Shown in pieces: positions 1 to 64,000 of a DNA stretch of 64,000 bases; the first letter of the stretch is position 1, and the number at the start of each line of letters is the position of its first letter. The translations under genes and the position numbers were made by a program. The stretch comes from Phytoactinopolyspora alkaliphila (lineage in GTDB: Bacteria; Actinomycetota; Actinomycetes; Jiangellales; Jiangellaceae). The notes beneath the pieces are model-generated. The model was not told the origin of the DNA. It worked only from the letters and a program-made list of their open reading frames with translations, and ran no database searches. The stretch covers positions 124,001 to 188,000 of the forward strand of contig NZ_JAAGOB010000003.1 in NCBI RefSeq assembly GCF_010550695.1, given 5' to 3'.

Positions 1-1371
1 AGCAAGGTCGCTCAAGGCGTCACCACCGAGGTGGTTGGAAACTGCGGATTCTCCCCGTACCCGCTGGACCGGAGCCAGTTGGGGGCGCACCGTGACCTGC
101 TGGCCGGCATCGGCGACGATCCGATGGAGCTGACCTGGTCCGACGTGGACGGGTACGCGGTCGAGGTCCGGTCCCGCGGGTCGTCGGTCAACATCGTTCC
201 GCTCGTCGGGCACGGACAGTTGCGCATCGCCGCCAACGGGCTGGCGGAGAAGGCGTCAGCCGGGGTGATCGACACGATGCGGGCGCTGCTCGCGGACCTG
301 CTCCAGCAGGGCGCATTCGGTATGTCGACCGGGCTGACCTATGTGCCGTCGAGGTACGCCTCCACCGGCGAACTGGAAGCGCTGTGCGCCGTGCTTGCGG
401 ACGCGGACGCCCTGTACGCCACGCACGCCCGCGGTGGCGGGCCTTCGGCGATCCAGGAGGCCGTCGAACTGGGCCGGGCTTGCGGGGTGAGGGTCCAGTA
501 CTCGCACATCGCGATCAACGAGCCGGACGACTGGGGGCGCGCCGGCGTGCTCCTGGGGCTGTTCGACGACGCCCGGCGAGGCGGCGTGGACATCGCCTGT
601 GATGTCTATCCCTATGACGCCTCGGCGTCCGCGCTGACTCAGTACCTGCCGCCGTGGGTCTTGGAAGGCGGGGTGGAAGCGATGCGTGCCAGGCTCGCCG
701 ACGCGTCCACCATGCGCCGAGCCGAGCGCGACCTGGCGGCCGGCTGGGGTGAGCATGCCCGCGTGCCCTGGTACTGGGACAGGGTGGTGATCTCCCGCAC
801 CGCGGAAGGTCCGGTCGCATCCGGCCGTGCCCCGGCTGAGGGCGCGACCATCGAGAAGGCGGCCGCCGGCGCCGGCCTGACGCCGGAGCGCTACGTCCTG
901 GAGCTTTGCCGAGCTGGTGGCAACCGGGTGCAGGTCGTCCTCTTCTACCGGACGGAGGCCGACATGCGGGAGTTCCTGCGTCACCCGTCCACGGTGATCG
1001 GGTCGGACGGTTCGGCGCTGCCGTTCGAACAGCACGGCCGGAAGCCGCACCCACGGGCATTCGGCGCACATGCCCGGGTTCTGGGGCGGTACTGCCGGCA
1101 GACCGGCGACCTCGATCTCGCCACCGCCGTGCACCGGATGTCTGGGGCCGTCGCCGACCGCCTCGGGCTCACTGACCGCGGACGGCTGTCCCGGGGTGCA
1201 GCCGCCGACATCGTGGTCTTCGATCCTCGCACGGTGGCCGACCAGGCCACCTTCACGGACCCGGGCCGGCCGCCGTCTGGCATTGTTCATGTCGTGGTGA
1301 ATGGTGAACTCGTCGTCCACGCCGGTGTGCAGACGCCGGCCCGTCCGGGAAGGGTGTTGCGGTCCAGATGA
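1..1371 (+). CDS. N-acyl-D-amino-acid deacylase, 5' truncated
   Basis: Amidohydrolase-superfamily deacylase that would release free D-amino acids from N-acyl-D-amino acids. The reading frame is open from base 1, so the N-terminus, including the expected HxH metal motif, lies outside the window. Visible family marks are QGVTTEVVGNCGFS (metal-ligand Cys), QYSHIAIN (His ligand) and IGSDGSALPF (catalytic Asp). It aligns end to end with the complete paralogue at 27111-28706, from SKxxQGVTTEV to the C-terminus. Its stop overlaps the next start (ATGA), so it is co-transcribed with the DSD1-like gene. The family is certain; substrate preference (acyl-D-Glu, acyl-D-Asp or broad) cannot be read from the sequence. 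Confidence 0.88.
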   Translation, partial: SKVAQGVTTEVVGNCGFSPYPLDRSQLGAHRDLLAGIGDDPMELTWSDVDGYAVEVRSRGSSVNIVPLVGHGQLRIAANGLAEKASAGVIDTMRALLADLLQQGAFGMSTGLTYVPSRYASTGELEALCAVLADADALYATHARGGGPSAIQEAVELGRACGVRVQYSHIAINEPDDWGRAGVLLGLFDDARRGGVDIACDVYPYDASASALTQYLPPWVLEGGVEAMRARLADASTMRRAERDLAAGWGEHARVPWYWDRVVISRTAEGPVASGRAPAEGATIEKAAAGAGLTPERYVLELCRAGGNRVQVVLFYRTEADMREFLRHPSTVIGSDGSALPFEQHGRKPHPRAFGAHARVLGRYCRQTGDLDLATAVHRMSGAVADRLGLTDRGRLSRGAAADIVVFDPRTVADQATFTDPGRPPSGIVHVVVNGELVVHAGVQTPARPGRVLRSR

Positions 1372-2669
1372 CACGAGCCGAGCAGGAATGGAGCCTTGAC
1401 TGGCGGCACAAGGGCTTCCCACCGTCCGCGGCGGGAACGCCGTCGTCCCGGATCGGCGCCGCCGGGTGGCGACTGCTCACCGACTTCACCACGCCCGTTG
1501 CGGCGCTGAAGGAGAGCGCGCTGGAGCACAACCTCGACGTGATGCGCCGATACTGTTCACGCAACGGAGTCGAGCTGGCACCGCACGGCAAGACGACGAT
1601 GTCGCCCGACCTGATCCGCCGCCAGCTCGTGCACGGCGCCTGGGGCATGACCGCCGCCACCGCGTGGCAGGCCAGGGCGATGCTGGAGTTCGGTGCGCGC
1701 CGCGTCCTGATCGCCAACGAGTGCCTCGATCCGGTAGGGCTGCGCTGGCTCGCGGAGCGTGTCCGGGACGACCCGGGCGCCGAGGTCCTCGCCTTCGCCG
1801 ACTCGGTCGCGGCGGTCGAGTCGATGCGCGCCGTGCTGCATGGAATCCCGTCCGCGCCGCCCGTGCCCGTGCTGGTGGAGGTCGGTGTCGATGGCGGCCG
1901 CGCGGGCGCGCGTGGCGTGTCGGCGGCAGTCGACGTCGGCCGGGCGGTCGCGGCGGCACCGGAACTGAGCCTGGCAGGTGTGGCCGGATTCGAGGGCGTC
2001 ATCGGCTCGAGCCGGGAGCCGCAGGTGATCGACGCGGTGCAGGGTTTCCTGCACGGCATTCGCCAGACCGCGGAGCGCTTGATGGTGGCAGGGGCATTCC
2101 GGGAGGATCACCCGGTAGTGCTCTCGGCCGGGGGAAGCGCCTACTTCGACCAGGTCGTCGAGGTGTTCACCGCGGAGCGGTCCCGCTACCGGCGCGAGGT
2201 CGAGGTCGTGCTTCGGTCCGGCTGCTACCTGACCCATGACCACGGCGTCTATCAGGAGGCCTCGCCGCTGCGTACCGGCGGGGAGACCGATCTCCGACCG
2301 GCGATGGAGGTCTGGTCCCGCGTGCTGTCCACGCCGGAGCCGGGGCTGGCCATCATCGACGCAGGAAAGCGTGACATCTCTACCGACGGCCGGATGCCCA
2401 CCGTGCTGGGCAGGCGCCGCGACGGCCGGTACCAGGAGTGGGTCGCCGAAGGCGAGACCGGGTCTGCCGGCCATGGCGTGGTCGTGGACCATTTCAATGA
2501 TCAGCACGGTTTCGTTCATGTGAAGGATGGCGCAGACGATGTCCTGCGCGTCGGGGATGTGGTGCGGCTCGGGATCTCCCACCCGTGCACGACGTTCGAC
2601 AAGTGGCGAGTCATTCCAGTGGTCGACGACGACTACCTCGTGATCGGCGCGGTGCGCACCATCTTCTGA
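1368..2669 (+). CDS. DSD1-family PLP enzyme (D-serine deaminase/D-threonine aldolase-like)
   Basis: Fold-type III PLP protein of the D-serine dehydratase/D-threonine aldolase family (433 aa). PHGKT near residue 75 holds the likely Schiff-base lysine of the N-terminal alanine-racemase-like barrel. The C-terminal HPCTTFDKW near residue 405 supplies the His-x-Cys pair that binds Zn2+ in DSD1-type enzymes. It overlaps the upstream deacylase by 4 bp, which fits a two-step path: deacylation of an N-acyl-D-amino acid, then deamination or cleavage of the D-amino acid. Homologues are often annotated simply as amino acid deaminase. Class confidence is high; exact reaction is inferred. Confidence 0.85.
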   Translation: MTRAEQEWSLDWRHKGFPPSAAGTPSSRIGAAGWRLLTDFTTPVAALKESALEHNLDVMRRYCSRNGVELAPHGKTTMSPDLIRRQLVHGAWGMTAATAWQARAMLEFGARRVLIANECLDPVGLRWLAERVRDDPGAEVLAFADSVAAVESMRAVLHGIPSAPPVPVLVEVGVDGGRAGARGVSAAVDVGRAVAAAPELSLAGVAGFEGVIGSSREPQVIDAVQGFLHGIRQTAERLMVAGAFREDHPVVLSAGGSAYFDQVVEVFTAERSRYRREVEVVLRSGCYLTHDHGVYQEASPLRTGGETDLRPAMEVWSRVLSTPEPGLAIIDAGKRDISTDGRMPTVLGRRRDGRYQEWVAEGETGSAGHGVVVDHFNDQHGFVHVKDGADDVLRVGDVVRLGISHPCTTFDKWRVIPVVDDDYLVIGAVRTIF

Positions 2670-2708
2670 GGAACGCACCGCCGCTCGGCCTGCGGTGGCC
2701 GGCCGCCT

Positions 2709-3485
2709 TCAGTCGCGAATGCCAGTGAGGGCGGCGGTCACCTGCCTCGCCGTCTCGCGAAGTGCCCACGTGATCCCCGGAAGCTGCTCGAAGGGCATCC
2801 GGCTGACCGGGGCGGAGATGCTGATCGAGGCCGGTATGCCGATGCCGGGAACCGGGATGGCGATGCATCGCGCGTCGGTCACGTTCTCGCCGTCGTCCAT
2901 CGCGTATCCACGCGCCCGGGCATCCTCCACGGCGTCGAGGTAGTCGGAGACCCGGGTGATCGTGGACGGTGTGGACGGCGGCATGCCGCCTGCCCGGAGA
3001 ATTCCGGTGATCCGCTCGTGATCCAGGATGGAGGCGACCGCCTTGCCGAGGGCGGTCGAGTGGATCGGGTCCCTGGCGCCTTCGGTCGCCGTCGCCCCGC
3101 TCTGGTGTGGACTCTCGGCGACCGCGACGTAGGCCACATGGTGCCCCTCCAATACACCGAAGTTGACCGTCTCACCGCGCTGATCCCGCAGCTCGGCCAG
3201 AGCTGGGCGGATCCGCTCGGCGAGCACGTCGTGCTGGCGCGCCTTGTGGGGGACCAGCGCGGGTCCCATGTAGAAGAGTCCGGTTCGAGGGTCATGGCTG
3301 ACGTACAAGTGCTCGAGCAACGTGGCGACATACCGGTGGGCCGCCTCCTCCGGCAGGTGCGTCACGGCCGAGACCTGCTCCAGGTCGAACCCGTCTGGGT
3401 ACTCCTGGATCAGGCCGAGAATGGCGGCTACTCGTTCCACCGAACGGATCGTGTAGAGGTGTGCGATCGGATCGTCGTCCTTCAT
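2709..3485 (-). CDS. IclR-family transcriptional regulator
   Basis: About 258 aa. The N-terminal winged HTH (FDLEQVSAVTHLPEEAAHRY) is followed by the IclR effector domain with the usual STALGKAV and GYAMDDGENVTDARCIAIPV segments. I chose the ATG at 3485 (MKDDDP) because an AAGGGAG Shine-Dalgarno lies about 9 bp upstream; an upstream in-frame start at 3524 is possible. It converges on the deacylase/DSD1 pair and diverges from the DUF4192 gene, so it may regulate the D-amino-acid genes and itself. The effector is unknown. Confidence 0.9.
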   Translation of the reverse strand: MKDDDPIAHLYTIRSVERVAAILGLIQEYPDGFDLEQVSAVTHLPEEAAHRYVATLLEHLYVSHDPRTGLFYMGPALVPHKARQHDVLAERIRPALAELRDQRGETVNFGVLEGHHVAYVAVAESPHQSGATATEGARDPIHSTALGKAVASILDHERITGILRAGGMPPSTPSTITRVSDYLDAVEDARARGYAMDDGENVTDARCIAIPVPGIGIPASISISAPVSRMPFEQLPGITWALRETARQVTAALTGIRD

Positions 3486-3764
3486 GAGGCGAAACTCCCT
3501 TGTCTGCCGACGGCCGGGCGACATCTCGTCCTCACCGGTCCCCGTGTCACGCCGCGGTGATCCAAGCCGTTGCCTGCTCTGTGCACATAACCATACGATA
3601 TCGAACTAGAAGTTGCATCTACTGAAATCTATTGTCCTGAAATCGACCTGCACTGTACGGCTGGACGTGGGTACCCGGGCGAGGGCGTGTGCGTGTGGCG
3701 GGTTATCCACAGTTTTCCGTTCTGCTCTGGCGCGGGCAAGAGGGAGAGTGCAGGGTTTGTAGGC
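3486..3764. promoter_or_regulatory. Divergent promoter region, IclR / DUF4192
   Basis: Intergenic stretch of 279 bp with an AT-rich core at about 3588-3650, unusual against the GC-rich background. TGAAAT occurs twice as a direct repeat near 3622-3641, a possible regulator contact site. A perfect TTATCCACA DnaA-box consensus lies at 3703-3711. No promoter hexamers are certain. Confidence 0.4.
3703..3711 (+). promoter_or_regulatory. Isolated DnaA-box consensus
   Basis: Exact TTATCCACA, followed by GTTTT, 54 bp upstream of the chosen DUF4192 start. A second box with the same TTATCCACAGTTT context is at 38149 upstream of rpfB. No clustering, so this is not an origin. It may be a DnaA-responsive promoter element or titration site, or chance. 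Confidence 0.4.
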
Positions 3765-4838
3765 ATGAAATCTAATCAAACGAAAGTAAAAGTCAGCCTC
3801 AAGAGCCCATCGGAGATCATCAGCGTCATACCCAGGATTCTCGGCTTCCACCCTGCCGAGAGCTTGGTCATTCTCTGTATGGCCAAGCCGGGCAACGAGG
3901 TCGGTCTGGTCCTACGCGCGGATCTGCCCGATCCCGGGTGCTCGGACGATTTCGCCGCGGAGATCGCGGCCCGGGCCGGCTCGGACGACGTGGGCCAGGT
4001 GGTCCTCGTGTGGTACACCTCGCGACCCGACGACGGCGATCAGCTGCCCGGGCGGGTCCAGTTCACCCTCCTGGCAGACGAGTTCCGGCGTCGCGACATC
4101 AGCATCCCCGAAGCCCTGCTCGTCCGCGACGGCCGCTGGTGGTCCTACACGTGTGCCGGGTCCTGCTGCCCGCGGCACGGAACCGCGTTGTCTCCGGTGA
4201 ACAGCGACGACGTCGCGGCCTTCGAGGCACGCCGCGCCCTCGACGGCGCGGCCGTCCTGCCCGGCCGGGAGGCCCTCGCGCAGAGCGTCTCGGGGCCGAG
4301 GGGGCATCGTCTCGCGGCGGTGCGCCAGCGCATCGACGAGACCGGCCCGGTCTTCGTCGACGACGTGATGAACAGAGGCGTGGACGGCGCACGGCGGCAT
4401 GCCCTGGAGACTGTACGCTCCGCTCTCTGCTCGTTCGCCGACACACCCGGTCACATCGACGACGCCGTGGCAGTGCGCATCCTGCTGTCCCTCGAGGACC
4501 GATGGGTTCGTGATGCCCTCGTCACGTGGGGCGTGGACGAAGAAGTGGGCCAGTTCCTGGCATTCCTGATCGCCCTGGCCCAGAGCGCCCCGGACGAGTG
4601 CTGTGCGCCGGCGTGCACCGTCCTCGCCGCCATCGCGTACCAGCACGGGCGTGGGGCGCTGGCTGCCGTGGCCCTGGAACGTGCGCTTCGGCATGAACCC
4701 GACTACCGGCTGGCGCGGCTCTTGCAGGCTCTCCTGGCCGGACAGGTGGACCCGGCCGAGATCCGCGACCTCGCGCGCCGGGCCCGCCTGGAGCTCGGCG
4801 CGAGCGGAATGGGCGGCGATCGGCCCGCGGTGGCGTGA
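3765..4838 (+). CDS. DUF4192 domain protein
   Basis: 357-aa actinobacterial protein of unknown function matching DUF4192. It begins with a basic leader, then KSPSEIISVIPRILGFHPAESLVILCM, the conserved opening of this family (residues about 12-38, shown here without gaps only in part). No signal peptide or membrane segment is evident and it is probably cytosolic. I used the ATG at 3765 because upstream codons look non-conserved; GGGAGAG lies 16 bp upstream, a rather long spacing. The downstream MoxR gene follows after about 80 bp. Function cannot be assigned. Confidence 0.82.
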   Translation: MKSNQTKVKVSLKSPSEIISVIPRILGFHPAESLVILCMAKPGNEVGLVLRADLPDPGCSDDFAAEIAARAGSDDVGQVVLVWYTSRPDDGDQLPGRVQFTLLADEFRRRDISIPEALLVRDGRWWSYTCAGSCCPRHGTALSPVNSDDVAAFEARRALDGAAVLPGREALAQSVSGPRGHRLAAVRQRIDETGPVFVDDVMNRGVDGARRHALETVRSALCSFADTPGHIDDAVAVRILLSLEDRWVRDALVTWGVDEEVGQFLAFLIALAQSAPDECCAPACTVLAAIAYQHGRGALAAVALERALRHEPDYRLARLLQALLAGQVDPAEIRDLARRARLELGASGMGGDRPAVA

Positions 4839-4917
4839 ATGCCGTGAGGCCGTGCGGCTGGACACCGGCGGTCCGGATATCGTGGGGACCATCTGCCGGC
4901 TGGGAGAGATGGGGCTG

Positions 4918-5925
<1,008 letters not shown>

Positions 5926-5988
5926 GGTGACGAGCCTGGAAGAGAATCGTTGGGCGAAGGCAGCTCGACCGGAAGGTGATGACGGCCA

Positions 5989-7158
5989 GTGAACTCACAT
6001 GACATACCGGCCACAGTGGCGCTGATCGGTGTCCGGGGCTACGGAAGGTCCTATCTGGAGCCACTTACGGCCCACGGCGCCGCGGGTTCGGCGCGCTTCG
6101 TCGCCGGCTGCGACGTCAACCCGGAGGCCGCGGCGGATCTGCCCGCGGGTGTGGAGTTCTTCACCGACCACCGATCTATGCTGGCGCGCACCCGGCCGGA
6201 CGTCACCATCGTCGCCAGCCCTCCGCACACGCATTTCGAGATGGCATGGGACGCCATGGAGGCCGGGTCCGATGTCATGCTGGAGAAGCCACCGGTTGTC
6301 TCCGTGACCGAGCACACGCAGCTCATCGAGCTGAGCCGGAACCGGGGCCGGTTGTGCCAGATCGGCTTCCAGGGCTTGGCCGCTGAACCGATGATCCGCC
6401 TTCTCGCCCTGGTCGCGGACGGCACGCTCGGCGAGATCGGCGACATCACCGTCACCGGGCAGTGGATCCGCCTCGATCGCTACTACCAGCGTTCGCGCTG
6501 GGCGGGGCACCGTGCGCTCGACGGCGTCGTGGCCGCTGACGGCGTGGCCACCAATCCGCTGGCGCACCCGGTCATGAACGCGCTCGCGGTGGCACAGGCA
6601 GCGGACCCGTCCGCAGTTCCGGAGACGCTCGAGGTCGAGGCATACCGGTGCCGGGACATCGCCACGGACGACACCCTCAGCGCCCGCATCCGGCTTGGTG
6701 ATGGAAAGCGCATTCACGTCGCCTTGACGCTGTGTGCCGAGATGCAGGAGGCGCCCGTGGTCACGGTGTACGGCACGTCCGGCGTCGCGGAGCTCGGGGA
6801 GACGGCGAGCGTGCTGAGCATCGACGGTGAGCGGCTGGACCTCTCCACCGAGCGTGGCCGGCCCTTCGACAATCTGCTCGCTCATCGTCGCGACCCGCAA
6901 AACGTCCCACTGCGCGCCTCGCTCCAGCGGACCGAGGCGTTCACCGCGTTCCTGGAGGGGATGCTCGCCTCCGGAGACCCGCACCGGATTCCGGCGGAAC
7001 ACCTCGAAGAACGCGACGAGGACGGCTCCCGCCGGGTGATCCTCGCCGGCATCAACGCGGCCGTGGCCGACTCCGCCAGGACACGTGCGTTGTTCAGCGA
7101 GCTCGGCGCCGCCTGGGCGCGGCCCGGCGTCTCGGTGGACCTTCGCAACCGTCGCTGA
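5989..7158 (+). CDS. Gfo/Idh/MocA-family oxidoreductase
   Basis: 389-aa NAD(P)-dependent dehydrogenase of sugar or inositol-like substrates. The N-terminal Rossmann segment VALIGVRGYGRSYLEPL is a variant of the GxGxxG fold, followed by VASPPHTHFEM and the MLEKPPV motif that holds the family's conserved Glu-Lys. GTG 5989 is the start, with GGAAGG 12 bp upstream. It is a stand-alone gene ending at a large palindromic repeat that separates it from the convergent M20 peptidase. Substrate is unknown; the surroundings suggest an unusual or amino sugar derivative. Confidence 0.88.
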   Translation: MNSHDIPATVALIGVRGYGRSYLEPLTAHGAAGSARFVAGCDVNPEAAADLPAGVEFFTDHRSMLARTRPDVTIVASPPHTHFEMAWDAMEAGSDVMLEKPPVVSVTEHTQLIELSRNRGRLCQIGFQGLAAEPMIRLLALVADGTLGEIGDITVTGQWIRLDRYYQRSRWAGHRALDGVVAADGVATNPLAHPVMNALAVAQAADPSAVPETLEVEAYRCRDIATDDTLSARIRLGDGKRIHVALTLCAEMQEAPVVTVYGTSGVAELGETASVLSIDGERLDLSTERGRPFDNLLAHRRDPQNVPLRASLQRTEAFTAFLEGMLASGDPHRIPAEHLEERDEDGSRRVILAGINAAVADSARTRALFSELGAAWARPGVSVDLRNRR

Positions 7159-7184
7159 CCCTTCCCCGCCCGGGGACAATCCAC

Positions 7185-7280
7185 GCCCGTTCCCAACCCC
7201 TGGCATGAGTTATGGCTCCACATTTCCGACATTTCGGACGCGTTAGCGACCCTAACCCATGCCAGGGGTTGGGAACGGGC
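7185..7280. repeat. Palindromic repeat element, copy 1
   Basis: Perfect 23-bp inverted repeat (7185-7207 and 7258-7280, core CCCAACCCCTGGCATG), extended inward with two mismatches around GTTA-GG. The central part includes GGCTCCACATTTC and GCGTTAGCGACC. Related copies lie at 33700-33771 and 41789-41863. It sits between convergent genes and could also end transcription from both sides, but conservation of the loop in the copies marks it as a dispersed element rather than a simple terminator. Confidence 0.85.
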
Positions 7281-7295
7281 CGGGGGAGAGGTGGG

Positions 7296-8453
7296 CTAGT
7301 GCGGCGAAGCGGCGCTGCTCAGCCGGGATAGCAACGCAGCGCAGACTGATGCGCGTTTCTGGACGGTGGCGAGCTCGATGTACTCGTCGTCGGTATGTGC
7401 GCGGCCGCCGGAGGGGCCGAGCCCGTCGATGGTCGGCACCCCCAGAGCGGCGGTGAAGTTGGCATCCGAGACACCTCCGGCGGAAACCGTCTCGATCTGC
7501 ACCCCCAGTTCCCGGCCGGCGTCGGTGTAGGCCCTGGCCAGCTCCGTATAGGGCCGGCCGAACGCCGGGCGGCCGGCATAGCGCGTCAGCCGGGTCACGG
7601 TGCCCTCCACCGGGCCTTCGCCGGTGAGCTTGCCGAGTTCTCGCTCGACGGCCTGATCCGCGCGGTCGTCGTCGAACCTGGCATCGACGTGCACCGAGGC
7701 CGCCGCGGGAACGATGTTGGGCCGCGACCCGCCTTCGGCCAGGACCGCGGTGACCGTGGCGCCGTCGATCCGCCGGCCAGCGTCCTGGATCCCGATGATC
7801 GTGTGAGCGAGCGTCTCCAGGGCGTTCGCGCCCGCCTGCGGGTTGGAGCCGCTGTGTGAGGCACGTCCGGTCACGTCGAGGCGGTACCGGGCCACTCCGC
7901 GACGGGAACTCACGATGGCTCCGGAGGGACGGGCCGCCTCGAAGATCAGCGCGGCGTCCTGGCCGGTGGCTGCCTCCTCGATGACCGGTCGGGAAAAGAC
8001 AGAGCCGGATTCCTCGTCGCCGTTGAACAGCACCGTGATGTCGAGGCCGGCCAGCGCGGCGTCGTCGAGGCGGCTCAGTGCGGCCAGGATGACCACCAGT
8101 CCGCCCTTCATGTCGGCTACACCGGGGCCGTAGGCGCGCTCGCCGGCGATCGTGAACGGCCGAGCCTGTGCGGTTCCTCGAGCAAACACCGTGTCGACAT
8201 GTCCCACCATGAGAACGCGGCGGGCGTCACCTCGTGAACCGTGCCGGCGGGCGAGCATGGCGTCGGGGCCGCCGTCGGTGGCGAGCTTCTTCACGGTGAA
8301 CCCCAGCTGCTCCACCACTGGGGCGAGCTTGCCGTAGACCGCGTCGATCCCGGCGTGGTCGTCCGGTGCGCTGTCGGTGTTGACCAGATCCTCGAGCAGG
8401 CCTAGCCAGTCGGTGGCTTGGGGTTCGCGGGTAGTGGCAGTGCGCATGGTCAC
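7296..8453 (-). CDS. M20-family metallopeptidase (carboxypeptidase G2-like)
   Basis: 385-aa zinc hydrolase. All dinuclear-metal motifs are present: GHVDTVF (His/Asp), GVADMKGG (bridging Asp), NGDEESGS (catalytic Glu and ligand Glu) and the terminal HTDDEY (His). The dimerisation segment RASHSGSNPQAGANA is intact. It probably cleaves an N-terminal or acyl amino acid bond. GTG 8453 overlaps the aminotransferase stop (GTGA) with GGCGGA at a good spacing; ATG 8447 is the alternative. It is translationally coupled to the aminotransferase gene. Confidence 0.9.
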   Translation of the reverse strand: MTMRTATTREPQATDWLGLLEDLVNTDSAPDDHAGIDAVYGKLAPVVEQLGFTVKKLATDGGPDAMLARRHGSRGDARRVLMVGHVDTVFARGTAQARPFTIAGERAYGPGVADMKGGLVVILAALSRLDDAALAGLDITVLFNGDEESGSVFSRPVIEEAATGQDAALIFEAARPSGAIVSSRRGVARYRLDVTGRASHSGSNPQAGANALETLAHTIIGIQDAGRRIDGATVTAVLAEGGSRPNIVPAAASVHVDARFDDDRADQAVERELGKLTGEGPVEGTVTRLTRYAGRPAFGRPYTELARAYTDAGRELGVQIETVSAGGVSDANFTAALGVPTIDGLGPSGGRAHTDDEYIELATVQKRASVCAALLSRLSSAASPH

Positions 8454-9724
8454 GTGGTTTCCGCCGCCAGCGCCGCATCGAGCCTGGACGTGGCGACATC
8501 GAGTTCGTGCTCCCCGTGAGCCGTCGAGACGTACCAGATCCCGCGTGGCGCTACCCACATGCCGTGATCGACCAGCGTGCGCGCGAGCCGCTGATATCTC
8601 TCGAGGTCGAGTCCGGCGAGTCCGGAATGGTCGTGGACGGGTTCCTGAGGACCGAAGGAGACGTGGAAGGCAGCCGGCAAGCCCTGGACCCGCAGGTCGA
8701 GTGCGTACGTGTGGGCGAGCTCGCGGATCTGGTCCATGAGCGCACTGCCGTGCTTCTCGACCTGCTCGTAGGGTGGTTCCTCGCGCAGCGTGGTCAATGT
8801 CGCGATGACGGCCGCGCACGCCGGCACGGACGAGTTGAACGTCCCGGCATGGACCACGCCGTCGGCGAACAGATCCATCAGGGCTGCCTTGCCGGCCAGC
8901 GCGGACACCGGCCATCCTCCCGCCATCGCCTTGCCGTACACCGCGAGGTCGGGTGTCACTCCGAAGCGTTCCGCGGCGCCGCCCAGCGCCAGGCGGAAAC
9001 CGGTGATGACCTCATCGAAGATCAGCACCACTGCGTGCTGGTCGCACAGCTCGCGAACCCGGGCTAGATAATCCGGCCGCGGTGGGATGACGCCGCTGTT
9101 GCACATCACCGGCTCGAGGATCACGGCGGCGATGTCGTCGTGGGCGGCGAGCGTGGCCTCGAGGGAGGCGGCGTCGTTGTAGGGCAGAAAGTAGGTGTCG
9201 TCCAGGTGGTGAGGGAGCTGGCCGGCGCTGGCCGGCGACGTCACTCCGTCCTCGGTGCTCGCCAGGACGTTGTCCAGCCAGCCGTGGTACGTCCCCTCGA
9301 ACCGCACGAACTTGCCGCGGCCGGTGGCGGCCCGGGCGAGCCGCAGCGCGGCCTGATCCGACTCGGTGCCGGTCATGCCGAACCGAACCCTCTCCGGCCA
9401 CCGTACGGTGTCGAGGAAGAGCTCGCCCGCTCGGTTCTCCAGTGCGTGCTGGGCTCCGAAGACGGAGCCACGCCGCATCTCGCGGGCGACGACGTCGTTG
9501 ACCTTCGCCGGCGCGTGACCGAGGAAGTTCGGGCCCTGTCCGAGCAGGTAGTCGAGATAGTCGTTGCCGTCGACGTCGTACAGCCAGGCGCCTTCGCCCC
9601 GATCGAAGAACACCGGTGGCCCGGCCAGCCGCACGTTGGAGTGCACGCCACCGGGGGTGAGCGTGCGAGCCTCGCGGCTGAGGGCGTCGGAGCGGTCGCG
9701 CTTCTGCGACGTCAAAATGGCCAA
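8450..9724 (-). CDS. Class III aminotransferase, glutamate-1-semialdehyde aminomutase-like
   Basis: 424-aa PLP enzyme. It shows TPGGVHSNVR, a TGTESDQAALRLARA phosphate-binding region, YHGW, FDEVITGFR (cofactor Asp) and YGKAMAGGWPVSALAG with the Schiff-base Lys. It resembles HemL, but its place in a catabolic operon with an M20 peptidase argues against haem synthesis. TTG 9724 is preferred because GGGAG lies 8 bp upstream; TTG 9739 is the longer option. Its role is probably transamination of an amino acid or amino sugar. Confidence 0.85.
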   Translation of the reverse strand: MAILTSQKRDRSDALSREARTLTPGGVHSNVRLAGPPVFFDRGEGAWLYDVDGNDYLDYLLGQGPNFLGHAPAKVNDVVAREMRRGSVFGAQHALENRAGELFLDTVRWPERVRFGMTGTESDQAALRLARAATGRGKFVRFEGTYHGWLDNVLASTEDGVTSPASAGQLPHHLDDTYFLPYNDAASLEATLAAHDDIAAVILEPVMCNSGVIPPRPDYLARVRELCDQHAVVLIFDEVITGFRLALGGAAERFGVTPDLAVYGKAMAGGWPVSALAGKAALMDLFADGVVHAGTFNSSVPACAAVIATLTTLREEPPYEQVEKHGSALMDQIRELAHTYALDLRVQGLPAAFHVSFGPQEPVHDHSGLAGLDLERYQRLARTLVDHGMWVAPRGIWYVSTAHGEHELDVATSRLDAALAAETT

Positions 9725-9970
9725 CCCGCTGTCTCCCAACTGATCGTTTCTGTTTCCCTAAATGGAATGCTGTGCTTCACAATATGGGTTGCAGGGTATG
9801 CCACAATGAGTAACAGGGCAAGGGTGGTTCCACTAGATGGCATGAGAGAGCCTGGCGGCACGCCGACGTGGAGCCCCCGGGTCTAAAGCCACGGAGCAGG
9901 TCGCGACAACTTTGCGAACCGGACGTTTCATAGTGGTGTAGCCTGCTGTGACCCAGATGAAAGGGCAGAC
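9725..9970. promoter_or_regulatory. Divergent promoter region, aminotransferase / SMP-30
   Basis: 246 bp between divergent operons. It contains TTTCC-N6-GGAAT (about 9750-9766), an inverted pair typical of small-regulator operators, followed by GCTGTGCTTCAC at 9769-9780. The same 12-mer occurs at 11783-11794 before the GntR-LacI regulator, so both may be sites of that regulator. AT content is raised near 9760-9820. Confidence 0.45.
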
Positions 9971-10876
9971 ATGGACGCCGAACCGGTGGCCGAGGCCGAC
10001 GGGCCTCGCACGACTCTCGGGGAGAGCCCGCGGTGGGACGGTGCTGCCTGGTGGTGGGTCGACGCCGCGGCAGGTGTCGTCTGGAGGCGCCGGCCCGACG
10101 AGCACGCCACAGTCGCCTGGCGAACCGGAGTCCGGACCTCGCTGGTTCAGCCGGCGTCATCCGGCGGCGTGGTCGTTGCCCGCGGAGAGGCCGTCGATGT
10201 GCTCTCCGTTGGCCAGGGTTCGTGGGAGCCGCTCGGTCGCTGGGCTGATCTCCGGCTCGGCGCCGGTTGGCTGGTCAACGACGGCGTCGCGGATCAGCAC
10301 GGCCGGCTGTGGATCGGGACCATCGCCCCGGGCCGGGCCCGTCATGGAGGTTCGCTGCTGCGGGTCGAGCGCGACGGCACGGTCGCCGAGGCTGCCCGTG
10401 GTTTCACGCTCACGAACGGCATGGTCTGGGACGCGGGCGGCTCGAAGCTGTACCACGTCGACACATTCGAACGAAGGGTTTGGGTGCATCAGGTGGATCT
10501 CGATTCCGGCAAGGTCACCGGGTCGCAACCGTTCGTCGACTTCGAGTCCGGCGACGCGCTCCCTGACGGGCTCGCCGTGGACGTGGAGGGAGGCGTCTGG
10601 GTGGCCATGTACGACGGCGGGCAGGTCCGCCGGTTCGACGCGAGCGGCAGGGCCGACGTCGTCGTCCACGTGCCGCCCCGCCAGTGCACCAGCGTCGCAC
10701 TCGGTGGAACCGACGGGAGGGACCTGCTGATCACCACGGCACGGGAAGGCTACGGCGACGCCGCCAGTGCGCGAGAGCCACTCGCCGGCCGCCTCTTCCG
10801 AGCCAGGTCCGAGTACGCCGGTGTGCCCACGTCGCTGGTCGTGACCGAGCGCGCCGACCTGATCGAGCGGACATGA
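9971..10876 (+). CDS. SMP-30/gluconolactonase-family protein
   Basis: 301-aa six-bladed beta-propeller hydrolase that opens sugar lactones. The divalent-metal residues are recognisable: LGESPRWD (Glu), VNDGVADQHGRLWIGT (Asn), LTNGMVWD (Asn) and LPDGLAVD (Asp). It overlaps the SDR gene by 4 bp (ATGA). A dehydrogenase plus lactonase pair suggests oxidation of a sugar to a lactone followed by hydrolysis. Start ATG 9971 has GAAAGGG about 6 bp upstream. Confidence 0.9.
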   Translation: MDAEPVAEADGPRTTLGESPRWDGAAWWWVDAAAGVVWRRRPDEHATVAWRTGVRTSLVQPASSGGVVVARGEAVDVLSVGQGSWEPLGRWADLRLGAGWLVNDGVADQHGRLWIGTIAPGRARHGGSLLRVERDGTVAEAARGFTLTNGMVWDAGGSKLYHVDTFERRVWVHQVDLDSGKVTGSQPFVDFESGDALPDGLAVDVEGGVWVAMYDGGQVRRFDASGRADVVVHVPPRQCTSVALGGTDGRDLLITTAREGYGDAASAREPLAGRLFRARSEYAGVPTSLVVTERADLIERT

Positions 10877-11646
10877 GCGGCCAGCGGCTGACCGGCCGGG
10901 TAGCCCTGCTGACGGGTGCTTCGCGTGGGATCGGGGCGGCTGTGGCGCGGGCCTACGCCGCCGAGGGCGCCGCGGTCGCGGTCGGTCACGAGCCGGGTCC
11001 GCGACCCAGGGAACAGGCGGTGAAGCTGGTGGCCGAGATCAATGCCACGGGTGGCCGGGCGATCGCGGTTCCGGCCGACATGGTGGACCCGCAGGCCGTC
11101 GAGTCGTTCGCCACGACCGTGCGGGCCGAGCTCGGAGCTGTCGACATCGTGGTCAACAACGCCGCCGCCTCCGCGCGCGTCCCGTGGGCTGAGCTCCAGG
11201 TCGACCAGTGGGACCACGTGCTGAATGTGAATCTGCGCGGATCCTGGCTCATGACGCGTGCCGCGTACCCTGACCTGCGAGTCAGCGAGCACGCCTGCGT
11301 CATCAATGTCACCAGCGTCATGGTCGAGACCGGTCAGCCAGGTGCGCTGCACTACACCGCGAGCAAGGCTGGTCTCATCGGGCTGACCCGTGCGCTCGCC
11401 CGGGAGCTGGGAGAGGATGGCATCCGGGTCAACGCCGTCATGCCCGGTGCCATCCGCACCGAACACGAGCAAGAGATGGAACCGGACGCGGCAGCTGTCT
11501 TCGACCGGATCACCGCCCGACAGGCACTCAAGCGACGCGGGTATGCCGATGACTTGGCCGGCGCGTTCGTCTTTCTCGCCAGTGCCGAAAGTGGATTTGT
11601 CACCGGCCAGGTGCTCAACGTCGACGGCGGCTGGGTGCATTACTGA
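10873..11646 (+). CDS. Short-chain dehydrogenase/reductase
   Basis: 257-aa classical SDR. TGASRGIG binds NAD(P), NNAA follows, and INVTSVM plus YTASK supply the catalytic Ser-Tyr-Lys. NAVMPGAI and the C-terminal LNVDGGW are standard. ATG 10873 overlaps the lactonase stop. It probably acts on the same sugar or hydroxy-acid pathway as the lactonase; substrate unknown. Confidence 0.92.
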   Translation: MSGQRLTGRVALLTGASRGIGAAVARAYAAEGAAVAVGHEPGPRPREQAVKLVAEINATGGRAIAVPADMVDPQAVESFATTVRAELGAVDIVVNNAAASARVPWAELQVDQWDHVLNVNLRGSWLMTRAAYPDLRVSEHACVINVTSVMVETGQPGALHYTASKAGLIGLTRALARELGEDGIRVNAVMPGAIRTEHEQEMEPDAAAVFDRITARQALKRRGYADDLAGAFVFLASAESGFVTGQVLNVDGGWVHY

Positions 11647-11783
11647 TGACTGGCCAGGATTCATGCACGGAATGACCAGTCCCTTCAGGTGAAACGTTTG
11701 CTACCTCCTGTTTCCGCGCCGCAATAGGCCTTCTACCTGGTCTTTTATTGGAATGGTATGTCATCTGCGGAAGGTGATATACG

Positions 11784-11809
11784 CTGTGCTTCACCAACGG
11801 GAAGCACAG
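11784..11809. promoter_or_regulatory. Candidate operator of the GntR-LacI type regulator
   Basis: Perfect 9-bp inverted repeat CTGTGCTTC-N8-GAAGCACAG ending 12 bp before the regulator's GTG. Its left half (GCTGTGCTTCAC) is repeated at 9769 in the aminotransferase/SMP-30 promoter region. The geometry fits an autoregulatory operator; inference only. Confidence 0.55.
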
Positions 11810-11821
11810 AGAGGTCTCAGG

Positions 11822-12979
11822 GTGGTTACCAGGAGAACGTCCGAGAGGCAGCGCCAGGCTTTGGTCGACGACCTTCGCCAGGCTTGCCGCGAGGGGCACC
11901 TGCGGCCCGGTGACATGCTTCCCACGGTGCGGGAATTGCAGGAGAAATACCGGCTCTCCCCGCGGACTGTCACCTCGGAGCTGAGGAAGCTCGTCGACGA
12001 GGGCCTGCTGCGCACGGTTCCGCGAGTCGGTGTGTTCGTCGCGGACACCGCCAGCGCCGAGCCGGACAGCTACCTGATGCTGGTGCAGGCCACCGGGAGC
12101 ACGGGCACGATGACCACGGTGGACCGGGTGCGGCTCGGCTTCGAGGAGAGAGTGACCCAGCTCGGCGCCGCGAGCGCGACCATGGACATCGACGCCGCTC
12201 TGCGGCGTGCCCTCGACGGTACCCTGCCGCCCATCGCCGGAGCCTTCCTGGCCATGCCGGATCGCGGCGAGGACCTGGCGGCCTTCGGCGACGCTTCGAC
12301 CGCCCGGGTTCGCTGGGCGTCGATACCGATGACCCCTCCCACGCCGGAGATGGTCATCGACATGGTGACAGTCGATCACGTCGACGGTGGACGCGCCGCC
12401 ACTCGGCATCTCTGGCAGCGAGGTCATCGCCGCATCGCCTACCTGGGCCTGCATGCCGAGGGCATCGAGGACCCCAGGTATCACTGGTCGGTCCTGCGCA
12501 TGCGCGGCTGGCGGGACGCGATGGAACAGTTCGGTGAGCGGGTGGAGAACATCTCTTTCCTTCCTGATGCGCCCCCAGACTCGTTCGAGCGCCAGGCCGA
12601 GATCGCGGCCTTGGTGGCCCGAGCCGTCGTCGTTCGCCGGGATGTCACGGCCGTGGTGTGCGCCAGCCACAACGCGGCGCTCGGCATGGCCGCTGCGTTG
12701 CGGACTGCAGATGTGCCGCCGGAAGGCTGGCCGGCGATGGTGGCCTTCGAGGACATCGCCGAGGTGGGCGACGGGATCCTGACGTCGGTCCGGGTCCCGT
12801 GTGAAGACATCGGGCGGGAAGCTGCCCAGATCCTGTGGGAGCGCAGGCATGCACGGCTCGAGGGGCCGCCGGTGGATCGCAGGCTCCCGATGCCGGTCAT
12901 CCGCCGGGTCGATTCCCAGCACGGATGGTCGGGATCGGGTGAACCCGTGGCCACGGAATCCGCTGAAGCGCAGGCGTAG
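11822..12979 (+). CDS. GntR-type HTH with LacI-type sensor domain regulator
   Basis: 385 aa. An N-terminal GntR wHTH (residues about 10-75, GHLRPGDMLPTVRELQEKY and SPRTVTSELRKLVDEGLL) is joined to a periplasmic-binding-protein-like sensor with VDHVDGGRAATRHLWQRGHRRIAYLG, the usual LacI-family sensor segment, and a C-terminal SVRVPCEDIGREAAQ. This layout is typical of carbohydrate regulators such as AraR. GTG 11822 has GAGAGG about 7 bp upstream; ATG 11753 would run through the palindromic operator. It likely controls neighbouring sugar genes. Confidence 0.88.
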   Translation: MVTRRTSERQRQALVDDLRQACREGHLRPGDMLPTVRELQEKYRLSPRTVTSELRKLVDEGLLRTVPRVGVFVADTASAEPDSYLMLVQATGSTGTMTTVDRVRLGFEERVTQLGAASATMDIDAALRRALDGTLPPIAGAFLAMPDRGEDLAAFGDASTARVRWASIPMTPPTPEMVIDMVTVDHVDGGRAATRHLWQRGHRRIAYLGLHAEGIEDPRYHWSVLRMRGWRDAMEQFGERVENISFLPDAPPDSFERQAEIAALVARAVVVRRDVTAVVCASHNAALGMAAALRTADVPPEGWPAMVAFEDIAEVGDGILTSVRVPCEDIGREAAQILWERRHARLEGPPVDRRLPMPVIRRVDSQHGWSGSGEPVATESAEAQA

Positions 12980-12980
12980 A

Positions 12981-12999
12981 ACGGAAGTACTGCTTCCGT
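12981..12999 (+). terminator. Short hairpin after the regulator gene
   Basis: ACGGAAG and CTTCCGT form a 7-bp perfect stem with a 5-nt loop directly behind the stop codon, followed by CTGTTTCC. Plausible terminator; T-tract is weak. Confidence 0.5.
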
Positions 13000-13408
13000 C
13001 TGTTTCCAAGAAGTGACCCGGCTGGGTTGTGGTGCTGCGGTGCCTGCTGCCGAAGTCGGAGAGCGCCGGCGATGTCGGCCTGCCCATCGCCCATTGGGTC
13101 CATGCCGCCGCGTCGCGGGCGATCGAATCTGTTGCGAAGATCCTGGTTGAAGTCTCCTAGTGGTCCGGATTGAGTCAGCTTTGCACCCGGACTTCCGGAC
13201 CGCCGAAATTGGTGCAGAGGGGCCTGGGTGGCGCTGGAATCTGTGCCGGTAGGCGTACATTGTGATCTTCGCGGATGGCGAGAATGCCCTCGTCATCCGC
13301 GATGCGGCGTCATGTTTTCGTTATAGAGAAGCAGTTGACAAGCAAAGAGATACAGAACAGACTCATCGGAACCAGCGCGTGACCCTTTTCTGAACAAAGG
13401 AGACGTCC
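13000..13408. promoter_or_regulatory. Long intergenic leader before the exported-protein operon
   Basis: About 410 bp without a convincing gene. It contains an imperfect inverted repeat around 13158-13206 (GGTCCGGA and TCCGGACC), a strong hairpin at 13269-13302 and a TTGACA box at 13335-13340. No clear -10 hexamer stands 17 bp on. A short open frame at about 13030-13160 resembles nothing known. Confidence 0.45.
13269..13302. promoter_or_regulatory. Strong hairpin in the leader of the 13409 operon
   Basis: Arms of 14 bp with one mismatch (TCGCGGATGGCGAG and CTCGTCATCCGCGA) and a 6-nt loop, upstream of the TTGACA box. May end upstream transcription or be an operator. Confidence 0.55.
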
Positions 13409-15100
13409 ATGGCAGCACCGCATCGTGTGCCGGAAGCAAGCTCCACCGTGAACGCGGGCGTGACCCGACGCCGATTCCTCCAGCAGGCGGGCTTCCTCAC
13501 CGCCGGCGGGTTGTCAGCTGGAGCGCTGGGCGTCTCCGTGGCCGGTCCGGCCGGGGCGTCCCAAACGCTGGACCTCACGACTCCCGCCGCATTCGACGCC
13601 TTCGACGCGGCCTATCAGAGCGGAGGCCAGAGCCCGGACAACAACAATGAGGCCGGCGCCCTGGCGTGGCAGCAGTCCTATGCACTGCGCAGCTTCATCA
13701 TGATGTACCTGGCGCATGGGGACACCGACTATCTCGACCGGTTCATCGGCAACGTCGACATCATGCTTACTCACCGGGACAGCGAGCGCGGCGTCACCGA
13801 TTACCGCGGGCTTTCGCTTCCCGCCTGGCGCACGATGAACCCGTACACACTGGGGATCTCCGAGCTTCTCGATGGGAACGGCCAGCCGACGCTGGAGATC
13901 CGCAGCGGGCGGAACTACGCCGACACCGCGCACGTCACCGTCACCCACGGGGCGGGTGACACGTTCTCCCTGGTGGTCCGTAACGAACGGTTCGACTACA
14001 CCGATACGTTCACCGGCCTGACCATGGACCCGTCCAGCCCGGACTACGCGGTCCAGCGCATCTACGACGACTACCCGGGCACCATTCTCTGCACCGCGCA
14101 CGATCAAAACGTGGGCACCCGGCCCGCCGAGGGCAACTACCCCATGTTCGCCCAGCCGGTGATCCTGGGCGTGCACACCGGCATGATCACGTACCCGATC
14201 GCCAGCTTCGTGCGGATCGTCAAGACCGACCCGCAGCTCATCAATGACCAGTACTACCAGGACAAGGCCGACGAGTACCTGGCCGACGTGGAGGCCGCGG
14301 TGGCCGTTCACGACGACGAGTGGCGCGAGACTTCCGACGGCCGTGGCTACTACTTCTGGGAGAAGGGGAAGCCGTTCGGGTTCGACGGCCAGGCCCAGCC
14401 GACGAATCAGAGCCTTGCTCTGGGGCGGACGGTCCTGGAACTGGCTGCGATCACCGGTGACCCGCAGCACGTCCACCGCGCCACCGCCCTGGCCGAGATG
14501 TTCAAGGCGGAGTTGATCGATCAGGTAACCAACGGCGTCACCACGTCGATCTGGTACTACTTCCCGACGTACTCGGCTGCGTGGGAGGGCTACACCAAGA
14601 CCGGCTCGGCGGAGACGGACATCTCCATGCACAAGCCGGAGTATGCGGTCAACGGTGGCTACAAGAACTACGAGGACTACAGCCACGCCGCGATCGACGT
14701 GGACTTCGCCGCGCTGGCGCACCAGCACGGCTACGTCTTCACCAGCCAGGACATCGCGAAGATCGCGGCCACGTTCACCGAGAACCTGGCGGCGACGAAC
14801 GCCGACGGCCGGGCCACTGTCCGCTACGTGGTCAGCGGCCAGGGCGTACTGCAGTCCAACCCGATCGGAGCGGCCCGCTGGATGGCCATCTCGCCGTCGG
14901 ACCCGGATGTCTTCGAGCACTGCCTGGACATCTACGAGGACTGGGACAACCAGCCGACCCCCACCAGCGGCACCCGCCTGCTGGGCGTCGCGATGCTCAA
15001 CTGGGGGGCGTTGCAGGGCGCCGCGAAGGCCCGGAACGCCCGCAGACGAGCAGACCGCCGGCGGGCGGCCCGCTGGGCAGCACGCCAGGAATCCAACTAG
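13409..15100 (+). CDS. Tat-exported protein, possible carbohydrate-active alpha/alpha-toroid enzyme
   Basis: 563 aa. A twin-arginine signal is clear: VTRRRFLQQAGF at about residues 14-25, then a hydrophobic stretch and GPAGAS cleavage region near residue 50. The mature part is helical with Trp/Tyr-rich segments (WQQSYALRSFIMMYLAHGD, YEDYSHAAIDVDFAALA), broken by a beta-rich insert around residues 165-235. The pattern recalls (alpha/alpha)-toroid polysaccharide lyases or C5-epimerases, but I cannot name a family. Signal anchor plus position ahead of a GH20-like gene and an importer suggest extracellular breakdown of a glycan. The C-terminus is Arg-rich. Confidence 0.65.
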   Translation: MAAPHRVPEASSTVNAGVTRRRFLQQAGFLTAGGLSAGALGVSVAGPAGASQTLDLTTPAAFDAFDAAYQSGGQSPDNNNEAGALAWQQSYALRSFIMMYLAHGDTDYLDRFIGNVDIMLTHRDSERGVTDYRGLSLPAWRTMNPYTLGISELLDGNGQPTLEIRSGRNYADTAHVTVTHGAGDTFSLVVRNERFDYTDTFTGLTMDPSSPDYAVQRIYDDYPGTILCTAHDQNVGTRPAEGNYPMFAQPVILGVHTGMITYPIASFVRIVKTDPQLINDQYYQDKADEYLADVEAAVAVHDDEWRETSDGRGYYFWEKGKPFGFDGQAQPTNQSLALGRTVLELAAITGDPQHVHRATALAEMFKAELIDQVTNGVTTSIWYYFPTYSAAWEGYTKTGSAETDISMHKPEYAVNGGYKNYEDYSHAAIDVDFAALAHQHGYVFTSQDIAKIAATFTENLAATNADGRATVRYVVSGQGVLQSNPIGAARWMAISPSDPDVFEHCLDIYEDWDNQPTPTSGTRLLGVAMLNWGALQGAAKARNARRRADRRRAARWAARQESN

Positions 15101-15124
15101 TCATCGCGTGATCGGAAGACGTCA

Positions 15125-16093
15125 ATGAGTATCTGGGCGAACCTGCTGCACATCAGCTACAACTTCTGGAGCGACTCACCGGAGCCGCGGCGCCTGAGTG
15201 CGTACCGCGACGAAATGCAGTTCGACGACGGTCTGTGGACCGAGCTGACCCAGAAGATGGCCGACAGCCACCTCAACATGGTCCTCCTGGATCTCGGTGA
15301 CGCCGTCCGTTACGAGTCACACCCGGAGATCGCGCTCAAGAACGCCTGGAGCACGGCGCGCCTGAAGGACGAGGTGGCCCGGCTGCGGGAGCTGGGGCTG
15401 GAACCCATCCCCAAGCTCAACTTCAGTACCGGCCACGACGCCTGGCTGGGTGTGTACCAGAGGCAGGTCTCGACACCGGTGTACTACGAGGTCTGCAAGG
15501 ATCTGATCGCCGAGGTCAGTGAACTCTTCGGCGCGCCGCGGCTGTTCCATCTGGGTATGGACGAGGAAACGGCGGCCAATCAGCCGAGGTCGCGGCTGGT
15601 CGTGATCCGGCAGCACGAGCTGTGGTGGGATGACCTGAACTTCTTCGCCGAGGAGGTCACCAAGGCCGGCGGCCGGCCGTGGGTGTGGTCGGATCACGCC
15701 TGGCGGCACCCGCAGGAGTTCTACTGGAAGATGCCCCGATCGATCGTGCAGAGCAACTGGCACTACGACCTGGCTTTCACCGATGAGAACGAAAACGACC
15801 GCCCGCGGGTGCAGACGGAGCCGGAGAACCGTGCCTGGCGGTATCTGACCTATCTCGATCTCGACGATCAGGGCTTCGACCAGATCCCCACGGCCAGCAA
15901 CTACCGGCAGGCCCGGAGCTTCGAGCTGACGGTGGACTTTTGCCGGCGGCGACTCGACCAGGCCCGGCTCCTCGGCTTCCTGCAGACCACGTGGAAGCCG
16001 ACCACTCCGGATTTCAGGGACCACCACCTCCAGGCCATCGAGCAGGTCGGCCGTGCGATCGCACGGACGGCCGGCGAGCCGGGTGACGCCTGA
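15125..16093 (+). CDS. GH20-like TIM-barrel glycoside hydrolase (putative)
   Basis: 322-aa soluble protein without a signal peptide. LFHLGMDEET near residue 140 matches the HxGxDE motif carrying the catalytic Asp-Glu pair of family 20 hexosaminidases. RPWVWSDHAW and the C-terminal LGFLQTTWKPT fit later barrel strands with substrate-stacking Trp. It lacks the usual N-terminal GH20b domain and is short for the family. It would remove amino-sugar residues in the cytoplasm after import. Stop overlaps the next start (TGATG). Confidence 0.65.
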   Translation: MSIWANLLHISYNFWSDSPEPRRLSAYRDEMQFDDGLWTELTQKMADSHLNMVLLDLGDAVRYESHPEIALKNAWSTARLKDEVARLRELGLEPIPKLNFSTGHDAWLGVYQRQVSTPVYYEVCKDLIAEVSELFGAPRLFHLGMDEETAANQPRSRLVVIRQHELWWDDLNFFAEEVTKAGGRPWVWSDHAWRHPQEFYWKMPRSIVQSNWHYDLAFTDENENDRPRVQTEPENRAWRYLTYLDLDDQGFDQIPTASNYRQARSFELTVDFCRRRLDQARLLGFLQTTWKPTTPDFRDHHLQAIEQVGRAIARTAGEPGDA

Positions 16094-17298
16094 TGTCCGA
16101 GCTTGCCATCAGCGGCGGCACCCCGGTGCGGACCGACCCGTTCCCCGCCTGGCCGGTGTCCGGGGAGGAGGAAGCACGCGTTCTCGCCGAGGTTCTCGCA
16201 TCGGGCCGCTGGGGTAGCAGCCACGGCGAGATCGTGCGTGCCTTCGAGCGCGAGTTCGCTGATTACCAGCAGGCCGAGCACTGCATCGCGGTGTGCAACG
16301 GCACCTTGGGACTGACCGCCGCGTTGAAGGCGCTCGGCGTGGGCATCGGCGACGAGGTGGTGATGCCGGCGTACACGTTCGTCGGCAGCGCCACCGCCGC
16401 GCTGATGATCGGCGCGGTCCCGGTGTTCGCCGACGTGGACCTGCGGACGCACCTGCTCGATCCGAGGGCCGCCGAGGCGGCCGTCACCGAGCGGACCGCG
16501 GCGATCATGCCGGTGCACCTGGCCGGGCAGCCGTGTGACATGGACGCCCTTCTGGAAATCGCGAACCGCAGAGGCCTCGCGGTCGTGGAGGACGCCGCGC
16601 AAGGCCACGGCGCCGAGTGGCGCGGCCGGCGCGTGGGTGCGCTCGGCGACGCGGGCATGTTCAGCTTCCAGACCAGCAAGAACATGACATCCGGAGAAGG
16701 CGGCGCGGTGGTGGCGAACGCTCCGGACCTCGCGGACCGGCTGTACGCACAGGCCAACGTCGGCCGCGTGCCGGGCGGCGGCTGGTACCAGCACGAGCAC
16801 GTGGGCTTCAACCTGCGGATCACCGAGTTCCAAGGAGCGATCCTCCGCGCGCAGCTGCGCCGGCACCCGGAGCAGACCCGCCGCAGGGACGAGTTCTGGT
16901 CGCTGCTGACCGGCATGCTCGCCGGCGTCCCGGGCCTTCGCGTGCCGGACATCGATCCACGGGTGACGGCCCATGGCCGGCATCTGTTCACCTTCCGCGT
17001 CGCCGGCCTCGGTGACGTGGATCGCAAGAGACGTTTCGTGCGCGCCCTCGCGGCCGAGGGCGTTCCGGTGTCCGGCGGCTATGTGGGTCTGCACCGCAAC
17101 GATGCCATCCGCAGGGAGATCCACACGATCACTACGCGGCTCGGGCGGCCAGAACCGGCCGCCGAGCTCCCGGCCACCGACGAACTCGTGGCCGAGGCGA
17201 TGTGGCTGTCACCGCAGACGCTGCTCGGCACCAAAACGGACGCCGAGGACATCGCGGCAGCTATCAGCAAGGTTCTCGATCATTCGATGCAGCTGTGA
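16093..17298 (+). CDS. DegT/DnrJ/EryC1/StrS-family aminotransferase
   Basis: 401-aa PLP enzyme of the sugar aminotransferase family. CNGTLGLTAALKALGVG, PAYTFVGSATA, VVEDAAQGHGAEW (cofactor Asp) and FSFQTSKNMTSGEGGA (Schiff-base Lys) are all present. These enzymes interconvert keto and amino sugars. Here the catabolic setting suggests removal of an amino group, the reverse of the usual biosynthetic direction. It overlaps the GH20-like gene by one base. Confidence 0.88.
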   Translation: MSELAISGGTPVRTDPFPAWPVSGEEEARVLAEVLASGRWGSSHGEIVRAFEREFADYQQAEHCIAVCNGTLGLTAALKALGVGIGDEVVMPAYTFVGSATAALMIGAVPVFADVDLRTHLLDPRAAEAAVTERTAAIMPVHLAGQPCDMDALLEIANRRGLAVVEDAAQGHGAEWRGRRVGALGDAGMFSFQTSKNMTSGEGGAVVANAPDLADRLYAQANVGRVPGGGWYQHEHVGFNLRITEFQGAILRAQLRRHPEQTRRRDEFWSLLTGMLAGVPGLRVPDIDPRVTAHGRHLFTFRVAGLGDVDRKRRFVRALAAEGVPVSGGYVGLHRNDAIRREIHTITTRLGRPEPAAELPATDELVAEAMWLSPQTLLGTKTDAEDIAAAISKVLDHSMQL

Positions 17299-17343
17299 CC
17301 TGCCCGCACGGGCAGCACAGTCCTACAGGTTTGAGGAGGAGTC

Positions 17344-19158
17344 ATGGGCGCAAGCACACGATCGGCCCGACGAAGCTCTGCCAGGCTTCGGTCGGTAACC
17401 GCCGCCGTGGCGGTGACCCTGGCGCTGTCCGGATGCACCTTGTTCGGCGACGACGGGGACAGCAGGGACAACGGCACCAGCAGCTCGGACGATACGGATG
17501 CCGACCCCGGGCATGAGCAGGTTCTGCGACTGTCCAGCAGCAACCTGCCGATCATCGACCCGCAGGTGGTCACCTTCGGCATGTGGATGTCGGCCAAGGG
17601 CATCTTCGAGGGTCTCGTGGTGCAGAACGAAGAAGGCACCGATGTGGCCCCGGGGATGGCCGAGAGCTGGGAGATGTCGGAGGACGGGCTGACCTACACC
17701 TTCCACATCCGTGACAACGCCGCCTGGTCCAACGGGGACCCGGTGACAGCGGAAGACTTCGAGCGTACCTATCAGCGGCTGTTCACGCCGGAAGCCGGCG
17801 AGACCGGCGGCAGCACCTCGGGAGCCAACTCCTACCAGAGCTCCACCAACATCAAGGGCGCCGCGGACTTCCTGGAGGGTGGCACGGAGGATTGGTCTGA
17901 GGTGGGGGTCCGCGCGGTCGACGAGCGGGTCCTGGAGATCGAGGTGGAAACCCCGACCCCAGGCTTCCTGATGGCGATGACGCATCCGTCGATGCTGCCG
18001 CTGCACATGGACACCGTCGAGGAGCACCCGCAGGACTGGCAGGAAGCGGAGCACATCGTCAGCAACGGCCCGTTCATGCTGGACCGGTGGGTGACGAACT
18101 CCAGCATGGAGCTGGTCCCCAACCCGCACTACTGGGATCCGGAGAACGTGCACCTCGATCGGATCGAGATCGCGCTGCTGGAGGGTGGCACCACCGGCGC
18201 CGCGACGGTGCCGTACGAGAACGACGAAGTGGACATCGTCGGCTTGGCCAACGCGGACATCATCCGGATGGAGAGCGACCCGGAGCTGGCCGAGCACATC
18301 CGCGTGGCCCCATCGGTGTCTTATGTCTACCTGGCGACGCTGCGCAGCGAGAACCCGCTCCTCGAGGACGTCAACATCCGCAAGGCGCTGTCTCTTGGGC
18401 TCGACCGCGAGTACATCGCGACCGTGACGCCGGACGGCGAGCCGGGCCACTCCCTGGTGCTGGGCATCGTGCCGGGCTACGACGAGAGCATCGAGGTGAG
18501 CGAGGACGTCGAGGAGGCGAAGCGGCTGCTCGCCGAGGCTGGCTACCCGGACGGTGAGGGTTTCCCGGAGATCAATCTTCTGGCCGGCAGCTCGAATGTC
18601 GACGTCGAAGCCATCGTCGACTCGTGGCGGAGGAACCTCGGCATCAGCGCCAAGGCCGACACGGTGGAGTCCGGTGTTCTGGTCGAGCGGCGCTGGGCCG
18701 TTCAGGACGACGACTACGTCGGCTTCTACTACGGATCCTTCGCCGGCACGCCGAACTGGCCCACGATGGTCGGCTCCCTCTGGTCGCCACGCGACATCCA
18801 GGAGTTCAGCCTTCCTGCCGATGTCTGGACGGAGTACCAGGAGGTCCAGGCCGACAGCGACCTTTCGATCGCGGAACGGAACGAGGAATTGAGCGCGATC
18901 CGCGACGAGCACGCGAGCGAAGGGTCGCAGGAGCTCGCCGACCTGGTTGAGCAGGCGATGAACACCACGGACGACGCCGAACAGGAAGCCCTGTTCATCG
19001 AGGCGGCGAGGCTGCGTGAAGAGCAGCACCTGATCATCCCAGTGCTGTGGAAGGACCGCTATTTCGCGGTGCGCCCGACCATCGATGGCCTCAACCTGCG
19101 GCCCTCGCTCGATGCCTACTACTTCAAGGGCATGAGCATCGCGGCCGAAGAGCAGTAA
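17344..19158 (+). CDS. ABC importer substrate-binding lipoprotein, family 5 (peptide type)
   Basis: 604 aa. Lipoprotein signal with lipobox LALSGC near residue 31, then a Ser/Asp-rich linker. The SBP_bac_5 features are IDPQVVTFGM, GMAESWEMSEDGLTYTFHIRDNAAWSNGDPVTAEDFE (present as one block) and NIRKALSLGLDREYI. Such proteins bind oligopeptides, but relatives bind glycosides, opines and murein peptides. First gene of a complete importer; RBS GAGGAG before ATG. Confidence 0.92.
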   Translation: MGASTRSARRSSARLRSVTAAVAVTLALSGCTLFGDDGDSRDNGTSSSDDTDADPGHEQVLRLSSSNLPIIDPQVVTFGMWMSAKGIFEGLVVQNEEGTDVAPGMAESWEMSEDGLTYTFHIRDNAAWSNGDPVTAEDFERTYQRLFTPEAGETGGSTSGANSYQSSTNIKGAADFLEGGTEDWSEVGVRAVDERVLEIEVETPTPGFLMAMTHPSMLPLHMDTVEEHPQDWQEAEHIVSNGPFMLDRWVTNSSMELVPNPHYWDPENVHLDRIEIALLEGGTTGAATVPYENDEVDIVGLANADIIRMESDPELAEHIRVAPSVSYVYLATLRSENPLLEDVNIRKALSLGLDREYIATVTPDGEPGHSLVLGIVPGYDESIEVSEDVEEAKRLLAEAGYPDGEGFPEINLLAGSSNVDVEAIVDSWRRNLGISAKADTVESGVLVERRWAVQDDDYVGFYYGSFAGTPNWPTMVGSLWSPRDIQEFSLPADVWTEYQEVQADSDLSIAERNEELSAIRDEHASEGSQELADLVEQAMNTTDDAEQEALFIEAARLREEQHLIIPVLWKDRYFAVRPTIDGLNLRPSLDAYYFKGMSIAAEEQ

Positions 19159-19209
19159 GGACATCTTGACCATGGCCGTTCGGCCGGACAGGCGCAGGGA
19201 GGGCACGCG

Positions 19210-20217
19210 ATGAGCTTCATGACATACCTAGGCAAGCGTGTCATGCGGATGGTGCTCTCCCTGACCGCCGTATCCATGATCACCTTCACGCTGCTCCAGC
19301 TGGCGCCGGGAAACTTCGCGGACATCCAGCGGATCAGCGCGGGTGCCGCACAGTTCGGCGGCTCGGGCACCGAGGACATGGTGCACGCGTTCGCCTCCCG
19401 CTACGGCGACGACATCCCGGCCTGGCGGCAGTACCTGATCTTCATGAAGGGTGCTGTCACCTGGGATTTCGGCCCGTCGTACAAGTACCCGACCCAGGAC
19501 GTGCAGGACATCATCGCGCAGGGATTTCCCATCTCGGCCACCATCGCTCTCATCGCGGTGGCCTTGTCCCTGCTGATCGCCATACCGATCGGCGTCTACG
19601 CGGCCGTCCGGCAGAACTCGCCTGCGGATCACGGAACGATGTTCCTGATCACCCTGGGCACGGCGCTGCCGAACTACCTCACCGGCGTCATCCTGGTGCT
19701 GTTCTTCACACTCACCCTGGGGGTTCTGCCGTCCAGCGGCTGGGCCGGCCCGCACTACATGATCATGCCGGTCCTGGCTCTGGTCCTCGGCCCTACCGCG
19801 GTGCTGGCGAGGTATGTGCGCTCCAGCATGCTGGAGACCCTGCGTGAGGAGTACGTGGTCGCGGCCCTGGCGAAGGGTGGGCCGCGGTCCACGGTGATCA
19901 TGCGGCACGCCTTGCGGAACTCGCTGATCCCGATCGTGACGGTGCTCGGGCCCCTGCTGGCGTCGTTGATGACCGGCACGGTGTTCGTCGAGGCGCTGTT
20001 CCGGATCCCCGGCCTGGGCCTGTACTTCGCGCAGGCAGCCGCCAGCCGTGACATGCCGTTGCTGATGGGAACAGCGCTCTTCTTCGCACTGATCTTGATG
20101 ACCATGAACCTGATCGTGGACCTGGTGTACGGGTACCTCGATCCCCGAATTCGAGCGGCAGGGGGTGTCAGCCGGTGGCGACGATCACAGAAGAGCCCGC
20201 TGCGACAGCCGGCGTAG
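19210..20217 (+). CDS. ABC importer permease, DppB/OppB type
   Basis: 335-aa membrane protein, N-terminal TM1 then five C-terminal TM segments. The EAA loop MLETLREEYVVAALAKGG is typical of binding-protein-dependent permeases. Overlaps the next permease by 43 bp, so the two are translationally coupled. Works with 20175-21077, two ATPases and the lipoprotein. Confidence 0.92.
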   Translation: MSFMTYLGKRVMRMVLSLTAVSMITFTLLQLAPGNFADIQRISAGAAQFGGSGTEDMVHAFASRYGDDIPAWRQYLIFMKGAVTWDFGPSYKYPTQDVQDIIAQGFPISATIALIAVALSLLIAIPIGVYAAVRQNSPADHGTMFLITLGTALPNYLTGVILVLFFTLTLGVLPSSGWAGPHYMIMPVLALVLGPTAVLARYVRSSMLETLREEYVVAALAKGGPRSTVIMRHALRNSLIPIVTVLGPLLASLMTGTVFVEALFRIPGLGLYFAQAAASRDMPLLMGTALFFALILMTMNLIVDLVYGYLDPRIRAAGGVSRWRRSQKSPLRQPA

Positions 20218-21077
20218 AGGCCGGAGAGGCCAGGAGTCACTGGTCGCGTGCGTGGGCCCGGTTCAAAGCCAATCGGCTCGCGTTCGTGAGCCTGATCTTC
20301 TGCGGTTTGCTGATCGTGACCGCGCTGGCGGCGCCGTGGATCGCTCCGTACCACTTCTCCGAGACCGACCCGGATGCGCGGCTGGCCCCACTAGGCACCG
20401 AGGGGCACCTGCTCGGTACCGACCTGCTGGGCCGGGATATCTTCAGCCGGCTGATCTACGGCCTGCGAACCGCGCTGTTCGTGGCGTTCGGCGCCGAGCT
20501 GGCGTCCCTCGTCGTGGCGATCCTCATCGGGCTGTCCGCCGGGTACATCGGCGGCCGGGTCGACCAGGGGCTCATGGGCATCACCGATGTGATGTATGCG
20601 TTCCCGAGCTACCTGTTCGCCATCGTGCTGGTCACAGTCATGGGACGCAGTCTCTGGGCGGTGATGCTGGCGATCGGGATCTCCTCGTGGGTCACTCAGG
20701 CGCGACTGGTGCGGGCGCAGGTCCTCACGGTGAAGGAACGGGAGTACGTTGAAGCGGCCAGATCGATGGGGGCATCCGGGACGACCATCTCGCTTCGCTA
20801 CATCCTGCCCAACGCCATAGGTCCGCTTCTGGTCACCACCAGTTTCGCCATCCCGGCGGCCATCGGAGCGGAGGCCGGGCTGGCCCTCCTGGGCCTGGGC
20901 GTCCAGCCGCCCACCCCGTCGTGGGGATCGATGATCTCCGAGGGGACCAGCTACATCCTGGCCGCGCCGCATCTGCTGTTCCTTCCGGCGGCGCTGTTCG
21001 CCCTCACTCTGCTGGCGTTCACCTGGGTGGGCGACGGCATCAGGGACGCCTTCGACACAAGCGGGGAGGATCGATGA
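20175..21077 (+). CDS. ABC importer permease, DppC/OppC type
   Basis: 300 aa. Has the OppC N-terminal segment (FKANRLAFVSLIFCGLL), LLGTDLLGRDIFSRLIYGLR and the EAA loop TVKEREYVEAARSMGAS. GTG 20175 lies inside the end of the preceding permease gene. Stop overlaps the first ATPase start (ATGA). Confidence 0.92.
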   Translation: MATITEEPAATAGVEAGEARSHWSRAWARFKANRLAFVSLIFCGLLIVTALAAPWIAPYHFSETDPDARLAPLGTEGHLLGTDLLGRDIFSRLIYGLRTALFVAFGAELASLVVAILIGLSAGYIGGRVDQGLMGITDVMYAFPSYLFAIVLVTVMGRSLWAVMLAIGISSWVTQARLVRAQVLTVKEREYVEAARSMGASGTTISLRYILPNAIGPLLVTTSFAIPAAIGAEAGLALLGLGVQPPTPSWGSMISEGTSYILAAPHLLFLPAALFALTLLAFTWVGDGIRDAFDTSGEDR

Positions 21078-22096
21078 GCCCCTCGTTGGAAGTGGAGGGC
21101 CTGCGCACCGAGTTCGGGCTCCGCGATCGGGTGCTCCGGGTGGTGGACGACGTCAGCTTCACCGTGGAGCCTGGGCAGGCGCTGGCGATCGTCGGGGAGA
21201 GCGGCAGCGGGAAAAGCGTCGCGATGCGTAGCGTGATGCGCCTTCTGCCGAAGACCGGCCGGATCGCCGGAGGACAGGCCCGCCTGGGCGGAACCGATCT
21301 CCTTGCCTTGTCCGAGCGCCAGATGCGCAAAGTCCGCGGACGCGACATCGGGATGGTCTTCCAGAACGCGATGGAGGCGCTCAACCCGACCCTCACGCTG
21401 GAACGTCAGCTGACCGAGCACCTGAAGTGGCACGGGATCTGCGATCACGCCGAAGCCAAGAGACGAGCGGTCGAGACCCTCGGCGACGTCGGCATCCCCG
21501 AGCCGGAGAAACGGATCCGCACCTATCCGTTCCAGTTGTCCGGCGGCATGCGGCAGCGAGCCATGATCGCGATGGCGATGGTCACCCAGCCGTCGGTGCT
21601 GATCGCCGACGAGCCGACTACGGCGGTCGACGTCACGGTCCAGCGCCAGCTGCTGGACCTGCTGGCCGAGCTGAAGGCACGCGGCACCGGCATCATCATG
21701 ATCACCCACGACCTCGGCGTCGCCAGGTACTTCTGCGACGACGCGATGGTTATGTACGCGGGACGCGTGGTTGAGCATGGGCCGATACGACGGCTGCTCT
21801 CCCGCCCCGCACACCCCTACACCACGGGCCTGTTCGAGTCCACTCTCGAGGTAGGCGCCCGCCAGCGCGCGCTCCTGCCGATTCCGGGATCACCCCCCGA
21901 CCTGGCCTACCGGCCGACCGGCTGTGCCTTCCACCCGCGGTGCGGCCGGGCCGAGGAGCGTTGCGGACGGGAAGAACAGCCGTTGCTCCCGTGGCCCGGA
22001 CACGGCGAGGTTGACCTGTTGCACGCGGGCGCGGGACCGGAGCGAAACGCGGAAAGACGCGAGGTCGCCTGCTGGAAGGCGGTGGAGCATGGTTGA
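21074..22096 (+). CDS. ABC importer ATPase, OppD/DppD type
   Basis: 340 aa. Walker A GESGSGKS, signature LSGGMRQRAMIAMAM, Walker B VLIADEPTTAVD, H-loop MITHD. The C-terminal oligopeptide-ATPase extension has CxFHPRCGRAEERC, the Cys cluster that holds a 4Fe-4S site in some homologues. Start ATG 21074 overlaps the permease stop; its stop lies 8 bp inside the next gene. Confidence 0.93.
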   Translation: MSPSLEVEGLRTEFGLRDRVLRVVDDVSFTVEPGQALAIVGESGSGKSVAMRSVMRLLPKTGRIAGGQARLGGTDLLALSERQMRKVRGRDIGMVFQNAMEALNPTLTLERQLTEHLKWHGICDHAEAKRRAVETLGDVGIPEPEKRIRTYPFQLSGGMRQRAMIAMAMVTQPSVLIADEPTTAVDVTVQRQLLDLLAELKARGTGIIMITHDLGVARYFCDDAMVMYAGRVVEHGPIRRLLSRPAHPYTTGLFESTLEVGARQRALLPIPGSPPDLAYRPTGCAFHPRCGRAEERCGREEQPLLPWPGHGEVDLLHAGAGPERNAERREVACWKAVEHG

Positions 22097-23006
22097 CGTG
22101 ACCGTGGAACATGACGACGCGCGGACCGGCGCAGACGGTGCCGGCGGGTACCTGATCACCGCGGATGGGGTCGACAAGGTGTTCAGCACCCGTGCGGGGG
22201 ACGTGCACGCGGTTCGGGACGTGTCCCTGTCGGTGCGGCACGGCGAGACGCTCGGCCTGGTGGGAGAGAGCGGCAGCGGAAAGTCGACGATGGCCAGGCT
22301 GATGATGGGCCTGATGCCGCCCACCAGTGGCACCATCACCTTCGACGGCGTGGACCTGTCGGCGGTTCACGGGCGCGAGATGCGCCGGCTGCGGGCCAGG
22401 ATGCAGATGGTCTTCCAGAATCCGTACGGCTCCTTGCTGCCGCACTACAGCGTGTCGGCGAACGTGGCGGAGCCGCTGCGGCTGCACAAGCGCGGCGACA
22501 AGGAATCTCGACGCAAACGGGCGATCGAGCTGCTGACGATGGTAGGAGTCAATCCGCGCTTCGCCGACCACTATCCGCGGCAGTTCTCCGGCGGCCAGCA
22601 GCAACGGGTCGCCATCGCCAGGGCGCTGGCGCTGGAGCCGAAGCTGCTCATGTGTGACGAGCCGACGTCGTCGCTGGACGTCTCCATCCAGGCGCAGGTC
22701 CTTGCACTGCTCGACGAGCTTCGCACCAGCCTCGGGCTGACGCTGGTGTTCATCTCGCACAACCTCGCCGTCGTGGAGCGCTTCGCTGACCGGGTGGCGG
22801 TGATGTGCCTCGGGCAGGTGGTCGAGATCGCGCCGACCGAAGTCCTGTTCGATTCCCCGCGTCACCCGTACACGCAGCAGCTGCTCGCGGCGGTCCTGCC
22901 CGTCACCAAGGATCCGTTGCCGGCCCCCGCGACGCCGTGGCAGCCCAGGGCCGAGGTCCTGCCGTTGCGGGAGGTGGCTCCCGGCCACTTCGTGCGCGAA
23001 GCCTGA
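22089..23006 (+). CDS. ABC importer ATPase, OppF/DppF type
   Basis: 305 aa. Walker A GESGSGKST, signature FSGGQQQRVAIARAL, Walker B LLMCDEPTSSLD, H-loop FISHN. Heterodimeric partner of the OppD-type ATPase. It lacks the C-terminal Cys cluster usual in OppF. ATG 22089 overlaps the preceding gene by 8 bp. Confidence 0.93.
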   Translation: MVDVTVEHDDARTGADGAGGYLITADGVDKVFSTRAGDVHAVRDVSLSVRHGETLGLVGESGSGKSTMARLMMGLMPPTSGTITFDGVDLSAVHGREMRRLRARMQMVFQNPYGSLLPHYSVSANVAEPLRLHKRGDKESRRKRAIELLTMVGVNPRFADHYPRQFSGGQQQRVAIARALALEPKLLMCDEPTSSLDVSIQAQVLALLDELRTSLGLTLVFISHNLAVVERFADRVAVMCLGQVVEIAPTEVLFDSPRHPYTQQLLAAVLPVTKDPLPAPATPWQPRAEVLPLREVAPGHFVREA

Positions 23007-23028
23007 CGCCTGTCGAAGGAGAGATGAC

Positions 23029-24888
23029 GTGACGCAATCCGCGCCGATCATGGTGGTGCCCGGCGACGACGCCCCTGGGCACACCGAAAGCGCTGACCGT
23101 CAGCCGTGGTGGCTCTACTGCACCGAGGTGCTCGGCCACCTCCGGCTGCCGTACGAGACGGTGACACCAGCAGATGTGGCGGCGCGCGAGCACGCCCGCA
23201 TCGCCGTGTTCCCCGCCGCGGCTCGGCTCGACGAGAACGAGGCGTCGGCGGTGCGGCGATGGGTGGCCGACGGCGGCGTGGCCGTGTGTGTCGGCGCCGG
23301 TCCGCTCACGGCCGCGTTCGGTGTGTCCGCCACCGGCGAGGTGAGCGACGGCCACGTGAGCGTGACCGGGGGGAACGGCTGGGTCGATCCGCCGGATGTG
23401 CCGCTGCGCGTGCTCGGCGGCGTGCGCCTGGACGTGCCGGCGCCGGACGAGGCCGCATCCGACGGGACAGCGGTACTCGCCCGGTGGAGCGACGACGGCA
23501 CGACGGCGATGCTGGCCCGGCGGCACGGCGCGGGATTCGCCGTCGTCTCGGGCGTGGACCTGTGGCAGACCATCGTCCGTATTCAGCAAGGCGATCCGGT
23601 CCGCGAGGACGGTGTGCCGGCGGCCGACGGGTCGGCGGCGGTGGACGACGGGGTCCTCAAGTGCGACGACGGCATCGTCCTCTCCTACGAAACGGACCGG
23701 GCGCTGCCGCCTGACGGCTGGGTGCCGAGGCCGGACGGGCGAGCCGGACTCGAGCCGGTGCCGGTCTTCCACCGCCCCCACGCCGATCTGTGGCGGCAGG
23801 CGTTCGTGCAGGTGCTGTTCGAGGCCGCCGCGCGGACCGGCGTCGTCCTCCCGTGGCTGTACTACTGGCCGTCGGGCGTGCCGGCCGTCGCTCACCTGTC
23901 GGTGGATTCCGATCGGAACGTGAGCGAAGAGGCGGAGACCACGCTGCGCCTGTTCGACGAGGCCGGCGTGCGTACCACCTGGTGTCACGTCTATCCGGGC
24001 GGGTACGAGCCGGAGGTGGTGCGCGCCATCGCCGAGCGTGGGCACGAGCACGCCCTGCACTACAACGCTGTCGGAGACGCGGACATCGCGACGTGGGGCT
24101 GGCCCCAGATGCGCGCTCAGCACGCGTGGGCGCAAGCGATGACCGGGCACGAGGAGATCGTGTCCAACAAGAACCATTACACGAGGTGGGAAGGCTGGGA
24201 CGAGTTCTACCTGTGGTGCCAGGCGCTGGGCGTCCAGATCGATGAATCGCGGGGTCCCAGCAAACAAGGCAACGTCGGCTTCCCGTTCGGGACCGCGCAT
24301 CTGTCCTTCCCGATGGCCGGCGTGGAGGACAACGGGAGCCGGCTCGACGTGCTCGTGCTGCCGTTGCACGTGCAGGATCTCGCCTGGGCCGCGCATGAGT
24401 CGGTCCGTGACGTCATCCTCGAGCAGGCGCTCGCGCACCACGGGGTGGCGCACTTCCTGTTCCACCCGGTCCACGTGTACCGGCGGACATATGTCCAGGA
24501 CGCTTGCCGGGACGTGGTGGCGCTCGCGCGAGACCACGGGATGCCGTGGTGGACGGCCGCGCAGCTGAACGCCTGGGAGAGGCTGCGGCGTGAGGTGTCG
24601 CTGTCGGTACGCGCAGCCGCGGCCGGCGCGTTGGACGTCGTCGTGAACACCCCGCGCCCGGTACAGGACGCGGCCATCCTGCTCGCCCTTCCGGACGACT
24701 GGGCCGGCTCCCCCGGCTCCGCACGCACCGATGCCGGTGTGGAGGTGGGACACGCCGTGGTGGACCGGCACGGGCGCCGGATGGTGGAACTCACCACCGA
24801 CCTGCCCGCAGGAGAGACGTTGATCACGCTGACGGCGGCCGGGACCACCGTGCCTGCCGGAGCAGCCACTGGAGGTGGGTATCGATGA
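23029..24888 (+). CDS. NodB-like deacetylase domain protein with N-terminal GATase-like domain
   Basis: 619 aa, cytoplasmic. Residues about 1-230 resemble a glutamine-amidotransferase-like fold used by some carbohydrate enzymes (IAVFPAAARLDENEASAVRRW then VAVCVGAG). The central part has HLSVDSDRNVSEEAETTLRLF, equivalent to the NodB catalytic Asp-Asp, and HALHYNAVGD for the following His. The C-terminal 100 residues are beta-rich. Probable amide or ester deacylation of a carbohydrate. GTG start with GAAGGAGAG; ATGA overlap with the SIS gene. Confidence 0.7.
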   Translation: MTQSAPIMVVPGDDAPGHTESADRQPWWLYCTEVLGHLRLPYETVTPADVAAREHARIAVFPAAARLDENEASAVRRWVADGGVAVCVGAGPLTAAFGVSATGEVSDGHVSVTGGNGWVDPPDVPLRVLGGVRLDVPAPDEAASDGTAVLARWSDDGTTAMLARRHGAGFAVVSGVDLWQTIVRIQQGDPVREDGVPAADGSAAVDDGVLKCDDGIVLSYETDRALPPDGWVPRPDGRAGLEPVPVFHRPHADLWRQAFVQVLFEAAARTGVVLPWLYYWPSGVPAVAHLSVDSDRNVSEEAETTLRLFDEAGVRTTWCHVYPGGYEPEVVRAIAERGHEHALHYNAVGDADIATWGWPQMRAQHAWAQAMTGHEEIVSNKNHYTRWEGWDEFYLWCQALGVQIDESRGPSKQGNVGFPFGTAHLSFPMAGVEDNGSRLDVLVLPLHVQDLAWAAHESVRDVILEQALAHHGVAHFLFHPVHVYRRTYVQDACRDVVALARDHGMPWWTAAQLNAWERLRREVSLSVRAAAAGALDVVVNTPRPVQDAAILLALPDDWAGSPGSARTDAGVEVGHAVVDRHGRRMVELTTDLPAGETLITLTAAGTTVPAGAATGGGYR

Positions 24889-25721
24889 GCGAAGACGACG
24901 CGCATACGGCGACGCGGCGAGGAAGCGGCGCGCTGACCGGGGATCCGAGCGGTGCGGTGGCGGGCACGGCGGCCCTGATGGGCGAGTACCTGACGGCCGT
25001 CACCGGGCTGCTGGAGACCATCCGGGACGAGGAGGCCGGTGCGGTGCATCGGGCCGCCGCGCTGATCGCCGATCATGTCGCCCGCGACGAGCTGGTGTAC
25101 ATCTACGGTCCCGGCGGGCACTCCAACCTGGCGGCACAGGAGGTGTTCTTCCGCGCCGGCGGGCTGGTCCACATCAGCGCCATCCTCGACGGCGGCACCC
25201 TCCTCTCCGATGGCGCACTGCGTTCGATGGCCATGGAACGCACGCCCGGCTACGCGACCGTGGTGATGCGAGACAACCGGATCGGCGCTGGAGACCTGCT
25301 GATTCTGGTCAACGCCTATGGCATCAACGCGGCCCTCATCGACGCCGCGCGATACGCCAGACAGGAGGGCGCCACTGTGATCGGTGTGTCGTCGCGCCAA
25401 CACGCGGAGGCGACGGCACCGGACCACCCCGCCAGGCATCCGAGCCGGGAGAATCTGCACGACCTGGTCGACGTGCACGTCGACACGAAGGTGCCGGTGG
25501 GCGACGCCGTCTTGAACATCGACGGCCTGGCGGAGAACGTCGCGGCGATCTCCACGTTCGTCAACGCCTATGTGCTCAACAGCATCACCGCCTCGGCGAC
25601 CGCCGAGCTGGTGCGCCGCGGGGTGACGCCGCCGATCTGGCGCAGCGGCAACGCGCCCGGTGGCGACAGTCAGCACGCGACATTCCTCGACCGTTTCCAG
25701 TCCCGGGTGAGGTGGCTGTGA
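24885..25721 (+). CDS. SIS-domain protein (UPF0309-like phosphosugar binding)
   Basis: 278 aa. YIYGPGGHSNLAAQEVFFRAGGLVH and DLLILVNAYGINAALIDAARYAR are typical of single-SIS-domain proteins of the UPF0309 type. SIS domains bind or isomerise phosphosugars. Sandwiched by 4-bp overlaps on both sides, it is certainly co-expressed with deacetylase and ceramidase-like genes. Role: likely handling of an amino sugar phosphate, inferred. Confidence 0.82.
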   Translation: MSEDDAHTATRRGSGALTGDPSGAVAGTAALMGEYLTAVTGLLETIRDEEAGAVHRAAALIADHVARDELVYIYGPGGHSNLAAQEVFFRAGGLVHISAILDGGTLLSDGALRSMAMERTPGYATVVMRDNRIGAGDLLILVNAYGINAALIDAARYARQEGATVIGVSSRQHAEATAPDHPARHPSRENLHDLVDVHVDTKVPVGDAVLNIDGLAENVAAISTFVNAYVLNSITASATAELVRRGVTPPIWRSGNAPGGDSQHATFLDRFQSRVRWL

Positions 25722-27058
25722 GCGGCCCGCTGGAACCGGCGCTGGTAGGCGTCGCCACTGTCGACATCACACCGCCGGTGGGATCGCTGATGGCCGGGTT
25801 CGCGGTGCGCGTCGCTCCGTCGGCCGGCGTCCACGATCCGTTGCTCGCCACCGCGGTGGCCGTGTCCCACGGCGACAGCGCGTCGGTCATCGTCTCCGCT
25901 GACCTGATCAGCCTGGACATGGGCGACGCCGCCGAGATCGGCCGGCGGATCGCGGAGGACCTCGGCATTCCCGCCGGGTCCGTCGCGGTGACGGTCAGCC
26001 ACACCCACGGCGGTCCGAAGGTCAAGGCGCTCGGCTTCGGCGCCCAGAGGGACGAGAAGTATGTGGAGTCCGGGTTCGCGGGCATCGTGAACGCTGGACG
26101 GCGAGCATGGAAGGCGCGCCGGTCGGCATGGATGCGCTCGGGGGTGGCCTATCTGGACTCGGTCGCGCACAATCGTCGCGGCACCGAGGTGATCGACCCC
26201 ACGGTCTTCGCGATCCAGTGGACCGACGATGCCGGCGCGCCGATCGTGACGATCTTCTCGCATGCCTGTCACCCGGTGACGCTGGGGCCGGACAATCTCT
26301 CCATCACGGCTGACTGGCCGGGTGCTGCACGGCGGCACGTGCGCGAGGCCGTGGGCGGCGAGGTGATGTTCGTCCAGGGCTGTTGTGGCCAGATCAACAC
26401 CGGCCACCTGGCCACCGACAGCTTCTCCGCGGAGCCGGCTCCGAAGCGGACCTTCGCGGAAGCCGACGCGATCGGTGCCAGGGTCGGGGACGGCGTGTCG
26501 CGTGCTCTGCGCGCTGCCGACCCGGTGCCGGTCGTGGACGTCGTCGCCACTTCCCGGCGCGTGTGGCTGCCGACACGACCGGCGCCGGACGCATCGACGC
26601 TGCGTGAGTGGGCGCGCGCATGGAAACTCGAGGCGGCGGCGAAGTCGGGTCCCCGGCGGGCGCTGCTGGAGGTATGGAGCGAGTGGGCGCTCTATTGGCG
26701 CGATCGCCCGTCGCCCGGCGGCCTGGAGGTCCCGGTCTCGGTGCACTGGTGGGGCGGCTTCGGCATCGTGATGCTTCCTGGGGAGCCCTTCGTGGAGTTC
26801 GCCCTCGACCTGCGAAACGCCCTGCGCCGTCCGGACCTTCTGGTCATGGGGTACACCGGTGGTGTCCCCGGGTACATCCCGTTGCGCGAGGCGGACTATG
26901 CCGCCGGCGGATACGAGATCGAGATGGCCTACCGGAGCTCCCGCCTGTTCTCCGGCCCGTACACGCCGGACGCCGGGAGGATCTTGTACGAGGCGGCCCT
27001 CGACCTTGCCCGCGAGCGTGTGGCGGGCCGGCCGGTCGGGCTGCGGCGAGTGCCGTGA
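25718..27058 (+). CDS. Neutral/alkaline ceramidase-like hydrolase
   Basis: 446 aa, corresponding to the N-terminal catalytic domain only of neutral ceramidases. ATVDITPPVG, VTVSHTHGGPK (zinc His pair), FSHACHPVTLGPDN and FVQGCCGQIN match family landmarks. No signal peptide and no C-terminal Ig-like domain, so it is intracellular and shorter than true ceramidases. It probably cleaves an amide bond in an imported small molecule. GTG 25718 overlaps the SIS stop. Confidence 0.82.
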   Translation: MSGPLEPALVGVATVDITPPVGSLMAGFAVRVAPSAGVHDPLLATAVAVSHGDSASVIVSADLISLDMGDAAEIGRRIAEDLGIPAGSVAVTVSHTHGGPKVKALGFGAQRDEKYVESGFAGIVNAGRRAWKARRSAWMRSGVAYLDSVAHNRRGTEVIDPTVFAIQWTDDAGAPIVTIFSHACHPVTLGPDNLSITADWPGAARRHVREAVGGEVMFVQGCCGQINTGHLATDSFSAEPAPKRTFAEADAIGARVGDGVSRALRAADPVPVVDVVATSRRVWLPTRPAPDASTLREWARAWKLEAAAKSGPRRALLEVWSEWALYWRDRPSPGGLEVPVSVHWWGGFGIVMLPGEPFVEFALDLRNALRRPDLLVMGYTGGVPGYIPLREADYAAGGYEIEMAYRSSRLFSGPYTPDAGRILYEAALDLARERVAGRPVGLRRVP

Positions 27059-27110
27059 CGAGAGGCTGCGGGAGCCGGTTACGCGGTGGGCGACGGGGGA
27101 GGACACCGGC

Positions 27111-28706
27111 GTGCCGGCCGAGCTGCTGATCCGCGGTGGGCTGGTCCACGACGGAACCGGAGCGCGGCCACGCCGGGCCGACGTCGTGGTCGACGACGGT
27201 GTGATCGTCGAGGTGACGAGCCGGGCCGGGCACGCTGAAGCGGCGCGAGTGATCGATGCCGGCGGCCTCGCGGTCAGCCCAGGCTTCATCGACGTCCACA
27301 CCCATTCCGACGTCAGCGTGCTGCTGGACGGGCGCGCCGAGAGCAAGATCCACCAGGGTGTGACGACGGAGGTGACCGGCAACTGCGGATTCTCGCCGTT
27401 CCCGCTCGTCGGCGACGTCCTGGAGGACCAGCTCGACCTGCTCGCCGGGCTCGGCCACGATCCGGTCACACCGACCTGGACGGACCTGGACGGTTACGCC
27501 GTCGCCGTCGAGGCGCACGGTGTCGCCGTCAACGTCGCTCCGCTCGTAGGTCACGGGCAGCTGCGCATCGCCGCGCTCGGGATGGCGGAGAAGGCGTCCG
27601 CCGGCGGAATCGCGGCGATGCGGCGGCTGCTGGCCGATCAGCTGGAGCAGGGCGCGTTCGGCATGTCCACCGGCCTGACCTACGTGCCGTCCCGGTACGC
27701 CGGATGGGCCGAGCTGAGCGAACTGTGCTCGGTCCTTGCCGCGCACGACGCGCTGTATGCCACCCACGCCCGGGCCGACGTCTTCCCCGCCGTGGAGGAG
27801 GCCGCCAGTCTCGGCGGAGCCACCGGCGCCAGGATCCAGTACTCGCACGTGGCCTTGAACGAACCGGCCAGTTGGGGGAACGCCGGGCGGCTGCTGGAGG
27901 CGTTCGAAGCCGCTCGCCGCTCCGGGATCGACATCTGCTGTGACGTCTATCCGTACGACGCGTCGGCGTCCGCGCTGACACAATATCTCCCGGCCTGGGT
28001 TCAGGAGGGCGGCGTGCCGGCGATGCGGCGGCGGCTCGCCGACCCCGTGGTGTCGCGCCGCGCCGAGGAGGAGCTTGCGGGCGGCTGGGGACCGGGAGGG
28101 AGGATCCCATGGCTGTGGGAACGGGTGGTGATAGCCAGGGGCACCCCCGCGGAGGCGTCCGTCCCGGCCCCGGACGGTGCCACCATCGAGGAGGCGGCCG
28201 CGGCCGCCGGCATGCCGCCGGCCCGCTACGTGCTCGAGCTGTGCCGCGAGGGTGGCAACAGCGTGCAGGTGGTGCTCTTCTATCGCACCGAGGAGGACGT
28301 CCGGACATTCTTGCGCTGTGAGTTCGCGCTGATGGGATCGGACGGATCCGCGGTGCCGTTCGATCAGCGCGGAGCCCGGCCGCACCCCCGCGGATTCGGC
28401 GCGCATGCGCGGTTGCTCGGCCGGTACACGCGGGAGCTCGGCGACCTCGACCTGTCCACGGCTGTCCGGAAGATGACAGGGGCGGTCGCCGACCGTATCG
28501 GCCTGCCCGATCGCGGTGTTCTGGCGCCGGGCAAGGCCGCAGACATCGTGGTGTTCGACCCGGCGACGGTCACCGACCGGGCGACGTTCCTCGATCCGTG
28601 CCGGCCACCGTCGGGAATCCACCACGTGGTGGTGAACGGTGAGGTTGTCATCGACGCCGGAGTGCAGACCGGCGCCCGCCCGGGTAAGGTCCTGCGCTCG
28701 GCGTGA
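27111..28706 (+). CDS. N-acyl-D-amino-acid deacylase
   Basis: 531-aa amidohydrolase, complete. Metal and catalytic residues: FIDVHTHSD (HxH), TGNCGFSPF (Cys ligand), IQYSHVALN (His) and MGSDGSAVPF (Asp). The C-terminal GVLAPGKAADIVVFDP closes the small beta domain. GTG 27111 has GGGGGAGG 8 bp upstream. It is clearly paralogous to the truncated gene at 1-1371. Between a ceramidase-like gene and ridA it fits stepwise removal of acyl and amino groups from a D-amino-acid conjugate. Confidence 0.92.
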   Translation: MPAELLIRGGLVHDGTGARPRRADVVVDDGVIVEVTSRAGHAEAARVIDAGGLAVSPGFIDVHTHSDVSVLLDGRAESKIHQGVTTEVTGNCGFSPFPLVGDVLEDQLDLLAGLGHDPVTPTWTDLDGYAVAVEAHGVAVNVAPLVGHGQLRIAALGMAEKASAGGIAAMRRLLADQLEQGAFGMSTGLTYVPSRYAGWAELSELCSVLAAHDALYATHARADVFPAVEEAASLGGATGARIQYSHVALNEPASWGNAGRLLEAFEAARRSGIDICCDVYPYDASASALTQYLPAWVQEGGVPAMRRRLADPVVSRRAEEELAGGWGPGGRIPWLWERVVIARGTPAEASVPAPDGATIEEAAAAAGMPPARYVLELCREGGNSVQVVLFYRTEEDVRTFLRCEFALMGSDGSAVPFDQRGARPHPRGFGAHARLLGRYTRELGDLDLSTAVRKMTGAVADRIGLPDRGVLAPGKAADIVVFDPATVTDRATFLDPCRPPSGIHHVVVNGEVVIDAGVQTGARPGKVLRSA

Positions 28707-28786
28707 AGCGCAGGGGGTGGCCGGCCTTGACCGGCCGCCGACGTCACGCAAAGGCAAGATCCGTACACATGATGGAGGTACCTGAC

Positions 28787-29251
28787 ATGACCACTGCCGA
28801 ACAGCGCCTCGCCGCGATTCTGCCCGAGCCGCCGCCTCCGCTGCCGCCGACTGCGCTGATCGATGCCGTGGCGATCGACGAGGCGACGGCATATGTCTCC
28901 GGCCAGGTCGCCTTCACCGGGAGCGGGGGACCGTTGCTGGGCAGGGTGGGTGCGGGGGTGAGCGTCGACGAGGCCGCGACCGAGGCAGCCAAGGCGACCG
29001 CCAACGGTCTGTACCGCCTGGCCGCCGCGCTGGGCTCGCTCGACCGGATCGAGCGGATGCTGAAGGCCACGGTGTTCGTCAACGGCACCGCCGAGCTGAC
29101 GGAACACCCTCAGGTCGCCGACGGGGTCAGCCGGACCCTGCTCGACGTCTTGGGCGAGCGGGGCCGGCACGCGCGGTCCGCGGTCGGGGTGGCGAGCTTG
29201 CCCCTGGGGGTACCCGTTGAGGTGGAGCTCGTCGCCAGAGTGCTCCGGTGA
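28787..29251 (+). CDS. RidA-family (YjgF/YER057c) enamine/imine deaminase
   Basis: 154 aa. AYVSGQVAF, the 'EAATEAAKATANGLYRL' helix and KATVFVNGTAEL are family features; RSAVGVASLPLGVPVEVELVA carries the conserved Arg that binds the carboxylate. RidA clears reactive 2-aminoacrylate-type intermediates made by PLP enzymes such as DSD1-like deaminases. ATG 28787 has GGAGG at 8 bp. Overlaps the M81 gene by 4 bp. Confidence 0.9.
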   Translation: MTTAEQRLAAILPEPPPPLPPTALIDAVAIDEATAYVSGQVAFTGSGGPLLGRVGAGVSVDEAATEAAKATANGLYRLAAALGSLDRIERMLKATVFVNGTAELTEHPQVADGVSRTLLDVLGERGRHARSAVGVASLPLGVPVEVELVARVLR

Positions 29252-30732
29252 TGCGCCTTGCGGCCGTGGGCTTCGGCCACGAGGCGAACACGTTCGCGCC
29301 GGTCCCGGCCGGTCTCGACGCTTGGCAGGCGGCCCCGATCGTGGAAGGCGAGCAAATCCGCGAGGTGTACGCCGGCTCGGAGTCCATCCTGGCCGGGTTC
29401 TTCGCCTATGCCGCCGAGACACCCGGCGTGGAGCTGGTGCCGCTGCTGTTCGCCTGGCTCACGCCGTCCGGACCCAGCACCGAAGAGGCGTACGAGCATC
29501 TGACCGGCCGGATGCTCGACGCGCTGCGGCACGGCGGGCCGTGGGACGGCGTCCTGCTGCCGCAGCACGGAGCTGCCGTCGCGGCACACGTCCCGGACGC
29601 CGACGGGGAGTTCATCCGCCGGGTGCGCTCCGTGGTCGGACCGGACGTGCCGATCGGCGTCACCCTGGACATGCACGCCAACGTCTCCCGGCAGATGGTG
29701 GACCATGCCGACGTCGTCACCGTCTTCCAGACCAACCCCCATGTCGACGCGGCAGCGCAGGGGCTGGCGTGCGCACGCCTGCTCGGGCGGGCCGTCACCG
29801 CAGAGATCCGGCCGGTGATGGCTCTTGCCGCTCTGCCGCTGGCCATCAACATCCTGCGTCAGGGCACCGCCGACGAGCCCATGGCCTCGTTGCTGAAGGC
29901 GGCCCGCGCGCAGGAGCGCCGTCCGGGCGTGCTGTCGGTGAGCGTGGTCGAGGGATTCCCATATGCCGACGTGCCGGAGATGGGAGCGTCGGTCCTGGCG
30001 ATCACCGACGGTCAGCCGGCGCTCGCGAACGAGGTCGCCATGCATCTCGCGGACGCCGCGTGGGCGGTGCGTGAGCACTTCACCGGGGGAGCGCACAGCG
30101 TGGACGATGCGTTGCGCACGGCCGACACGGCACCGCGCGGCCCGGTGCTGTTGCTGGACATGGGCGACAACGTGGGCGGTGGCAGCCCCGGCGACTCGAC
30201 GCACCTGCTGCACGCCGCACGCCGCCTCGGTATCACCGGATTGATCGAGTCGATCTACGATCCGGAGGCAGCCCGGCAATGTGTGCATGCCGGCGCGGGC
30301 GGGCGGGTGGAGCTCCACGTCGGAGGCAAGGTGGACGACCGCCACGGCAGACCGTTCCCGGTGTCCGGCGAGGTGATCGCTGTTGCCGACGGCACCTTCG
30401 AGGATCCGTCGCCGACGCACGGCGGCTCCCGTTACTTCGATCTCGGTCTTTCCGCCGGTATCCGCACCGACGACGGCTTTCGGCTCGCGGTCCACTCTCG
30501 CGCGGCCGGAACCCGAAGCAGGGAGCAGTTCCGGATGGTCGGCATCGACCCGGCCGAGGCGAGAATCATCGCCGCGAAGGGGGTGCATTCGCCGCGAGCC
30601 GCGTTCGAGCCCATGTGCCCCGCACTGGTGTGGGCCGACACCCCGGGAGCCACCAGCGCGAATCTCGAGGCGCTCCACTACGGGAACCGCCGCCGGCCGA
30701 TGTTCCCGTTCGAGCCGGAGGCCACCTGGTGA
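29248..30732 (+). CDS. M81-family metallopeptidase (MlrC/microcystinase C-like)
   Basis: 494 aa. Family motifs: GFGHEANTFAP (metal His-Glu), LLPQHGAAV, GVTLDMHANVS (Asp, His) and MGDNVGGGSPGDSTHLL. The named member hydrolyses linearised microcystin, a peptide with D-amino acids and an unusual amino acid. Homologues in amino-acid or sugar operons have other substrates. Last gene of the island; GTG 29248 or ATG 29251. A short CCCGC/GCGGG hairpin follows before the convergent M56 gene. Confidence 0.87.
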   Translation: MMRLAAVGFGHEANTFAPVPAGLDAWQAAPIVEGEQIREVYAGSESILAGFFAYAAETPGVELVPLLFAWLTPSGPSTEEAYEHLTGRMLDALRHGGPWDGVLLPQHGAAVAAHVPDADGEFIRRVRSVVGPDVPIGVTLDMHANVSRQMVDHADVVTVFQTNPHVDAAAQGLACARLLGRAVTAEIRPVMALAALPLAINILRQGTADEPMASLLKAARAQERRPGVLSVSVVEGFPYADVPEMGASVLAITDGQPALANEVAMHLADAAWAVREHFTGGAHSVDDALRTADTAPRGPVLLLDMGDNVGGGSPGDSTHLLHAARRLGITGLIESIYDPEAARQCVHAGAGGRVELHVGGKVDDRHGRPFPVSGEVIAVADGTFEDPSPTHGGSRYFDLGLSAGIRTDDGFRLAVHSRAAGTRSREQFRMVGIDPAEARIIAAKGVHSPRAAFEPMCPALVWADTPGATSANLEALHYGNRRRPMFPFEPEATW

Positions 30733-30772
30733 CGCCCTGCGCCCGCGGACGTGCGGGTCCCGGGCCGGCCGT

Positions 30773-31681
30773 TCACACGTAGGCGCTCAGCTCCGCCAGC
30801 CACGGCGCCGCGACGGTCAGGGTGGGCACCGTGACGATGGCAGCGGCGCCGGCGTAGACGGCGGCCGCAAGGGAACGGTGGACCTCGTCGCCCGGGGCGG
30901 CCAGCCGCTGGATCCGGGCCAGTGGTGTCACGCTCCCCGAGCCCATGGCGCCCGCGGGAACCGGGGCGCCGGCCAGCCGGGCCAGAGCGCGTCCGAGCGG
31001 CAGCGCTCCGGTGCGCCGCCGGGCGGCGTCGTCGGCGAGCATCTCCACCAGCCCGGCCGCGGAATCCAGGGCTGCCCGGCTGCGGACCACACGCGGAAAC
31101 GCGTTGTGCAGGGCGGTGAACCCTTCCAGGACGAGGTCGTGGCGGGCCCGGCTGTGGGCGCGCTCGTGTTCGAGGACCGCGCGCAGTTCGTCGTCGCCGA
31201 GAGCTTCCAGGGCGGAAGAGGAGACCACCAGGCGGGACTGGAGGCCCGGCACACAGTACGCGAACGGCGACGGCGCCTCGAGAATGTGCGCGCCCGGGGC
31301 CCGGCGGTCGTCGCGGCCGAGGAGGTCCACCAGCTGGCGGTGGCGCCGGCGGCGGGCCCGAAGGCTTACTCCGAGCGTGTGCGCGGACCACAACAGCCGG
31401 GCCAGCACGAGCACGGTGAAGGCGAACGCGAGACCGTGCAGGATCAGCATGCCGGTTCCGGGCCGCTCATTGAGCACGGCCAGGGTACCCACCGACAGTC
31501 CGGCGCCGAGCGCGGAGAGTAGAGCTGCCAGCGCGAGCGCCTGCCACAGGACCAGCGCGGCTCGGGGCACCCGGCTCGGCCACGCCGAGCGGGCCAACCA
31601 GGCGGGCGCGGGGCCGGCGAGGACCAGAGCCAGCGCGGTCAGGATCAGCGGAGTGGCGGCGCCCGACCCGAAGCCGATCAC
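30773..31681 (-). CDS. M56-family (BlaR1-like) membrane metalloprotease
   Basis: 302-aa integral membrane protein, N-terminal and C-terminal TM helices around a cytoplasmic zinc domain. LEHERAHSRARHD holds the HExxH-type site (HERAH). It lacks the extracellular penicillin-sensor domain of BlaR1, so the signal is unknown. GTG start overlaps the blaI-like stop (GTGA). In such pairs the protease inactivates the repressor when a stimulus arrives. Confidence 0.88.
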   Translation of the reverse strand: MIGFGSGAATPLILTALALVLAGPAPAWLARSAWPSRVPRAALVLWQALALAALLSALGAGLSVGTLAVLNERPGTGMLILHGLAFAFTVLVLARLLWSAHTLGVSLRARRRRHRQLVDLLGRDDRRAPGAHILEAPSPFAYCVPGLQSRLVVSSSALEALGDDELRAVLEHERAHSRARHDLVLEGFTALHNAFPRVVRSRAALDSAAGLVEMLADDAARRRTGALPLGRALARLAGAPVPAGAMGSGSVTPLARIQRLAAPGDEVHRSLAAAVYAGAAAIVTVPTLTVAAPWLAELSAYV

Positions 31682-32070
31682 GACGACGTCTCGCGGCGTG
31701 CGATCTCCGCGAGCGCGGCGCGCAGGGCGGCGGCGTCGTCGGCGGAGGCGGTGTCGATGAAGCGGACCAGCGCGGAGGCGCGATCGGCGCCGTCCACCGT
31801 ACCGAGGGCCTCGTGCATGAGCTCGGCGGTGAGCTCGTCACGAGTGAACGCCGGCCGGTAGAGGTAGGCGCGGCCGTCCCGCAGCTGCTGTACCGAGCCC
31901 TTCTTGGCGAGCCGGTCGAGGACTGTCATGACCGTCGTGTAAGCGATCTCACGGGTGGAGCTGAGCGCCTCGTGCACCTGGCGGACGGTGGCGGCGTCGT
32001 CACGGGACCACAGGTACTCCATCGCCGCGCGTTCGAGTTCACCCAGCTGGGTGCGTCGTCCTTGAGCCAC
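31678..32070 (-). CDS. BlaI/MecI/CopY-family repressor
   Basis: 130 aa. wHTH LGELERAAMEYLWSRDDAATVRQVHEAL, then YTTVMTVLDRLAKKGSVQQL as recognition part, and a C-terminal dimerisation region. The start is GTG 32070, with a perfect TATACT -10 box six bases upstream and no Shine-Dalgarno, so the mRNA is probably leaderless. Divergent from cydA with operator-like repeats between. Probably represses itself, the protease gene and cydAB. Confidence 0.9.
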   Translation of the reverse strand: MAQGRRTQLGELERAAMEYLWSRDDAATVRQVHEALSSTREIAYTTVMTVLDRLAKKGSVQQLRDGRAYLYRPAFTRDELTAELMHEALGTVDGADRASALVRFIDTASADDAAALRAALAEIARRETSS

Positions 32071-32076
32071 CTGGCC

Positions 32077-32082
32077 AGTATA
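32077..32082 (-). promoter_or_regulatory. -10 element of the blaI-like gene
   Basis: TATACT on the minus strand, six bases ahead of the GTG start. The -35 position falls in the palindrome at 32096-32114, so repressor binding would block RNA polymerase. Confidence 0.65.
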
Positions 32083-32095
32083 CCTACCGCACGTA

Positions 32096-32155
32096 GTACG
32101 ACGGCGCGTCGTACAAATCTACGACGCGATGTAGTATCTACGACGTAGCGTAGTA
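32096..32155. promoter_or_regulatory. Triple operator array between blaI-like gene and cydA
   Basis: Three adjacent symmetric boxes: GTACGACG-GCG-CGTCGTAC (perfect, 32096-32114), ATCTACGACGCGATGTAGT (32117-32135) and ATCTACGACGTAGCGTAGTA (32136-32155). The last two are direct repeats with 19-bp period and contain TAC...GTA symmetry like BlaI/CopY operators. They cover the blaI -35 area and a possible cydA -10 (TAGTAT at 32133). Confidence 0.7.
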
Positions 32156-32212
32156 AGAGTGCGCTGATGCTGGCCTTGGCCAGGCGCGACAACGTTCGGA
32201 AGGGACCGGCCC

Positions 32213-33688
32213 GTGGATGTGCTCGACCTCGCGCGGTGGCAATTCGGGATCACGACGGTGGTGCACTTCTTCTTCGTGCCGTTCACCATCTCCATGGCGT
32301 TCCTCGTCGCCATCATGCAGACGGCATGGATGCGAACCCAGAACGAGCGGTGGCTGCGGCTCACCAAGTTCTTCGGCAAGCTGCTCCTGGTCAACCTGGC
32401 TGTGGGGGTCGTCACCGGGCTGGTTCAGGAGTTCCAGTTCGGGCTGAACTGGAGTGACTTCAGCCGGTTCGTGGGTGACATTTTCGGCGCGCCGCTGGCG
32501 ATGGAGGCGCTGCTGGCCTTCTATCTGGAATCCGTCTTCGTGGGGGTGTGGATCTTCGGCTGGGGCCGGATACCGCCCAAGATCCATCTCGCCACCATCT
32601 GGGTGACGGCGTGCGCCACGCTGCTGTCCGCGTACTTCATCCTGGCAGCCAACTCGTTCATGCAGAACCCGGTGGGATACCGGATCAACGAGGAGGCCGG
32701 CCGGGCCGAGCTCACCGACATCTGGGCTGTGCTCACCAACAAGGTGACCCTCATCACCTTCCCGCACACCCTGTTCGCGGCCTTCATGGTCGGCGGGGCG
32801 GTCGTCGCGGCGGTCGCGATGTTGCACCTGGTGAAGGGCCGGCGCGACCCGGTGACGGCCGCGCCTGAGGCTGCGAGCGATGCCGGTGCCTTCCGCTCCG
32901 CGCTGCGCATCGGTGCTGTCGCCGTGCTGATCGGCGGCGTCGGCACGGCCATCACCGGTGACCTGCAGGGAAAGGTCATGACCGAGGTGCAGCCGATGAA
33001 GATGGCGGCTGCCGAGGCCCTCTACGAGACCGAGCAGCCGGCTCCGTTCTCACTGTTCACCGTCGGCACGTTGGACGGCAGCAGGGCACTGTACTCGATC
33101 GAGATCCCGCAGCTGCTGTCCTTTCTCTCCACCGGCTCGTTCGAAGGGGAGGTGCGAGGGATCAACGACATTCAGGAGGAGTACGAGGAGCTCTACGGGC
33201 CGGGCGACTACGCGCCGAACATCCCGGTCACCTACTGGACGTTCCGCTTCATGGTCGGATGCGGTGGTCTGGCGGCCGCGATCGCCGCGTGGATGCTGTG
33301 GACCACCAGGCGAGGCAGCGTGCCGGGGTCGGTGTGGATGCTGCGAGCCGCGGCCGTCCTGCCGTTCCTGCCGCTGGCGGCGAACTCGTTCGGGTGGATC
33401 TTCACCGAGATGGGCCGGCAACCGTGGCTGGTGTTCGGTTTGATGCCCACCGCGTCGGGGATCACGCCGGGATCCACGGCCGGGAGCGTGTTCGCGACGT
33501 TGTCCGCCTTCACCGTGCTGTACGCCGGGCTGACCTGGCTGTGGATCTGGCTTCTGGTCAAGCATGCGCGACCGGGGCTGCCCGACGTGAGCGCCGAGGC
33601 GGACTGGGGTCGTCGTCGTTCCCGGGACGTCGCGGGGACCGGCCGCGACGATGACGACGCCGACCGCCCCCTGATGTTCGCCTACTGA
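32213..33688 (+). CDS. cydA: Cytochrome bd ubiquinol/menaquinol oxidase subunit I
   Basis: 491 aa, nine TM helices expected. Heme ligands are visible: His18 (TTVVHFFFVP), the His of FPHTLFAAFM (heme b595/b558 region) and Met of TEMGRQPW (heme b558). LEAxL-type GAPLAMEALLAFYLES holds the conserved Glu. The Q loop is short, as in non-proteobacterial enzymes. It reduces O2 at low oxygen in the membrane. GTG 32213 with GGAAGGGA upstream. A palindromic repeat lies between it and cydB. Confidence 0.96.
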   Translation: MDVLDLARWQFGITTVVHFFFVPFTISMAFLVAIMQTAWMRTQNERWLRLTKFFGKLLLVNLAVGVVTGLVQEFQFGLNWSDFSRFVGDIFGAPLAMEALLAFYLESVFVGVWIFGWGRIPPKIHLATIWVTACATLLSAYFILAANSFMQNPVGYRINEEAGRAELTDIWAVLTNKVTLITFPHTLFAAFMVGGAVVAAVAMLHLVKGRRDPVTAAPEAASDAGAFRSALRIGAVAVLIGGVGTAITGDLQGKVMTEVQPMKMAAAEALYETEQPAPFSLFTVGTLDGSRALYSIEIPQLLSFLSTGSFEGEVRGINDIQEEYEELYGPGDYAPNIPVTYWTFRFMVGCGGLAAAIAAWMLWTTRRGSVPGSVWMLRAAAVLPFLPLAANSFGWIFTEMGRQPWLVFGLMPTASGITPGSTAGSVFATLSAFTVLYAGLTWLWIWLLVKHARPGLPDVSAEADWGRRRSRDVAGTGRDDDDADRPLMFAY

Positions 33689-33694
33689 AACTTC

Positions 33695-33773
33695 CCCAAC
33701 CCCTGGCATGGGTTAAGGCTCCACAAAGCGGACAAATCGGGCACGATAGCGACCTTAACCCATGCCAGGGGGC
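33695..33773. repeat. Palindromic repeat element, copy 2 (between cydA and cydB)
   Basis: Perfect 19-bp inverted repeat CCCCTGGCATGGGTTAAGG (33700-33718 and 33753-33771). The core GGCTCCACA and ATAGCGACCTTAACC match copy 1. It starts 7 bp after the cydA stop and ends about 22 bp before the cydB start, so it lies inside the expected operon. Confidence 0.88.
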
Positions 33774-33795
33774 GAGATGATTGGAACGGTGTCAT

Positions 33796-34797
33796 ATGGA
33801 TCTGGCGACGCTGTGGTTCGCCCTCGTGGCGGTGCTCTGGGTCGGCTACCTGGCTTTGGAGGGCTTCGACTTCGGGGTCGGCATGCTGACCCGGGGCTTC
33901 GCGCGGGACGACCGGGAACGACGTGTTCTGATCAACACCATCGGACCCGTCTGGGACGGCAACGAGGTGTGGATGATCACCGCGGTCGGGGCCACATTCG
34001 CGGCGTTCCCCGAGTGGTACGCGACGGCGTGGTCCGCCTACTACCTGCCGCTGGTCGTGGTCCTGATCGCGTTGATCCTGCGCGGCCTGGCGTTCGAGTA
34101 CCGGGCCAAGAACGACACCGAGCGGTGGCGTCGCTGGTGGGACCGGGCGATCTTCTGGGGGTCGGCGGCGCCGGCGTTTCTCTGGGGCGTGCTCCTGGCC
34201 GGATTCGCGCAGGGCCTCCCGCTCGACGCGCGGCACGACTTCGTCGGTGGCATGGCGGACATCTTCACGCCGTACACGATGCTCGGCGGCGTCGTGACGC
34301 TCCTGCTCTCGCTTCTCCACGGCGCGCACTACGTCGCGCTCAAGACCGTCGGGGAGATACGTGCCCGGGCGCGTGAGCTCGCGGGACGCGTGGGTGCGCT
34401 CGCCGCGGTGGCCGTCGCCGGCTTCGTCCTGTGGACCGTCGGCACCGCAGCGGGAATGTCGCCGTGGATCGGCTGGGTGGGCGGCATCGCCGCGGTCACC
34501 CTGGTGGGCGCCGCCCGCAGGCTGACCGGGCGCGGCCGGGAAGGCTGGGCGTTCATCGCGACCTTCGGCGCGATCGCGTTCGTCGGGGTGACGCTGTTCG
34601 GCACCCTGTATCCAGAAGTCCTCCCGTCGACGCTCGACGCGGCCGACAGCCTGACGGTGCACAACGCGTCGTCGACCGACTACACCCTGACCGTCATGAC
34701 CTGGGTGGCGGTGCCGTTCATTCCTGTCGTGCTCGCCTACCAGAGCTGGGTCTACTGGATGTTCCGCAGCCGGATCGGCGTCCAGCACATCCCGTGA
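33796..34797 (+). CDS. cydB: Cytochrome bd oxidase subunit II
   Basis: 333 aa, multi-spanning. N-terminal LWFALVAVLWVGYLALEGFDFGVGML, GPVWDGNEVWMITA and RGLAFEYRAK are family signatures. ATG 33796 has GGAACGG about 7 bp upstream; a TTG further up is unlikely. cydCD assembly transporter genes are not adjacent, so they must be elsewhere if present. Confidence 0.95.
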   Translation: MDLATLWFALVAVLWVGYLALEGFDFGVGMLTRGFARDDRERRVLINTIGPVWDGNEVWMITAVGATFAAFPEWYATAWSAYYLPLVVVLIALILRGLAFEYRAKNDTERWRRWWDRAIFWGSAAPAFLWGVLLAGFAQGLPLDARHDFVGGMADIFTPYTMLGGVVTLLLSLLHGAHYVALKTVGEIRARARELAGRVGALAAVAVAGFVLWTVGTAAGMSPWIGWVGGIAAVTLVGAARRLTGRGREGWAFIATFGAIAFVGVTLFGTLYPEVLPSTLDAADSLTVHNASSTDYTLTVMTWVAVPFIPVVLAYQSWVYWMFRSRIGVQHIP

Positions 34798-34836
34798 TCA
34801 TGGGCGGCGTTCGGGACGGATTCAGCGGTGGCCTCG

Positions 34837-34892
34837 GCGGCGGGTTCAGCGGCAGGTGTGGGGAGTCAGCGGCGGGTTCAGCGGCGGGTTCA
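34837..34892. repeat. 12-bp GCGGCGGGTTCA repeats
   Basis: Three exact units at 34837, 34869 and 34881 with degenerate intervening copies, between cydB and the convergent cupin gene. The last unit supplies the cupin stop codon on the minus strand. Confidence 0.6.
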
Positions 34893-35333
34893 GAGCAGCC
34901 GGAAATCGGAGAAGTCGAAGCCGGGCGACACCACGCAGGACACGAGGACCTCCGCGTCCGTGGCCGGTTGCGCGGCCTGCCACACACCGGGAGGAATGAC
35001 CACCTGCGGCGACTCGCCGGCCGAGATGCGCCGGCCGAGGGTGACCGTCTCGGGCTGGAGTGCGGGCGCGTCGCCACGACCGCCAAGCTTGAGCTGCAGC
35101 GGCCCTCCGCTGTGCCACAGCCAGATCTCGGCGGACTTCACGACGTGCCACCGCGACTCCTCGCCCGGCGCGAGCAGGAAGTAGATGCAGGTGGCACTGG
35201 CACGCTCGCCGTCGTAGCCGGCCGGCCAGAACGTCACGTCGGAGCGCCAGGTCTCGCGGAACCAGCCGCCTTCGGGATGGGGCTGCAGGTCGAGGGCTTC
35301 TGCGGTCGGTGGTCGGGTCGGGCCGTCGGACAT
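34890..35333 (-). CDS. DUF985/Cupin_5 family protein
   Basis: 147 aa. LQPHPEGGWFRETWRS, SATCIYFLLAPGEESRWHVVKSAEIWLWHSG and VIPPGVWQAA match the DUF985 cupin. His residues of the beta-barrel could hold a metal. Function unknown, likely small-molecule binding or epimerase-like. Single gene convergent with cydB and divergent from metG. Confidence 0.9.
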   Translation of the reverse strand: MSDGPTRPPTAEALDLQPHPEGGWFRETWRSDVTFWPAGYDGERASATCIYFLLAPGEESRWHVVKSAEIWLWHSGGPLQLKLGGRGDAPALQPETVTLGRRISAGESPQVVIPPGVWQAAQPATDAEVLVSCVVSPGFDFSDFRLL

Positions 35334-35421
35334 GATCGTTACCCTAGACCCGCCGATCGGTGCTTGTCAGGCACTCCGGCCGGCATGTCTCGCCCGGGTG
35401 AGACGGGCGGCGGCCAAGGAC

Positions 35422-35427
35422 TACGAT
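35422..35427 (+). promoter_or_regulatory. -10 element of metG, leaderless
   Basis: TACGAT seven bases ahead of the metG ATG at 35435; no Shine-Dalgarno in the gap. Indicates a leaderless transcript. Confidence 0.5.
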
Positions 35428-35434
35428 CGATGCC

Positions 35435-37015
35435 ATGCCCGACGCTGCCGACTCGACGTTCTACGTCACCACGCCGATCTACTACGTCAACGACGCTCCC
35501 CACATCGGGCATGCGTACACGACGGTGGTCACCGACTTCATCGCCCGCTGGCACCGGCAGCGCCAGGAGGATGTGTGGTTCCTCACCGGCACCGACGAGC
35601 ACGGGCAAAAGGTCCTGCGGACCGCCGAGGCGAACAAGACAGACGCCCGGACCTGGGCGGACCGCCTGGTCGAGAACGCGTGGAAGCCGGTGCTGGAGAC
35701 CATCGACGCCTCCAACGACGACTTCATCCGGACCACGGAAGACCGCCACGTCGAACGGGTGAAGGAGTTCATCCAGGGCCTGTACGACGCCGGTGAGATC
35801 TTCGAGGGCTCGTACGAGGGCGCCTACTGCGTGGCCTGTGAGGAGTACAAGCAGCCGGGAGACCTTATCGAGGGGACCGGTGAGTTCGCCGGTCAGCAGC
35901 TGTGCCCCATTCACGGCCGGCCGGTGGAGATCCTGGCGGAGAAGAACTACTTCTTCCGGATGTCCCAGTACACCGACAAGCTGCTGGAGTTCTACGAGCG
36001 GAACCCGGACTTCGTGCAGCCGGAGAGCGCCCGCAACGAGGTGGTCAGCTTCGTCAAGCAGGGACTGCAGGACCTGTCGATCTCCCGGTCCACGTTCGAC
36101 TGGGGCGTCACCGTGCCGTGGGACGAGTCCCACGTCATCTACGTCTGGATCGACGCCCTGCTCAACTACGCCACGGCGGTGGGTTACGGAGCGGACGACG
36201 AGAAGTTCCGTCGCACGTGGCCCGCCGACATCCACTTCGTCGGCAAGGACATCCTCCGCTTCCATGCGGTGATCTGGCCTGCGATGCTGATGGCGGCCGG
36301 AGTGCCGCTGCCCCGCAAGGTGTTCGCCCACGGCTGGCTGCTCGTGGGCGGAGAGAAGATGAGCAAGTCCAAGCTCACCGGGATCGCGCCCGCCGAGATC
36401 ACCGACACGTTCGGCTCGGACGCCTTCCGCTACTACTTCCTGCGCGCCATCGCGTTCGGCAGCGACGGCTCGTTCTCCTGGGAGGACATCGCCGCTCGCT
36501 ACCAGGCGGAGCTGGCCAACGGCTTCGGGAATCTCGCGTCCCGGGTCGCGGCCATGGTGAACAAGTACTTCGACGGCTCGTTGCCCGCGCCGGCCGCGTC
36601 CACCGAGGCGGAGGAGGCCCTCGCCGCTGTCGCCGAGCGGGCGGTCGCCGAGGCCGACGCCGCCGTGGAGCGAGTGGCTCCGCACGACGCGCTCGCCGCC
36701 GTCTGGTCCCTGGTCGAGGCGGCGAACGGGTACATCACCGAGCAGCAGCCGTGGGCGGTCGCCAAGGACGAATCCCAGCGCGAGCGGCTGGCCACCATCC
36801 TGTACTCCTCAGCGGAGGCGCTCCGGGTGCTGGCGGTGCTGCTGAACGCCGCGATGCCGAAGGCCTGCGCCCGGTTGTGGGAGTCTCTGGGGGCCGCGGA
36901 GGCGCTGGGCGCGTTGGCGGAGCAGCCGCTGGCCGACGCGGGACGCTGGGGTCAGCTGGTTCCCGGTGCGCCGGTCACCAAGGGTGACGCGCTGTTCCCG
37001 CGGCTCGACGCATGA
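35435..37015 (+). CDS. metG: Methionyl-tRNA synthetase
   Basis: 526 aa. HIGH motif in PHIGHAYTTV; zinc knuckle CVACEEYK...LCPIHGRP; KMSKS in GEKMSKSKLTG; anticodon-binding C-terminal helices. It lacks the C-terminal tRNA-binding domain found in longer enzymes, like the actinobacterial short form. Starts with a -10-like box seven bases upstream. Its stop codon lies in a palindromic element. Confidence 0.97.
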   Translation: MPDAADSTFYVTTPIYYVNDAPHIGHAYTTVVTDFIARWHRQRQEDVWFLTGTDEHGQKVLRTAEANKTDARTWADRLVENAWKPVLETIDASNDDFIRTTEDRHVERVKEFIQGLYDAGEIFEGSYEGAYCVACEEYKQPGDLIEGTGEFAGQQLCPIHGRPVEILAEKNYFFRMSQYTDKLLEFYERNPDFVQPESARNEVVSFVKQGLQDLSISRSTFDWGVTVPWDESHVIYVWIDALLNYATAVGYGADDEKFRRTWPADIHFVGKDILRFHAVIWPAMLMAAGVPLPRKVFAHGWLLVGGEKMSKSKLTGIAPAEITDTFGSDAFRYYFLRAIAFGSDGSFSWEDIAARYQAELANGFGNLASRVAAMVNKYFDGSLPAPAASTEAEEALAAVAERAVAEADAAVERVAPHDALAAVWSLVEAANGYITEQQPWAVAKDESQRERLATILYSSAEALRVLAVLLNAAMPKACARLWESLGAAEALGALAEQPLADAGRWGQLVPGAPVTKGDALFPRLDA

Positions 37016-37063
37016 TCATCGGCTCTTGACTACCGCACGAGGTGGTCACGAGCCAATGATCAT
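37012..37063. terminator. Palindrome overlapping the metG stop
   Basis: Arms of 19 bp with two mismatches (ATGATCATCGGCTCTTGAC and its counterpart), 14-nt loop. The stop codon TGA is inside the left arm. Probable terminator; a similar arm type is at the folD end. Confidence 0.65.
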
Positions 37064-37084
37064 GGAGGACGGACGGAGGTATCG

Positions 37085-37969
37085 ATGAGCCGCATTCAGC
37101 GCACCGCCACGGGCGAGGACGGCCGGCGGCGGGACCGCACCCGCCCGCCGCTGCCTGAGCCGCTGCCGTCGCCGGTCACGGACGCCCATTGCCACATGGA
37201 CATCGCCGATGACGAGGACGGGGATGCCTTCGCGGCCGACGACGCGCTGGCGGCCGCGGCCAAGGTGGGTGTCTCCCGGGTCGTTCAGGTCGGTGTGGAC
37301 CTGCCGAGTTCCGCGTGGGCGGTACAGGCAGCCGAGCGGAACCCGAACGTGGTCGCCACCGTCGCGCTGCATCCCAACGAGGCACCGCGGCTGGCCACGG
37401 CGGGCATGCTCGATGACGCGCTGGCCGAGATCGACCGCCTGGCGGGCTCGAGTGATCGGGTCCGCGGGGTGGGCGAGACCGGCCTGGACCGCTTCCGCAC
37501 GGGGCCTGAGGGTTTCGCTGCCCAGGAAGAGTCGTTCCGAGCCCACATCGAGATCGCGCACCGGCGCGGGCTCGCGCTCATGATCCACGACCGGGATGCG
37601 CACGCGGACATCCTGCGCGTGCTCGACGACGCTCCGACCCCCGAGCGGGTGGTGTTCCACTGCTTCTCCGGCGATGCCGAGATGGCGCGGCACTGCGCGG
37701 AGCGCGGCTGGTTTATGTCCTTCGCGGGGCCGGTGACGTTCAAGAACGCGGAATCTTTACGTTCGGCGCTGCGGATCACCCCGTTGGACCGGATCCTGGT
37801 GGAGACCGACGCGCCGTTCCTCACACCCCACCCGTACCGCGGGCGGCCGAACGCGTCCTATCTGATTCCGCTGACGGTTCGGACCATTGCGGAGGTACTC
37901 GGCGAAGAACTGAGCCGTGTCTGCGAGTCCATCCAAGAGAACACTGATCAGGCATTCGGTTCGTGGTGA
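37085..37969 (+). CDS. tatD: TatD-family metal-dependent hydrolase
   Basis: 294 aa. DAHCHMD (HxH), GVGETGLD (Glu), MIHDRDAH (His), VFHCFSGD (His) and VETDAPFLTPHP (Asp) complete the TatD site. The family has 3'-5' DNase/RNase activity. An N-terminal Arg/Pro extension of about 30 aa is specific. Usual neighbour of metG and rpf-ksgA in actinobacteria. Confidence 0.94.
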   Translation: MSRIQRTATGEDGRRRDRTRPPLPEPLPSPVTDAHCHMDIADDEDGDAFAADDALAAAAKVGVSRVVQVGVDLPSSAWAVQAAERNPNVVATVALHPNEAPRLATAGMLDDALAEIDRLAGSSDRVRGVGETGLDRFRTGPEGFAAQEESFRAHIEIAHRRGLALMIHDRDAHADILRVLDDAPTPERVVFHCFSGDAEMARHCAERGWFMSFAGPVTFKNAESLRSALRITPLDRILVETDAPFLTPHPYRGRPNASYLIPLTVRTIAEVLGEELSRVCESIQENTDQAFGSW

Positions 37970-38301
37970 TCCGAGTCACGCCTCGGTAGCTCGTCGCCGC
38001 CGACGCATCAGCAGGCGGTGATCTGTTGATCTTTGGTTTCCCTTTCATGATCGTTGCTGGTGAAGCGTTGAATCGAGGGCCGGTCGGCCGGTGCGGCAGA
38101 GGCTGTTGGGCGGCAGATGACCTTCTTTTAGTTGCATGAAGCATCGATTTATCCACAGTTTGTCCGACTTCGGTTTGGTACATGGCCGTTTTTGCGTTAC
38201 CGTCTCGTGATTGTTAGCCGGAGTCGGGGAAGCTCCGGATGGTGACAAGATGCCGCTCGCGGCGCCTCTCGCCTTGTATGGTGTGCAAGGTTGAAGGCGA
38301 A
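37970..38301. promoter_or_regulatory. rpfB upstream region
   Basis: 332 bp without a gene. AT-rich around 38128-38160 and 38180-38215. A perfect DnaA box TTATCCACA lies at 38149-38157. GTTAC-N6-GTGAT near 38196-38211 is loosely like the MtrA motif known before rpf genes. No convincing c-di-AMP riboswitch was seen here. Confidence 0.4.
38149..38157 (+). promoter_or_regulatory. Isolated DnaA-box consensus
   Basis: Exact TTATCCACA, 145 bp upstream of the chosen rpfB start, with AGTTT following just like the box at 3703. Confidence 0.4.
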
Positions 38302-39522
38302 GTGAGTGGAATACCGTCCGTGCCCGTGCCCGGAAAGCTCGACCACAGGAGCACCGTGCGTCCGTCCGTCAAGACGATCGCGATCAACGCGAGCGTCGTC
38401 ACTGCCCTCGCGGCAGGTGGCGTCGCGTACATGACGTTCAACAACGCCGTCGACCTCACCGTCGACGGCCAAACCGAAACCGTTCACACGTTCTCCGGCA
38501 ATGTCGGTGACGTGCTGGAGGGTCAAGGTATCGAGATCGGGCCCAACGACGAGGTCGTTCCGTCGCTGGACAGCAAGGTCGAGGACGGCTCCGAGATCGC
38601 CGTCCGGTACGGCCGTGAAGTGACCGTCACCGTCGACGGCGTCGACGAGACGTTCTGGACCACGGCACTGTCCGTCGATGAGGCCCTCTCAGAACTGAAC
38701 ATCCGCCACCAAGGCGCCGATCTCTCGGTCGCTCGCTCGATGGACATCGGCCGCAACGGCTTGAACTTCGAGGTGCGCACGCCGAAGCAGATCACGCTGG
38801 TGGCTGACGGTGAGAAGGAAGAGCTCACCACCACCGCGCTGACGGTTCGCGAGGCGCTCACCGACTTCGACGTCGAGCTCGGGAAACGGGACCTGATCGA
38901 GCCGTCGCTCGACACCAAGCTCGTCGACGTCTCCGAGCTCGTGGTCAAGCGGGTGGAGGTCAAGAAGGAAACCATCGAGGTGGACATCGACTTCGAGACC
39001 ACCGAGAAGAACGACGACTCGCTCGCCAAGGGCAGCACCAAGGTGCAGGCCGAGGGGAAGAAGGGCGTGCTCGAGCGCGAGGTCCAGAAGACCTACATCG
39101 ACGGCGAGCTGGACAAGAAGAAGACCCTCTCCGAGACCGTTCTGGCCGAGCCGGAGAACCGGGTGGTCCTGATCGGCACCAAGGAGCCCGAGCCTGAGCC
39201 CGAACCCGAGCCGGAGCCCGAGGACAACGGCGGCGGTGACAGTGGCGGCGGTGACGGTGGCGGCGACAACAACGTCGACGGCGGCGTCTGGGATCGCCTC
39301 GCGCAGTGCGAGTCCGGCGGTAACTGGTCGATCAACACGGGTAACGGCTACTACGGCGGCCTGCAGTTCTCGTTGCAGACCTGGCGCGCCTACGGTGGCA
39401 GCGGCTATCCGCACGAGAACAGCAAGTCCGAGCAGATCCGGATCGCCGAGAAGGTCCGGGCAGCCCGCGGCGGGTACGGCGACTGGCCGGCCTGCTCGCG
39501 CAAGCTGGGACTGCCGCAGTAA
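38302..39522 (+). CDS. rpfB: Resuscitation-promoting factor RpfB-like
   Basis: 406 aa, exported. A short N-terminal membrane anchor (TIAINASVVTALAAGGVAYM), three DUF348 repeats (about residues 50-200), a G5 domain (about 210-295), an acidic Glu-Pro repeat and Gly-rich linker, and the C-terminal transglycosylase-like Rpf domain (WDRLAQCESGGNW, with catalytic Glu in CESGG). It cleaves peptidoglycan to wake dormant cells. GTG 38302 has GAAGG at 6 bp; the longer ORF start at 38239 is less likely. Confidence 0.93.
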   Translation: MSGIPSVPVPGKLDHRSTVRPSVKTIAINASVVTALAAGGVAYMTFNNAVDLTVDGQTETVHTFSGNVGDVLEGQGIEIGPNDEVVPSLDSKVEDGSEIAVRYGREVTVTVDGVDETFWTTALSVDEALSELNIRHQGADLSVARSMDIGRNGLNFEVRTPKQITLVADGEKEELTTTALTVREALTDFDVELGKRDLIEPSLDTKLVDVSELVVKRVEVKKETIEVDIDFETTEKNDDSLAKGSTKVQAEGKKGVLEREVQKTYIDGELDKKKTLSETVLAEPENRVVLIGTKEPEPEPEPEPEPEDNGGGDSGGGDGGGDNNVDGGVWDRLAQCESGGNWSINTGNGYYGGLQFSLQTWRAYGGSGYPHENSKSEQIRIAEKVRAARGGYGDWPACSRKLGLPQ

Positions 39523-39573
39523 CAAACGCAGCCGCTCCCGTGGCGGGTCCGGTGCGGGCCCTATGCTCGGGGT

Positions 39574-40458
39574 GTGGTGAATGATGAGACGTCCGCCGAT
39601 TCCAGATTGCTGGGATCGGCGGACGTTCGTCGTCTCTCGGGGGAGCTGGGTCTGCGGCCGACGAAGACTCTGGGGCAGAACTTCGTCATCGACCCCAACA
39701 CGGTGCGCCGGATAGTGCGTACAGCCGGGGTCGGCGCCGACGACGTCGTCGCGGAGGTAGGCCCGGGACTCGGTTCCCTGACGCTGGCCCTGCTGCCGGT
39801 GGTGGCCGGCGTCGTCGCTGTTGAGATCGACCCCGTTCTCGCCCGCGCCCTCCCGGCCACCGCGGAAGCGCACGCGCCGTCTCTGGCCCCCAGGCTGCGG
39901 GTGGTGCAGGAGGACGCCCTGAAGGTGGCAGAGCTCCCTGGGGAGTCCCCCACCGCCCTGGTGGCGAACCTGCCGTACAACGTGGCAGTACCCGTCCTGC
40001 TGCACATGCTGGAGACGTTCCCGAGCCTGCGCCGCGTTCTGGTCATGGTGCAGAAAGAGGTGGCCGACCGGTTGGCCGCGCCGCCGGGTTCGCGGACCTA
40101 TGGCGTCCCGTCGGTCAAGGCGGCGTGGTACGCGAAGGTCAGCCAGGCCGGCTCGGTCGGCCGGACCGTGTTCTGGCCGGTGCCGAACGTCGACTCCGGC
40201 CTGGTGCTCCTGGAGCGGCGGGAGCCGCCCGTAGGCGCGGACCGGCGCGCCGTGTTCGCCGTCGTGGATGCCGCGTTCGCGCAGCGGCGGAAAACCCTGC
40301 GTGCGGCGCTGAGCGGCTGGGCGGGCTCGCCTGCGTCCGCGGAGGCCGTGCTGCGTGCGGCTGGCGTCGAGCCGTCGGCGCGGGGGGAGCAGCTGACGGT
40401 TGAGGACTTCACCCGGATCGCCGCGGCACAGCAGGCCTCGTCCTCCGTGCCCGAGTGA
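39574..40458 (+). CDS. ksgA: 16S rRNA dimethyladenosine transferase (KsgA/RsmA)
   Basis: 294 aa. [21 protein letters not shown] (SAM motif I), VEIDP and [11 protein letters not shown] (NLPY catalytic motif) are intact. Dimethylates two adjacent adenines in helix 45. A TATGCT -10 (39562-39567) is seven bases before GTG 39574, so the transcript is probably leaderless. Usual rpf-ksgA-ispE order. Confidence 0.96.
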
Positions 40459-40745
40459 CGTCCGTGGGGCGGCTCATGGGGCGGCTTGTGGGACAAACGG
40501 CGGACAGCCGTGGACAGCCGTGGGCCTCGCCGCGTGGCGTCACGTCCTTGCTGCAGCGGGTGACCTTTCTGTCGTGGCATGACTTCTCTGCCCAGGATCG
40601 CGTCACGGGCCAGAATGGGCATTCCCAACGCGATTCACGGCAGAGAGGTCCAGCCACAGCAGAGAAGTCGGCGGTCTCGAAGGAGACGCCGGACGCTGAT
40701 CTGCGGTGAAATCGCCACCCGGAACATTTCGATAGGGTCGCGAGG
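40459..40745. other. Intergenic region ksgA-ispE with nested hairpins
   Basis: 287 bp. GACTTCTCTGC (40581-40591) can pair with a perfect partner at 40659-40669. Its inner part (CTCTGCC) can instead pair with GGCAGAG at 40639-40645, stacking on ATCGCGT/ACGCGAT and GAATG/CATTC. A TAGGGT -10 for ispE is at 40733-40738. No gene is supported. Confidence 0.5.
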
Positions 40746-41771
40746 GTGCACGTCACGTTCCGCGTTCCCGCGAAGATCAATATCGTTCTGTCGATCGGTC
40801 CGCTGCGGCCGGACGGGTTTCATGACCTCGCGACCGTCTTCCATGCGGTGTCGCTGTACGACAACGTCACGGCCCGCTGGGGCGACGAAGAGCCGAGGAA
40901 CGACGACGACCCTCGGAGTGAGGACGAGGCCGGGGGAGACGCCGCCCCGGGCGACCGTGATCACGTCTCTCTGACGCTCGACGGCCCCTACAGCGGCCGA
41001 CTGCCGGCGGACGGCACCAACCTGGCCGTGCGAGCCGTTCACACGCTTGCCGCGGCGGCCGGGGTGCCGGCGCGCGCCCATCTGCGGGTCACCAAGGCCA
41101 TACCGGTTGCCGCTGGGCTCGCTGGAGGGAGCGCAGACGCCGCGGGCGCGCTGCTGGCGTGCAACGCGCTGTGGGGCCTCGGGTGGACTGTGGAACGGCT
41201 CGCTGGGCTCGCAGCAACGCTGGGCAGCGATGTCCCGTTCTCGCTCGTCGGTGGCACCGCCGTCGGGACGGGACGCGGCGAGAAGCTTGACCCGCTCGTC
41301 GTTCCCGGTGCACTGCATTGGGTTCTGGCCGTTGCCGACGGCGAGCTGTCCACGCCCGCGGTGTATCGGCGGCTGGACGAGCTCCGCGAAGCCGGGGCGG
41401 CCGCCGGTCCGCCCGCGTCCGGCACGCTCGCACTCGGAAGCTTGGCTGCCGGGACGGGCCCGGACACGGTAAGCGTCGATGCGTCGGTCCTGGGGGCGCT
41501 GGCCGCCGGTGACGCATCCGAGGTCGGACGGCTGATGCGCAACGACATGCAGGCCGCCGCTGTGGACCTCCGGCCCTCCCTGGCCCAGACTCTGTCGGCA
41601 GGGCGCGAGGCCGGCGCCTTGGGCGGCATCGTCTCCGGCTCCGGGCCGACGTGTGTCTTCCTCGCCCAGGATGCCGCGCACAGCCGGATGATCGTTCAGG
41701 CACTCGAGGATTCGGGCACGTGCCGTGCCACAGAGGTGGTGGTGGGACCCGTGACGCCGAGCCAATCATGA
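40746..41771 (+). CDS. ispE: 4-diphosphocytidyl-2-C-methyl-D-erythritol kinase
   Basis: 341 aa, GHMP kinase of the MEP isoprenoid pathway. PAKINIVLSIGPLRPDGFHDL and IPVAAGLAGGSADAAGAL (ATP loop) are present, GIVSGSGPTCVFL near the C-terminus. An acidic insert around residues 45-70 (DEEPRNDDDPRSEDEAG) is extra. GTG 40746 has TAGGGT seven bases upstream, again leaderless. Confidence 0.95.
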   Translation: MHVTFRVPAKINIVLSIGPLRPDGFHDLATVFHAVSLYDNVTARWGDEEPRNDDDPRSEDEAGGDAAPGDRDHVSLTLDGPYSGRLPADGTNLAVRAVHTLAAAAGVPARAHLRVTKAIPVAAGLAGGSADAAGALLACNALWGLGWTVERLAGLAATLGSDVPFSLVGGTAVGTGRGEKLDPLVVPGALHWVLAVADGELSTPAVYRRLDELREAGAAAGPPASGTLALGSLAAGTGPDTVSVDASVLGALAAGDASEVGRLMRNDMQAAAVDLRPSLAQTLSAGREAGALGGIVSGSGPTCVFLAQDAAHSRMIVQALEDSGTCRATEVVVGPVTPSQS

Positions 41772-41788
41772 TCGCGCTCCCCTCGGCG

Positions 41789-41863
41789 CATGCCAGGGGT
41801 TGGGGTCGCTGGCGAGGGCGTTATATCCGAAATGTGGAGCCGTAACCCATGCGAGGCGCGGGA
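41789..41863. repeat. Palindromic repeat element, copy 3 (diverged, inverted)
   Basis: Reverse-oriented relative of copies 1 and 2: GCATGCCAGGGGTTGGGG on one side and the complement of CGCATGGGTTACGGCTCCAC on the other, with GGCTCCACATTTC shared. Arms are less symmetric, so this copy is decaying. Between ispE and the ABC-F gene. Confidence 0.75.
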
Positions 41864-41894
41864 ACCGGCGCGCGCGTGAAAGACTTGACGTGTC

Positions 41895-43691
41895 ATGGCG
41901 CCACGTAACCTCGTCAATCTTGAATCCGTCTCGCTCGCGTACGGAACCCAGCAGATCCTCGACGCCGTCTCCTTGGGCGTCGGCAGCGGCGAACGCATCG
42001 GTGTGGTCGGACGCAACGGTGGCGGCAAGTCCACTCTCCTGCGGCTCCTCGCGGGTGCGGAATCGCCGGACTCCGGGCGCGTCACGCACACCGGCGGATT
42101 GCGGATCGGGCATCTCGGCCAGCACGACGACCTCGACCCGGACGCCACGGTTCGGCAGAGCGTCGTCGGCGACGCAGCAGACCACGAATGGGCCTCGGAC
42201 GCCCGCATTCGCGCGGTGCTCGCGCACCTGCTGCCCCAGGTCCACATGGACACCGTGGTGGGTCCGCTGTCCGGAGGGGAACGTCGCCGCGTCGCGCTCG
42301 CGCGGCTTCTGATCACTCCGGCGGATCTCCTCCTTCTCGACGAGCCGACCAACCACCTCGACGTCGAGGCCATCGACTGGCTCACGAGGTATCTGGCCGC
42401 CACCGGCCAGGCCATCGTCGTCGTCACCCACGACCGCTGGCTGCTCGACTCGGTCTGCGAGGCGACGTGGGAGGTGGTGGACGGAAAGGTCCACGCGTAC
42501 GACGGCGGCTACTCGACCTTCGTGCTGGCGCGAGCGGAGCGGGCGCGGATCGCGGCCGCCGACGAGGCCCGCCGGCAGAACCTGCTGCGCAAGGAACTGG
42601 CGTGGCTGCGGCGCGGTCCGCCGGCGCGGACATCGAAGCCGAAGTTCCGTATCGACGCTGCCAACGTGCTCATCGAGAACGAGCCACCGCCCCGGGACCC
42701 GTACGAACTGAGCCGGATGGCTACCACCAGGCTCGGCAAGAGCGTGTACGACGTCGAGGACGTGAGCCTCGAGCTCGGCGGGAAGACACTGCTGAACGAC
42801 GTCACGTGGCGGCTGGGGCCCGGCGACCGGGTAGGCGTCGTCGGTATCAACGGATCCGGCAAGACCAGCGTGCTGCGGTTACTCGACGGCGCTCTGGAGC
42901 CGACGATCGGACACGTCAAGGTTGGCCGGACCGTCGTTCCTGCTCATCTGTCGCAGGAAGTCACCGAACTGAAGCCGGGCGTCCGAGTTCTGCAGGCAGT
43001 GGAGGAGATCCGCGGTGAGGTGCGGCTGGGCTCCGGCGGAGTGAGCACCGCCGGGCAGATGCTGGAGCGGTTCGGTTTCACCGGCCAGCGGCAGTGGACC
43101 CCGGTGACAGAGCTGTCGGGCGGTGAGCGGCGTCGTCTGCAACTATTGCGGCTGCTCATGGGCGAGCCCAACGTGCTCCTTCTCGACGAGCCCACCAACG
43201 ATCTCGACGTCGAGACCCTCAATGTGCTTGAAGATGTTCTCGACAGCTGGCCCGGCACGCTGGTCGTCGTCAGCCACGACCGGTGGTTCCTCGAGCGGGT
43301 GACGGACTCCATCTGGGCGTTGCTGGGCGACGGCCGGTTGATCCATCTGCCCGGCGGGGTCGACGAGTACCTGGAGCGGCGCCGGTCCGCCGGCGAGCCC
43401 GGGAGCGCGGAGCCTGGGAGCGCGGAGACGGGTGGCGCGGAGACGCGGGCTGCGGCGTCGCGGGCTGCGGCGTCGCGGGGTGACAGCCGTGCCGCCCGTA
43501 AGGAGCTTGCCCGGATGGAGCGTGAGGTGGAGAAGCTGACGCAACGCGCGGAGAAGCTGCACAGTGAGCTAGCGGAACACGCCACGGATCACCAGAAGGT
43601 TGCCGAGCTCGACGCTGCGCTGCGTGAGATCAACGAGCAGCGCGAGGCTGCCGAGGCACGGTGGCTGGAGCTGGCCGACGAGGTCGGCTGA
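41895..43691 (+). CDS. ABC-F family ATPase (ribosome-associated, Uup/EttA-like)
   Basis: 598 aa, two ABC domains, no TM segments. First domain: GRNGGGKST, LSGGERRRVALARLL, LLLLDEPTNHLD. Second: GINGSGKTS, LSGGERRRLQLLRLL, LLLDEPTNDLD. A linker between the domains fits the P-site-tRNA interaction motif; the C-terminal 100 residues form a coiled coil (RKELARMEREVEKLTQRAEK). Before it lies a repetitive Ala/Gly/Ser/Glu linker. Translation factor or antibiotic target protection; the Streptomyces counterpart sits in the same place. Confidence 0.93.
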   Translation: MAPRNLVNLESVSLAYGTQQILDAVSLGVGSGERIGVVGRNGGGKSTLLRLLAGAESPDSGRVTHTGGLRIGHLGQHDDLDPDATVRQSVVGDAADHEWASDARIRAVLAHLLPQVHMDTVVGPLSGGERRRVALARLLITPADLLLLDEPTNHLDVEAIDWLTRYLAATGQAIVVVTHDRWLLDSVCEATWEVVDGKVHAYDGGYSTFVLARAERARIAAADEARRQNLLRKELAWLRRGPPARTSKPKFRIDAANVLIENEPPPRDPYELSRMATTRLGKSVYDVEDVSLELGGKTLLNDVTWRLGPGDRVGVVGINGSGKTSVLRLLDGALEPTIGHVKVGRTVVPAHLSQEVTELKPGVRVLQAVEEIRGEVRLGSGGVSTAGQMLERFGFTGQRQWTPVTELSGGERRRLQLLRLLMGEPNVLLLDEPTNDLDVETLNVLEDVLDSWPGTLVVVSHDRWFLERVTDSIWALLGDGRLIHLPGGVDEYLERRRSAGEPGSAEPGSAETGGAETRAAASRAAASRGDSRAARKELARMEREVEKLTQRAEKLHSELAEHATDHQKVAELDAALREINEQREAAEARWLELADEVG

Positions 43692-43773
43692 GCGCGGGCG
43701 TCTGCCGACGTTTCACGCCGTCTTCGGGACGCTGGTGGGAGCCGAGCGGCCCGCTGGGAGCCAAGCGGCAGTT

Positions 43774-43942
43774 GATCAGATGACCGAAAGGCGAGCCAAG
43801 CCGCCGTTTGTCCACCTGATCCTTTGGCGTCCGCATCGCGAGACGCGATCAGGTGACGAAGCCGGGCTCGTCCGCGGCGTGTCGTCGTCCGACCGTGTAG
43901 GAGCAAACGATCAGGCGACAAATCGACGATCAGGTGACGAAG
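43774..43942. repeat. GATCAGGTGAC-type repeat cluster A
   Basis: Five copies of GATCAGRYGAC in both orientations (43774, 43812 reversed, 43847, 43909, 43928). The last two with the spacer form a 30-bp block identical to 51426-51455. Intergenic between ABC-F and M23 genes, convergent. Confidence 0.75.
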
Positions 43943-43943
43943 G

Positions 43944-44675
43944 CTAGAGGTTGAGGCCTTGCTGGGACAGCCATGCCACCGGGTTGACCGGGTCGCCGCC
44001 ACCGGGGCGGATCTCCAGGTGAAGATGCGGGCCGGTGCTGTTTCCGGTGGAGCCGACACGGCCGATGATGGTCCCGGGCTCGACCTTGCCGGAGGAGAGC
44101 ACGATGCGCGACAGGTGCGCGTACCAGCTCACCGTGCCGTCGTGGTGCCGGATGGCCACCTTGTAACCGTAGGACCCGTCCCAGCCGGCCGAGATGATCT
44201 CGCCCGCGGACAGCGCCCGCACATCGGAGCCGTACGAGGCGGCCAGATCCACGCCCGTGTGGCCCGACGCCCAGAGCCGGCCGGAGGAGCCGAAGCCGGC
44301 ACTGATCCGGTAGCCGGCACTGATGGGGTTGACCCAGCGCTTCGCCTCGCGCTCGGCGCGGGCGGCGGCCTCTGCCGCTTCCTGGCGCTGCTGCTCGACG
44401 ATGCCGCTGTGGGCACGGGTCGCGGTCTCCGACGCCTCAGTGGCGAGAGACTGCCCAGCGGCGGAGATGCTGTCGAGAGCACCACCGGAACCGCTGACCG
44501 ATGTCATGGGACGGTGAGGCACGGCTTCGAGAGGCTCACCTTCGGCGTGACCTGCCGCCTGCGGCATGGCCAGCGCACCCGAGGCGGCGGCTGCCATCGC
44601 GACCGATCCCACGACGGAGGGGACCGTGACGTGCCTGTGGCGACGGTGGCGACCGCTACCGGAGCGTTTCGACAC
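43944..44675 (-). CDS. Exported M23-family (LytM) peptidase
   Basis: 243 aa. Basic N-terminus, then a hydrophobic signal (VVGSVAMAAAASGALAMPQA). A coiled coil of Ala/Glu/Arg (about residues 85-125) precedes the LytM domain with GHTGVDLA (His and Asp ligands) and GNSTGPHLHLEI (HLH). Cuts peptidoglycan cross-links, or activates other hydrolases. GTG 44675 with GGAAGG 9 bp upstream. Its long leader holds a possible riboswitch and CRP-type sites. Confidence 0.9.
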   Translation of the reverse strand: MSKRSGSGRHRRHRHVTVPSVVGSVAMAAAASGALAMPQAAGHAEGEPLEAVPHRPMTSVSGSGGALDSISAAGQSLATEASETATRAHSGIVEQQRQEAAEAAARAEREAKRWVNPISAGYRISAGFGSSGRLWASGHTGVDLAASYGSDVRALSAGEIISAGWDGSYGYKVAIRHHDGTVSWYAHLSRIVLSSGKVEPGTIIGRVGSTGNSTGPHLHLEIRPGGGDPVNPVAWLSQQGLNL

Positions 44676-44679
44676 GCGT

Positions 44680-44795
44680 GTGTACCTTCCGACGAACGAA
44701 GTGGGACGTCGGGGACGATAGCCCGTCCTTGGTAGCGCGCACAAATGACTCGGCCGAGTTCCCCTAGGGGGTTCCCCGGTATGCCGTCACGCAGA
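44680..44795 (-). promoter_or_regulatory. Possible ydaO-type (c-di-AMP) riboswitch
   Basis: On the minus strand the leader has CCGGGGAACC, TAGGGGAACTCGG and then CCCCGACGTCCCACTTCGT followed by TCGTCGG, reminiscent of the ydaO core (GGGGAACC ... CCCGA..CCGACAGCTCACCTCG..). Actinobacterial ydaO riboswitches commonly precede peptidoglycan hydrolases. Match is by eye and partial; the GGGUGAAU segment is not clear. Confidence 0.4.
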
Positions 44796-44848
44796 GTGAT
44801 GCGTAGGTCCTGTAACCATGCTGTGACCAGGACTAACGTGCATACCCA

Positions 44849-44864
44849 TGTGAAAGGCGTCACA
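44849..44864. promoter_or_regulatory. CRP/GlxR-type site 1
   Basis: TGTGA-AAGGCG-TCACA, a perfect match to TGTGAN6TCACA, between divergent M23 and icmB-like genes. Confidence 0.8.
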
Positions 44865-44887
44865 TTTGTGCGGTTTTAGCGACGACG

Positions 44888-44903
44888 TGTGACCTTCGTC
44901 ACA
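44888..44903. promoter_or_regulatory. CRP/GlxR-type site 2
   Basis: TGTGA-CCTTCG-TCACA, also perfect, centred 39 bp from site 1 and about 72 bp before the icmB-like start. Confidence 0.8.
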
Positions 44904-44967
44904 TTGTTGGAAGAGTCTCAGGGCATGGACATAGTGCGAAGGGTGTTGTCGCAGGTAGCCTGCACGT

Positions 44968-45390
44968 GTGGACGAATCGAACACGAGCGCGCACCCGCTG
45001 CGGGTTGTGGTCGCCAAGCCAGGATTAGACGGACACGACCGGGGCGCCAAGGTGGTCGCGCGTGCCCTGCGCGACGCCGGGGTGGAGGTGGTGTACACCG
45101 GCCTGCACCAGACGCCGGAGCAGGTGGTGGAGACCGCCATTCAGGAGGATGCGCAGGCTATCGGCCTGTCGATCCTCTCCGGCGCGCACATGACCTTGTT
45201 CAAGAGGGTGCTGGAGTTGCTCGCCGAGCGGGATGCCGCCGACATCGTCGTCTTCGGCGGCGGCATCATCCCGGAGGCCGATATTCCCCTACTGGAAGAA
45301 CTCGGGGTATCGAAGGTCTTTACCCCCGGAGCCAGTACTCAAGACATCATCGCCTGGGTGAACGGACTGCGCTCATCGCACGCGGCGTGA
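44968..45390 (+). CDS. icmB: Cobalamin-binding small subunit, isobutyryl-CoA mutase IcmB-like
   Basis: 140 aa. [20 protein letters not shown] contains the DxHxxG motif whose His ligates cobalt; SILSGAH and GGGIIPEAD complete the B12 fold. The length and sequence match the stand-alone IcmB subunit rather than a mutase domain end. It needs an IcmA-like large subunit, not in this window. TAGCCT is six bases before GTG 44968, so leaderless; CRP-type sites lie upstream. Confidence 0.82.
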
Positions 45391-45428
45391 ATCCATGAGG
45401 CGGGCATTTCACATTTATTCATGGATTC
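45389..45428. terminator. Hairpin after the icmB-like gene
   Basis: Perfect 10-bp arms GAATCCATGA and TCATGGATTC around a 20-nt AT-rich loop, overlapping the stop codon. Confidence 0.65.
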
Positions 45429-45437
45429 GACCCCCAC

Positions 45438-45460
45438 AGGTCTAGAAAAGGTCTAGACCT
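45438..45460. promoter_or_regulatory. AGGTCTAGA repeat/palindrome operator
   Basis: AGGTCTAGA occurs at 45438 and 45449 (11-bp period, one helical turn); the second lies in the perfect 12-bp palindrome AGGTCTAGACCT. It ends 10 bp before the chosen start of the glycosidase gene. Confidence 0.55.
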
Positions 45461-45470
45461 ATCCGGTGTA

Positions 45471-48400
45471 ATGACCCCACCGTCCAAAGCCGGACGGCTT
45501 GACGCGAGTGGGGTGAACGGGTTGACCAGCAGACGCAGTACACATGCGCTGATGACCGCGGCCCTGGCTGGTGTGGCGCTGCTTATCGCGCCCGTAGCCG
45601 GTGCCTACACCACAGAACAGGCGACATCATCGATCGCCGTGCCCGGGGCATCGGTCCCGGTCGACAGTGAACAGCTCACCATCGCGCCGGGCATGGACCT
45701 GGCCACCTTCGCCAGCCTCGAGGCCGACGGCTGGAGCTCTGGATCAGTCCTGACGGTCGACGTGGACGCGGACGTGACGTTCGACTACCAGTACTCGGGG
45801 ACGGTCACGGAGCTGGAAACCGTACGGTCCGGAGCGGAGCGCACCGGCGCCACGGCCGCCGTCAACGGTGACTTCTTCGACATCAACAACTCCAACGCGC
45901 CCATCGGGGCCGGCGTCAGCCGCGACGAAGGACTGGTCAGCTCACCGCTCCCGGGCCGCCACCAGACCGTCGCCGTTACCGAGAGCGGCGCCCTCCAGCT
46001 CGCACAGGTCTTCCTTGAAGGTCAGGTGGTCGTCGACGACGGCCCTGAACTGGAGCTGGCCGGAGTCAATACCCACAGCATTCCCGCGGGAGGCATCGGC
46101 CTGTTCACCCCCGTCTGGGGCGCGTACACGCGCTCGGCGGCACTCGGCAACGCGTCCACGACAGCCGAGGTCACCGTCGTCGACGGTGTGGTGACAGAGG
46201 TCGGTACCGAGGTCGGCGGCGGTTCGATCGACGACGACACACTCGTCCTGGTCGGCCGGGATGCGGGCGCGGAGGCGCTGCTGGCACTCGAGCCGGGCAC
46301 GGAGGTCGACGTCACCTACGCCCCGCGCTCCGACATCGGCGAGATCGTCGCGGCTGTGGGGGGCAATCAGGTACTGGTGCGCGACGGCGCCCCGCAGACC
46401 TTCACCGACCAGGCGGTGCACCCGCGCACGGCGGTGGGCATCAGCGAAGACGGTAGCGAGGTGTTCCTCGCCGTCATCGACGGACGGCAGTCGCACGCCC
46501 GGGGGATGAGCCTCACCGAGCTCGGCGAGTTCATGCGCGGACTCGGAGCGCACAACGCGCTCAACATCGACGGCGGCGGCTCCTCGACCATGGTGGTCCG
46601 GGACCCCGGGACGCCCGACCACGAGGTGATCAACAGTCCGTCGGACATGGAAGAGCGGCGGGTGGCCAATGCCCTGGCCGTCTTCGCGGGCGGTGGCACC
46701 GGCACCCTGACCGGCTTCCGGATGCTCACCGACGCGGAAAGCGACCGGGTCTTCCCTGGGCTCACCCGCACGGTCACCGCGCTCGGTCACGATGAGGCAC
46801 ACGACCCGGTGGACACCGCGCCGTCGTGGTCCGTCGAAGGAGACTCGGCGCAGGTGGAGGGCGACGGCACCTCGGCCACCGTCACCGCGACCGAGCCCGG
46901 CTCGGTGACCGTCGTGGCTTACGACGACGAGACCCGAGGCGAGCTCGACATCACCGTCCTCGGCGAACTCGCCCGGCTCACCCCCAACGCCAGGCTGGTT
47001 CCGCTGGCCGACGCGGAGTCGACCGGCCGGATCGAACTCACCGGATACGATGCCGAGGGCTTCCGGGCCCCGGTCGAGCCGGTGGACGTCACCGTCTCCG
47101 GCGGCGACGGGGTGGTCGAGCTCGTCCCCGACGCCTCCGGCTTCACCGTGCGTCCGCTCACCGGAGACGGTTCGGCCCTGCTCACACTGGCGGCCGGCAA
47201 CACCGAAGCGCAGGTAGCGGTGACCGTCGGGCTGGTCGAGGAGCTCGTCGCCGACTTCGCGGACGCGAGCGACTGGACCATCAGCTTCGCGCGTGCCACC
47301 GGAAGCATCGAGCCCACCGAAGGCCCGGACGGCCGCTCCGGCGTCCGGCTGGCCTACGACTTCACCGGCCCGAACACCCGGGCCGCCTACGCCGCGCCGC
47401 CGGAGCAGTTCGAGCTTCCGGGACAGCCACAGGCGGTCAACGCGTGGGTCCGCGGCGACGGCAACGGCACCTGGATCCGGATGCGCCTCTACGACGCGCA
47501 GGGCACCCTGATCACGCTCAACGGCGGCTACACCACGTTCACCGGCTGGCAGCAGCTCAGCTTCCCGGTGCCCGAGGGAACCGAGTACCCGTTGACGTTC
47601 AGGGACATCTACTCCGTCGAGGCCAACGGGTCGTCGAACTACAACGGCGAGACCTCGTTCAGCGACATCAGCGTCGAGGTGGCGCCGGAGGTGGAGCTGC
47701 CGGTGCGAGAGACCTTCCGAGACCCGGTGGTACTGGTCAATGGGACCAACGACGACGCCGCTCACCGCATCGCGGTGATGAACGACTCCCAGTTCGTCGG
47801 GCGTAACCCGGACAGCGACATCGTTCAGGCCGCACGCCGGACCCTGCGGGAGATGAAGGCGGCCGGCCCGGACGCGCTCATCATCAACGGTGACTTCGTC
47901 GACGAGGCCGCCCCGGAGGACTTCGCTCTGGCCCGGAAGATCATCGACGAGGAGCTGGGCGACGCGGACTTCCCCTGGTATTACGTGCCCGGCAACCACG
48001 AGGTCCAAGGTGGCCCGATCGAGAACTTCATCGCCGAGTTCGGAGACACCCAGCATGTCTTCGACGTGGGGAGTACTCGAGTGGTGACCCTGAACACGGC
48101 CTACGGCACGCTGCGCGCGGGCGGCCGTGAGTTCGACCAGATCATGGTGCTGCGCGAGGCTCTGGACGAGGCCGCGTCCGACCCGTCGGTGACCGGCGTC
48201 GTCGTCGCCGGACACCACCCGCCGAACGACCCGCTGCCCACCGCCAACAGCCAGCTCGCCGACCGCCGGGAGGCAGCGATGGTGGAGAAGTGGCTGGCGG
48301 ACTTCCGGGCCGAGTCCGGCAAGGGCGCCGCGTACATCGCCGGCCACGCCGGAGTGTTCCACGCCTCGTCGGTGGACGGCGTCCCGTACGTCGTCGTCGG

Positions 48401-48821
48401 GAACTCCGGCAAGGGCCCAGCGAGCACGCCCGACAACGGCGGGTTCACCGGCTGGACCATGCTCGGTGTCGAGCCCGGCCGGGCGGGCGGGTCCGGCTGG
48501 CTGAGCGCGGAGATCCTGCCCCGGGTGGACGAGCTCACGCTGGACGCGCCCGCCCGGGTGGTGGCCGGTTCCACGGCGTCCGTCGAGGCCTCGGTCCGGC
48601 AGGACGAGGTCCGTACGGTGCCGGTCGCGTGGCCGGTCAGCGCCGAGTGGTCCGGACAAGGCGTTCACGTCGGCGCCCCGGGCGACGCGGACCGCAAGGC
48701 CGTGCTCGCCGTCGACCCGGCGACCGGCGTCGTCACCGGCTTGCGGCCCGGCGTCGCGTTCCTGACGGTGACGGTGAACGGCGAGTCGGAGACGGCCCGG
48801 GTGCTGGTGGCGCCGCGTTAG
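45471..48821 (+). CDS. Secreted phosphodiester glycosidase (NAGPA-like) with metallophosphatase-like and Ig-like domains
   Basis: 1116 aa. Signal peptide at about residues 20-45 (ALMTAALAGVALLIAPVAGA). Residues about 60-415 form a NAGPA domain, marked by AAVNGDFFD and ALNIDGGGSSTMVV, which uncovers mannose-6-phosphate-type sugars. Beta-sandwich linkers, including a carbohydrate-binding-like part, follow (about 420-740). A calcineurin-like domain (about 760-1010) has INGDFVDE, VPGNHEVQG and AGHHPPND, but the first ligand motif reads NDSQ instead of DxH and the last GHAG instead of GHxH. C-terminal Big2-like domain. Start uncertain; a TTG at LTSRRS would give a better-sized signal. Confidence 0.85.
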   Translation: MTPPSKAGRLDASGVNGLTSRRSTHALMTAALAGVALLIAPVAGAYTTEQATSSIAVPGASVPVDSEQLTIAPGMDLATFASLEADGWSSGSVLTVDVDADVTFDYQYSGTVTELETVRSGAERTGATAAVNGDFFDINNSNAPIGAGVSRDEGLVSSPLPGRHQTVAVTESGALQLAQVFLEGQVVVDDGPELELAGVNTHSIPAGGIGLFTPVWGAYTRSAALGNASTTAEVTVVDGVVTEVGTEVGGGSIDDDTLVLVGRDAGAEALLALEPGTEVDVTYAPRSDIGEIVAAVGGNQVLVRDGAPQTFTDQAVHPRTAVGISEDGSEVFLAVIDGRQSHARGMSLTELGEFMRGLGAHNALNIDGGGSSTMVVRDPGTPDHEVINSPSDMEERRVANALAVFAGGGTGTLTGFRMLTDAESDRVFPGLTRTVTALGHDEAHDPVDTAPSWSVEGDSAQVEGDGTSATVTATEPGSVTVVAYDDETRGELDITVLGELARLTPNARLVPLADAESTGRIELTGYDAEGFRAPVEPVDVTVSGGDGVVELVPDASGFTVRPLTGDGSALLTLAAGNTEAQVAVTVGLVEELVADFADASDWTISFARATGSIEPTEGPDGRSGVRLAYDFTGPNTRAAYAAPPEQFELPGQPQAVNAWVRGDGNGTWIRMRLYDAQGTLITLNGGYTTFTGWQQLSFPVPEGTEYPLTFRDIYSVEANGSSNYNGETSFSDISVEVAPEVELPVRETFRDPVVLVNGTNDDAAHRIAVMNDSQFVGRNPDSDIVQAARRTLREMKAAGPDALIINGDFVDEAAPEDFALARKIIDEELGDADFPWYYVPGNHEVQGGPIENFIAEFGDTQHVFDVGSTRVVTLNTAYGTLRAGGREFDQIMVLREALDEAASDPSVTGVVVAGHHPPNDPLPTANSQLADRREAAMVEKWLADFRAESGKGAAYIAGHAGVFHASSVDGVPYVVVGNSGKGPASTPDNGGFTGWTMLGVEPGRAGGSGWLSAEILPRVDELTLDAPARVVAGSTASVEASVRQDEVRTVPVAWPVSAEWSGQGVHVGAPGDADRKAVLAVDPATGVVTGLRPGVAFLTVTVNGESETARVLVAPR

Positions 48822-48842
48822 GGCACACGTCCCGGTTCTGAA

Positions 48843-48894
48843 GATCGTCAGCGCGTGGGGCATTCGGTGCGGCGTGCCCGACGCGCTGACGGTC
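48843..48894 (+). terminator. Strong hairpin after the glycosidase gene
   Basis: 19-bp arms with two mismatches (GATCGTCAGCGCGTGGGGC and counterpart), 14-nt loop, 22 bp after the stop. Confidence 0.7.
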
Positions 48895-48939
48895 CCCGCG
48901 CGCGGCTCCATTCGTGATGACGAGCCCTGGCCGGTGTGG

Positions 48940-48955
48940 TGTGAAGCTGGTCACG
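48940..48955. promoter_or_regulatory. CRP/GlxR-like site before sucC
   Basis: TGTGA-AGCTGG-TCACG, one mismatch to consensus. A TAGTCT -10 at 49006-49011 puts the site about 70 bp before the probable transcript start, a usual class I activator position. Confidence 0.6.
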
Positions 48956-49117
48956 GTGACGCAGCTCCGGGCCAGGGCGAATACCAGCTGTGCTCGGCGC
49001 GCCGATAGTCTGCCCTTGGCCAGATTGGCACTGTGAGTAGTCGCGTGGCCTTGTGAACGAGTTCGCGTGACCTCGAGTGACTCAACGCAACCGCGACACG
49101 ACAAGGACGTAGCCCGC

Positions 49118-50305
49118 GTGGATCTGATGGAATACCAGGCGAAGGATCTCTTCGCCAAGCACGGCGTCCCGGTGCTCCCGGGATCAGTCGCCGAGACGAG
49201 TGAACAGGCGCGCCGCACCGCTGAGGAGATCGGCGGCCAGGTTGTGGTCAAGGCCCAGGTCAAGACTGGTGGCCGTGGGAAGGCCGGTGGCGTCAAGCTG
49301 GCCGAGAACCCGGCCGAGTCCGAGGAGAAGGCCGAGGCGATCCTCGGTATGGACATCAAGGGGCACACCGTGCACCGGGTCCTGGTCACCCAGGCCAGCG
49401 ACATCGCCGAGGAGTACTACGTCTCCTACCTGCTCGACCGCGCCAACCGCACGTTCCTGGCGATGGCCAGCGTCGAGGGTGGCGTCGAGATCGAGCAGCT
49501 CGCGGTCGAGCGCCCGGAGGCGCTGGCCAAGATCCCGGTGGACCCGCTGGCCGGTGTCGACGCGGCCAAGGCCGCCGAGATCGCCGATGCCGCCGGGTTC
49601 GGGGCCGACGTCCGCGACCAGGTGATCGACGTCCTGCAGACGCTGTGGACCGTGTTCACCTCCGAGGACGCCACGCTGGTGGAAGTCAACCCGCTGGTGA
49701 AGACGCCGGACGGCAAGATCGTCGCCCTGGATGGCAAGGTCAGTCTTGATGAGAACGCGGAGTTCCGGCAGGAGGATCACGCCGCCTTCGAGGACAAGGC
49801 CGCCGCGGACCCGCTCGAAGCCCGGGCCAAGGAGAAGAACCTCAACTACGTCAAGCTCGACGGCGAGGTCGGCATCATCGGCAACGGCGCGGGCCTGGTC
49901 ATGTCGACGCTGGACGTTGTCGCCTACGCCGGTGAAGACTTCGGCGGTGTGAAGCCGGCCAACTTCCTGGACATCGGCGGCGGCGCGTCGGCCGAGGTGA
50001 TGGCCAACGGCCTGGAGATCATCCTCTCCGACCCTGCGGTGAAGAGCGTCTTCGTCAACGTCTTCGGTGGTATCACGGCGTGCGACGCCGTGGCCAACGG
50101 GATCGTGCACGCCTTCGACCTGCTGGAGAAGCGCGGCGACGACGTCAGCAAGCCACTGGTGGTCCGCCTCGACGGCAACAACGCCGACGAAGGACGGCGG
50201 ATCCTCTCGGAGTTCGCGGCCTCGGCGGCCGACGGAGTCATCGAGCAGGTCGACACCATGGACGGTGCCGCGCGCCGCGCGGCTGAGCTCGCGGCCGCGA
50301 AGTAA
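49118..50305 (+). CDS. sucC: Succinyl-CoA synthetase, beta subunit
   Basis: 395 aa. [12 protein letters not shown] start, ATP-grasp [38 protein letters not shown] and [10 protein letters not shown]. Makes ATP or GTP from succinyl-CoA in the TCA cycle. GTG 49118 has AAGGA 10 bp upstream. sucD follows after 14 bp. Confidence 0.97.
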
Positions 50306-50319
50306 GGGACGACGACACC

Positions 50320-51219
50320 ATGGCCATTTTCCTCAATGAGAACAGCAAGATCATTGTCCAGGGCATCACCGGCGCGGAGGGCACCAAGCACACACAGCGG
50401 ATGCTGAAGTCCGGCGCCAACGTCGTCGGAGGCGTGAACGCCCGCAAGGCGGGCCAGGAGCTCGACTTCACCGAGTTCAAGCGTGACGCCGTGCTCACCG
50501 TCTACGGCACCGTCGCGGAGGCGATGGAAAAGACCGGCGCGAACGTGTCGGTCGTCTTCGTGCCCCCGAAGTTCACCAAGGACGCCGTCATCGAGGCGGT
50601 CGACGCCGGCATCGAACTGCTGGTCGTGATCACCGAGGGGATTCCGGTCCACGACACGGCGGAGTTCTGGGCCTACGCCCAGAGCAACGGCAACAAAACG
50701 CGCATCGTGGGGCCGAACTGCCCCGGAGTCATCAGCCCCGGCAAGTCGAACGCAGGCATCATCCCCGCCGACATCACCGCGGCCGGGCCCATCGGGCTGG
50801 TGAGCAAGTCCGGCACGCTCACGTACCAGATGATGTACGAGCTGCGCGACATCGGCTTCTCCACGTGTGTGGGCATCGGCGGTGACCCCGTGATCGGTAC
50901 TACGCACATCGACGCGCTCGAGGCGTTCGAGGCCGACCCGGACACCAAGGCGATCGTCATGATCGGCGAGATCGGCGGCGACGCCGAGGAACGGGCCGCG
51001 GCCTACATCAAGGAGAACGTGACCAAGCCGGTGGTCGGCTACATCGCGGGCTTCACCGCTCCGGAGGGCAAGACCATGGGCCACGCCGGCGCCATCGTGT
51101 CCGGCTCGTCGGGCACGGCGGCTGCCAAGGCGGAGGCGCTGGAGGCGGCCGGGGTCAAGGTCGGCAAGACCCCGTCGGCCACGGCACAGCTCATGCGCGA
51201 GGTCATCCAGGGCATCTGA
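50320..51219 (+). CDS. sucD: Succinyl-CoA synthetase, alpha subunit
   Basis: 299 aa. [18 protein letters not shown] (CoA site), [16 protein letters not shown], and the phospho-His in [15 protein letters not shown]. Forms the enzyme with SucC. Followed by a repeat-rich region. Confidence 0.97.
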
Positions 51220-51229
51220 CGCTCTCCAC

Positions 51230-51455
51230 CCGGAGTTGGTCACCTGATCGTCGATTTGTCGTCTGATCCCCCCACGACGTGGGTGCTAAAGATCAGGTGA
51301 CGAACTCCGGCCGGACACGGCGGCAACGTCATCTGATCGTTCACCGTCCACATACTGAGAAGCGATCAGACGGCACACCAGTCCCGAAGCGGGCTGGAGC
51401 GTCGTCTGATCGCCCCGGCGCGGACGATCAGGCGACAAATCGACGATCAGGTGAC
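51230..51455. repeat. GATCAGGTGAC-type repeat cluster B
   Basis: Eight copies of GATCAGRYGAC-like units in both orientations, with a ninth in the adjacent gene at 51482. The outer arms (51239-51268 and 51426-51455) are a 30-bp inverted repeat with one mismatch. A second one (51230-51249 and 51291-51310) has 20 bp with one mismatch, so alternative stems exist. The right arm is identical to 43909-43938. Confidence 0.8.
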
Positions 51456-51469
51456 AATCCGCGCTTGCG

Positions 51470-51841
51470 TCAGAGGCGCGCCACCTGATCGAGTGGGAAC
51501 GGTGGCCGTGCGAGCGGCCGGACCGCGAGTGCCAGCAACATCAACGCGTTGTCATCGCCAGCGATCCGGTTGCTGCTCAGCTCGTCGCACCTGAGACAGC
51601 GGTGAACCACCAGCCACTCGCCGTCGCGGCGTGTGGTGATGGCGATCGGTTCCATCCGCGCTCCACAGGACGCGGCCCGGTCACCGGGCTTGACGTCGAC
51701 ATGCATGCTCCATAAGCAGGTGGGGCAGTGGTTGCGGTGCGCGGTGCCGGGTGCGTCGGCGGAGACGTCGAGCCGGCAGTTCAGACAGCGGAAACTCTGT
51801 GGACGACGCCGGTGGCGTACGCCCGTGGTGGTTTTGGACAC
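51470..51841 (-). CDS. RNHCP domain protein
   Basis: 123 aa. FRCLNCRLDV, HRNHCPTCLWSMHVD (the RNHCP signature), PGDRAASCGARMEPI and VVHRCLRCDEL form a protein with three Cys pairs, likely zinc-binding. Function unknown, possibly nucleic acid-linked. GTG 51841 has AAGGAG closely upstream; GTG 51862 is possible. Last residues DQVARL overlap a repeat unit. Confidence 0.88.
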   Translation of the reverse strand: MSKTTTGVRHRRRPQSFRCLNCRLDVSADAPGTAHRNHCPTCLWSMHVDVKPGDRAASCGARMEPIAITTRRDGEWLVVHRCLRCDELSSNRIAGDDNALMLLALAVRPLARPPFPLDQVARL

Positions 51842-51991
51842 GGGGCTCCTTGATGGGTGCACGACGGCTGGATGGTCGCGCGCTCCGCATTCATGAACTC
51901 ACCGTCCCGTGTCAGTGCCGGGCTCCTGGACGTCGCCGCGGTGTGTCTATCCAACGCCGCCCGCCGCGCTCGCCGCAACTGGATTTCCGCG

Positions 51992-52152
51992 TACGACGAC
52001 GTCCTGACGCCTTGCCGTCGTCCTGACCCCTTCCAGTCGTGCCAAACCCCGGTGATGAGCCGGTTGGCGCGACAAATGAGCGCCAGGACGACGGGAAGGC
52101 GCCAGGACGACGGGAAGGCGCCAGGACGCCCGCAAGGCGTCAGGACGAGCCC
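51992..52152. repeat. 19-bp tandem/inverted repeats
   Basis: Unit GCGYCAGGACGACGGSAAG: four tandem direct units at 52080-52152 (the last partial and inside a coding end), two inverted units at 51992-52029, separated by 50 bp. First two direct units are identical. The 277-bp gap 51863-52139 has no supported gene. Confidence 0.8.
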
Positions 52153-53582
52153 TGATGGTCCCGCAGGTGGTCGGCGGCGCGGACCAGAAGCTCGGTCAGC
52201 TGCTCCGGCGTGAGGTCGCGATCCTCGAACTCGCTGAATCCGGTGGAGACCACCGACATCTCGCTGCCCTGGACCACCGCGCCGTACACGAAGACCGTGT
52301 TGAACTCGTCGTTCTCCGAGCGCCACGTGGTGAGCGAGTAGTCGTCGCCGTCGACCGAGCCGGTGTTGGTGACCTCGTCGCCCTCCTGTTCGAACTCGTC
52401 GGCGGCGCTCACGAGGTCGTCGTAGTGCGCGCGGGCCGCGGCGTCGTCGGGGAACCGGGCGATCGACTGGTGCAGCAGCGGCCCATCGGCCGGCTCCTCC
52501 GGCACGTAGGCCCGGGTGAGCAGCGACGACGCGCCGGCGGCGACCGGGTCGACCACCAGGTTGTGCAGCGGCCATCCGGACGGCCCGTCCTCGGTCGGGT
52601 CCAGCGGCTCGTCACCTTCGACCACGGTGTCGTACCCCGGAATGCTCGCGATGTCCTCGACGGTAAGCCAGCCGGCGAGATCGCCGACTGGTTCCTGGTC
52701 GAGCCGACGCTTGGACACCTCACCGACGCATTCCGTGCCGAACGCGTCACACAGCCGCTGCGCGGCCAGCTCCGACCGTTCCTCGGCCATGTTCATGTTG
52801 TCGTCCTGGCCCGGGCCACCGTCGATCACCATCGTGATGTGGTTGCCCGTGCGCACGAGCCGGACAGCGACCAGGTGAGCGTTGGCGAAGTCGATCGGCT
52901 CGTCCAACCGGGACCAGTAATGGGCCATCCACGCCTCGTCGCCCAAGCCGTCAACGGCCCACACCTGGCTGAACTGGGTGTGCGGCTCGTCGCTGTCCCC
53001 GGCTTCTTCCTCGAACTCCCGGATGCAGGACTCCATGTCGGCACGGAGCTGGGAGAACCGGCCCACAGGGTCGCCGGTCTCCTCGATGAACTGCAGGAAA
53101 TAGCCGTCGTCGCTGTTCGAGAAGTACTTGTACGCGGCGCCGTCGGGTACGGCGGGCGCGCAGTCGAACGGTACTTCCCTGGCGTCGCCCTCCACCCACT
53201 CGGGGAACTCGTCACCGGCCTCCAGCTCGGGTGTGATGTCCTCGGTGGTCAGGAACGCGGACTCCGGAACCGTGGAACCGTCCGGGGGCGGCGTGGCGTC
53301 GTCGGTCTGGTCCGGGTCCGCGGTCTCGTCGGGGCTCGGTACCGTGGTGGGCGTCTCGGTTCCGGCAGGCTCCGGCGCGGAGAACAGGCTGTCCTGCGTC
53401 ACGCCGATGAACCCGGCCACAATCACTGCCACTCCGGCCAGGGCCACACCCGTGATCTGGTTGCGGGTGCGCTGGGCCGCTCGTCGCCTGGCCGCCGCCG
53501 GTCCGTCCAGCCGGACACCGGAGAGGTCGGTGTTCAGGGAGTCGAGACGGTTCCGCAGCCGGTCGTCGAAGTTGTCACTCAC
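52140..53582 (-). CDS. Single-pass membrane protein co-transcribed with ECF sigma factor
   Basis: 480 aa. Cytosolic N-terminus (about 40 aa, GPAAARRRAAQRTRNQ just before the membrane), TM helix (ITGVALAGVAVIVAGFIGV), Pro/Thr/Asp-rich linker, then a large acidic extracellular part of about 390 aa that seems to hold two similar halves with Tyr/Trp. No HC2 zinc anti-sigma domain. GTG 53582 overlaps the sigma stop region, with GGGAGG 8 bp upstream. Topology and linkage suggest a sensor or anti-sigma-like role. Related to 54261-55139. Confidence 0.75.
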   Translation of the reverse strand: MSDNFDDRLRNRLDSLNTDLSGVRLDGPAAARRRAAQRTRNQITGVALAGVAVIVAGFIGVTQDSLFSAPEPAGTETPTTVPSPDETADPDQTDDATPPPDGSTVPESAFLTTEDITPELEAGDEFPEWVEGDAREVPFDCAPAVPDGAAYKYFSNSDDGYFLQFIEETGDPVGRFSQLRADMESCIREFEEEAGDSDEPHTQFSQVWAVDGLGDEAWMAHYWSRLDEPIDFANAHLVAVRLVRTGNHITMVIDGGPGQDDNMNMAEERSELAAQRLCDAFGTECVGEVSKRRLDQEPVGDLAGWLTVEDIASIPGYDTVVEGDEPLDPTEDGPSGWPLHNLVVDPVAAGASSLLTRAYVPEEPADGPLLHQSIARFPDDAAARAHYDDLVSAADEFEQEGDEVTNTGSVDGDDYSLTTWRSENDEFNTVFVYGAVVQGSEMSVVSTGFSEFEDRDLTPEQLTELLVRAADHLRDHQGSS

Positions 53583-54084
53583 GGCCGTCACCTCCCGTCG
53601 TCAGGCTCGTATCGTCTTTGAGCAGTTCCGCGAGCGCCGATCTGCCGCGAGACAGCCGGGCCTTGATGGTCCCGGTTGGTGCTCCGGTCTCCCGGGCGAC
53701 GTCCTCCACGCTCATGCCCACCAGATGGTGCAGGACGATGGCGCGGCGTTGCGCCTCCGGAATCTTGCGCAACGCCGTGACCAGTGCCACGTGATCGGGG
53801 CTGGGCGGCGCGGTGTCCTCCGGTGTCCCGAGGCGGGTCATCGCGGTGACCGCGTTCTTGGCCTTGCGCCACCGGCTGGCGGCGATCCGCCAGGCGACCG
53901 TACGTACCCATGCTTCAGGGCTGTCCGCCTGGCTGACCGTCTTCCACCGCTGCCATGCCCGGGCGAAGGCCTCCTGCGTGCACTCCTGTGCGTCGGCCAG
54001 GTTCCCGGTCATCGCGTACATCTGGTGGAGGACGCGGCGGTTCGACGCGTTGTAGAACGCGTCGAAGTCCGCGGCAGCATCCAT
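53575..54084 (-). CDS. ECF sigma factor, SigE-family type
   Basis: 169 aa. Region 2: FYNASNRRVLHQMYAMTGNLADAQECTQEAFARAWQRW; region 4: LRKIPEAQRRAIVLHHLVGMSVEDVARETGAPTGTIKARLSRGR. No C-terminal extension. ATG 54084 follows GAGGA; a TTG at 54150 would give 191 aa, but the TTGACA there may be a promoter. Upstream GCAACC at about 54170 could be an ECF -35. Expressed with the membrane protein gene downstream. Confidence 0.88.
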   Translation of the reverse strand: MDAAADFDAFYNASNRRVLHQMYAMTGNLADAQECTQEAFARAWQRWKTVSQADSPEAWVRTVAWRIAASRWRKAKNAVTAMTRLGTPEDTAPPSPDHVALVTALRKIPEAQRRAIVLHHLVGMSVEDVARETGAPTGTIKARLSRGRSALAELLKDDTSLTTGGDGRE

Positions 54085-54260
54085 CTCGTCCTCGCTCGCT
54101 GTGTGTGGCTCGTAGACCGCTCCTGCTCGGGTGCGACCTTCAGTTGTCAAGACTCTCGACCGGCGTCCCTGGTTGCATCTTGTTCGGCTGCTTCGTCATG
54201 AGATCGGAATGCGGCGGGCGGCGGGGCGGTCAACGACGCTGCCGCACGCCCGGGCTCCCC

Positions 54261-55139
54261 TCAGCCGAACGTCCGGCCGAGCGCCCGGTCGAGCGCGTGC
54301 GCGAGAGTCCGTGCGGCGTAGGCGTCCCATGCGCCGTGGGTCGGGTCGTCCATGGCGCCGAAGACGACAACGACGACGACGTTCTCCGCGCGCGCCATCG
54401 CCACCGCGCTGAACGACGACGAGGAACCCGGATTGCTGGGGCCCGGCTCGTCGTCGATCGTCCAGACCAGCCCTTCTTCGCCGCCGTCGACGTCCAGGGA
54501 TGCGGGGTCGCGGACTTCTTTGATGCGCTCCGGTTCGGCGTCGCGGCACGTCTCGGGCGCGATCGTGTGATCGGTGATGATCCGCTCGGCCTGCCCGGTG
54601 TCCGGCATCCGCAGGACGAACTGGACCAGACTGCTCTCCAACTCGTGGGTCCAGCTGGCGGCGAGGAACGGGTCCGCGCCCACATGCAGCAGGTCGTCGA
54701 GACAGCGATAGGCGAGCCACTCGGCGTCCGGCGGCGCGTCACTGGTCATGGTGAAGCCGCCGTAGTCGCCCACCGGGTTGACGTCCTCGTTGGTGAGGAG
54801 CGGGTCCGGGGCCAGTTCGAGCACGGAAGCGGACGGAACTCGCGACGCCTCGGCCGGCGGTGCGTATCCGTGCCCGCCCGGCCCGGGACTGGTGGACGCG
54901 GTCGTGCCGGCCTGCGCCCCGAGCTGGCGGTCGTCGGCGGGAAGTAGCGGTGGGAGCAGCCCGAACACGCCCACAGCCGCGACGATGCTGCCTGCCAGAA
55001 CCGTCCCGGTGATCTGGTTGCGGGTCCGTTGCGTGCCCCGTCTGCGCGCGGCACGGGGGCCAGGCAGGCAGGCCGGCGGGAACTCGGAGCCCAGGGTTGC
55101 GAACCGGTGGCGTAGATGTTCGTCGAAACTGTCGTCCAT
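54261..55139 (-). CDS. Membrane protein paralogous to the sigma-linked protein
   Basis: 292 aa. Same N-terminal module as 52140-53582: (M)xDxFDxxLRxR, GPRAARRRGTQRTRNQITGTVLAG, then TM. The outer domain is shorter, with a DDEPGPSNPGSSSSFSAV stretch and two Cys. Function unknown. An ECF-like promoter (GGAAC-N17-CGTC) is upstream, so it may be a target of the neighbouring sigma factor. Confidence 0.75.
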   Translation of the reverse strand: MDDSFDEHLRHRFATLGSEFPPACLPGPRAARRRGTQRTRNQITGTVLAGSIVAAVGVFGLLPPLLPADDRQLGAQAGTTASTSPGPGGHGYAPPAEASRVPSASVLELAPDPLLTNEDVNPVGDYGGFTMTSDAPPDAEWLAYRCLDDLLHVGADPFLAASWTHELESSLVQFVLRMPDTGQAERIITDHTIAPETCRDAEPERIKEVRDPASLDVDGGEEGLVWTIDDEPGPSNPGSSSSFSAVAMARAENVVVVVVFGAMDDPTHGAWDAYAARTLAHALDRALGRTFG

Positions 55140-55473
55140 CGAGCTCACCTGCGCCCAGCTTCGGACGGACGCGGCGATCCTGTCCGTCTGCTCGCGGCTC
55201 CGGACGGACGTGGCGGTCCGGCAGATGGTTCCGGATGCCGGAATCGCGCCGCCTCCATCGTCCCCTCGCCTGCCTCTCGGTGCATGCCACGGCCGGCCCT
55301 CAAGGTGGCCGCCTCCACCTGTGAAGACCCTCGAAAGCCCTGGATGGTTGCAGGCGAGTCCTTCGCCGGTGACCGCGTGCCGGCACACGCACCCCGGACA
55401 GGTCCGGCTTGTGAGCAAGAGTCCGTCCTTCCTCGGCGTGGTATGCGGGGGAATCCGGCTCTGAACGGCGACC
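55140..55473. promoter_or_regulatory. Divergent promoter region, membrane protein / DUF6350
   Basis: 334 bp without a gene. CGGACGGACGYGGCGRTCC is present twice as a direct repeat (about 55163 and 55201). The ECF-like promoter of the minus-strand gene lies at 55207-55232. No signal for the plus-strand gene was clear. Confidence 0.45.
55207..55232 (-). promoter_or_regulatory. ECF-type promoter
   Basis: Minus strand GGAAC, 17-nt spacer, CGTC: the classic ECF -35/-10 pair, 68 bp upstream of the ATG at 55139. It is a short motif, so chance is possible. Confidence 0.5.
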
Positions 55474-56718
55474 ATGAGAAGCGTGTCCGACCTGCTGACC
55501 CGACCCTTGCTCCGCCGGGACGAACCCTCGTGGGGCTCCCGCGTGCCGTGGTTCGCGGCGGTGCTGGCTTCCGGGTGGGTGCTCGTCGCGACCCTGGCCC
55601 TCGGCGTGTTGCCCGCCGTCGCGGTCTGGATTTCGGACGGTGCGGACTCGGCATTGACCGACCCGTTGCGGTTCGGCGCCCGCATCTGGCTCGTGGCACA
55701 TCGCATCGGCCTCGACGTCGACGGTGCGGACTTCGTGTTCGCGCCGCTCGGCATGACCGTCGTCGTCATGCTGCTGATGTACCGGTCGGCGCGCTGGGCC
55801 GCACATCAGGCCGGGACGGCGACCCCGCGCGCCATAGCGGCCGTGATCGTTCCGGCCGTGGTCGTGTACGGCGCCGGTGCCAGCCTCCTGGCCACGTTCG
55901 CCACCGCGGGCGACGTGTCGTCGTCGCCGCTGACGGCGGGCGCCGTGGCGGCAGCCTGGGCACTGGCCGGCTTCTCCCTGGGCGTGCTGCACGAGACCGG
56001 CTTCGACGAGGTATGGCTGGCCAGGCTGTCGCCCGAGGTACGTGCGGCACTCGCCGGCGGCGGCGTGGCGATCGCCGGCCTGGTGCTCGTAGGCGCGGCG
56101 TTGACCGTTGCCGCCTCAGTTCTCAACGCCGGGCAGATCGGCATGCTCGCCGACGCCCTGGACGCGGGCTCGCTGGGGACCTCGGTGCTGGCCGCCGGCA
56201 GCGCGGCGGTCATGCCCAACGTCATCGTGTGGGCGGCGGGGTTCTCCCTGGGGCCGGGTTTCGCCGTCGGGGCGGAGACTGTCGTCGCTCCCAGCGGTGT
56301 GGAGCTGGGGATGCTACCGGCCGTCCCCGTGCTGGGTGCGTTGCCGGCCGAGGTGCCCGGCACGTTCGCGTGGCTCGTGCTCGCCGGGCCGGTGGCCGTC
56401 GGGGTGCTTGCCGGCCTGCTGGTGTACCGGCGCCTGGCACAGCACCAGGAGCCGCTGTCGACGATGGTCCTCGCCGCGGGCGGTGCCGGCGCCGCGGCAG
56501 CCATCGGCATGTCCGTCCTGGTGACGCTGTCCAGCGGATCGATCGGCGCTGCCCGGCTGTCCCAGGTGGGGTCCGTGGCGTGGGAGGTGGCGGCGATGAC
56601 GTTCCTCCTCGTCGGCGTCCCCGCGACCATCACCGCGACCGTGCTGAGGTGGCGCAGCACCCGATCGTCCATGATCATCGGCGATCCCGCTCATCAGGAT
56701 GTAGGTAACCGTCAATGA
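55474..56718 (+). CDS. DUF6350 multi-spanning membrane protein
   Basis: 414 aa with about ten TM helices (e.g. VPWFAAVLASGWVLVATLAL, TMVVVMLLM-like, AWLVLAGPVAVGVLAGLLVY). Matches the actinobacterial DUF6350/PerM-like family usually encoded just before purN. Function unknown; some relatives are linked to cell division. Its stop is within a TGATCA palindrome. Ahead of purN by 60 bp. Confidence 0.85.
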   Translation: MRSVSDLLTRPLLRRDEPSWGSRVPWFAAVLASGWVLVATLALGVLPAVAVWISDGADSALTDPLRFGARIWLVAHRIGLDVDGADFVFAPLGMTVVVMLLMYRSARWAAHQAGTATPRAIAAVIVPAVVVYGAGASLLATFATAGDVSSSPLTAGAVAAAWALAGFSLGVLHETGFDEVWLARLSPEVRAALAGGGVAIAGLVLVGAALTVAASVLNAGQIGMLADALDAGSLGTSVLAAGSAAVMPNVIVWAAGFSLGPGFAVGAETVVAPSGVELGMLPAVPVLGALPAEVPGTFAWLVLAGPVAVGVLAGLLVYRRLAQHQEPLSTMVLAAGGAGAAAAIGMSVLVTLSSGSIGAARLSQVGSVAWEVAAMTFLLVGVPATITATVLRWRSTRSSMIIGDPAHQDVGNRQ

Positions 56719-56728
56719 TCACCGGTAA

Positions 56729-56740
56729 CTAGGCGCCTAG
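56729..56740. promoter_or_regulatory. CTAGGCGCCTAG palindrome in the purN promoter
   Basis: Perfect 12-bp palindrome overlapping a TAGACT -10-like hexamer (56738-56743), 40 bp before the purN start. Confidence 0.45.
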
Positions 56741-56779
56741 ACTGGCTTCACACCGCCATCGGAACCGAGGAGAGCTGCG

Positions 56780-57409
56780 TTGCGTTATGCCCCAGTCGCC
56801 GGGCGGCCGTTCCGGATCGTCGTCCTGATCTCGGGTGGTGGAAGCAATCTCGCGGCGCTCTTGGAAGCGTGCGCCGACCCGGCCTACGGCGTGCGCGTCG
56901 TCGCTGTGGGCGCTGACCGGGACGGCATCGCCGGGCTGAAGACCGCATCAGCTGCCGGGGTGCCCACGTTCGCGGATCGGGTGAAGGACTACTCCGCTCG
57001 TGCGGAGTGGGACCAGGCCCTGACCGGGCACGTGGCGGCGTTCGAGCCCGATCTGGTGGTGTCCGCCGGCTTCCTGAAGCTTGTGGGGCCGCTCTTCCTG
57101 GACCGCTTCGAGGGCCGGTACGTGAACACCCACAACTCGCTGCTGCCCGCGTTTCCCGGCATGAACGGCCCGCGCGACGCTCTGGAGTACGGGGTGAAGA
57201 TCGCTGGGGCCACCTTGTTCTTCGTCGACGCCGGTGTGGACACCGGGCCCATCCTGGCTCAGGTGGCGGTCCCGGTGCTCGGCGACGACGACGTCGACAC
57301 GCTGACCGAGCGGATCAAGACCGCCGAGCGTGCCCAGCTCGTGGAATGCGTCGGCCGGCTCGCTCAGCACGGATGGACGCTGACCGGGCGCAAAGTAACC
57401 GTCCCGTAG
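56780..57409 (+). CDS. purN: Phosphoribosylglycinamide formyltransferase 1
   Basis: 209 aa. ISGGGSNLAALL (phosphate site), YVNTHNSLLPAFPGMNG (catalytic Asn and His) and DAGVDTGPIL (catalytic Asp). Transfers formyl from 10-formyl-THF in purine synthesis. TTG 56780 with GAGGAGAG upstream; ATG lacking nearby. purH follows behind a riboswitch. Confidence 0.95.
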   Translation: MRYAPVAGRPFRIVVLISGGGSNLAALLEACADPAYGVRVVAVGADRDGIAGLKTASAAGVPTFADRVKDYSARAEWDQALTGHVAAFEPDLVVSAGFLKLVGPLFLDRFEGRYVNTHNSLLPAFPGMNGPRDALEYGVKIAGATLFFVDAGVDTGPILAQVAVPVLGDDDVDTLTERIKTAERAQLVECVGRLAQHGWTLTGRKVTVP

Positions 57410-57542
57410 CGTGCCCACGGCGGGGCCGGCCGGAAGAAGACCGACATTGTCCGGCCTATGACCCCGACAACGTCGGTTCTCCTGCCGGTTCTCCGCCGAG
57501 CCGGACGGGCGGCAGACGGCGTGCTGAGCCTGTTAAGGTTGG

Positions 57543-57622
57543 TGCCGTCGTGACTGGCGCAGGGTGGATCACCACCGGGGAGCGACACCAGCAGCAGACA
57601 TCGGGTCGGACGCCTGGGCCCG
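57543..57622 (+). ncRNA. ZTP (pfl) riboswitch upstream of purH
   Basis: Matches the pfl consensus: TCGTGACTGGCGC, AGGGTGGATCACCACCGGGGAGCG and, after a variable stem, CGCCTGGGCC. ZTP riboswitches sense the AICAR-derived alarmone and activate purine and folate genes. It sits 65 bp before purH, whose product uses 10-formyl-THF. TTAAGGT before it may be the -10. Very characteristic match. Confidence 0.93.
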
Positions 57623-57686
57623 TGTCGAAGGACCGTCGACGCGGCCGCTGCTTCGTGCGTAGGCCGCCGCTCGCGACAGGAGTGAG

Positions 57687-59279
57687 ATGAGCGCCACAAG
57701 TTCCCCTGCCCCCGTTCCGGCTGACGCCCAGATTCCCATCACCCGTGCGCTGATCAGCGTGTACGACAAGACCGGGCTCGACGAGCTGGCTCGCGGCCTG
57801 CATGAGGCCGGGGTGGCGATCGTCTCCACCGGCTCCACGGCCTCCCGGATCGCCGACGCGGGTGTTCCGGTCACCAGGGTGGAGGAGCTCACCGGCTTCC
57901 CGGAATGCCTCGACGGCCGGGTCAAGACCTTGCACCCCAGGGTGCACGCCGGCCTTCTCGCCGACCTGCGGCTGGACACCCACCGTGACCAGCTGGCCGA
58001 GCTGGACGTCGAGCCGTTCACCCTGGTGGTCTGCAACCTCTATCCCTTCGCGGACACGGTCGCCTCCGGTGCCGGCGAAGACGAGGTGATCGAACAGATC
58101 GACATCGGCGGACCGTCCATGGTGCGGGCGTCGGCCAAGAACCACGCCAACGTGGCCGTCGTCGTCGACCCTTCCCGCTACGGTGAGGTGCTCGCGGCGG
58201 TACGCGCCGGCGGCTTCACCCTGGCCGAGCGGCAGCGGCTGGCCGCCGACGCCTTCGTCCACACCGCCACATACGACGTTCATGTCGCGTCCTGGATGGG
58301 CAATGTCCTCACCGACACGTCGTCCGGCACCGCGTTCCCGGCCTGGCTGGGCGGTACCTGGAACCGGGAATCGGTCCTGCGATACGGCGAGAATCCACAC
58401 CAGGCCGCGGCGCTGTACCGCTCCGGCCACGGTCACGCCGGGCTGGCCGGGGGCACGCAGCTGCACGGCAAAGAGATGTCCTACAACAACTACGTCGATG
58501 CCGATGCGGCCTGGCGGGCGGCCCACGACTTCACCGACCCGGCGGTGGCGATCATCAAGCACGCCAACCCGTGCGGCATCGCTGTCGGCTCGGACGTGGC
58601 CGAGGCCCACCGCAAGGCGCACGGCACCGACCCGGTGTCGGCATTCGGTGGGGTCATCGCGGTCAACCGGCCATTGAGCGCTGCCGCGGCCGAGCAGATC
58701 GCCGACGTGTTCACCGAGGTCGTCGTCGCTCCTGAGTTCGACGACGACGCCCTGGCGATCCTGACCCAGAAGAAGAACATCCGGTTGCTCCGGGTCGACG
58801 CCGACGGGCCACGCGCGGTGGAGACCCGGGCGATCTCCGGTGGCCTGCTCATGCAGCAGGTGGACCGGATCGACGCCCCGGGGGACGACCCGTCGTCGTG
58901 GACTCTGGCCACGGGCGAGCCGTCCGACGAATCCACCCTCGCCGATCTGGCCTTCGCCTGGCGGGCGGTGCGGGCGGTCAAGTCCAACGCGATCCTGCTG
59001 GCAGCTTCCGGCGCGGCCGTCGGCGTGGGAATGGGGCAGGTGAACCGGGTCGACTCCGCGCGGCTCGCGGTGTCGCGCGCGGGTGACCGGGCGCGCGGCT
59101 CGGTCGCGGCCTCCGACGCGTTCTTCCCGTTCCCGGACGGGCTGCAGGTGCTCATCGACGGCGGTGTGCGCGCCGTCGTCCAGCCCGGCGGTTCCGTGCG
59201 CGACGACGAGGTGATCGAGGCGGCGCGGGCCGCCGGCGTGACGATGTACCTCACCGGTTCCCGGCACTTCTTCCACTGA
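57687..59279 (+). CDS. purH: Bifunctional AICAR formyltransferase/IMP cyclohydrolase
   Basis: 530 aa. IMP cyclohydrolase domain (MGS-like, [19 protein letters not shown]) and formyltransferase domain with [11 protein letters not shown] and [13 protein letters not shown]. Last two purine steps. RBS AGGAGTG. An upstream ZTP riboswitch governs it. Confidence 0.97.
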
Positions 59280-59365
59280 CCCTTTGCTCGGTTACGTCCT
59301 GCAAGGTGAGGGCCAGGGCGCACGGGCTGCAGGACGGAACAACAACACGTGAGGACGCACTGACC

Positions 59366-60238
59366 ATGACGGCGAAGATTCTGGACGGCACGACGACGGC
59401 GGCCACTATCAAGGCCGAGCTCACCGAACAGGTCGAGAAGCTCACCGCTGCCGGCCGGACCCCCGGACTCGGCACCGTGCTGGTGGGTGACGACCCGGGT
59501 TCCCGCTGGTATGTCAACGGCAAGCACAAGGACTGCGCAGAAGTCGGCATCACCTCCATCCGCCACGACCTGCCGGACACCATCACCCAGGCCGAGCTCG
59601 AGGGCATCGTCGACGAGCTGAACGCGGACCCGGCGTGCACCGGATACATCGTGCAGCTGCCGTTGCCCGCGCACATCGACACCGACGCGATCCTTGAACG
59701 AGTGGATCCGGCCAAGGATGCCGACGGACTGCATCCCACGAACCTGGGCCGGCTGGTCCTCGGGGTGAACACCGAGCTCACCTCACCGCTGCCGTGCACC
59801 CCGAACGGGATCATCGAGCTCCTGGTGCGGCACGGCATCTCGCTGGCCGGGAAGGAGGTCGTCGTCGTCGGGAGAGGCGTCACGGTCGGGCGGTCGCTGC
59901 CGCTGCTGCTCACCCGGCGCGCCGTCAACGCGACCGCGACCCTGACCCACACCGGCACCGCGGACCTCAACTCGCACCTGCGCAACGCCGATGTGATCGT
60001 GGCCGCGGCCGGGGTGCCGGGCATCGTCACGCCCGACGCCGTCAAGCCGGGCGCCGTGGTGCTCGACGTCGGGGTCAGCCGCGAGCTCGACCCGGGGACC
60101 GGCAAGTCACGGATCGTGGGCGACGTGCATCCAGATGTGCGGGAGATCGCGTCGTGGATCTCACCGAACCCTGGCGGCGTGGGCCCGATGACGCGGGCGA
60201 TGCTGCTGTCCAACGTCGTCGACGCCGCTTCCAAATGA
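59366..60238 (+). CDS. folD: Methylenetetrahydrofolate dehydrogenase/cyclohydrolase
   Basis: 290 aa. [20 protein letters not shown] (catalytic Lys), [24 protein letters not shown] (NADP site). Makes 10-formyl-THF for purN and purH. ATG 59366 with GAGGA; the upstream in-frame start is unlikely. Its stop lies inside a long palindrome. Confidence 0.96.
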
Positions 60239-60320
60239 TCATGTAAACCATGCCTTCTCGTGCTTCACCATGCCTACAGGCCTGGTAAAGCACGAGGAAA
60301 CCTAGTTAACATGATCATTT
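60233..60320. terminator. Long nested palindrome after folD
   Basis: Outer 16-bp arms with one mismatch (AAATGATCATGTAAAC), inner 14-bp arms (CTCGTGCTTCACCA) and a central GCCTACAGGC form an 88-bp cruciform-like structure. The folD stop is in the left arm. Confidence 0.75.
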
Positions 60321-60441
60321 AGCTGGTGTGAGATTCTGGGGTCGACGCGCTCCGCGCACTGATCGCTGGGCCGGGGGCGGCGGCGAGGCTACGCTTCGGT
60401 AGGGTGTCGCCGACCCCATGACCGAGGAGGTCTCAACACAC

Positions 60442-61569
60442 ATGGCCGACAAATCCTCTCGCGGCCTTGCCGATATCGTGGCGGCGACGACGTCGATCTC
60501 GGATATCGACGGAGAAGAAGGCCGCCTGTTCTATCGCGGCTACGACATCCAGGACATCGGCGGGCGCATCTCCTTCGAGGAATGCGTCCACCTCTTGCAA
60601 CGCGGCACACTGCCCACCCGGCAGGAGCTGGACGCCCTGACCGAGGAGCTGATGGCGGCTCAGCACATCGGTCCCACCACGGAGGCTCTCCTGCCGCACG
60701 TGACCAGCGGCGGAACGCCCATGGAGGCACTGCGCACGCTGGTGTCGTCGCTGTCCGCGGACGATCCCGACGTGGGCGATTCGTCCATCGAGGCGGACCG
60801 GCGCAAGGCCACACGGCTGGTTGCTCAGATGCCGATCCTGGTGGCGCGCTACGAGGCAGCCCGCCAGGGCCGTCAGGCCCCGCAGATCGACCCGGAGCTG
60901 AGCATCGCCGGGAACTTCCTACTGCAGATCGGCGGCGAGCGGCCGTCGGAGCGTGCCGCGGAGATCTTCGACGCGTGCCTGGTGCTGCACGCCGACCACA
61001 CCATGAACGCCTCGACGTTCACCGCCCGGGTGATCGCGGCCACCCTGTCGGACATTCACTCGGCCATCACCGGCGCCATGGGCGCCCTGCGTGGGCCTCT
61101 GCACGGTGGCGCCAACGAGGCCGTGATGAACACGCTCTCGTCCATCGAGGGCGACGTCGACGCCGTCGACGAGTTCGTGCGCGCCGAGCTCGAGGCCGGC
61201 CGCAAGCTGATGGGCTTCGGCCACCGCGTCTACAAGACCGAGGATCCGCGCGCCACCTTCCTGCGCAAGATGAGCGAGGAACTGGCCGAGCTCACGGGCA
61301 ACCGGCGGTACTACGAGTTCTCCCGGCGGATGGAACAGGTCGTCTTCGATGCCAAGGGCCTGTACCCGAACGTGGACTTCTACGCGGCCAGCGTCTATCA
61401 CGCACTGGGAATTCCGACGGACCTGTTCACCCCGGTCTTCGCCATCTCCCGGATGAGCGGCTGGACGGCCCACGTCATCGAGCAGCACGAGGACAACAGG
61501 CTGATCAGGCCGGCCAGTGAGTACACCGGCCCCACCGATCAGCGCTGGGTAGAGATATCCGAGCGGTGA
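60442..61569 (+). CDS. Citrate synthase (citrate/2-methylcitrate synthase type)
   Basis: 375 aa, shorter than the main type. LHADHTMNASTFTARV (His), GALRGPLHGGANEAVM (His) and GFGHRVYKTEDPRA with Asp-like catalytic residues. Homologues may be citrate or methylcitrate synthases; both exist in actinobacteria. ATG 60442 has GGAGG 10 bp upstream. 4-bp overlap with DUF3017. Confidence 0.9.
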   Translation: MADKSSRGLADIVAATTSISDIDGEEGRLFYRGYDIQDIGGRISFEECVHLLQRGTLPTRQELDALTEELMAAQHIGPTTEALLPHVTSGGTPMEALRTLVSSLSADDPDVGDSSIEADRRKATRLVAQMPILVARYEAARQGRQAPQIDPELSIAGNFLLQIGGERPSERAAEIFDACLVLHADHTMNASTFTARVIAATLSDIHSAITGAMGALRGPLHGGANEAVMNTLSSIEGDVDAVDEFVRAELEAGRKLMGFGHRVYKTEDPRATFLRKMSEELAELTGNRRYYEFSRRMEQVVFDAKGLYPNVDFYAASVYHALGIPTDLFTPVFAISRMSGWTAHVIEQHEDNRLIRPASEYTGPTDQRWVEISER

Positions 61570-61913
61570 CAGTGACCGAGGGACCGGCGAGAAAGCGCAG
61601 CCGCTGGGCGACCGCCGCGGAACGGCGGATGACCCCGGCGAGCTGGTTCCGGGCCGTGTTCCGGCAATGGCCGTTCCTGATCGCGCTGGGCATCGTGATC
61701 GCGGGGGTTCTCGTCGTCGTCGACGATCACTTCAAACGCGGCACCGTCATCATCGCGGGCGGTGTGTGCGTGGCGGCGTTCCTGCGGATGATCCTGCCGA
61801 ACAGCCGGGCCGGGCTTCTGGGGGTGCGGTCGCGTTTCCTCGACGTCCTGACGCTCGGGTTTCTGGGCGGGGGTACGCTCATTGCCGCGCTCATCGTTCC
61901 ACCTCCGAGTTAG
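61566..61913 (+). CDS. DUF3017 membrane protein
   Basis: 115 aa, three TM helices (WPFLIALGIVIAGVLVVV, GTVIIAGGVCVAAFLRMIL, LGFLGGGTLIAALIV). Small actinobacterial family of unknown function between citrate synthase and mdh. GTG overlaps the preceding stop. Confidence 0.85.
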   Translation: MTVTEGPARKRSRWATAAERRMTPASWFRAVFRQWPFLIALGIVIAGVLVVVDDHFKRGTVIIAGGVCVAAFLRMILPNSRAGLLGVRSRFLDVLTLGFLGGGTLIAALIVPPPS

Positions 61914-61923
61914 TCCGTCCTAG

Positions 61924-62940
<1,017 letters not shown>

Positions 62941-62954
62941 AGTCCCGCTCCGGT

Positions 62955-63000
62955 GGTGATCGTCACCTCGCCGCACCACCGTGCGAGGGTGGCGATCACC
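62955..63000 (+). terminator. Hairpin between mdh and icd
   Basis: 13-bp arms GGTGATCGTCACC and GGTGGCGATCACC, with one G-T pair, enclosing a TCGC-GCAC inner stem. Confidence 0.65.
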
Positions 63001-63072
63001 GGGCGGAGCCGGCCATGAACGGCTCTGGTATCTTGACGTCGAGAGAATCCGGACAGCAGGAGCGTTGAACTT

Positions 63073-64000
63073 ATGGCGAAGATCAAGGTAGCCGGCCCCG
63101 TCGTCGAACTCGACGGTGACGAGATGACGCGGATCATCTGGTCGTTCATCAAGGAACGGCTGATCCACCCGTACCTCGACGTCGATCTGCGGTACTACGA
63201 CCTCTCGATCCAGCACCGCGACGAGACCGAAGACCAGGTCACCATCGACGCGGCCAACGCGATCAAGGAGCACGGCGTCGGCGTCAAGTGCGCCACCATC
63301 ACGCCGGACGAGGCGCGGGTCGAGGAGTTCGGCCTGAAGAAGATGTGGCTCTCGCCCAACGGGACCATCCGGAACATCCTCGGCGGCGTGGTCTTCCGCG
63401 AGCCGATCATCATCTCGAACATCCCGCGCCTGGTGCCGGGCTGGACCAAGCCGATCATCATCGGCCGTCACGCCCACGGCGACCAGTACCGCGCCACCAA
63501 CTTCAAGGCTCCCGGTGCCGGCACCGTCACCATCACCTACACGCCGGCCGACGGCTCGGAGCCGATCCAGCATGAGGTGGTGAACATGCCCGAGGACGGC
63601 GGCGTCGTCATGGGCATGTACAACTTCAACAAGTCCATCGAGGACTTCGCCCGCGCGTCCCTGTCCTACGGGCTGCAGCGCGGCTATCCGGTCTACATGT
63701 CGACGAAGAACACCATCCTGAAGGCCTACGACGGCGCCTTCAAGGACATTTTCGCCGATGTCTACGAGCGCGAGTTCAAGGCCGACTTCGAGGCCGCCGG
63801 GCTCACCTACGAGCACCGGCTCATCGACGACATGGTGGCCGCCGCGCTCAAGTGGGAGGGCGGCTATGTCTGGGCGTGCAAGAACTACGACGGAGACGTC
63901 CAGTCCGACACCGTGGCGCAGGGCTTCGGTTCGCTCGGCCTGATGACCTCGGTGCTCATGACGCCGGACGGCAAGACGGTCGAGGCGGAGGCGGCGCACG
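63073..64000 (+). CDS. icd: NADP-dependent isocitrate dehydrogenase, 3' truncated
   Basis: At least 309 aa; the frame is open at the window end. [45 protein letters not shown] and [30 protein letters not shown] (split here, Asp metal ligands) identify the homodimeric eukaryote-like NADP enzyme. Oxidises isocitrate to 2-oxoglutarate. ATG 63073 has AGGAGCG upstream. Confidence 0.95.

Follow-up and report, generated by a model that had tools for sequence, protein, structure and literature searches.

The BlaR1-BlaI and MecR1-MecI systems of staphylococci encode a membrane protease beside the repressor, with the operator in their own promoter. Cytochrome bd is a backup oxidase on which cells rely when oxygen or copper is scarce or respiratory drugs are present. 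For M. tuberculosis, binding of BlaI is reported at the promoters of the ATP synthase operon and, in PMC5473688 (citing Sala 2009), of cytochrome bd; atpI of the ATP synthase operon is a reported mycobacterial BlaI target, and PMC12565901 demonstrates binding of BlaI to the Rv1303 promoter by gel shift. The mycobacterial BlaR is without a drug sensor, and PMC5473688 describes its mode of sensing as unknown. According to PMC7739888, Streptomyces Rex is a repressor of cydA that responds to respiratory state. A point against BlaI control is that the same paper attributes the induction of cydAB in M. smegmatis with inhibited respiration to Crp and SigF, with no mention of BlaI counted in that paper. 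Within excerpts of the open-licence PMC literature, no published case of blaI adjoining cydAB was recognised. BlaI/BlaR proteins are usually read as regulators of antibiotic resistance; here such a pair lies head to head with the cytochrome bd genes.

The window analysed was a 64,000-nucleotide stretch of a Phytoactinopolyspora alkaliphila contig (NZ_JAAGOB010000003.1), and the locus lies at 30773-34797, where cydA and cydB diverge from a blaI-protease gene pair. The blaI gene (31678-32070, minus strand) encodes a winged-helix repressor of 130 aa and was identified by a PF03965 match. Its end overlaps by four bases the gene of a 302-aa BlaR1-like membrane metalloprotease without sensor domain (30773-31681, minus strand), which was assigned using HERAH and EMLADDAA motifs, a family alignment and a structural model. 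On the plus strand, cydA (32213-33688, GTG start) encodes subunit I of cytochrome bd oxidase (PF01654, E 2e-158) and cydB (about 33796-34797) encodes subunit II (PF02322, E 1e-104; TIGR00203 above cut-off). Profile matches and coordinates agree with the original prediction, in which a BlaI-like repressor and a protease diverged from the cytochrome bd genes. The cydA-cydB gap contains a hairpin element (33701-33770) with 18-bp perfect arms and an RNA fold z of -3.9, and a near copy of this element was located at 7198-7267 of the window.

The repressor matched PF03965 (Penicillinase_R) over residues 9-121 with 100.2 bits (curated cut-off 22.6; E 1.2e-28), the sole match to this profile in a search of the whole genome. 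The best PDB chain was 2g9w (E 2.8e-36), which we take to be the structure of Rv1846c, the BlaI of M. tuberculosis. Residue F104 was invariant in 15 of 15 alignment rows and aligned with F102 of S. aureus BlaI, the cut site of that protein. Copper repressors of the CopY/TcrY type possess a cysteine metal site. A CopY-type copper or redox-metal repressor would be freed directly, with no proteolysis, once the haem-copper oxidase ran short of copper; control of an oxidase that needs no copper would then make sense, and CopY_TcrY was the best NCBIfam match of the repressor. That match reached 44.3 bits, however, far under the cut-off of 121.95, the protein has zero Cys, and of 80 named BlaI loci 79 retain the protease gene next to blaI, the remaining one being interrupted by a contig end. 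Membership in CopY/TcrY was rejected on score and cysteine content, and the copper explanation is hardly credible.

Zinc-motif residues H172, E173 and H176 of the protease, together with E213, were invariant in all 31 rows of the family alignment, and HExxH with E..AD..A was found in the protease adjoining blaI at 77 of the 80 named loci. In the structural model (pLDDT 91) helices flank the HExxH/Glu site on both sides and the C terminus is a long helix (residues 265-301 of 302). An extracellular C-terminal penicillin sensor is absent from the 302-aa sequence and the model, and the protein was indeed said at the outset to lack one. The original prediction called it an M56 protease. The only Pfam match was to PF01435 (M48; E 1.1e-7), and the Pfam M56 model (PF05569) gave none at E up to 0.001. 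In structural alignment by VIA-align, BlaR1 chains ranked at the top, with Z 12.0 and an rmsd of 5.2 over 218 residues (model residues 11-252); two M48 proteases, BepA at Z 10.3 and ZMPSTE24 at Z 9.9, were aligned over the protease part only. For helical proteins, a Z of less than about 13 does not decide the matter. Foldseek ranked Ste24 chains above BlaR1, with no match at E below 0.001.

Three perfect TACKAC-N5-GTMGTA dyads were present between blaI and cydA: box 1, TACGACGGCGCGTCGTA, at 32097-32113; box 2, TACGACGCGATGTAGTA, at 32120-32136; and box 3, TACGACGTAGCGTAGTA, at 32139-32155, with 19 bp from the start of box 2 to that of box 3. The adjacent TAC-GTA symmetric boxes that had been pointed out are all exact matches to one pattern, TACKACNNNNNGTMGTA, drawn up from the window boxes and those of relatives. 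In the genome of 5,506,198 bases the exact pattern occurs four times, three of them in the blaI-cydA gap, while the reversed pattern, the genome-wide control for the exact box, occurs twice. A chance cluster of three boxes in 60 bp is expected about 6e-11 to 2e-9 times over the whole genome. The three boxes are very likely operators of BlaI, judging from sequence. A candidate blaI -10 (TATACT, 32077-32082, minus strand) and two candidate cydA -10s (TAGTAT, 32132-32137, or TAGTAA, 32151-32156, plus strand) were placed by sequence position only. With TATACT and a 17-bp spacer, box 1 would overlie the blaI -35 place, and each candidate cydA -10 is overlapped by the end of a box, TAGTAT by box 2 and TAGTAA by box 3. 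The original prediction had the boxes cover the repressor -35 region and a likely cydA -10. A consensus scan of the locus detected no sigma70-like promoter, so that the placement of both promoters is an inference; the same kind of scan detected no terminator.

The fourth exact box of the genome is intergenic and precedes a gene for a small membrane protein, so that the search for the box upstream of other genes, suggested with the original prediction, yielded one further copy. One-mismatch sites numbered 14, of which 8 lie inside Pfam-supported genes, 2 in long frames read by eye without a profile check (window position 14555 and an excinuclease-like frame), and 4 are unclear (L255, L259, L261 and L262). 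Site L261 (G000:C1:522879) may lie between divergent DUF4349 and amine-oxidase genes and could be a further weak target. Exact boxes were confined to blaI/cydA and the small membrane protein gene, and none in the genome precedes a beta-lactamase or PBP gene. This bears on the alternative of a classical system inducible by beta-lactams, with cydAB carried along, in which cell-wall damage would trigger the protease and the bd oxidase would serve as a tolerance factor. PMC5473688 reports that amoxicillin-clavulanate raises the mycobacterial blaR-blaI and cydAB transcripts, as such a system would predict. The protease without a penicillin-sensor domain and the position of the further box both argue against it, and we regard it as unlikely. 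A respiratory or energetic signal is somewhat favoured over a beta-lactam signal, and the two overlap because cell-wall damage also disturbs respiration.

Conservation was assessed in 148 genomes from the class, 73 with both BlaI and CydA and 24 with cydA but without BlaI. The two genes were divergent within 300 bp in at least 26 of the 73, including all 11 sampled genomes of the window's family. Dyads of the same geometry lay between the divergent genes in 26 of 26 genomes, 18 with exact TACKAC boxes; all 8 without an exact box had the variant TTCTAC-N5-GTAGAA. Exact boxes were present in each of the 15 cyd-linked intergenic regions inspected, our own included. Species of Kribbella and Nocardioides are among the named loci that share this layout. 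Upstream of blaI an exact box was found at 67 of the 80 named loci, a set not independent of the class sample since loci coincide (G107/L166 and G090/L096 are identical over the locus, and in the BlaI tree G092 coincides with L132); this frequency fits autoregulation.

Autoregulatory boxes are common without cydA (50 of 62 named loci that are not cyd-linked have an exact one), as would be expected if the targets of BlaI and the protease were confined to their own genes, possibly with resistance genes elsewhere, cydAB being merely a neighbour and the shared gap a coincidence. Against this, boxes 2 and 3 are on the cydA side of the intergenic region, and in 11 genomes where cydA does not adjoin blaI an exact box still precedes cydA by no more than 70 bp, including 9 of 9 sampled members of the Mycobacterium/Nocardia family. 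In the 70 bp preceding the matched cydA start, an exact box was recorded in 29 of 73 genomes with both genes vs 0 of 24 without BlaI (Fisher p 4e-5, genomes treated as unrelated). That cydAB is a mere neighbour is very improbable. The link between BlaI, box and cydA is not universal, because 44 of the 73 genomes are without an exact box at cydA (36 when the 8 variant-box genomes are set aside). In a BlaI tree with few columns and many weak forks, cyd linkage required 3 label changes and none of 500 shuffles was as low; because of those columns and forks, an ancestral blaI-cydA linkage that was then lost is only suggested. The conservation of the boxes and of the divergent pair shows a putative regulon. 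Control of cydAB by the repressor, as originally proposed, is strongly supported by the conserved divergent pair, the operator geometry and the box at cydA when blaI is elsewhere, and on this sequence evidence BlaI very probably represses cydAB.

Other targets were sought in family f4, where 20 of 24 exact boxes away from cydA and blaI were inspected. Nine precede genes for atpI (3), SMP-A (2), DUF3817 (2) or DUF4383 (2), two precede single other genes, and nine are inside ORFs or unclear and probably reflect chance. As a positive control, the box was located 222-236 bp upstream of atpI of the ATP synthase operon in three Mycobacterium-like genomes; in the fourth (G082), no box at atpI was found in 2 of its 3 other sites inspected. 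SMP-A is a small four-helix membrane protein whose gene is preceded by the box in some genomes. It matched no Pfam or NCBIfam family over cut-off, and its single-sequence model (pLDDT 63) was too poor for use. It was present in 81 of the 148 class genomes and was not found in this one, where SMP-B would take its place. In Saccharomonospora the SMP-A gene follows that of the protease. As a strict partner of BlaI SMP-A was rejected, several of the 81 genomes being without BlaI; the boxes point to this uncharacterised family as a member of the circuit.

A penicillinase-type switch, familiar mainly from antibiotic resistance, most likely governs respiration at this locus, since the same sites recur before the cytochrome bd genes of many other actinobacteria. 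BlaI dimers on the three tandem 6-5-6 dyads would repress both divergent promoters, those of blaI-protease and cydAB. A change linked to respiration or membrane energisation would activate the membrane protease, which would cut BlaI and empty the operators, and cytochrome bd, repressor and protease would then be made together until, with the stress over, new BlaI restored repression. Relief by cleavage is probable, given the neighbouring protease with its catalytic motif and the invariant F104. The small membrane protein behind the exact box elsewhere in the genome would belong to the same circuit. We put the probability of this BlaI-operator-protease switch on cydAB as a whole at roughly 0.8. 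More speculatively, the sensorless protease might read the energetic or quinol state of the membrane, directly or through SMP-A or its replacement SMP-B under the same operator, as an ancestral actinobacterial proteolytic respiratory sensor; BlaI would then balance cytochrome bd against ATP synthase, and beta-lactamase control, as found in M. tuberculosis, would have joined a respiratory regulon late. The locus suggests that the BlaI/BlaR system may have served respiration first, and the conserved operator offers, outside pathogens, a directly testable promoter for the question of BlaR sensing.

The system shares with staphylococcal BlaR1-BlaI and MecR1-MecI a winged-helix repressor, a Phe that aligns with the cleavage site and an adjoining membrane gluzincin protease. 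Unlike BlaR1 and MecR1, the protease has no extracellular penicillin-binding sensor, and the repressor faces oxidase genes rather than the beta-lactamase or PBP2a of Staphylococcus. Control of Streptomyces cydAB by Rex involves direct sensing of NADH/NAD+. A Rex-type domain is encoded elsewhere in this genome, though no site resembling the Rex operator (up to 3 mismatches from the consensus) was found near cydA, with three elsewhere in the window, which fits the suggestion that BlaI acts in place of Rex. The closest solved relative of the repressor is M. tuberculosis BlaI (2g9w), whose partner BlaR (Rv1845c) is also sensorless. The reported targets of that BlaI include blaC, whereas here there is one further exact box only. 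Mycobacterium-like genomes carry the same box at cydA, and at atpI in 3 of 4, but in those sampled blaI does not adjoin cydA. The precedent is mycobacterial BlaI acting on respiratory promoters, and what differs here is the head-to-head arrangement of blaI and cydAB with three tandem operators.

The sole BlaI match in the 5.5-Mb actinobacterial genome of P. alkaliphila was a BlaI-type repressor gene (blaI, 31678-32070, minus strand), whose stop is overlapped by the gene for a membrane metalloprotease of 302 residues (30773-31681, minus strand). As originally predicted, this pair was found to diverge from the cytochrome bd genes cydA (32213-33688) and cydB (about 33796-34797), both on the plus strand. 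Among named organisms, the nearest relative found for the locus was Phytoactinopolyspora halotolerans, which the tree output labels as Jiangellaceae. Three 17-bp dyads, TACGAC-N5-GT(A/C)GTA, lie between blaI and cydA (32097-32113, 32120-32136 and 32139-32155) and are putative BlaI operators. The genome contained four exact matches to TACKACNNNNNGTMGTA (exact boxes), and three of these lie in this gap; the reversed control pattern gave two matches in the same genome. Given how densely single matches occur, a group of three boxes in 60 bp would be expected ~6e-11 to 2e-9 times per genome, and the cluster is not due to chance.

Fourteen sites in the genome differed from the box at one position; eight were inside Pfam-matched genes, two were in long frames without a profile check and four were unassigned. 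One of these sites (L261:1380-1396; G000:C1:522879-522895), which may be flanked by a DUF4349 gene and a divergent amine-oxidase gene, is a possible weak extra target. A second CydA-like gene of the genome (L265, G000:C4:106091-106852; 44% identity over residues 2-268) had no exact box. The gap between cydA and cydB contains a 70-bp intergenic hairpin element (33701-33770) with 18-bp arms and a strong RNA fold (z -3.9). It recurs in the window at 7198-7267 and 41840-41857, as one near and one partial copy, and is probably a small mobile palindromic repeat or an mRNA-processing element.

The best solved relative of the repressor was 2g9w (E 2.8e-36), which we take to be the M. tuberculosis BlaI structure. 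The Phe aligned with the presumed position of the S. aureus BlaI cut site was invariant (15/15). HExxH and a downstream Glu did not vary across the 31 rows of the protease alignment. Of 80 named loci, 77 encode both motifs next to blaI; of the remaining three, one is truncated and two were unparsed. The confident protease model (pLDDT 91.4) ends in a helix and so leaves no room for an outside sensor. The expectation of an M56 protease without a penicillin sensor therefore held for the sensor; the family assigned by Pfam was M48, not M56. Using Foldseek alone, Ste24 chains ranked above BlaR1 and no E value fell below 0.001. A second-look structural alignment placed BlaR1 chains first, with a match that spans both the helices and the protease (Z 12.0, rmsd 5.2, 218 residues); for two M48 proteases, BepA (Z 10.3) and ZMPSTE24 (Z 9.9), only the protease part matched. 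"BlaR1-like" thus describes the layout and probable fold, not the Pfam family.

A class sample of 148 genomes was searched. In all 11 sampled members of the window's family blaI was divergent from cydA and exact boxes occupied the space between them: two per genome in genera g3 and g4, and three in g1 (the window's genus) and g2. Nine more family genomes, searched for boxes only, had one cluster of 2-3 boxes and one box near SMP-A, a small predicted membrane protein; boxes were absent in two incomplete family genomes, G149 and G150.

Beyond the family, cydA was divergent from blaI at 18 of 80 named BlaI loci: Phytoactinopolyspora, an actinomycete MAG, four Nocardioides, Desertihabitans, Microlunatus, Avipropionibacterium, five Kribbella, one "Streptomyces" record grouping with Kribbella, Kineosporia, Actinomycetospora and Ruania. 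The exact box was present in 17 of the 18; Ruania was covered for only ~190 bp upstream of blaI. Within the class sample BlaI was found in 83 genomes, CydA in 97 and both in 73, and in at least 26 of the 73 the two genes were divergent and no more than 300 bp apart (three further genomes of family f18, at 0.6-0.9 kb, were left out). Eighteen of those 26 had the exact box. In the other eight (families f3, f18 and f36) TTCTAC-N5-GTAGAA occurred instead, in one to three exact copies, also of 6-5-6 geometry and spaced 19 bp in f18, where CydA was only 33-36% identical to that of P. alkaliphila. This variant may reflect joint drift of repressor and operator.

In G095 (C1:3502508-3504630) a BlaI-type gene precedes, by ~1.1 kb and in the same orientation, a CydA-like gene whose match covers only residues 1-216; this suggests another BlaI-oxidase pairing. 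The BlaI tree conflicted with the labels of L135 and L168, a "Bifidobacterium breve" MAG contig falling in Mycobacteriaceae and a "Streptomyces" contig with Kribbella; these records are probably mislabelled or contaminated.

The strongest test of the operator link came from genomes in which blaI and cydA are separated. In family f4, comprising by nearest named loci Mycobacterium (G003, G049, G066, G082), Nocardia (G031, G107, G118) and Gordonia (G129, G139), cydA did not adjoin blaI in any of nine genomes, yet all nine had an exact box 16-67 bp before the matched cydA start. G048 and G095, where blaI is not adjacent, each had two boxes upstream of cydA. Overall, an exact box lay within 70 bp of cydA in 29 of the 73 genomes having both genes and in none of the 24 genomes that have cydA but no BlaI match (Fisher's test, p = 4e-5, with independence overstated since the genomes are related). 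No exact box occurred anywhere in 14 of these 24; the other 10 had boxes elsewhere. Counting against the link, 44 of the 73 genomes had no exact box at cydA (36 once the eight variant carriers are excluded); every sampled f17 and f19 genome belongs to these 44.

The box was also sought upstream of other genes, as originally suggested. The atpI gene was preceded by an exact box at 222-236 bp in three of four Mycobacterium-like genomes; that of G049 passed the Pfam ATP-synt_I cut-off and is followed by a putative atpB, and the remaining two were assigned by similarity. Boxes also preceded genes for DUF3817 proteins (G049, G139, G078) and DUF4383 proteins (G066, G049). SMP-A (~118 residues, four predicted helices) was preceded by a box in 18 of 20 window-family genomes with a clear copy, the exceptions being the incomplete G149 and G150, and in G031, G107 and G121. 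In Saccharomonospora (L142:5276-5650) it immediately follows the protease gene, and an exact box occupies the space between the two. SMP-A was present in 81 of 148 genomes, and is thus not restricted to BlaI carriers; it was absent from the P. alkaliphila genome. There, and in G102, the box stands instead before SMP-B, a 125-residue predicted membrane protein with no Pfam match over cut-off; the P. alkaliphila copy (L042:6113-6490, G000:C31) follows the fourth exact box, which is intergenic, at 49 bp. SMP-B of G158 had no box.

Gene layout, operators, motifs and conservation, all read from sequence, are consistent with a switch in which BlaI would occupy the three dyads and block both divergent promoters. 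Box 1 would lie over the -35 expected for blaI, and boxes 2 and 3 overlap candidate cydA -10s; a promoter scan of the region detected no consensus promoter. The activated protease would then cut BlaI, freeing cydAB and the blaI/protease operon. Action in place of or next to Rex had also been proposed. The genome encodes a Rex-type domain, but no Rex-like site was found by cydA; this promoter may thus be served by the switch in place of Rex.

The regulon of bd oxidase, mycobacterial ATP synthase and small membrane proteins points to membrane energetic state rather than a drug as the signal. PMC5473688 reports that amoxicillin-clavulanate raised both blaR-blaI and cydAB in M. tuberculosis, a response that fits either signal.

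No published account of blaI adjoining cydAB, or of conservation of that layout, was recognised in the literature search. PMC7739888 ascribes mycobacterial cydAB induction to Crp and SigF, with no mention of BlaI counted there. PMC5473688 describes a mycobacterial BlaR without a sensor and, citing Sala 2009, binding of mycobacterial BlaI to cytochrome bd and ATP synthase promoters. The conserved regulon found here makes the function of sensorless BlaR testable.
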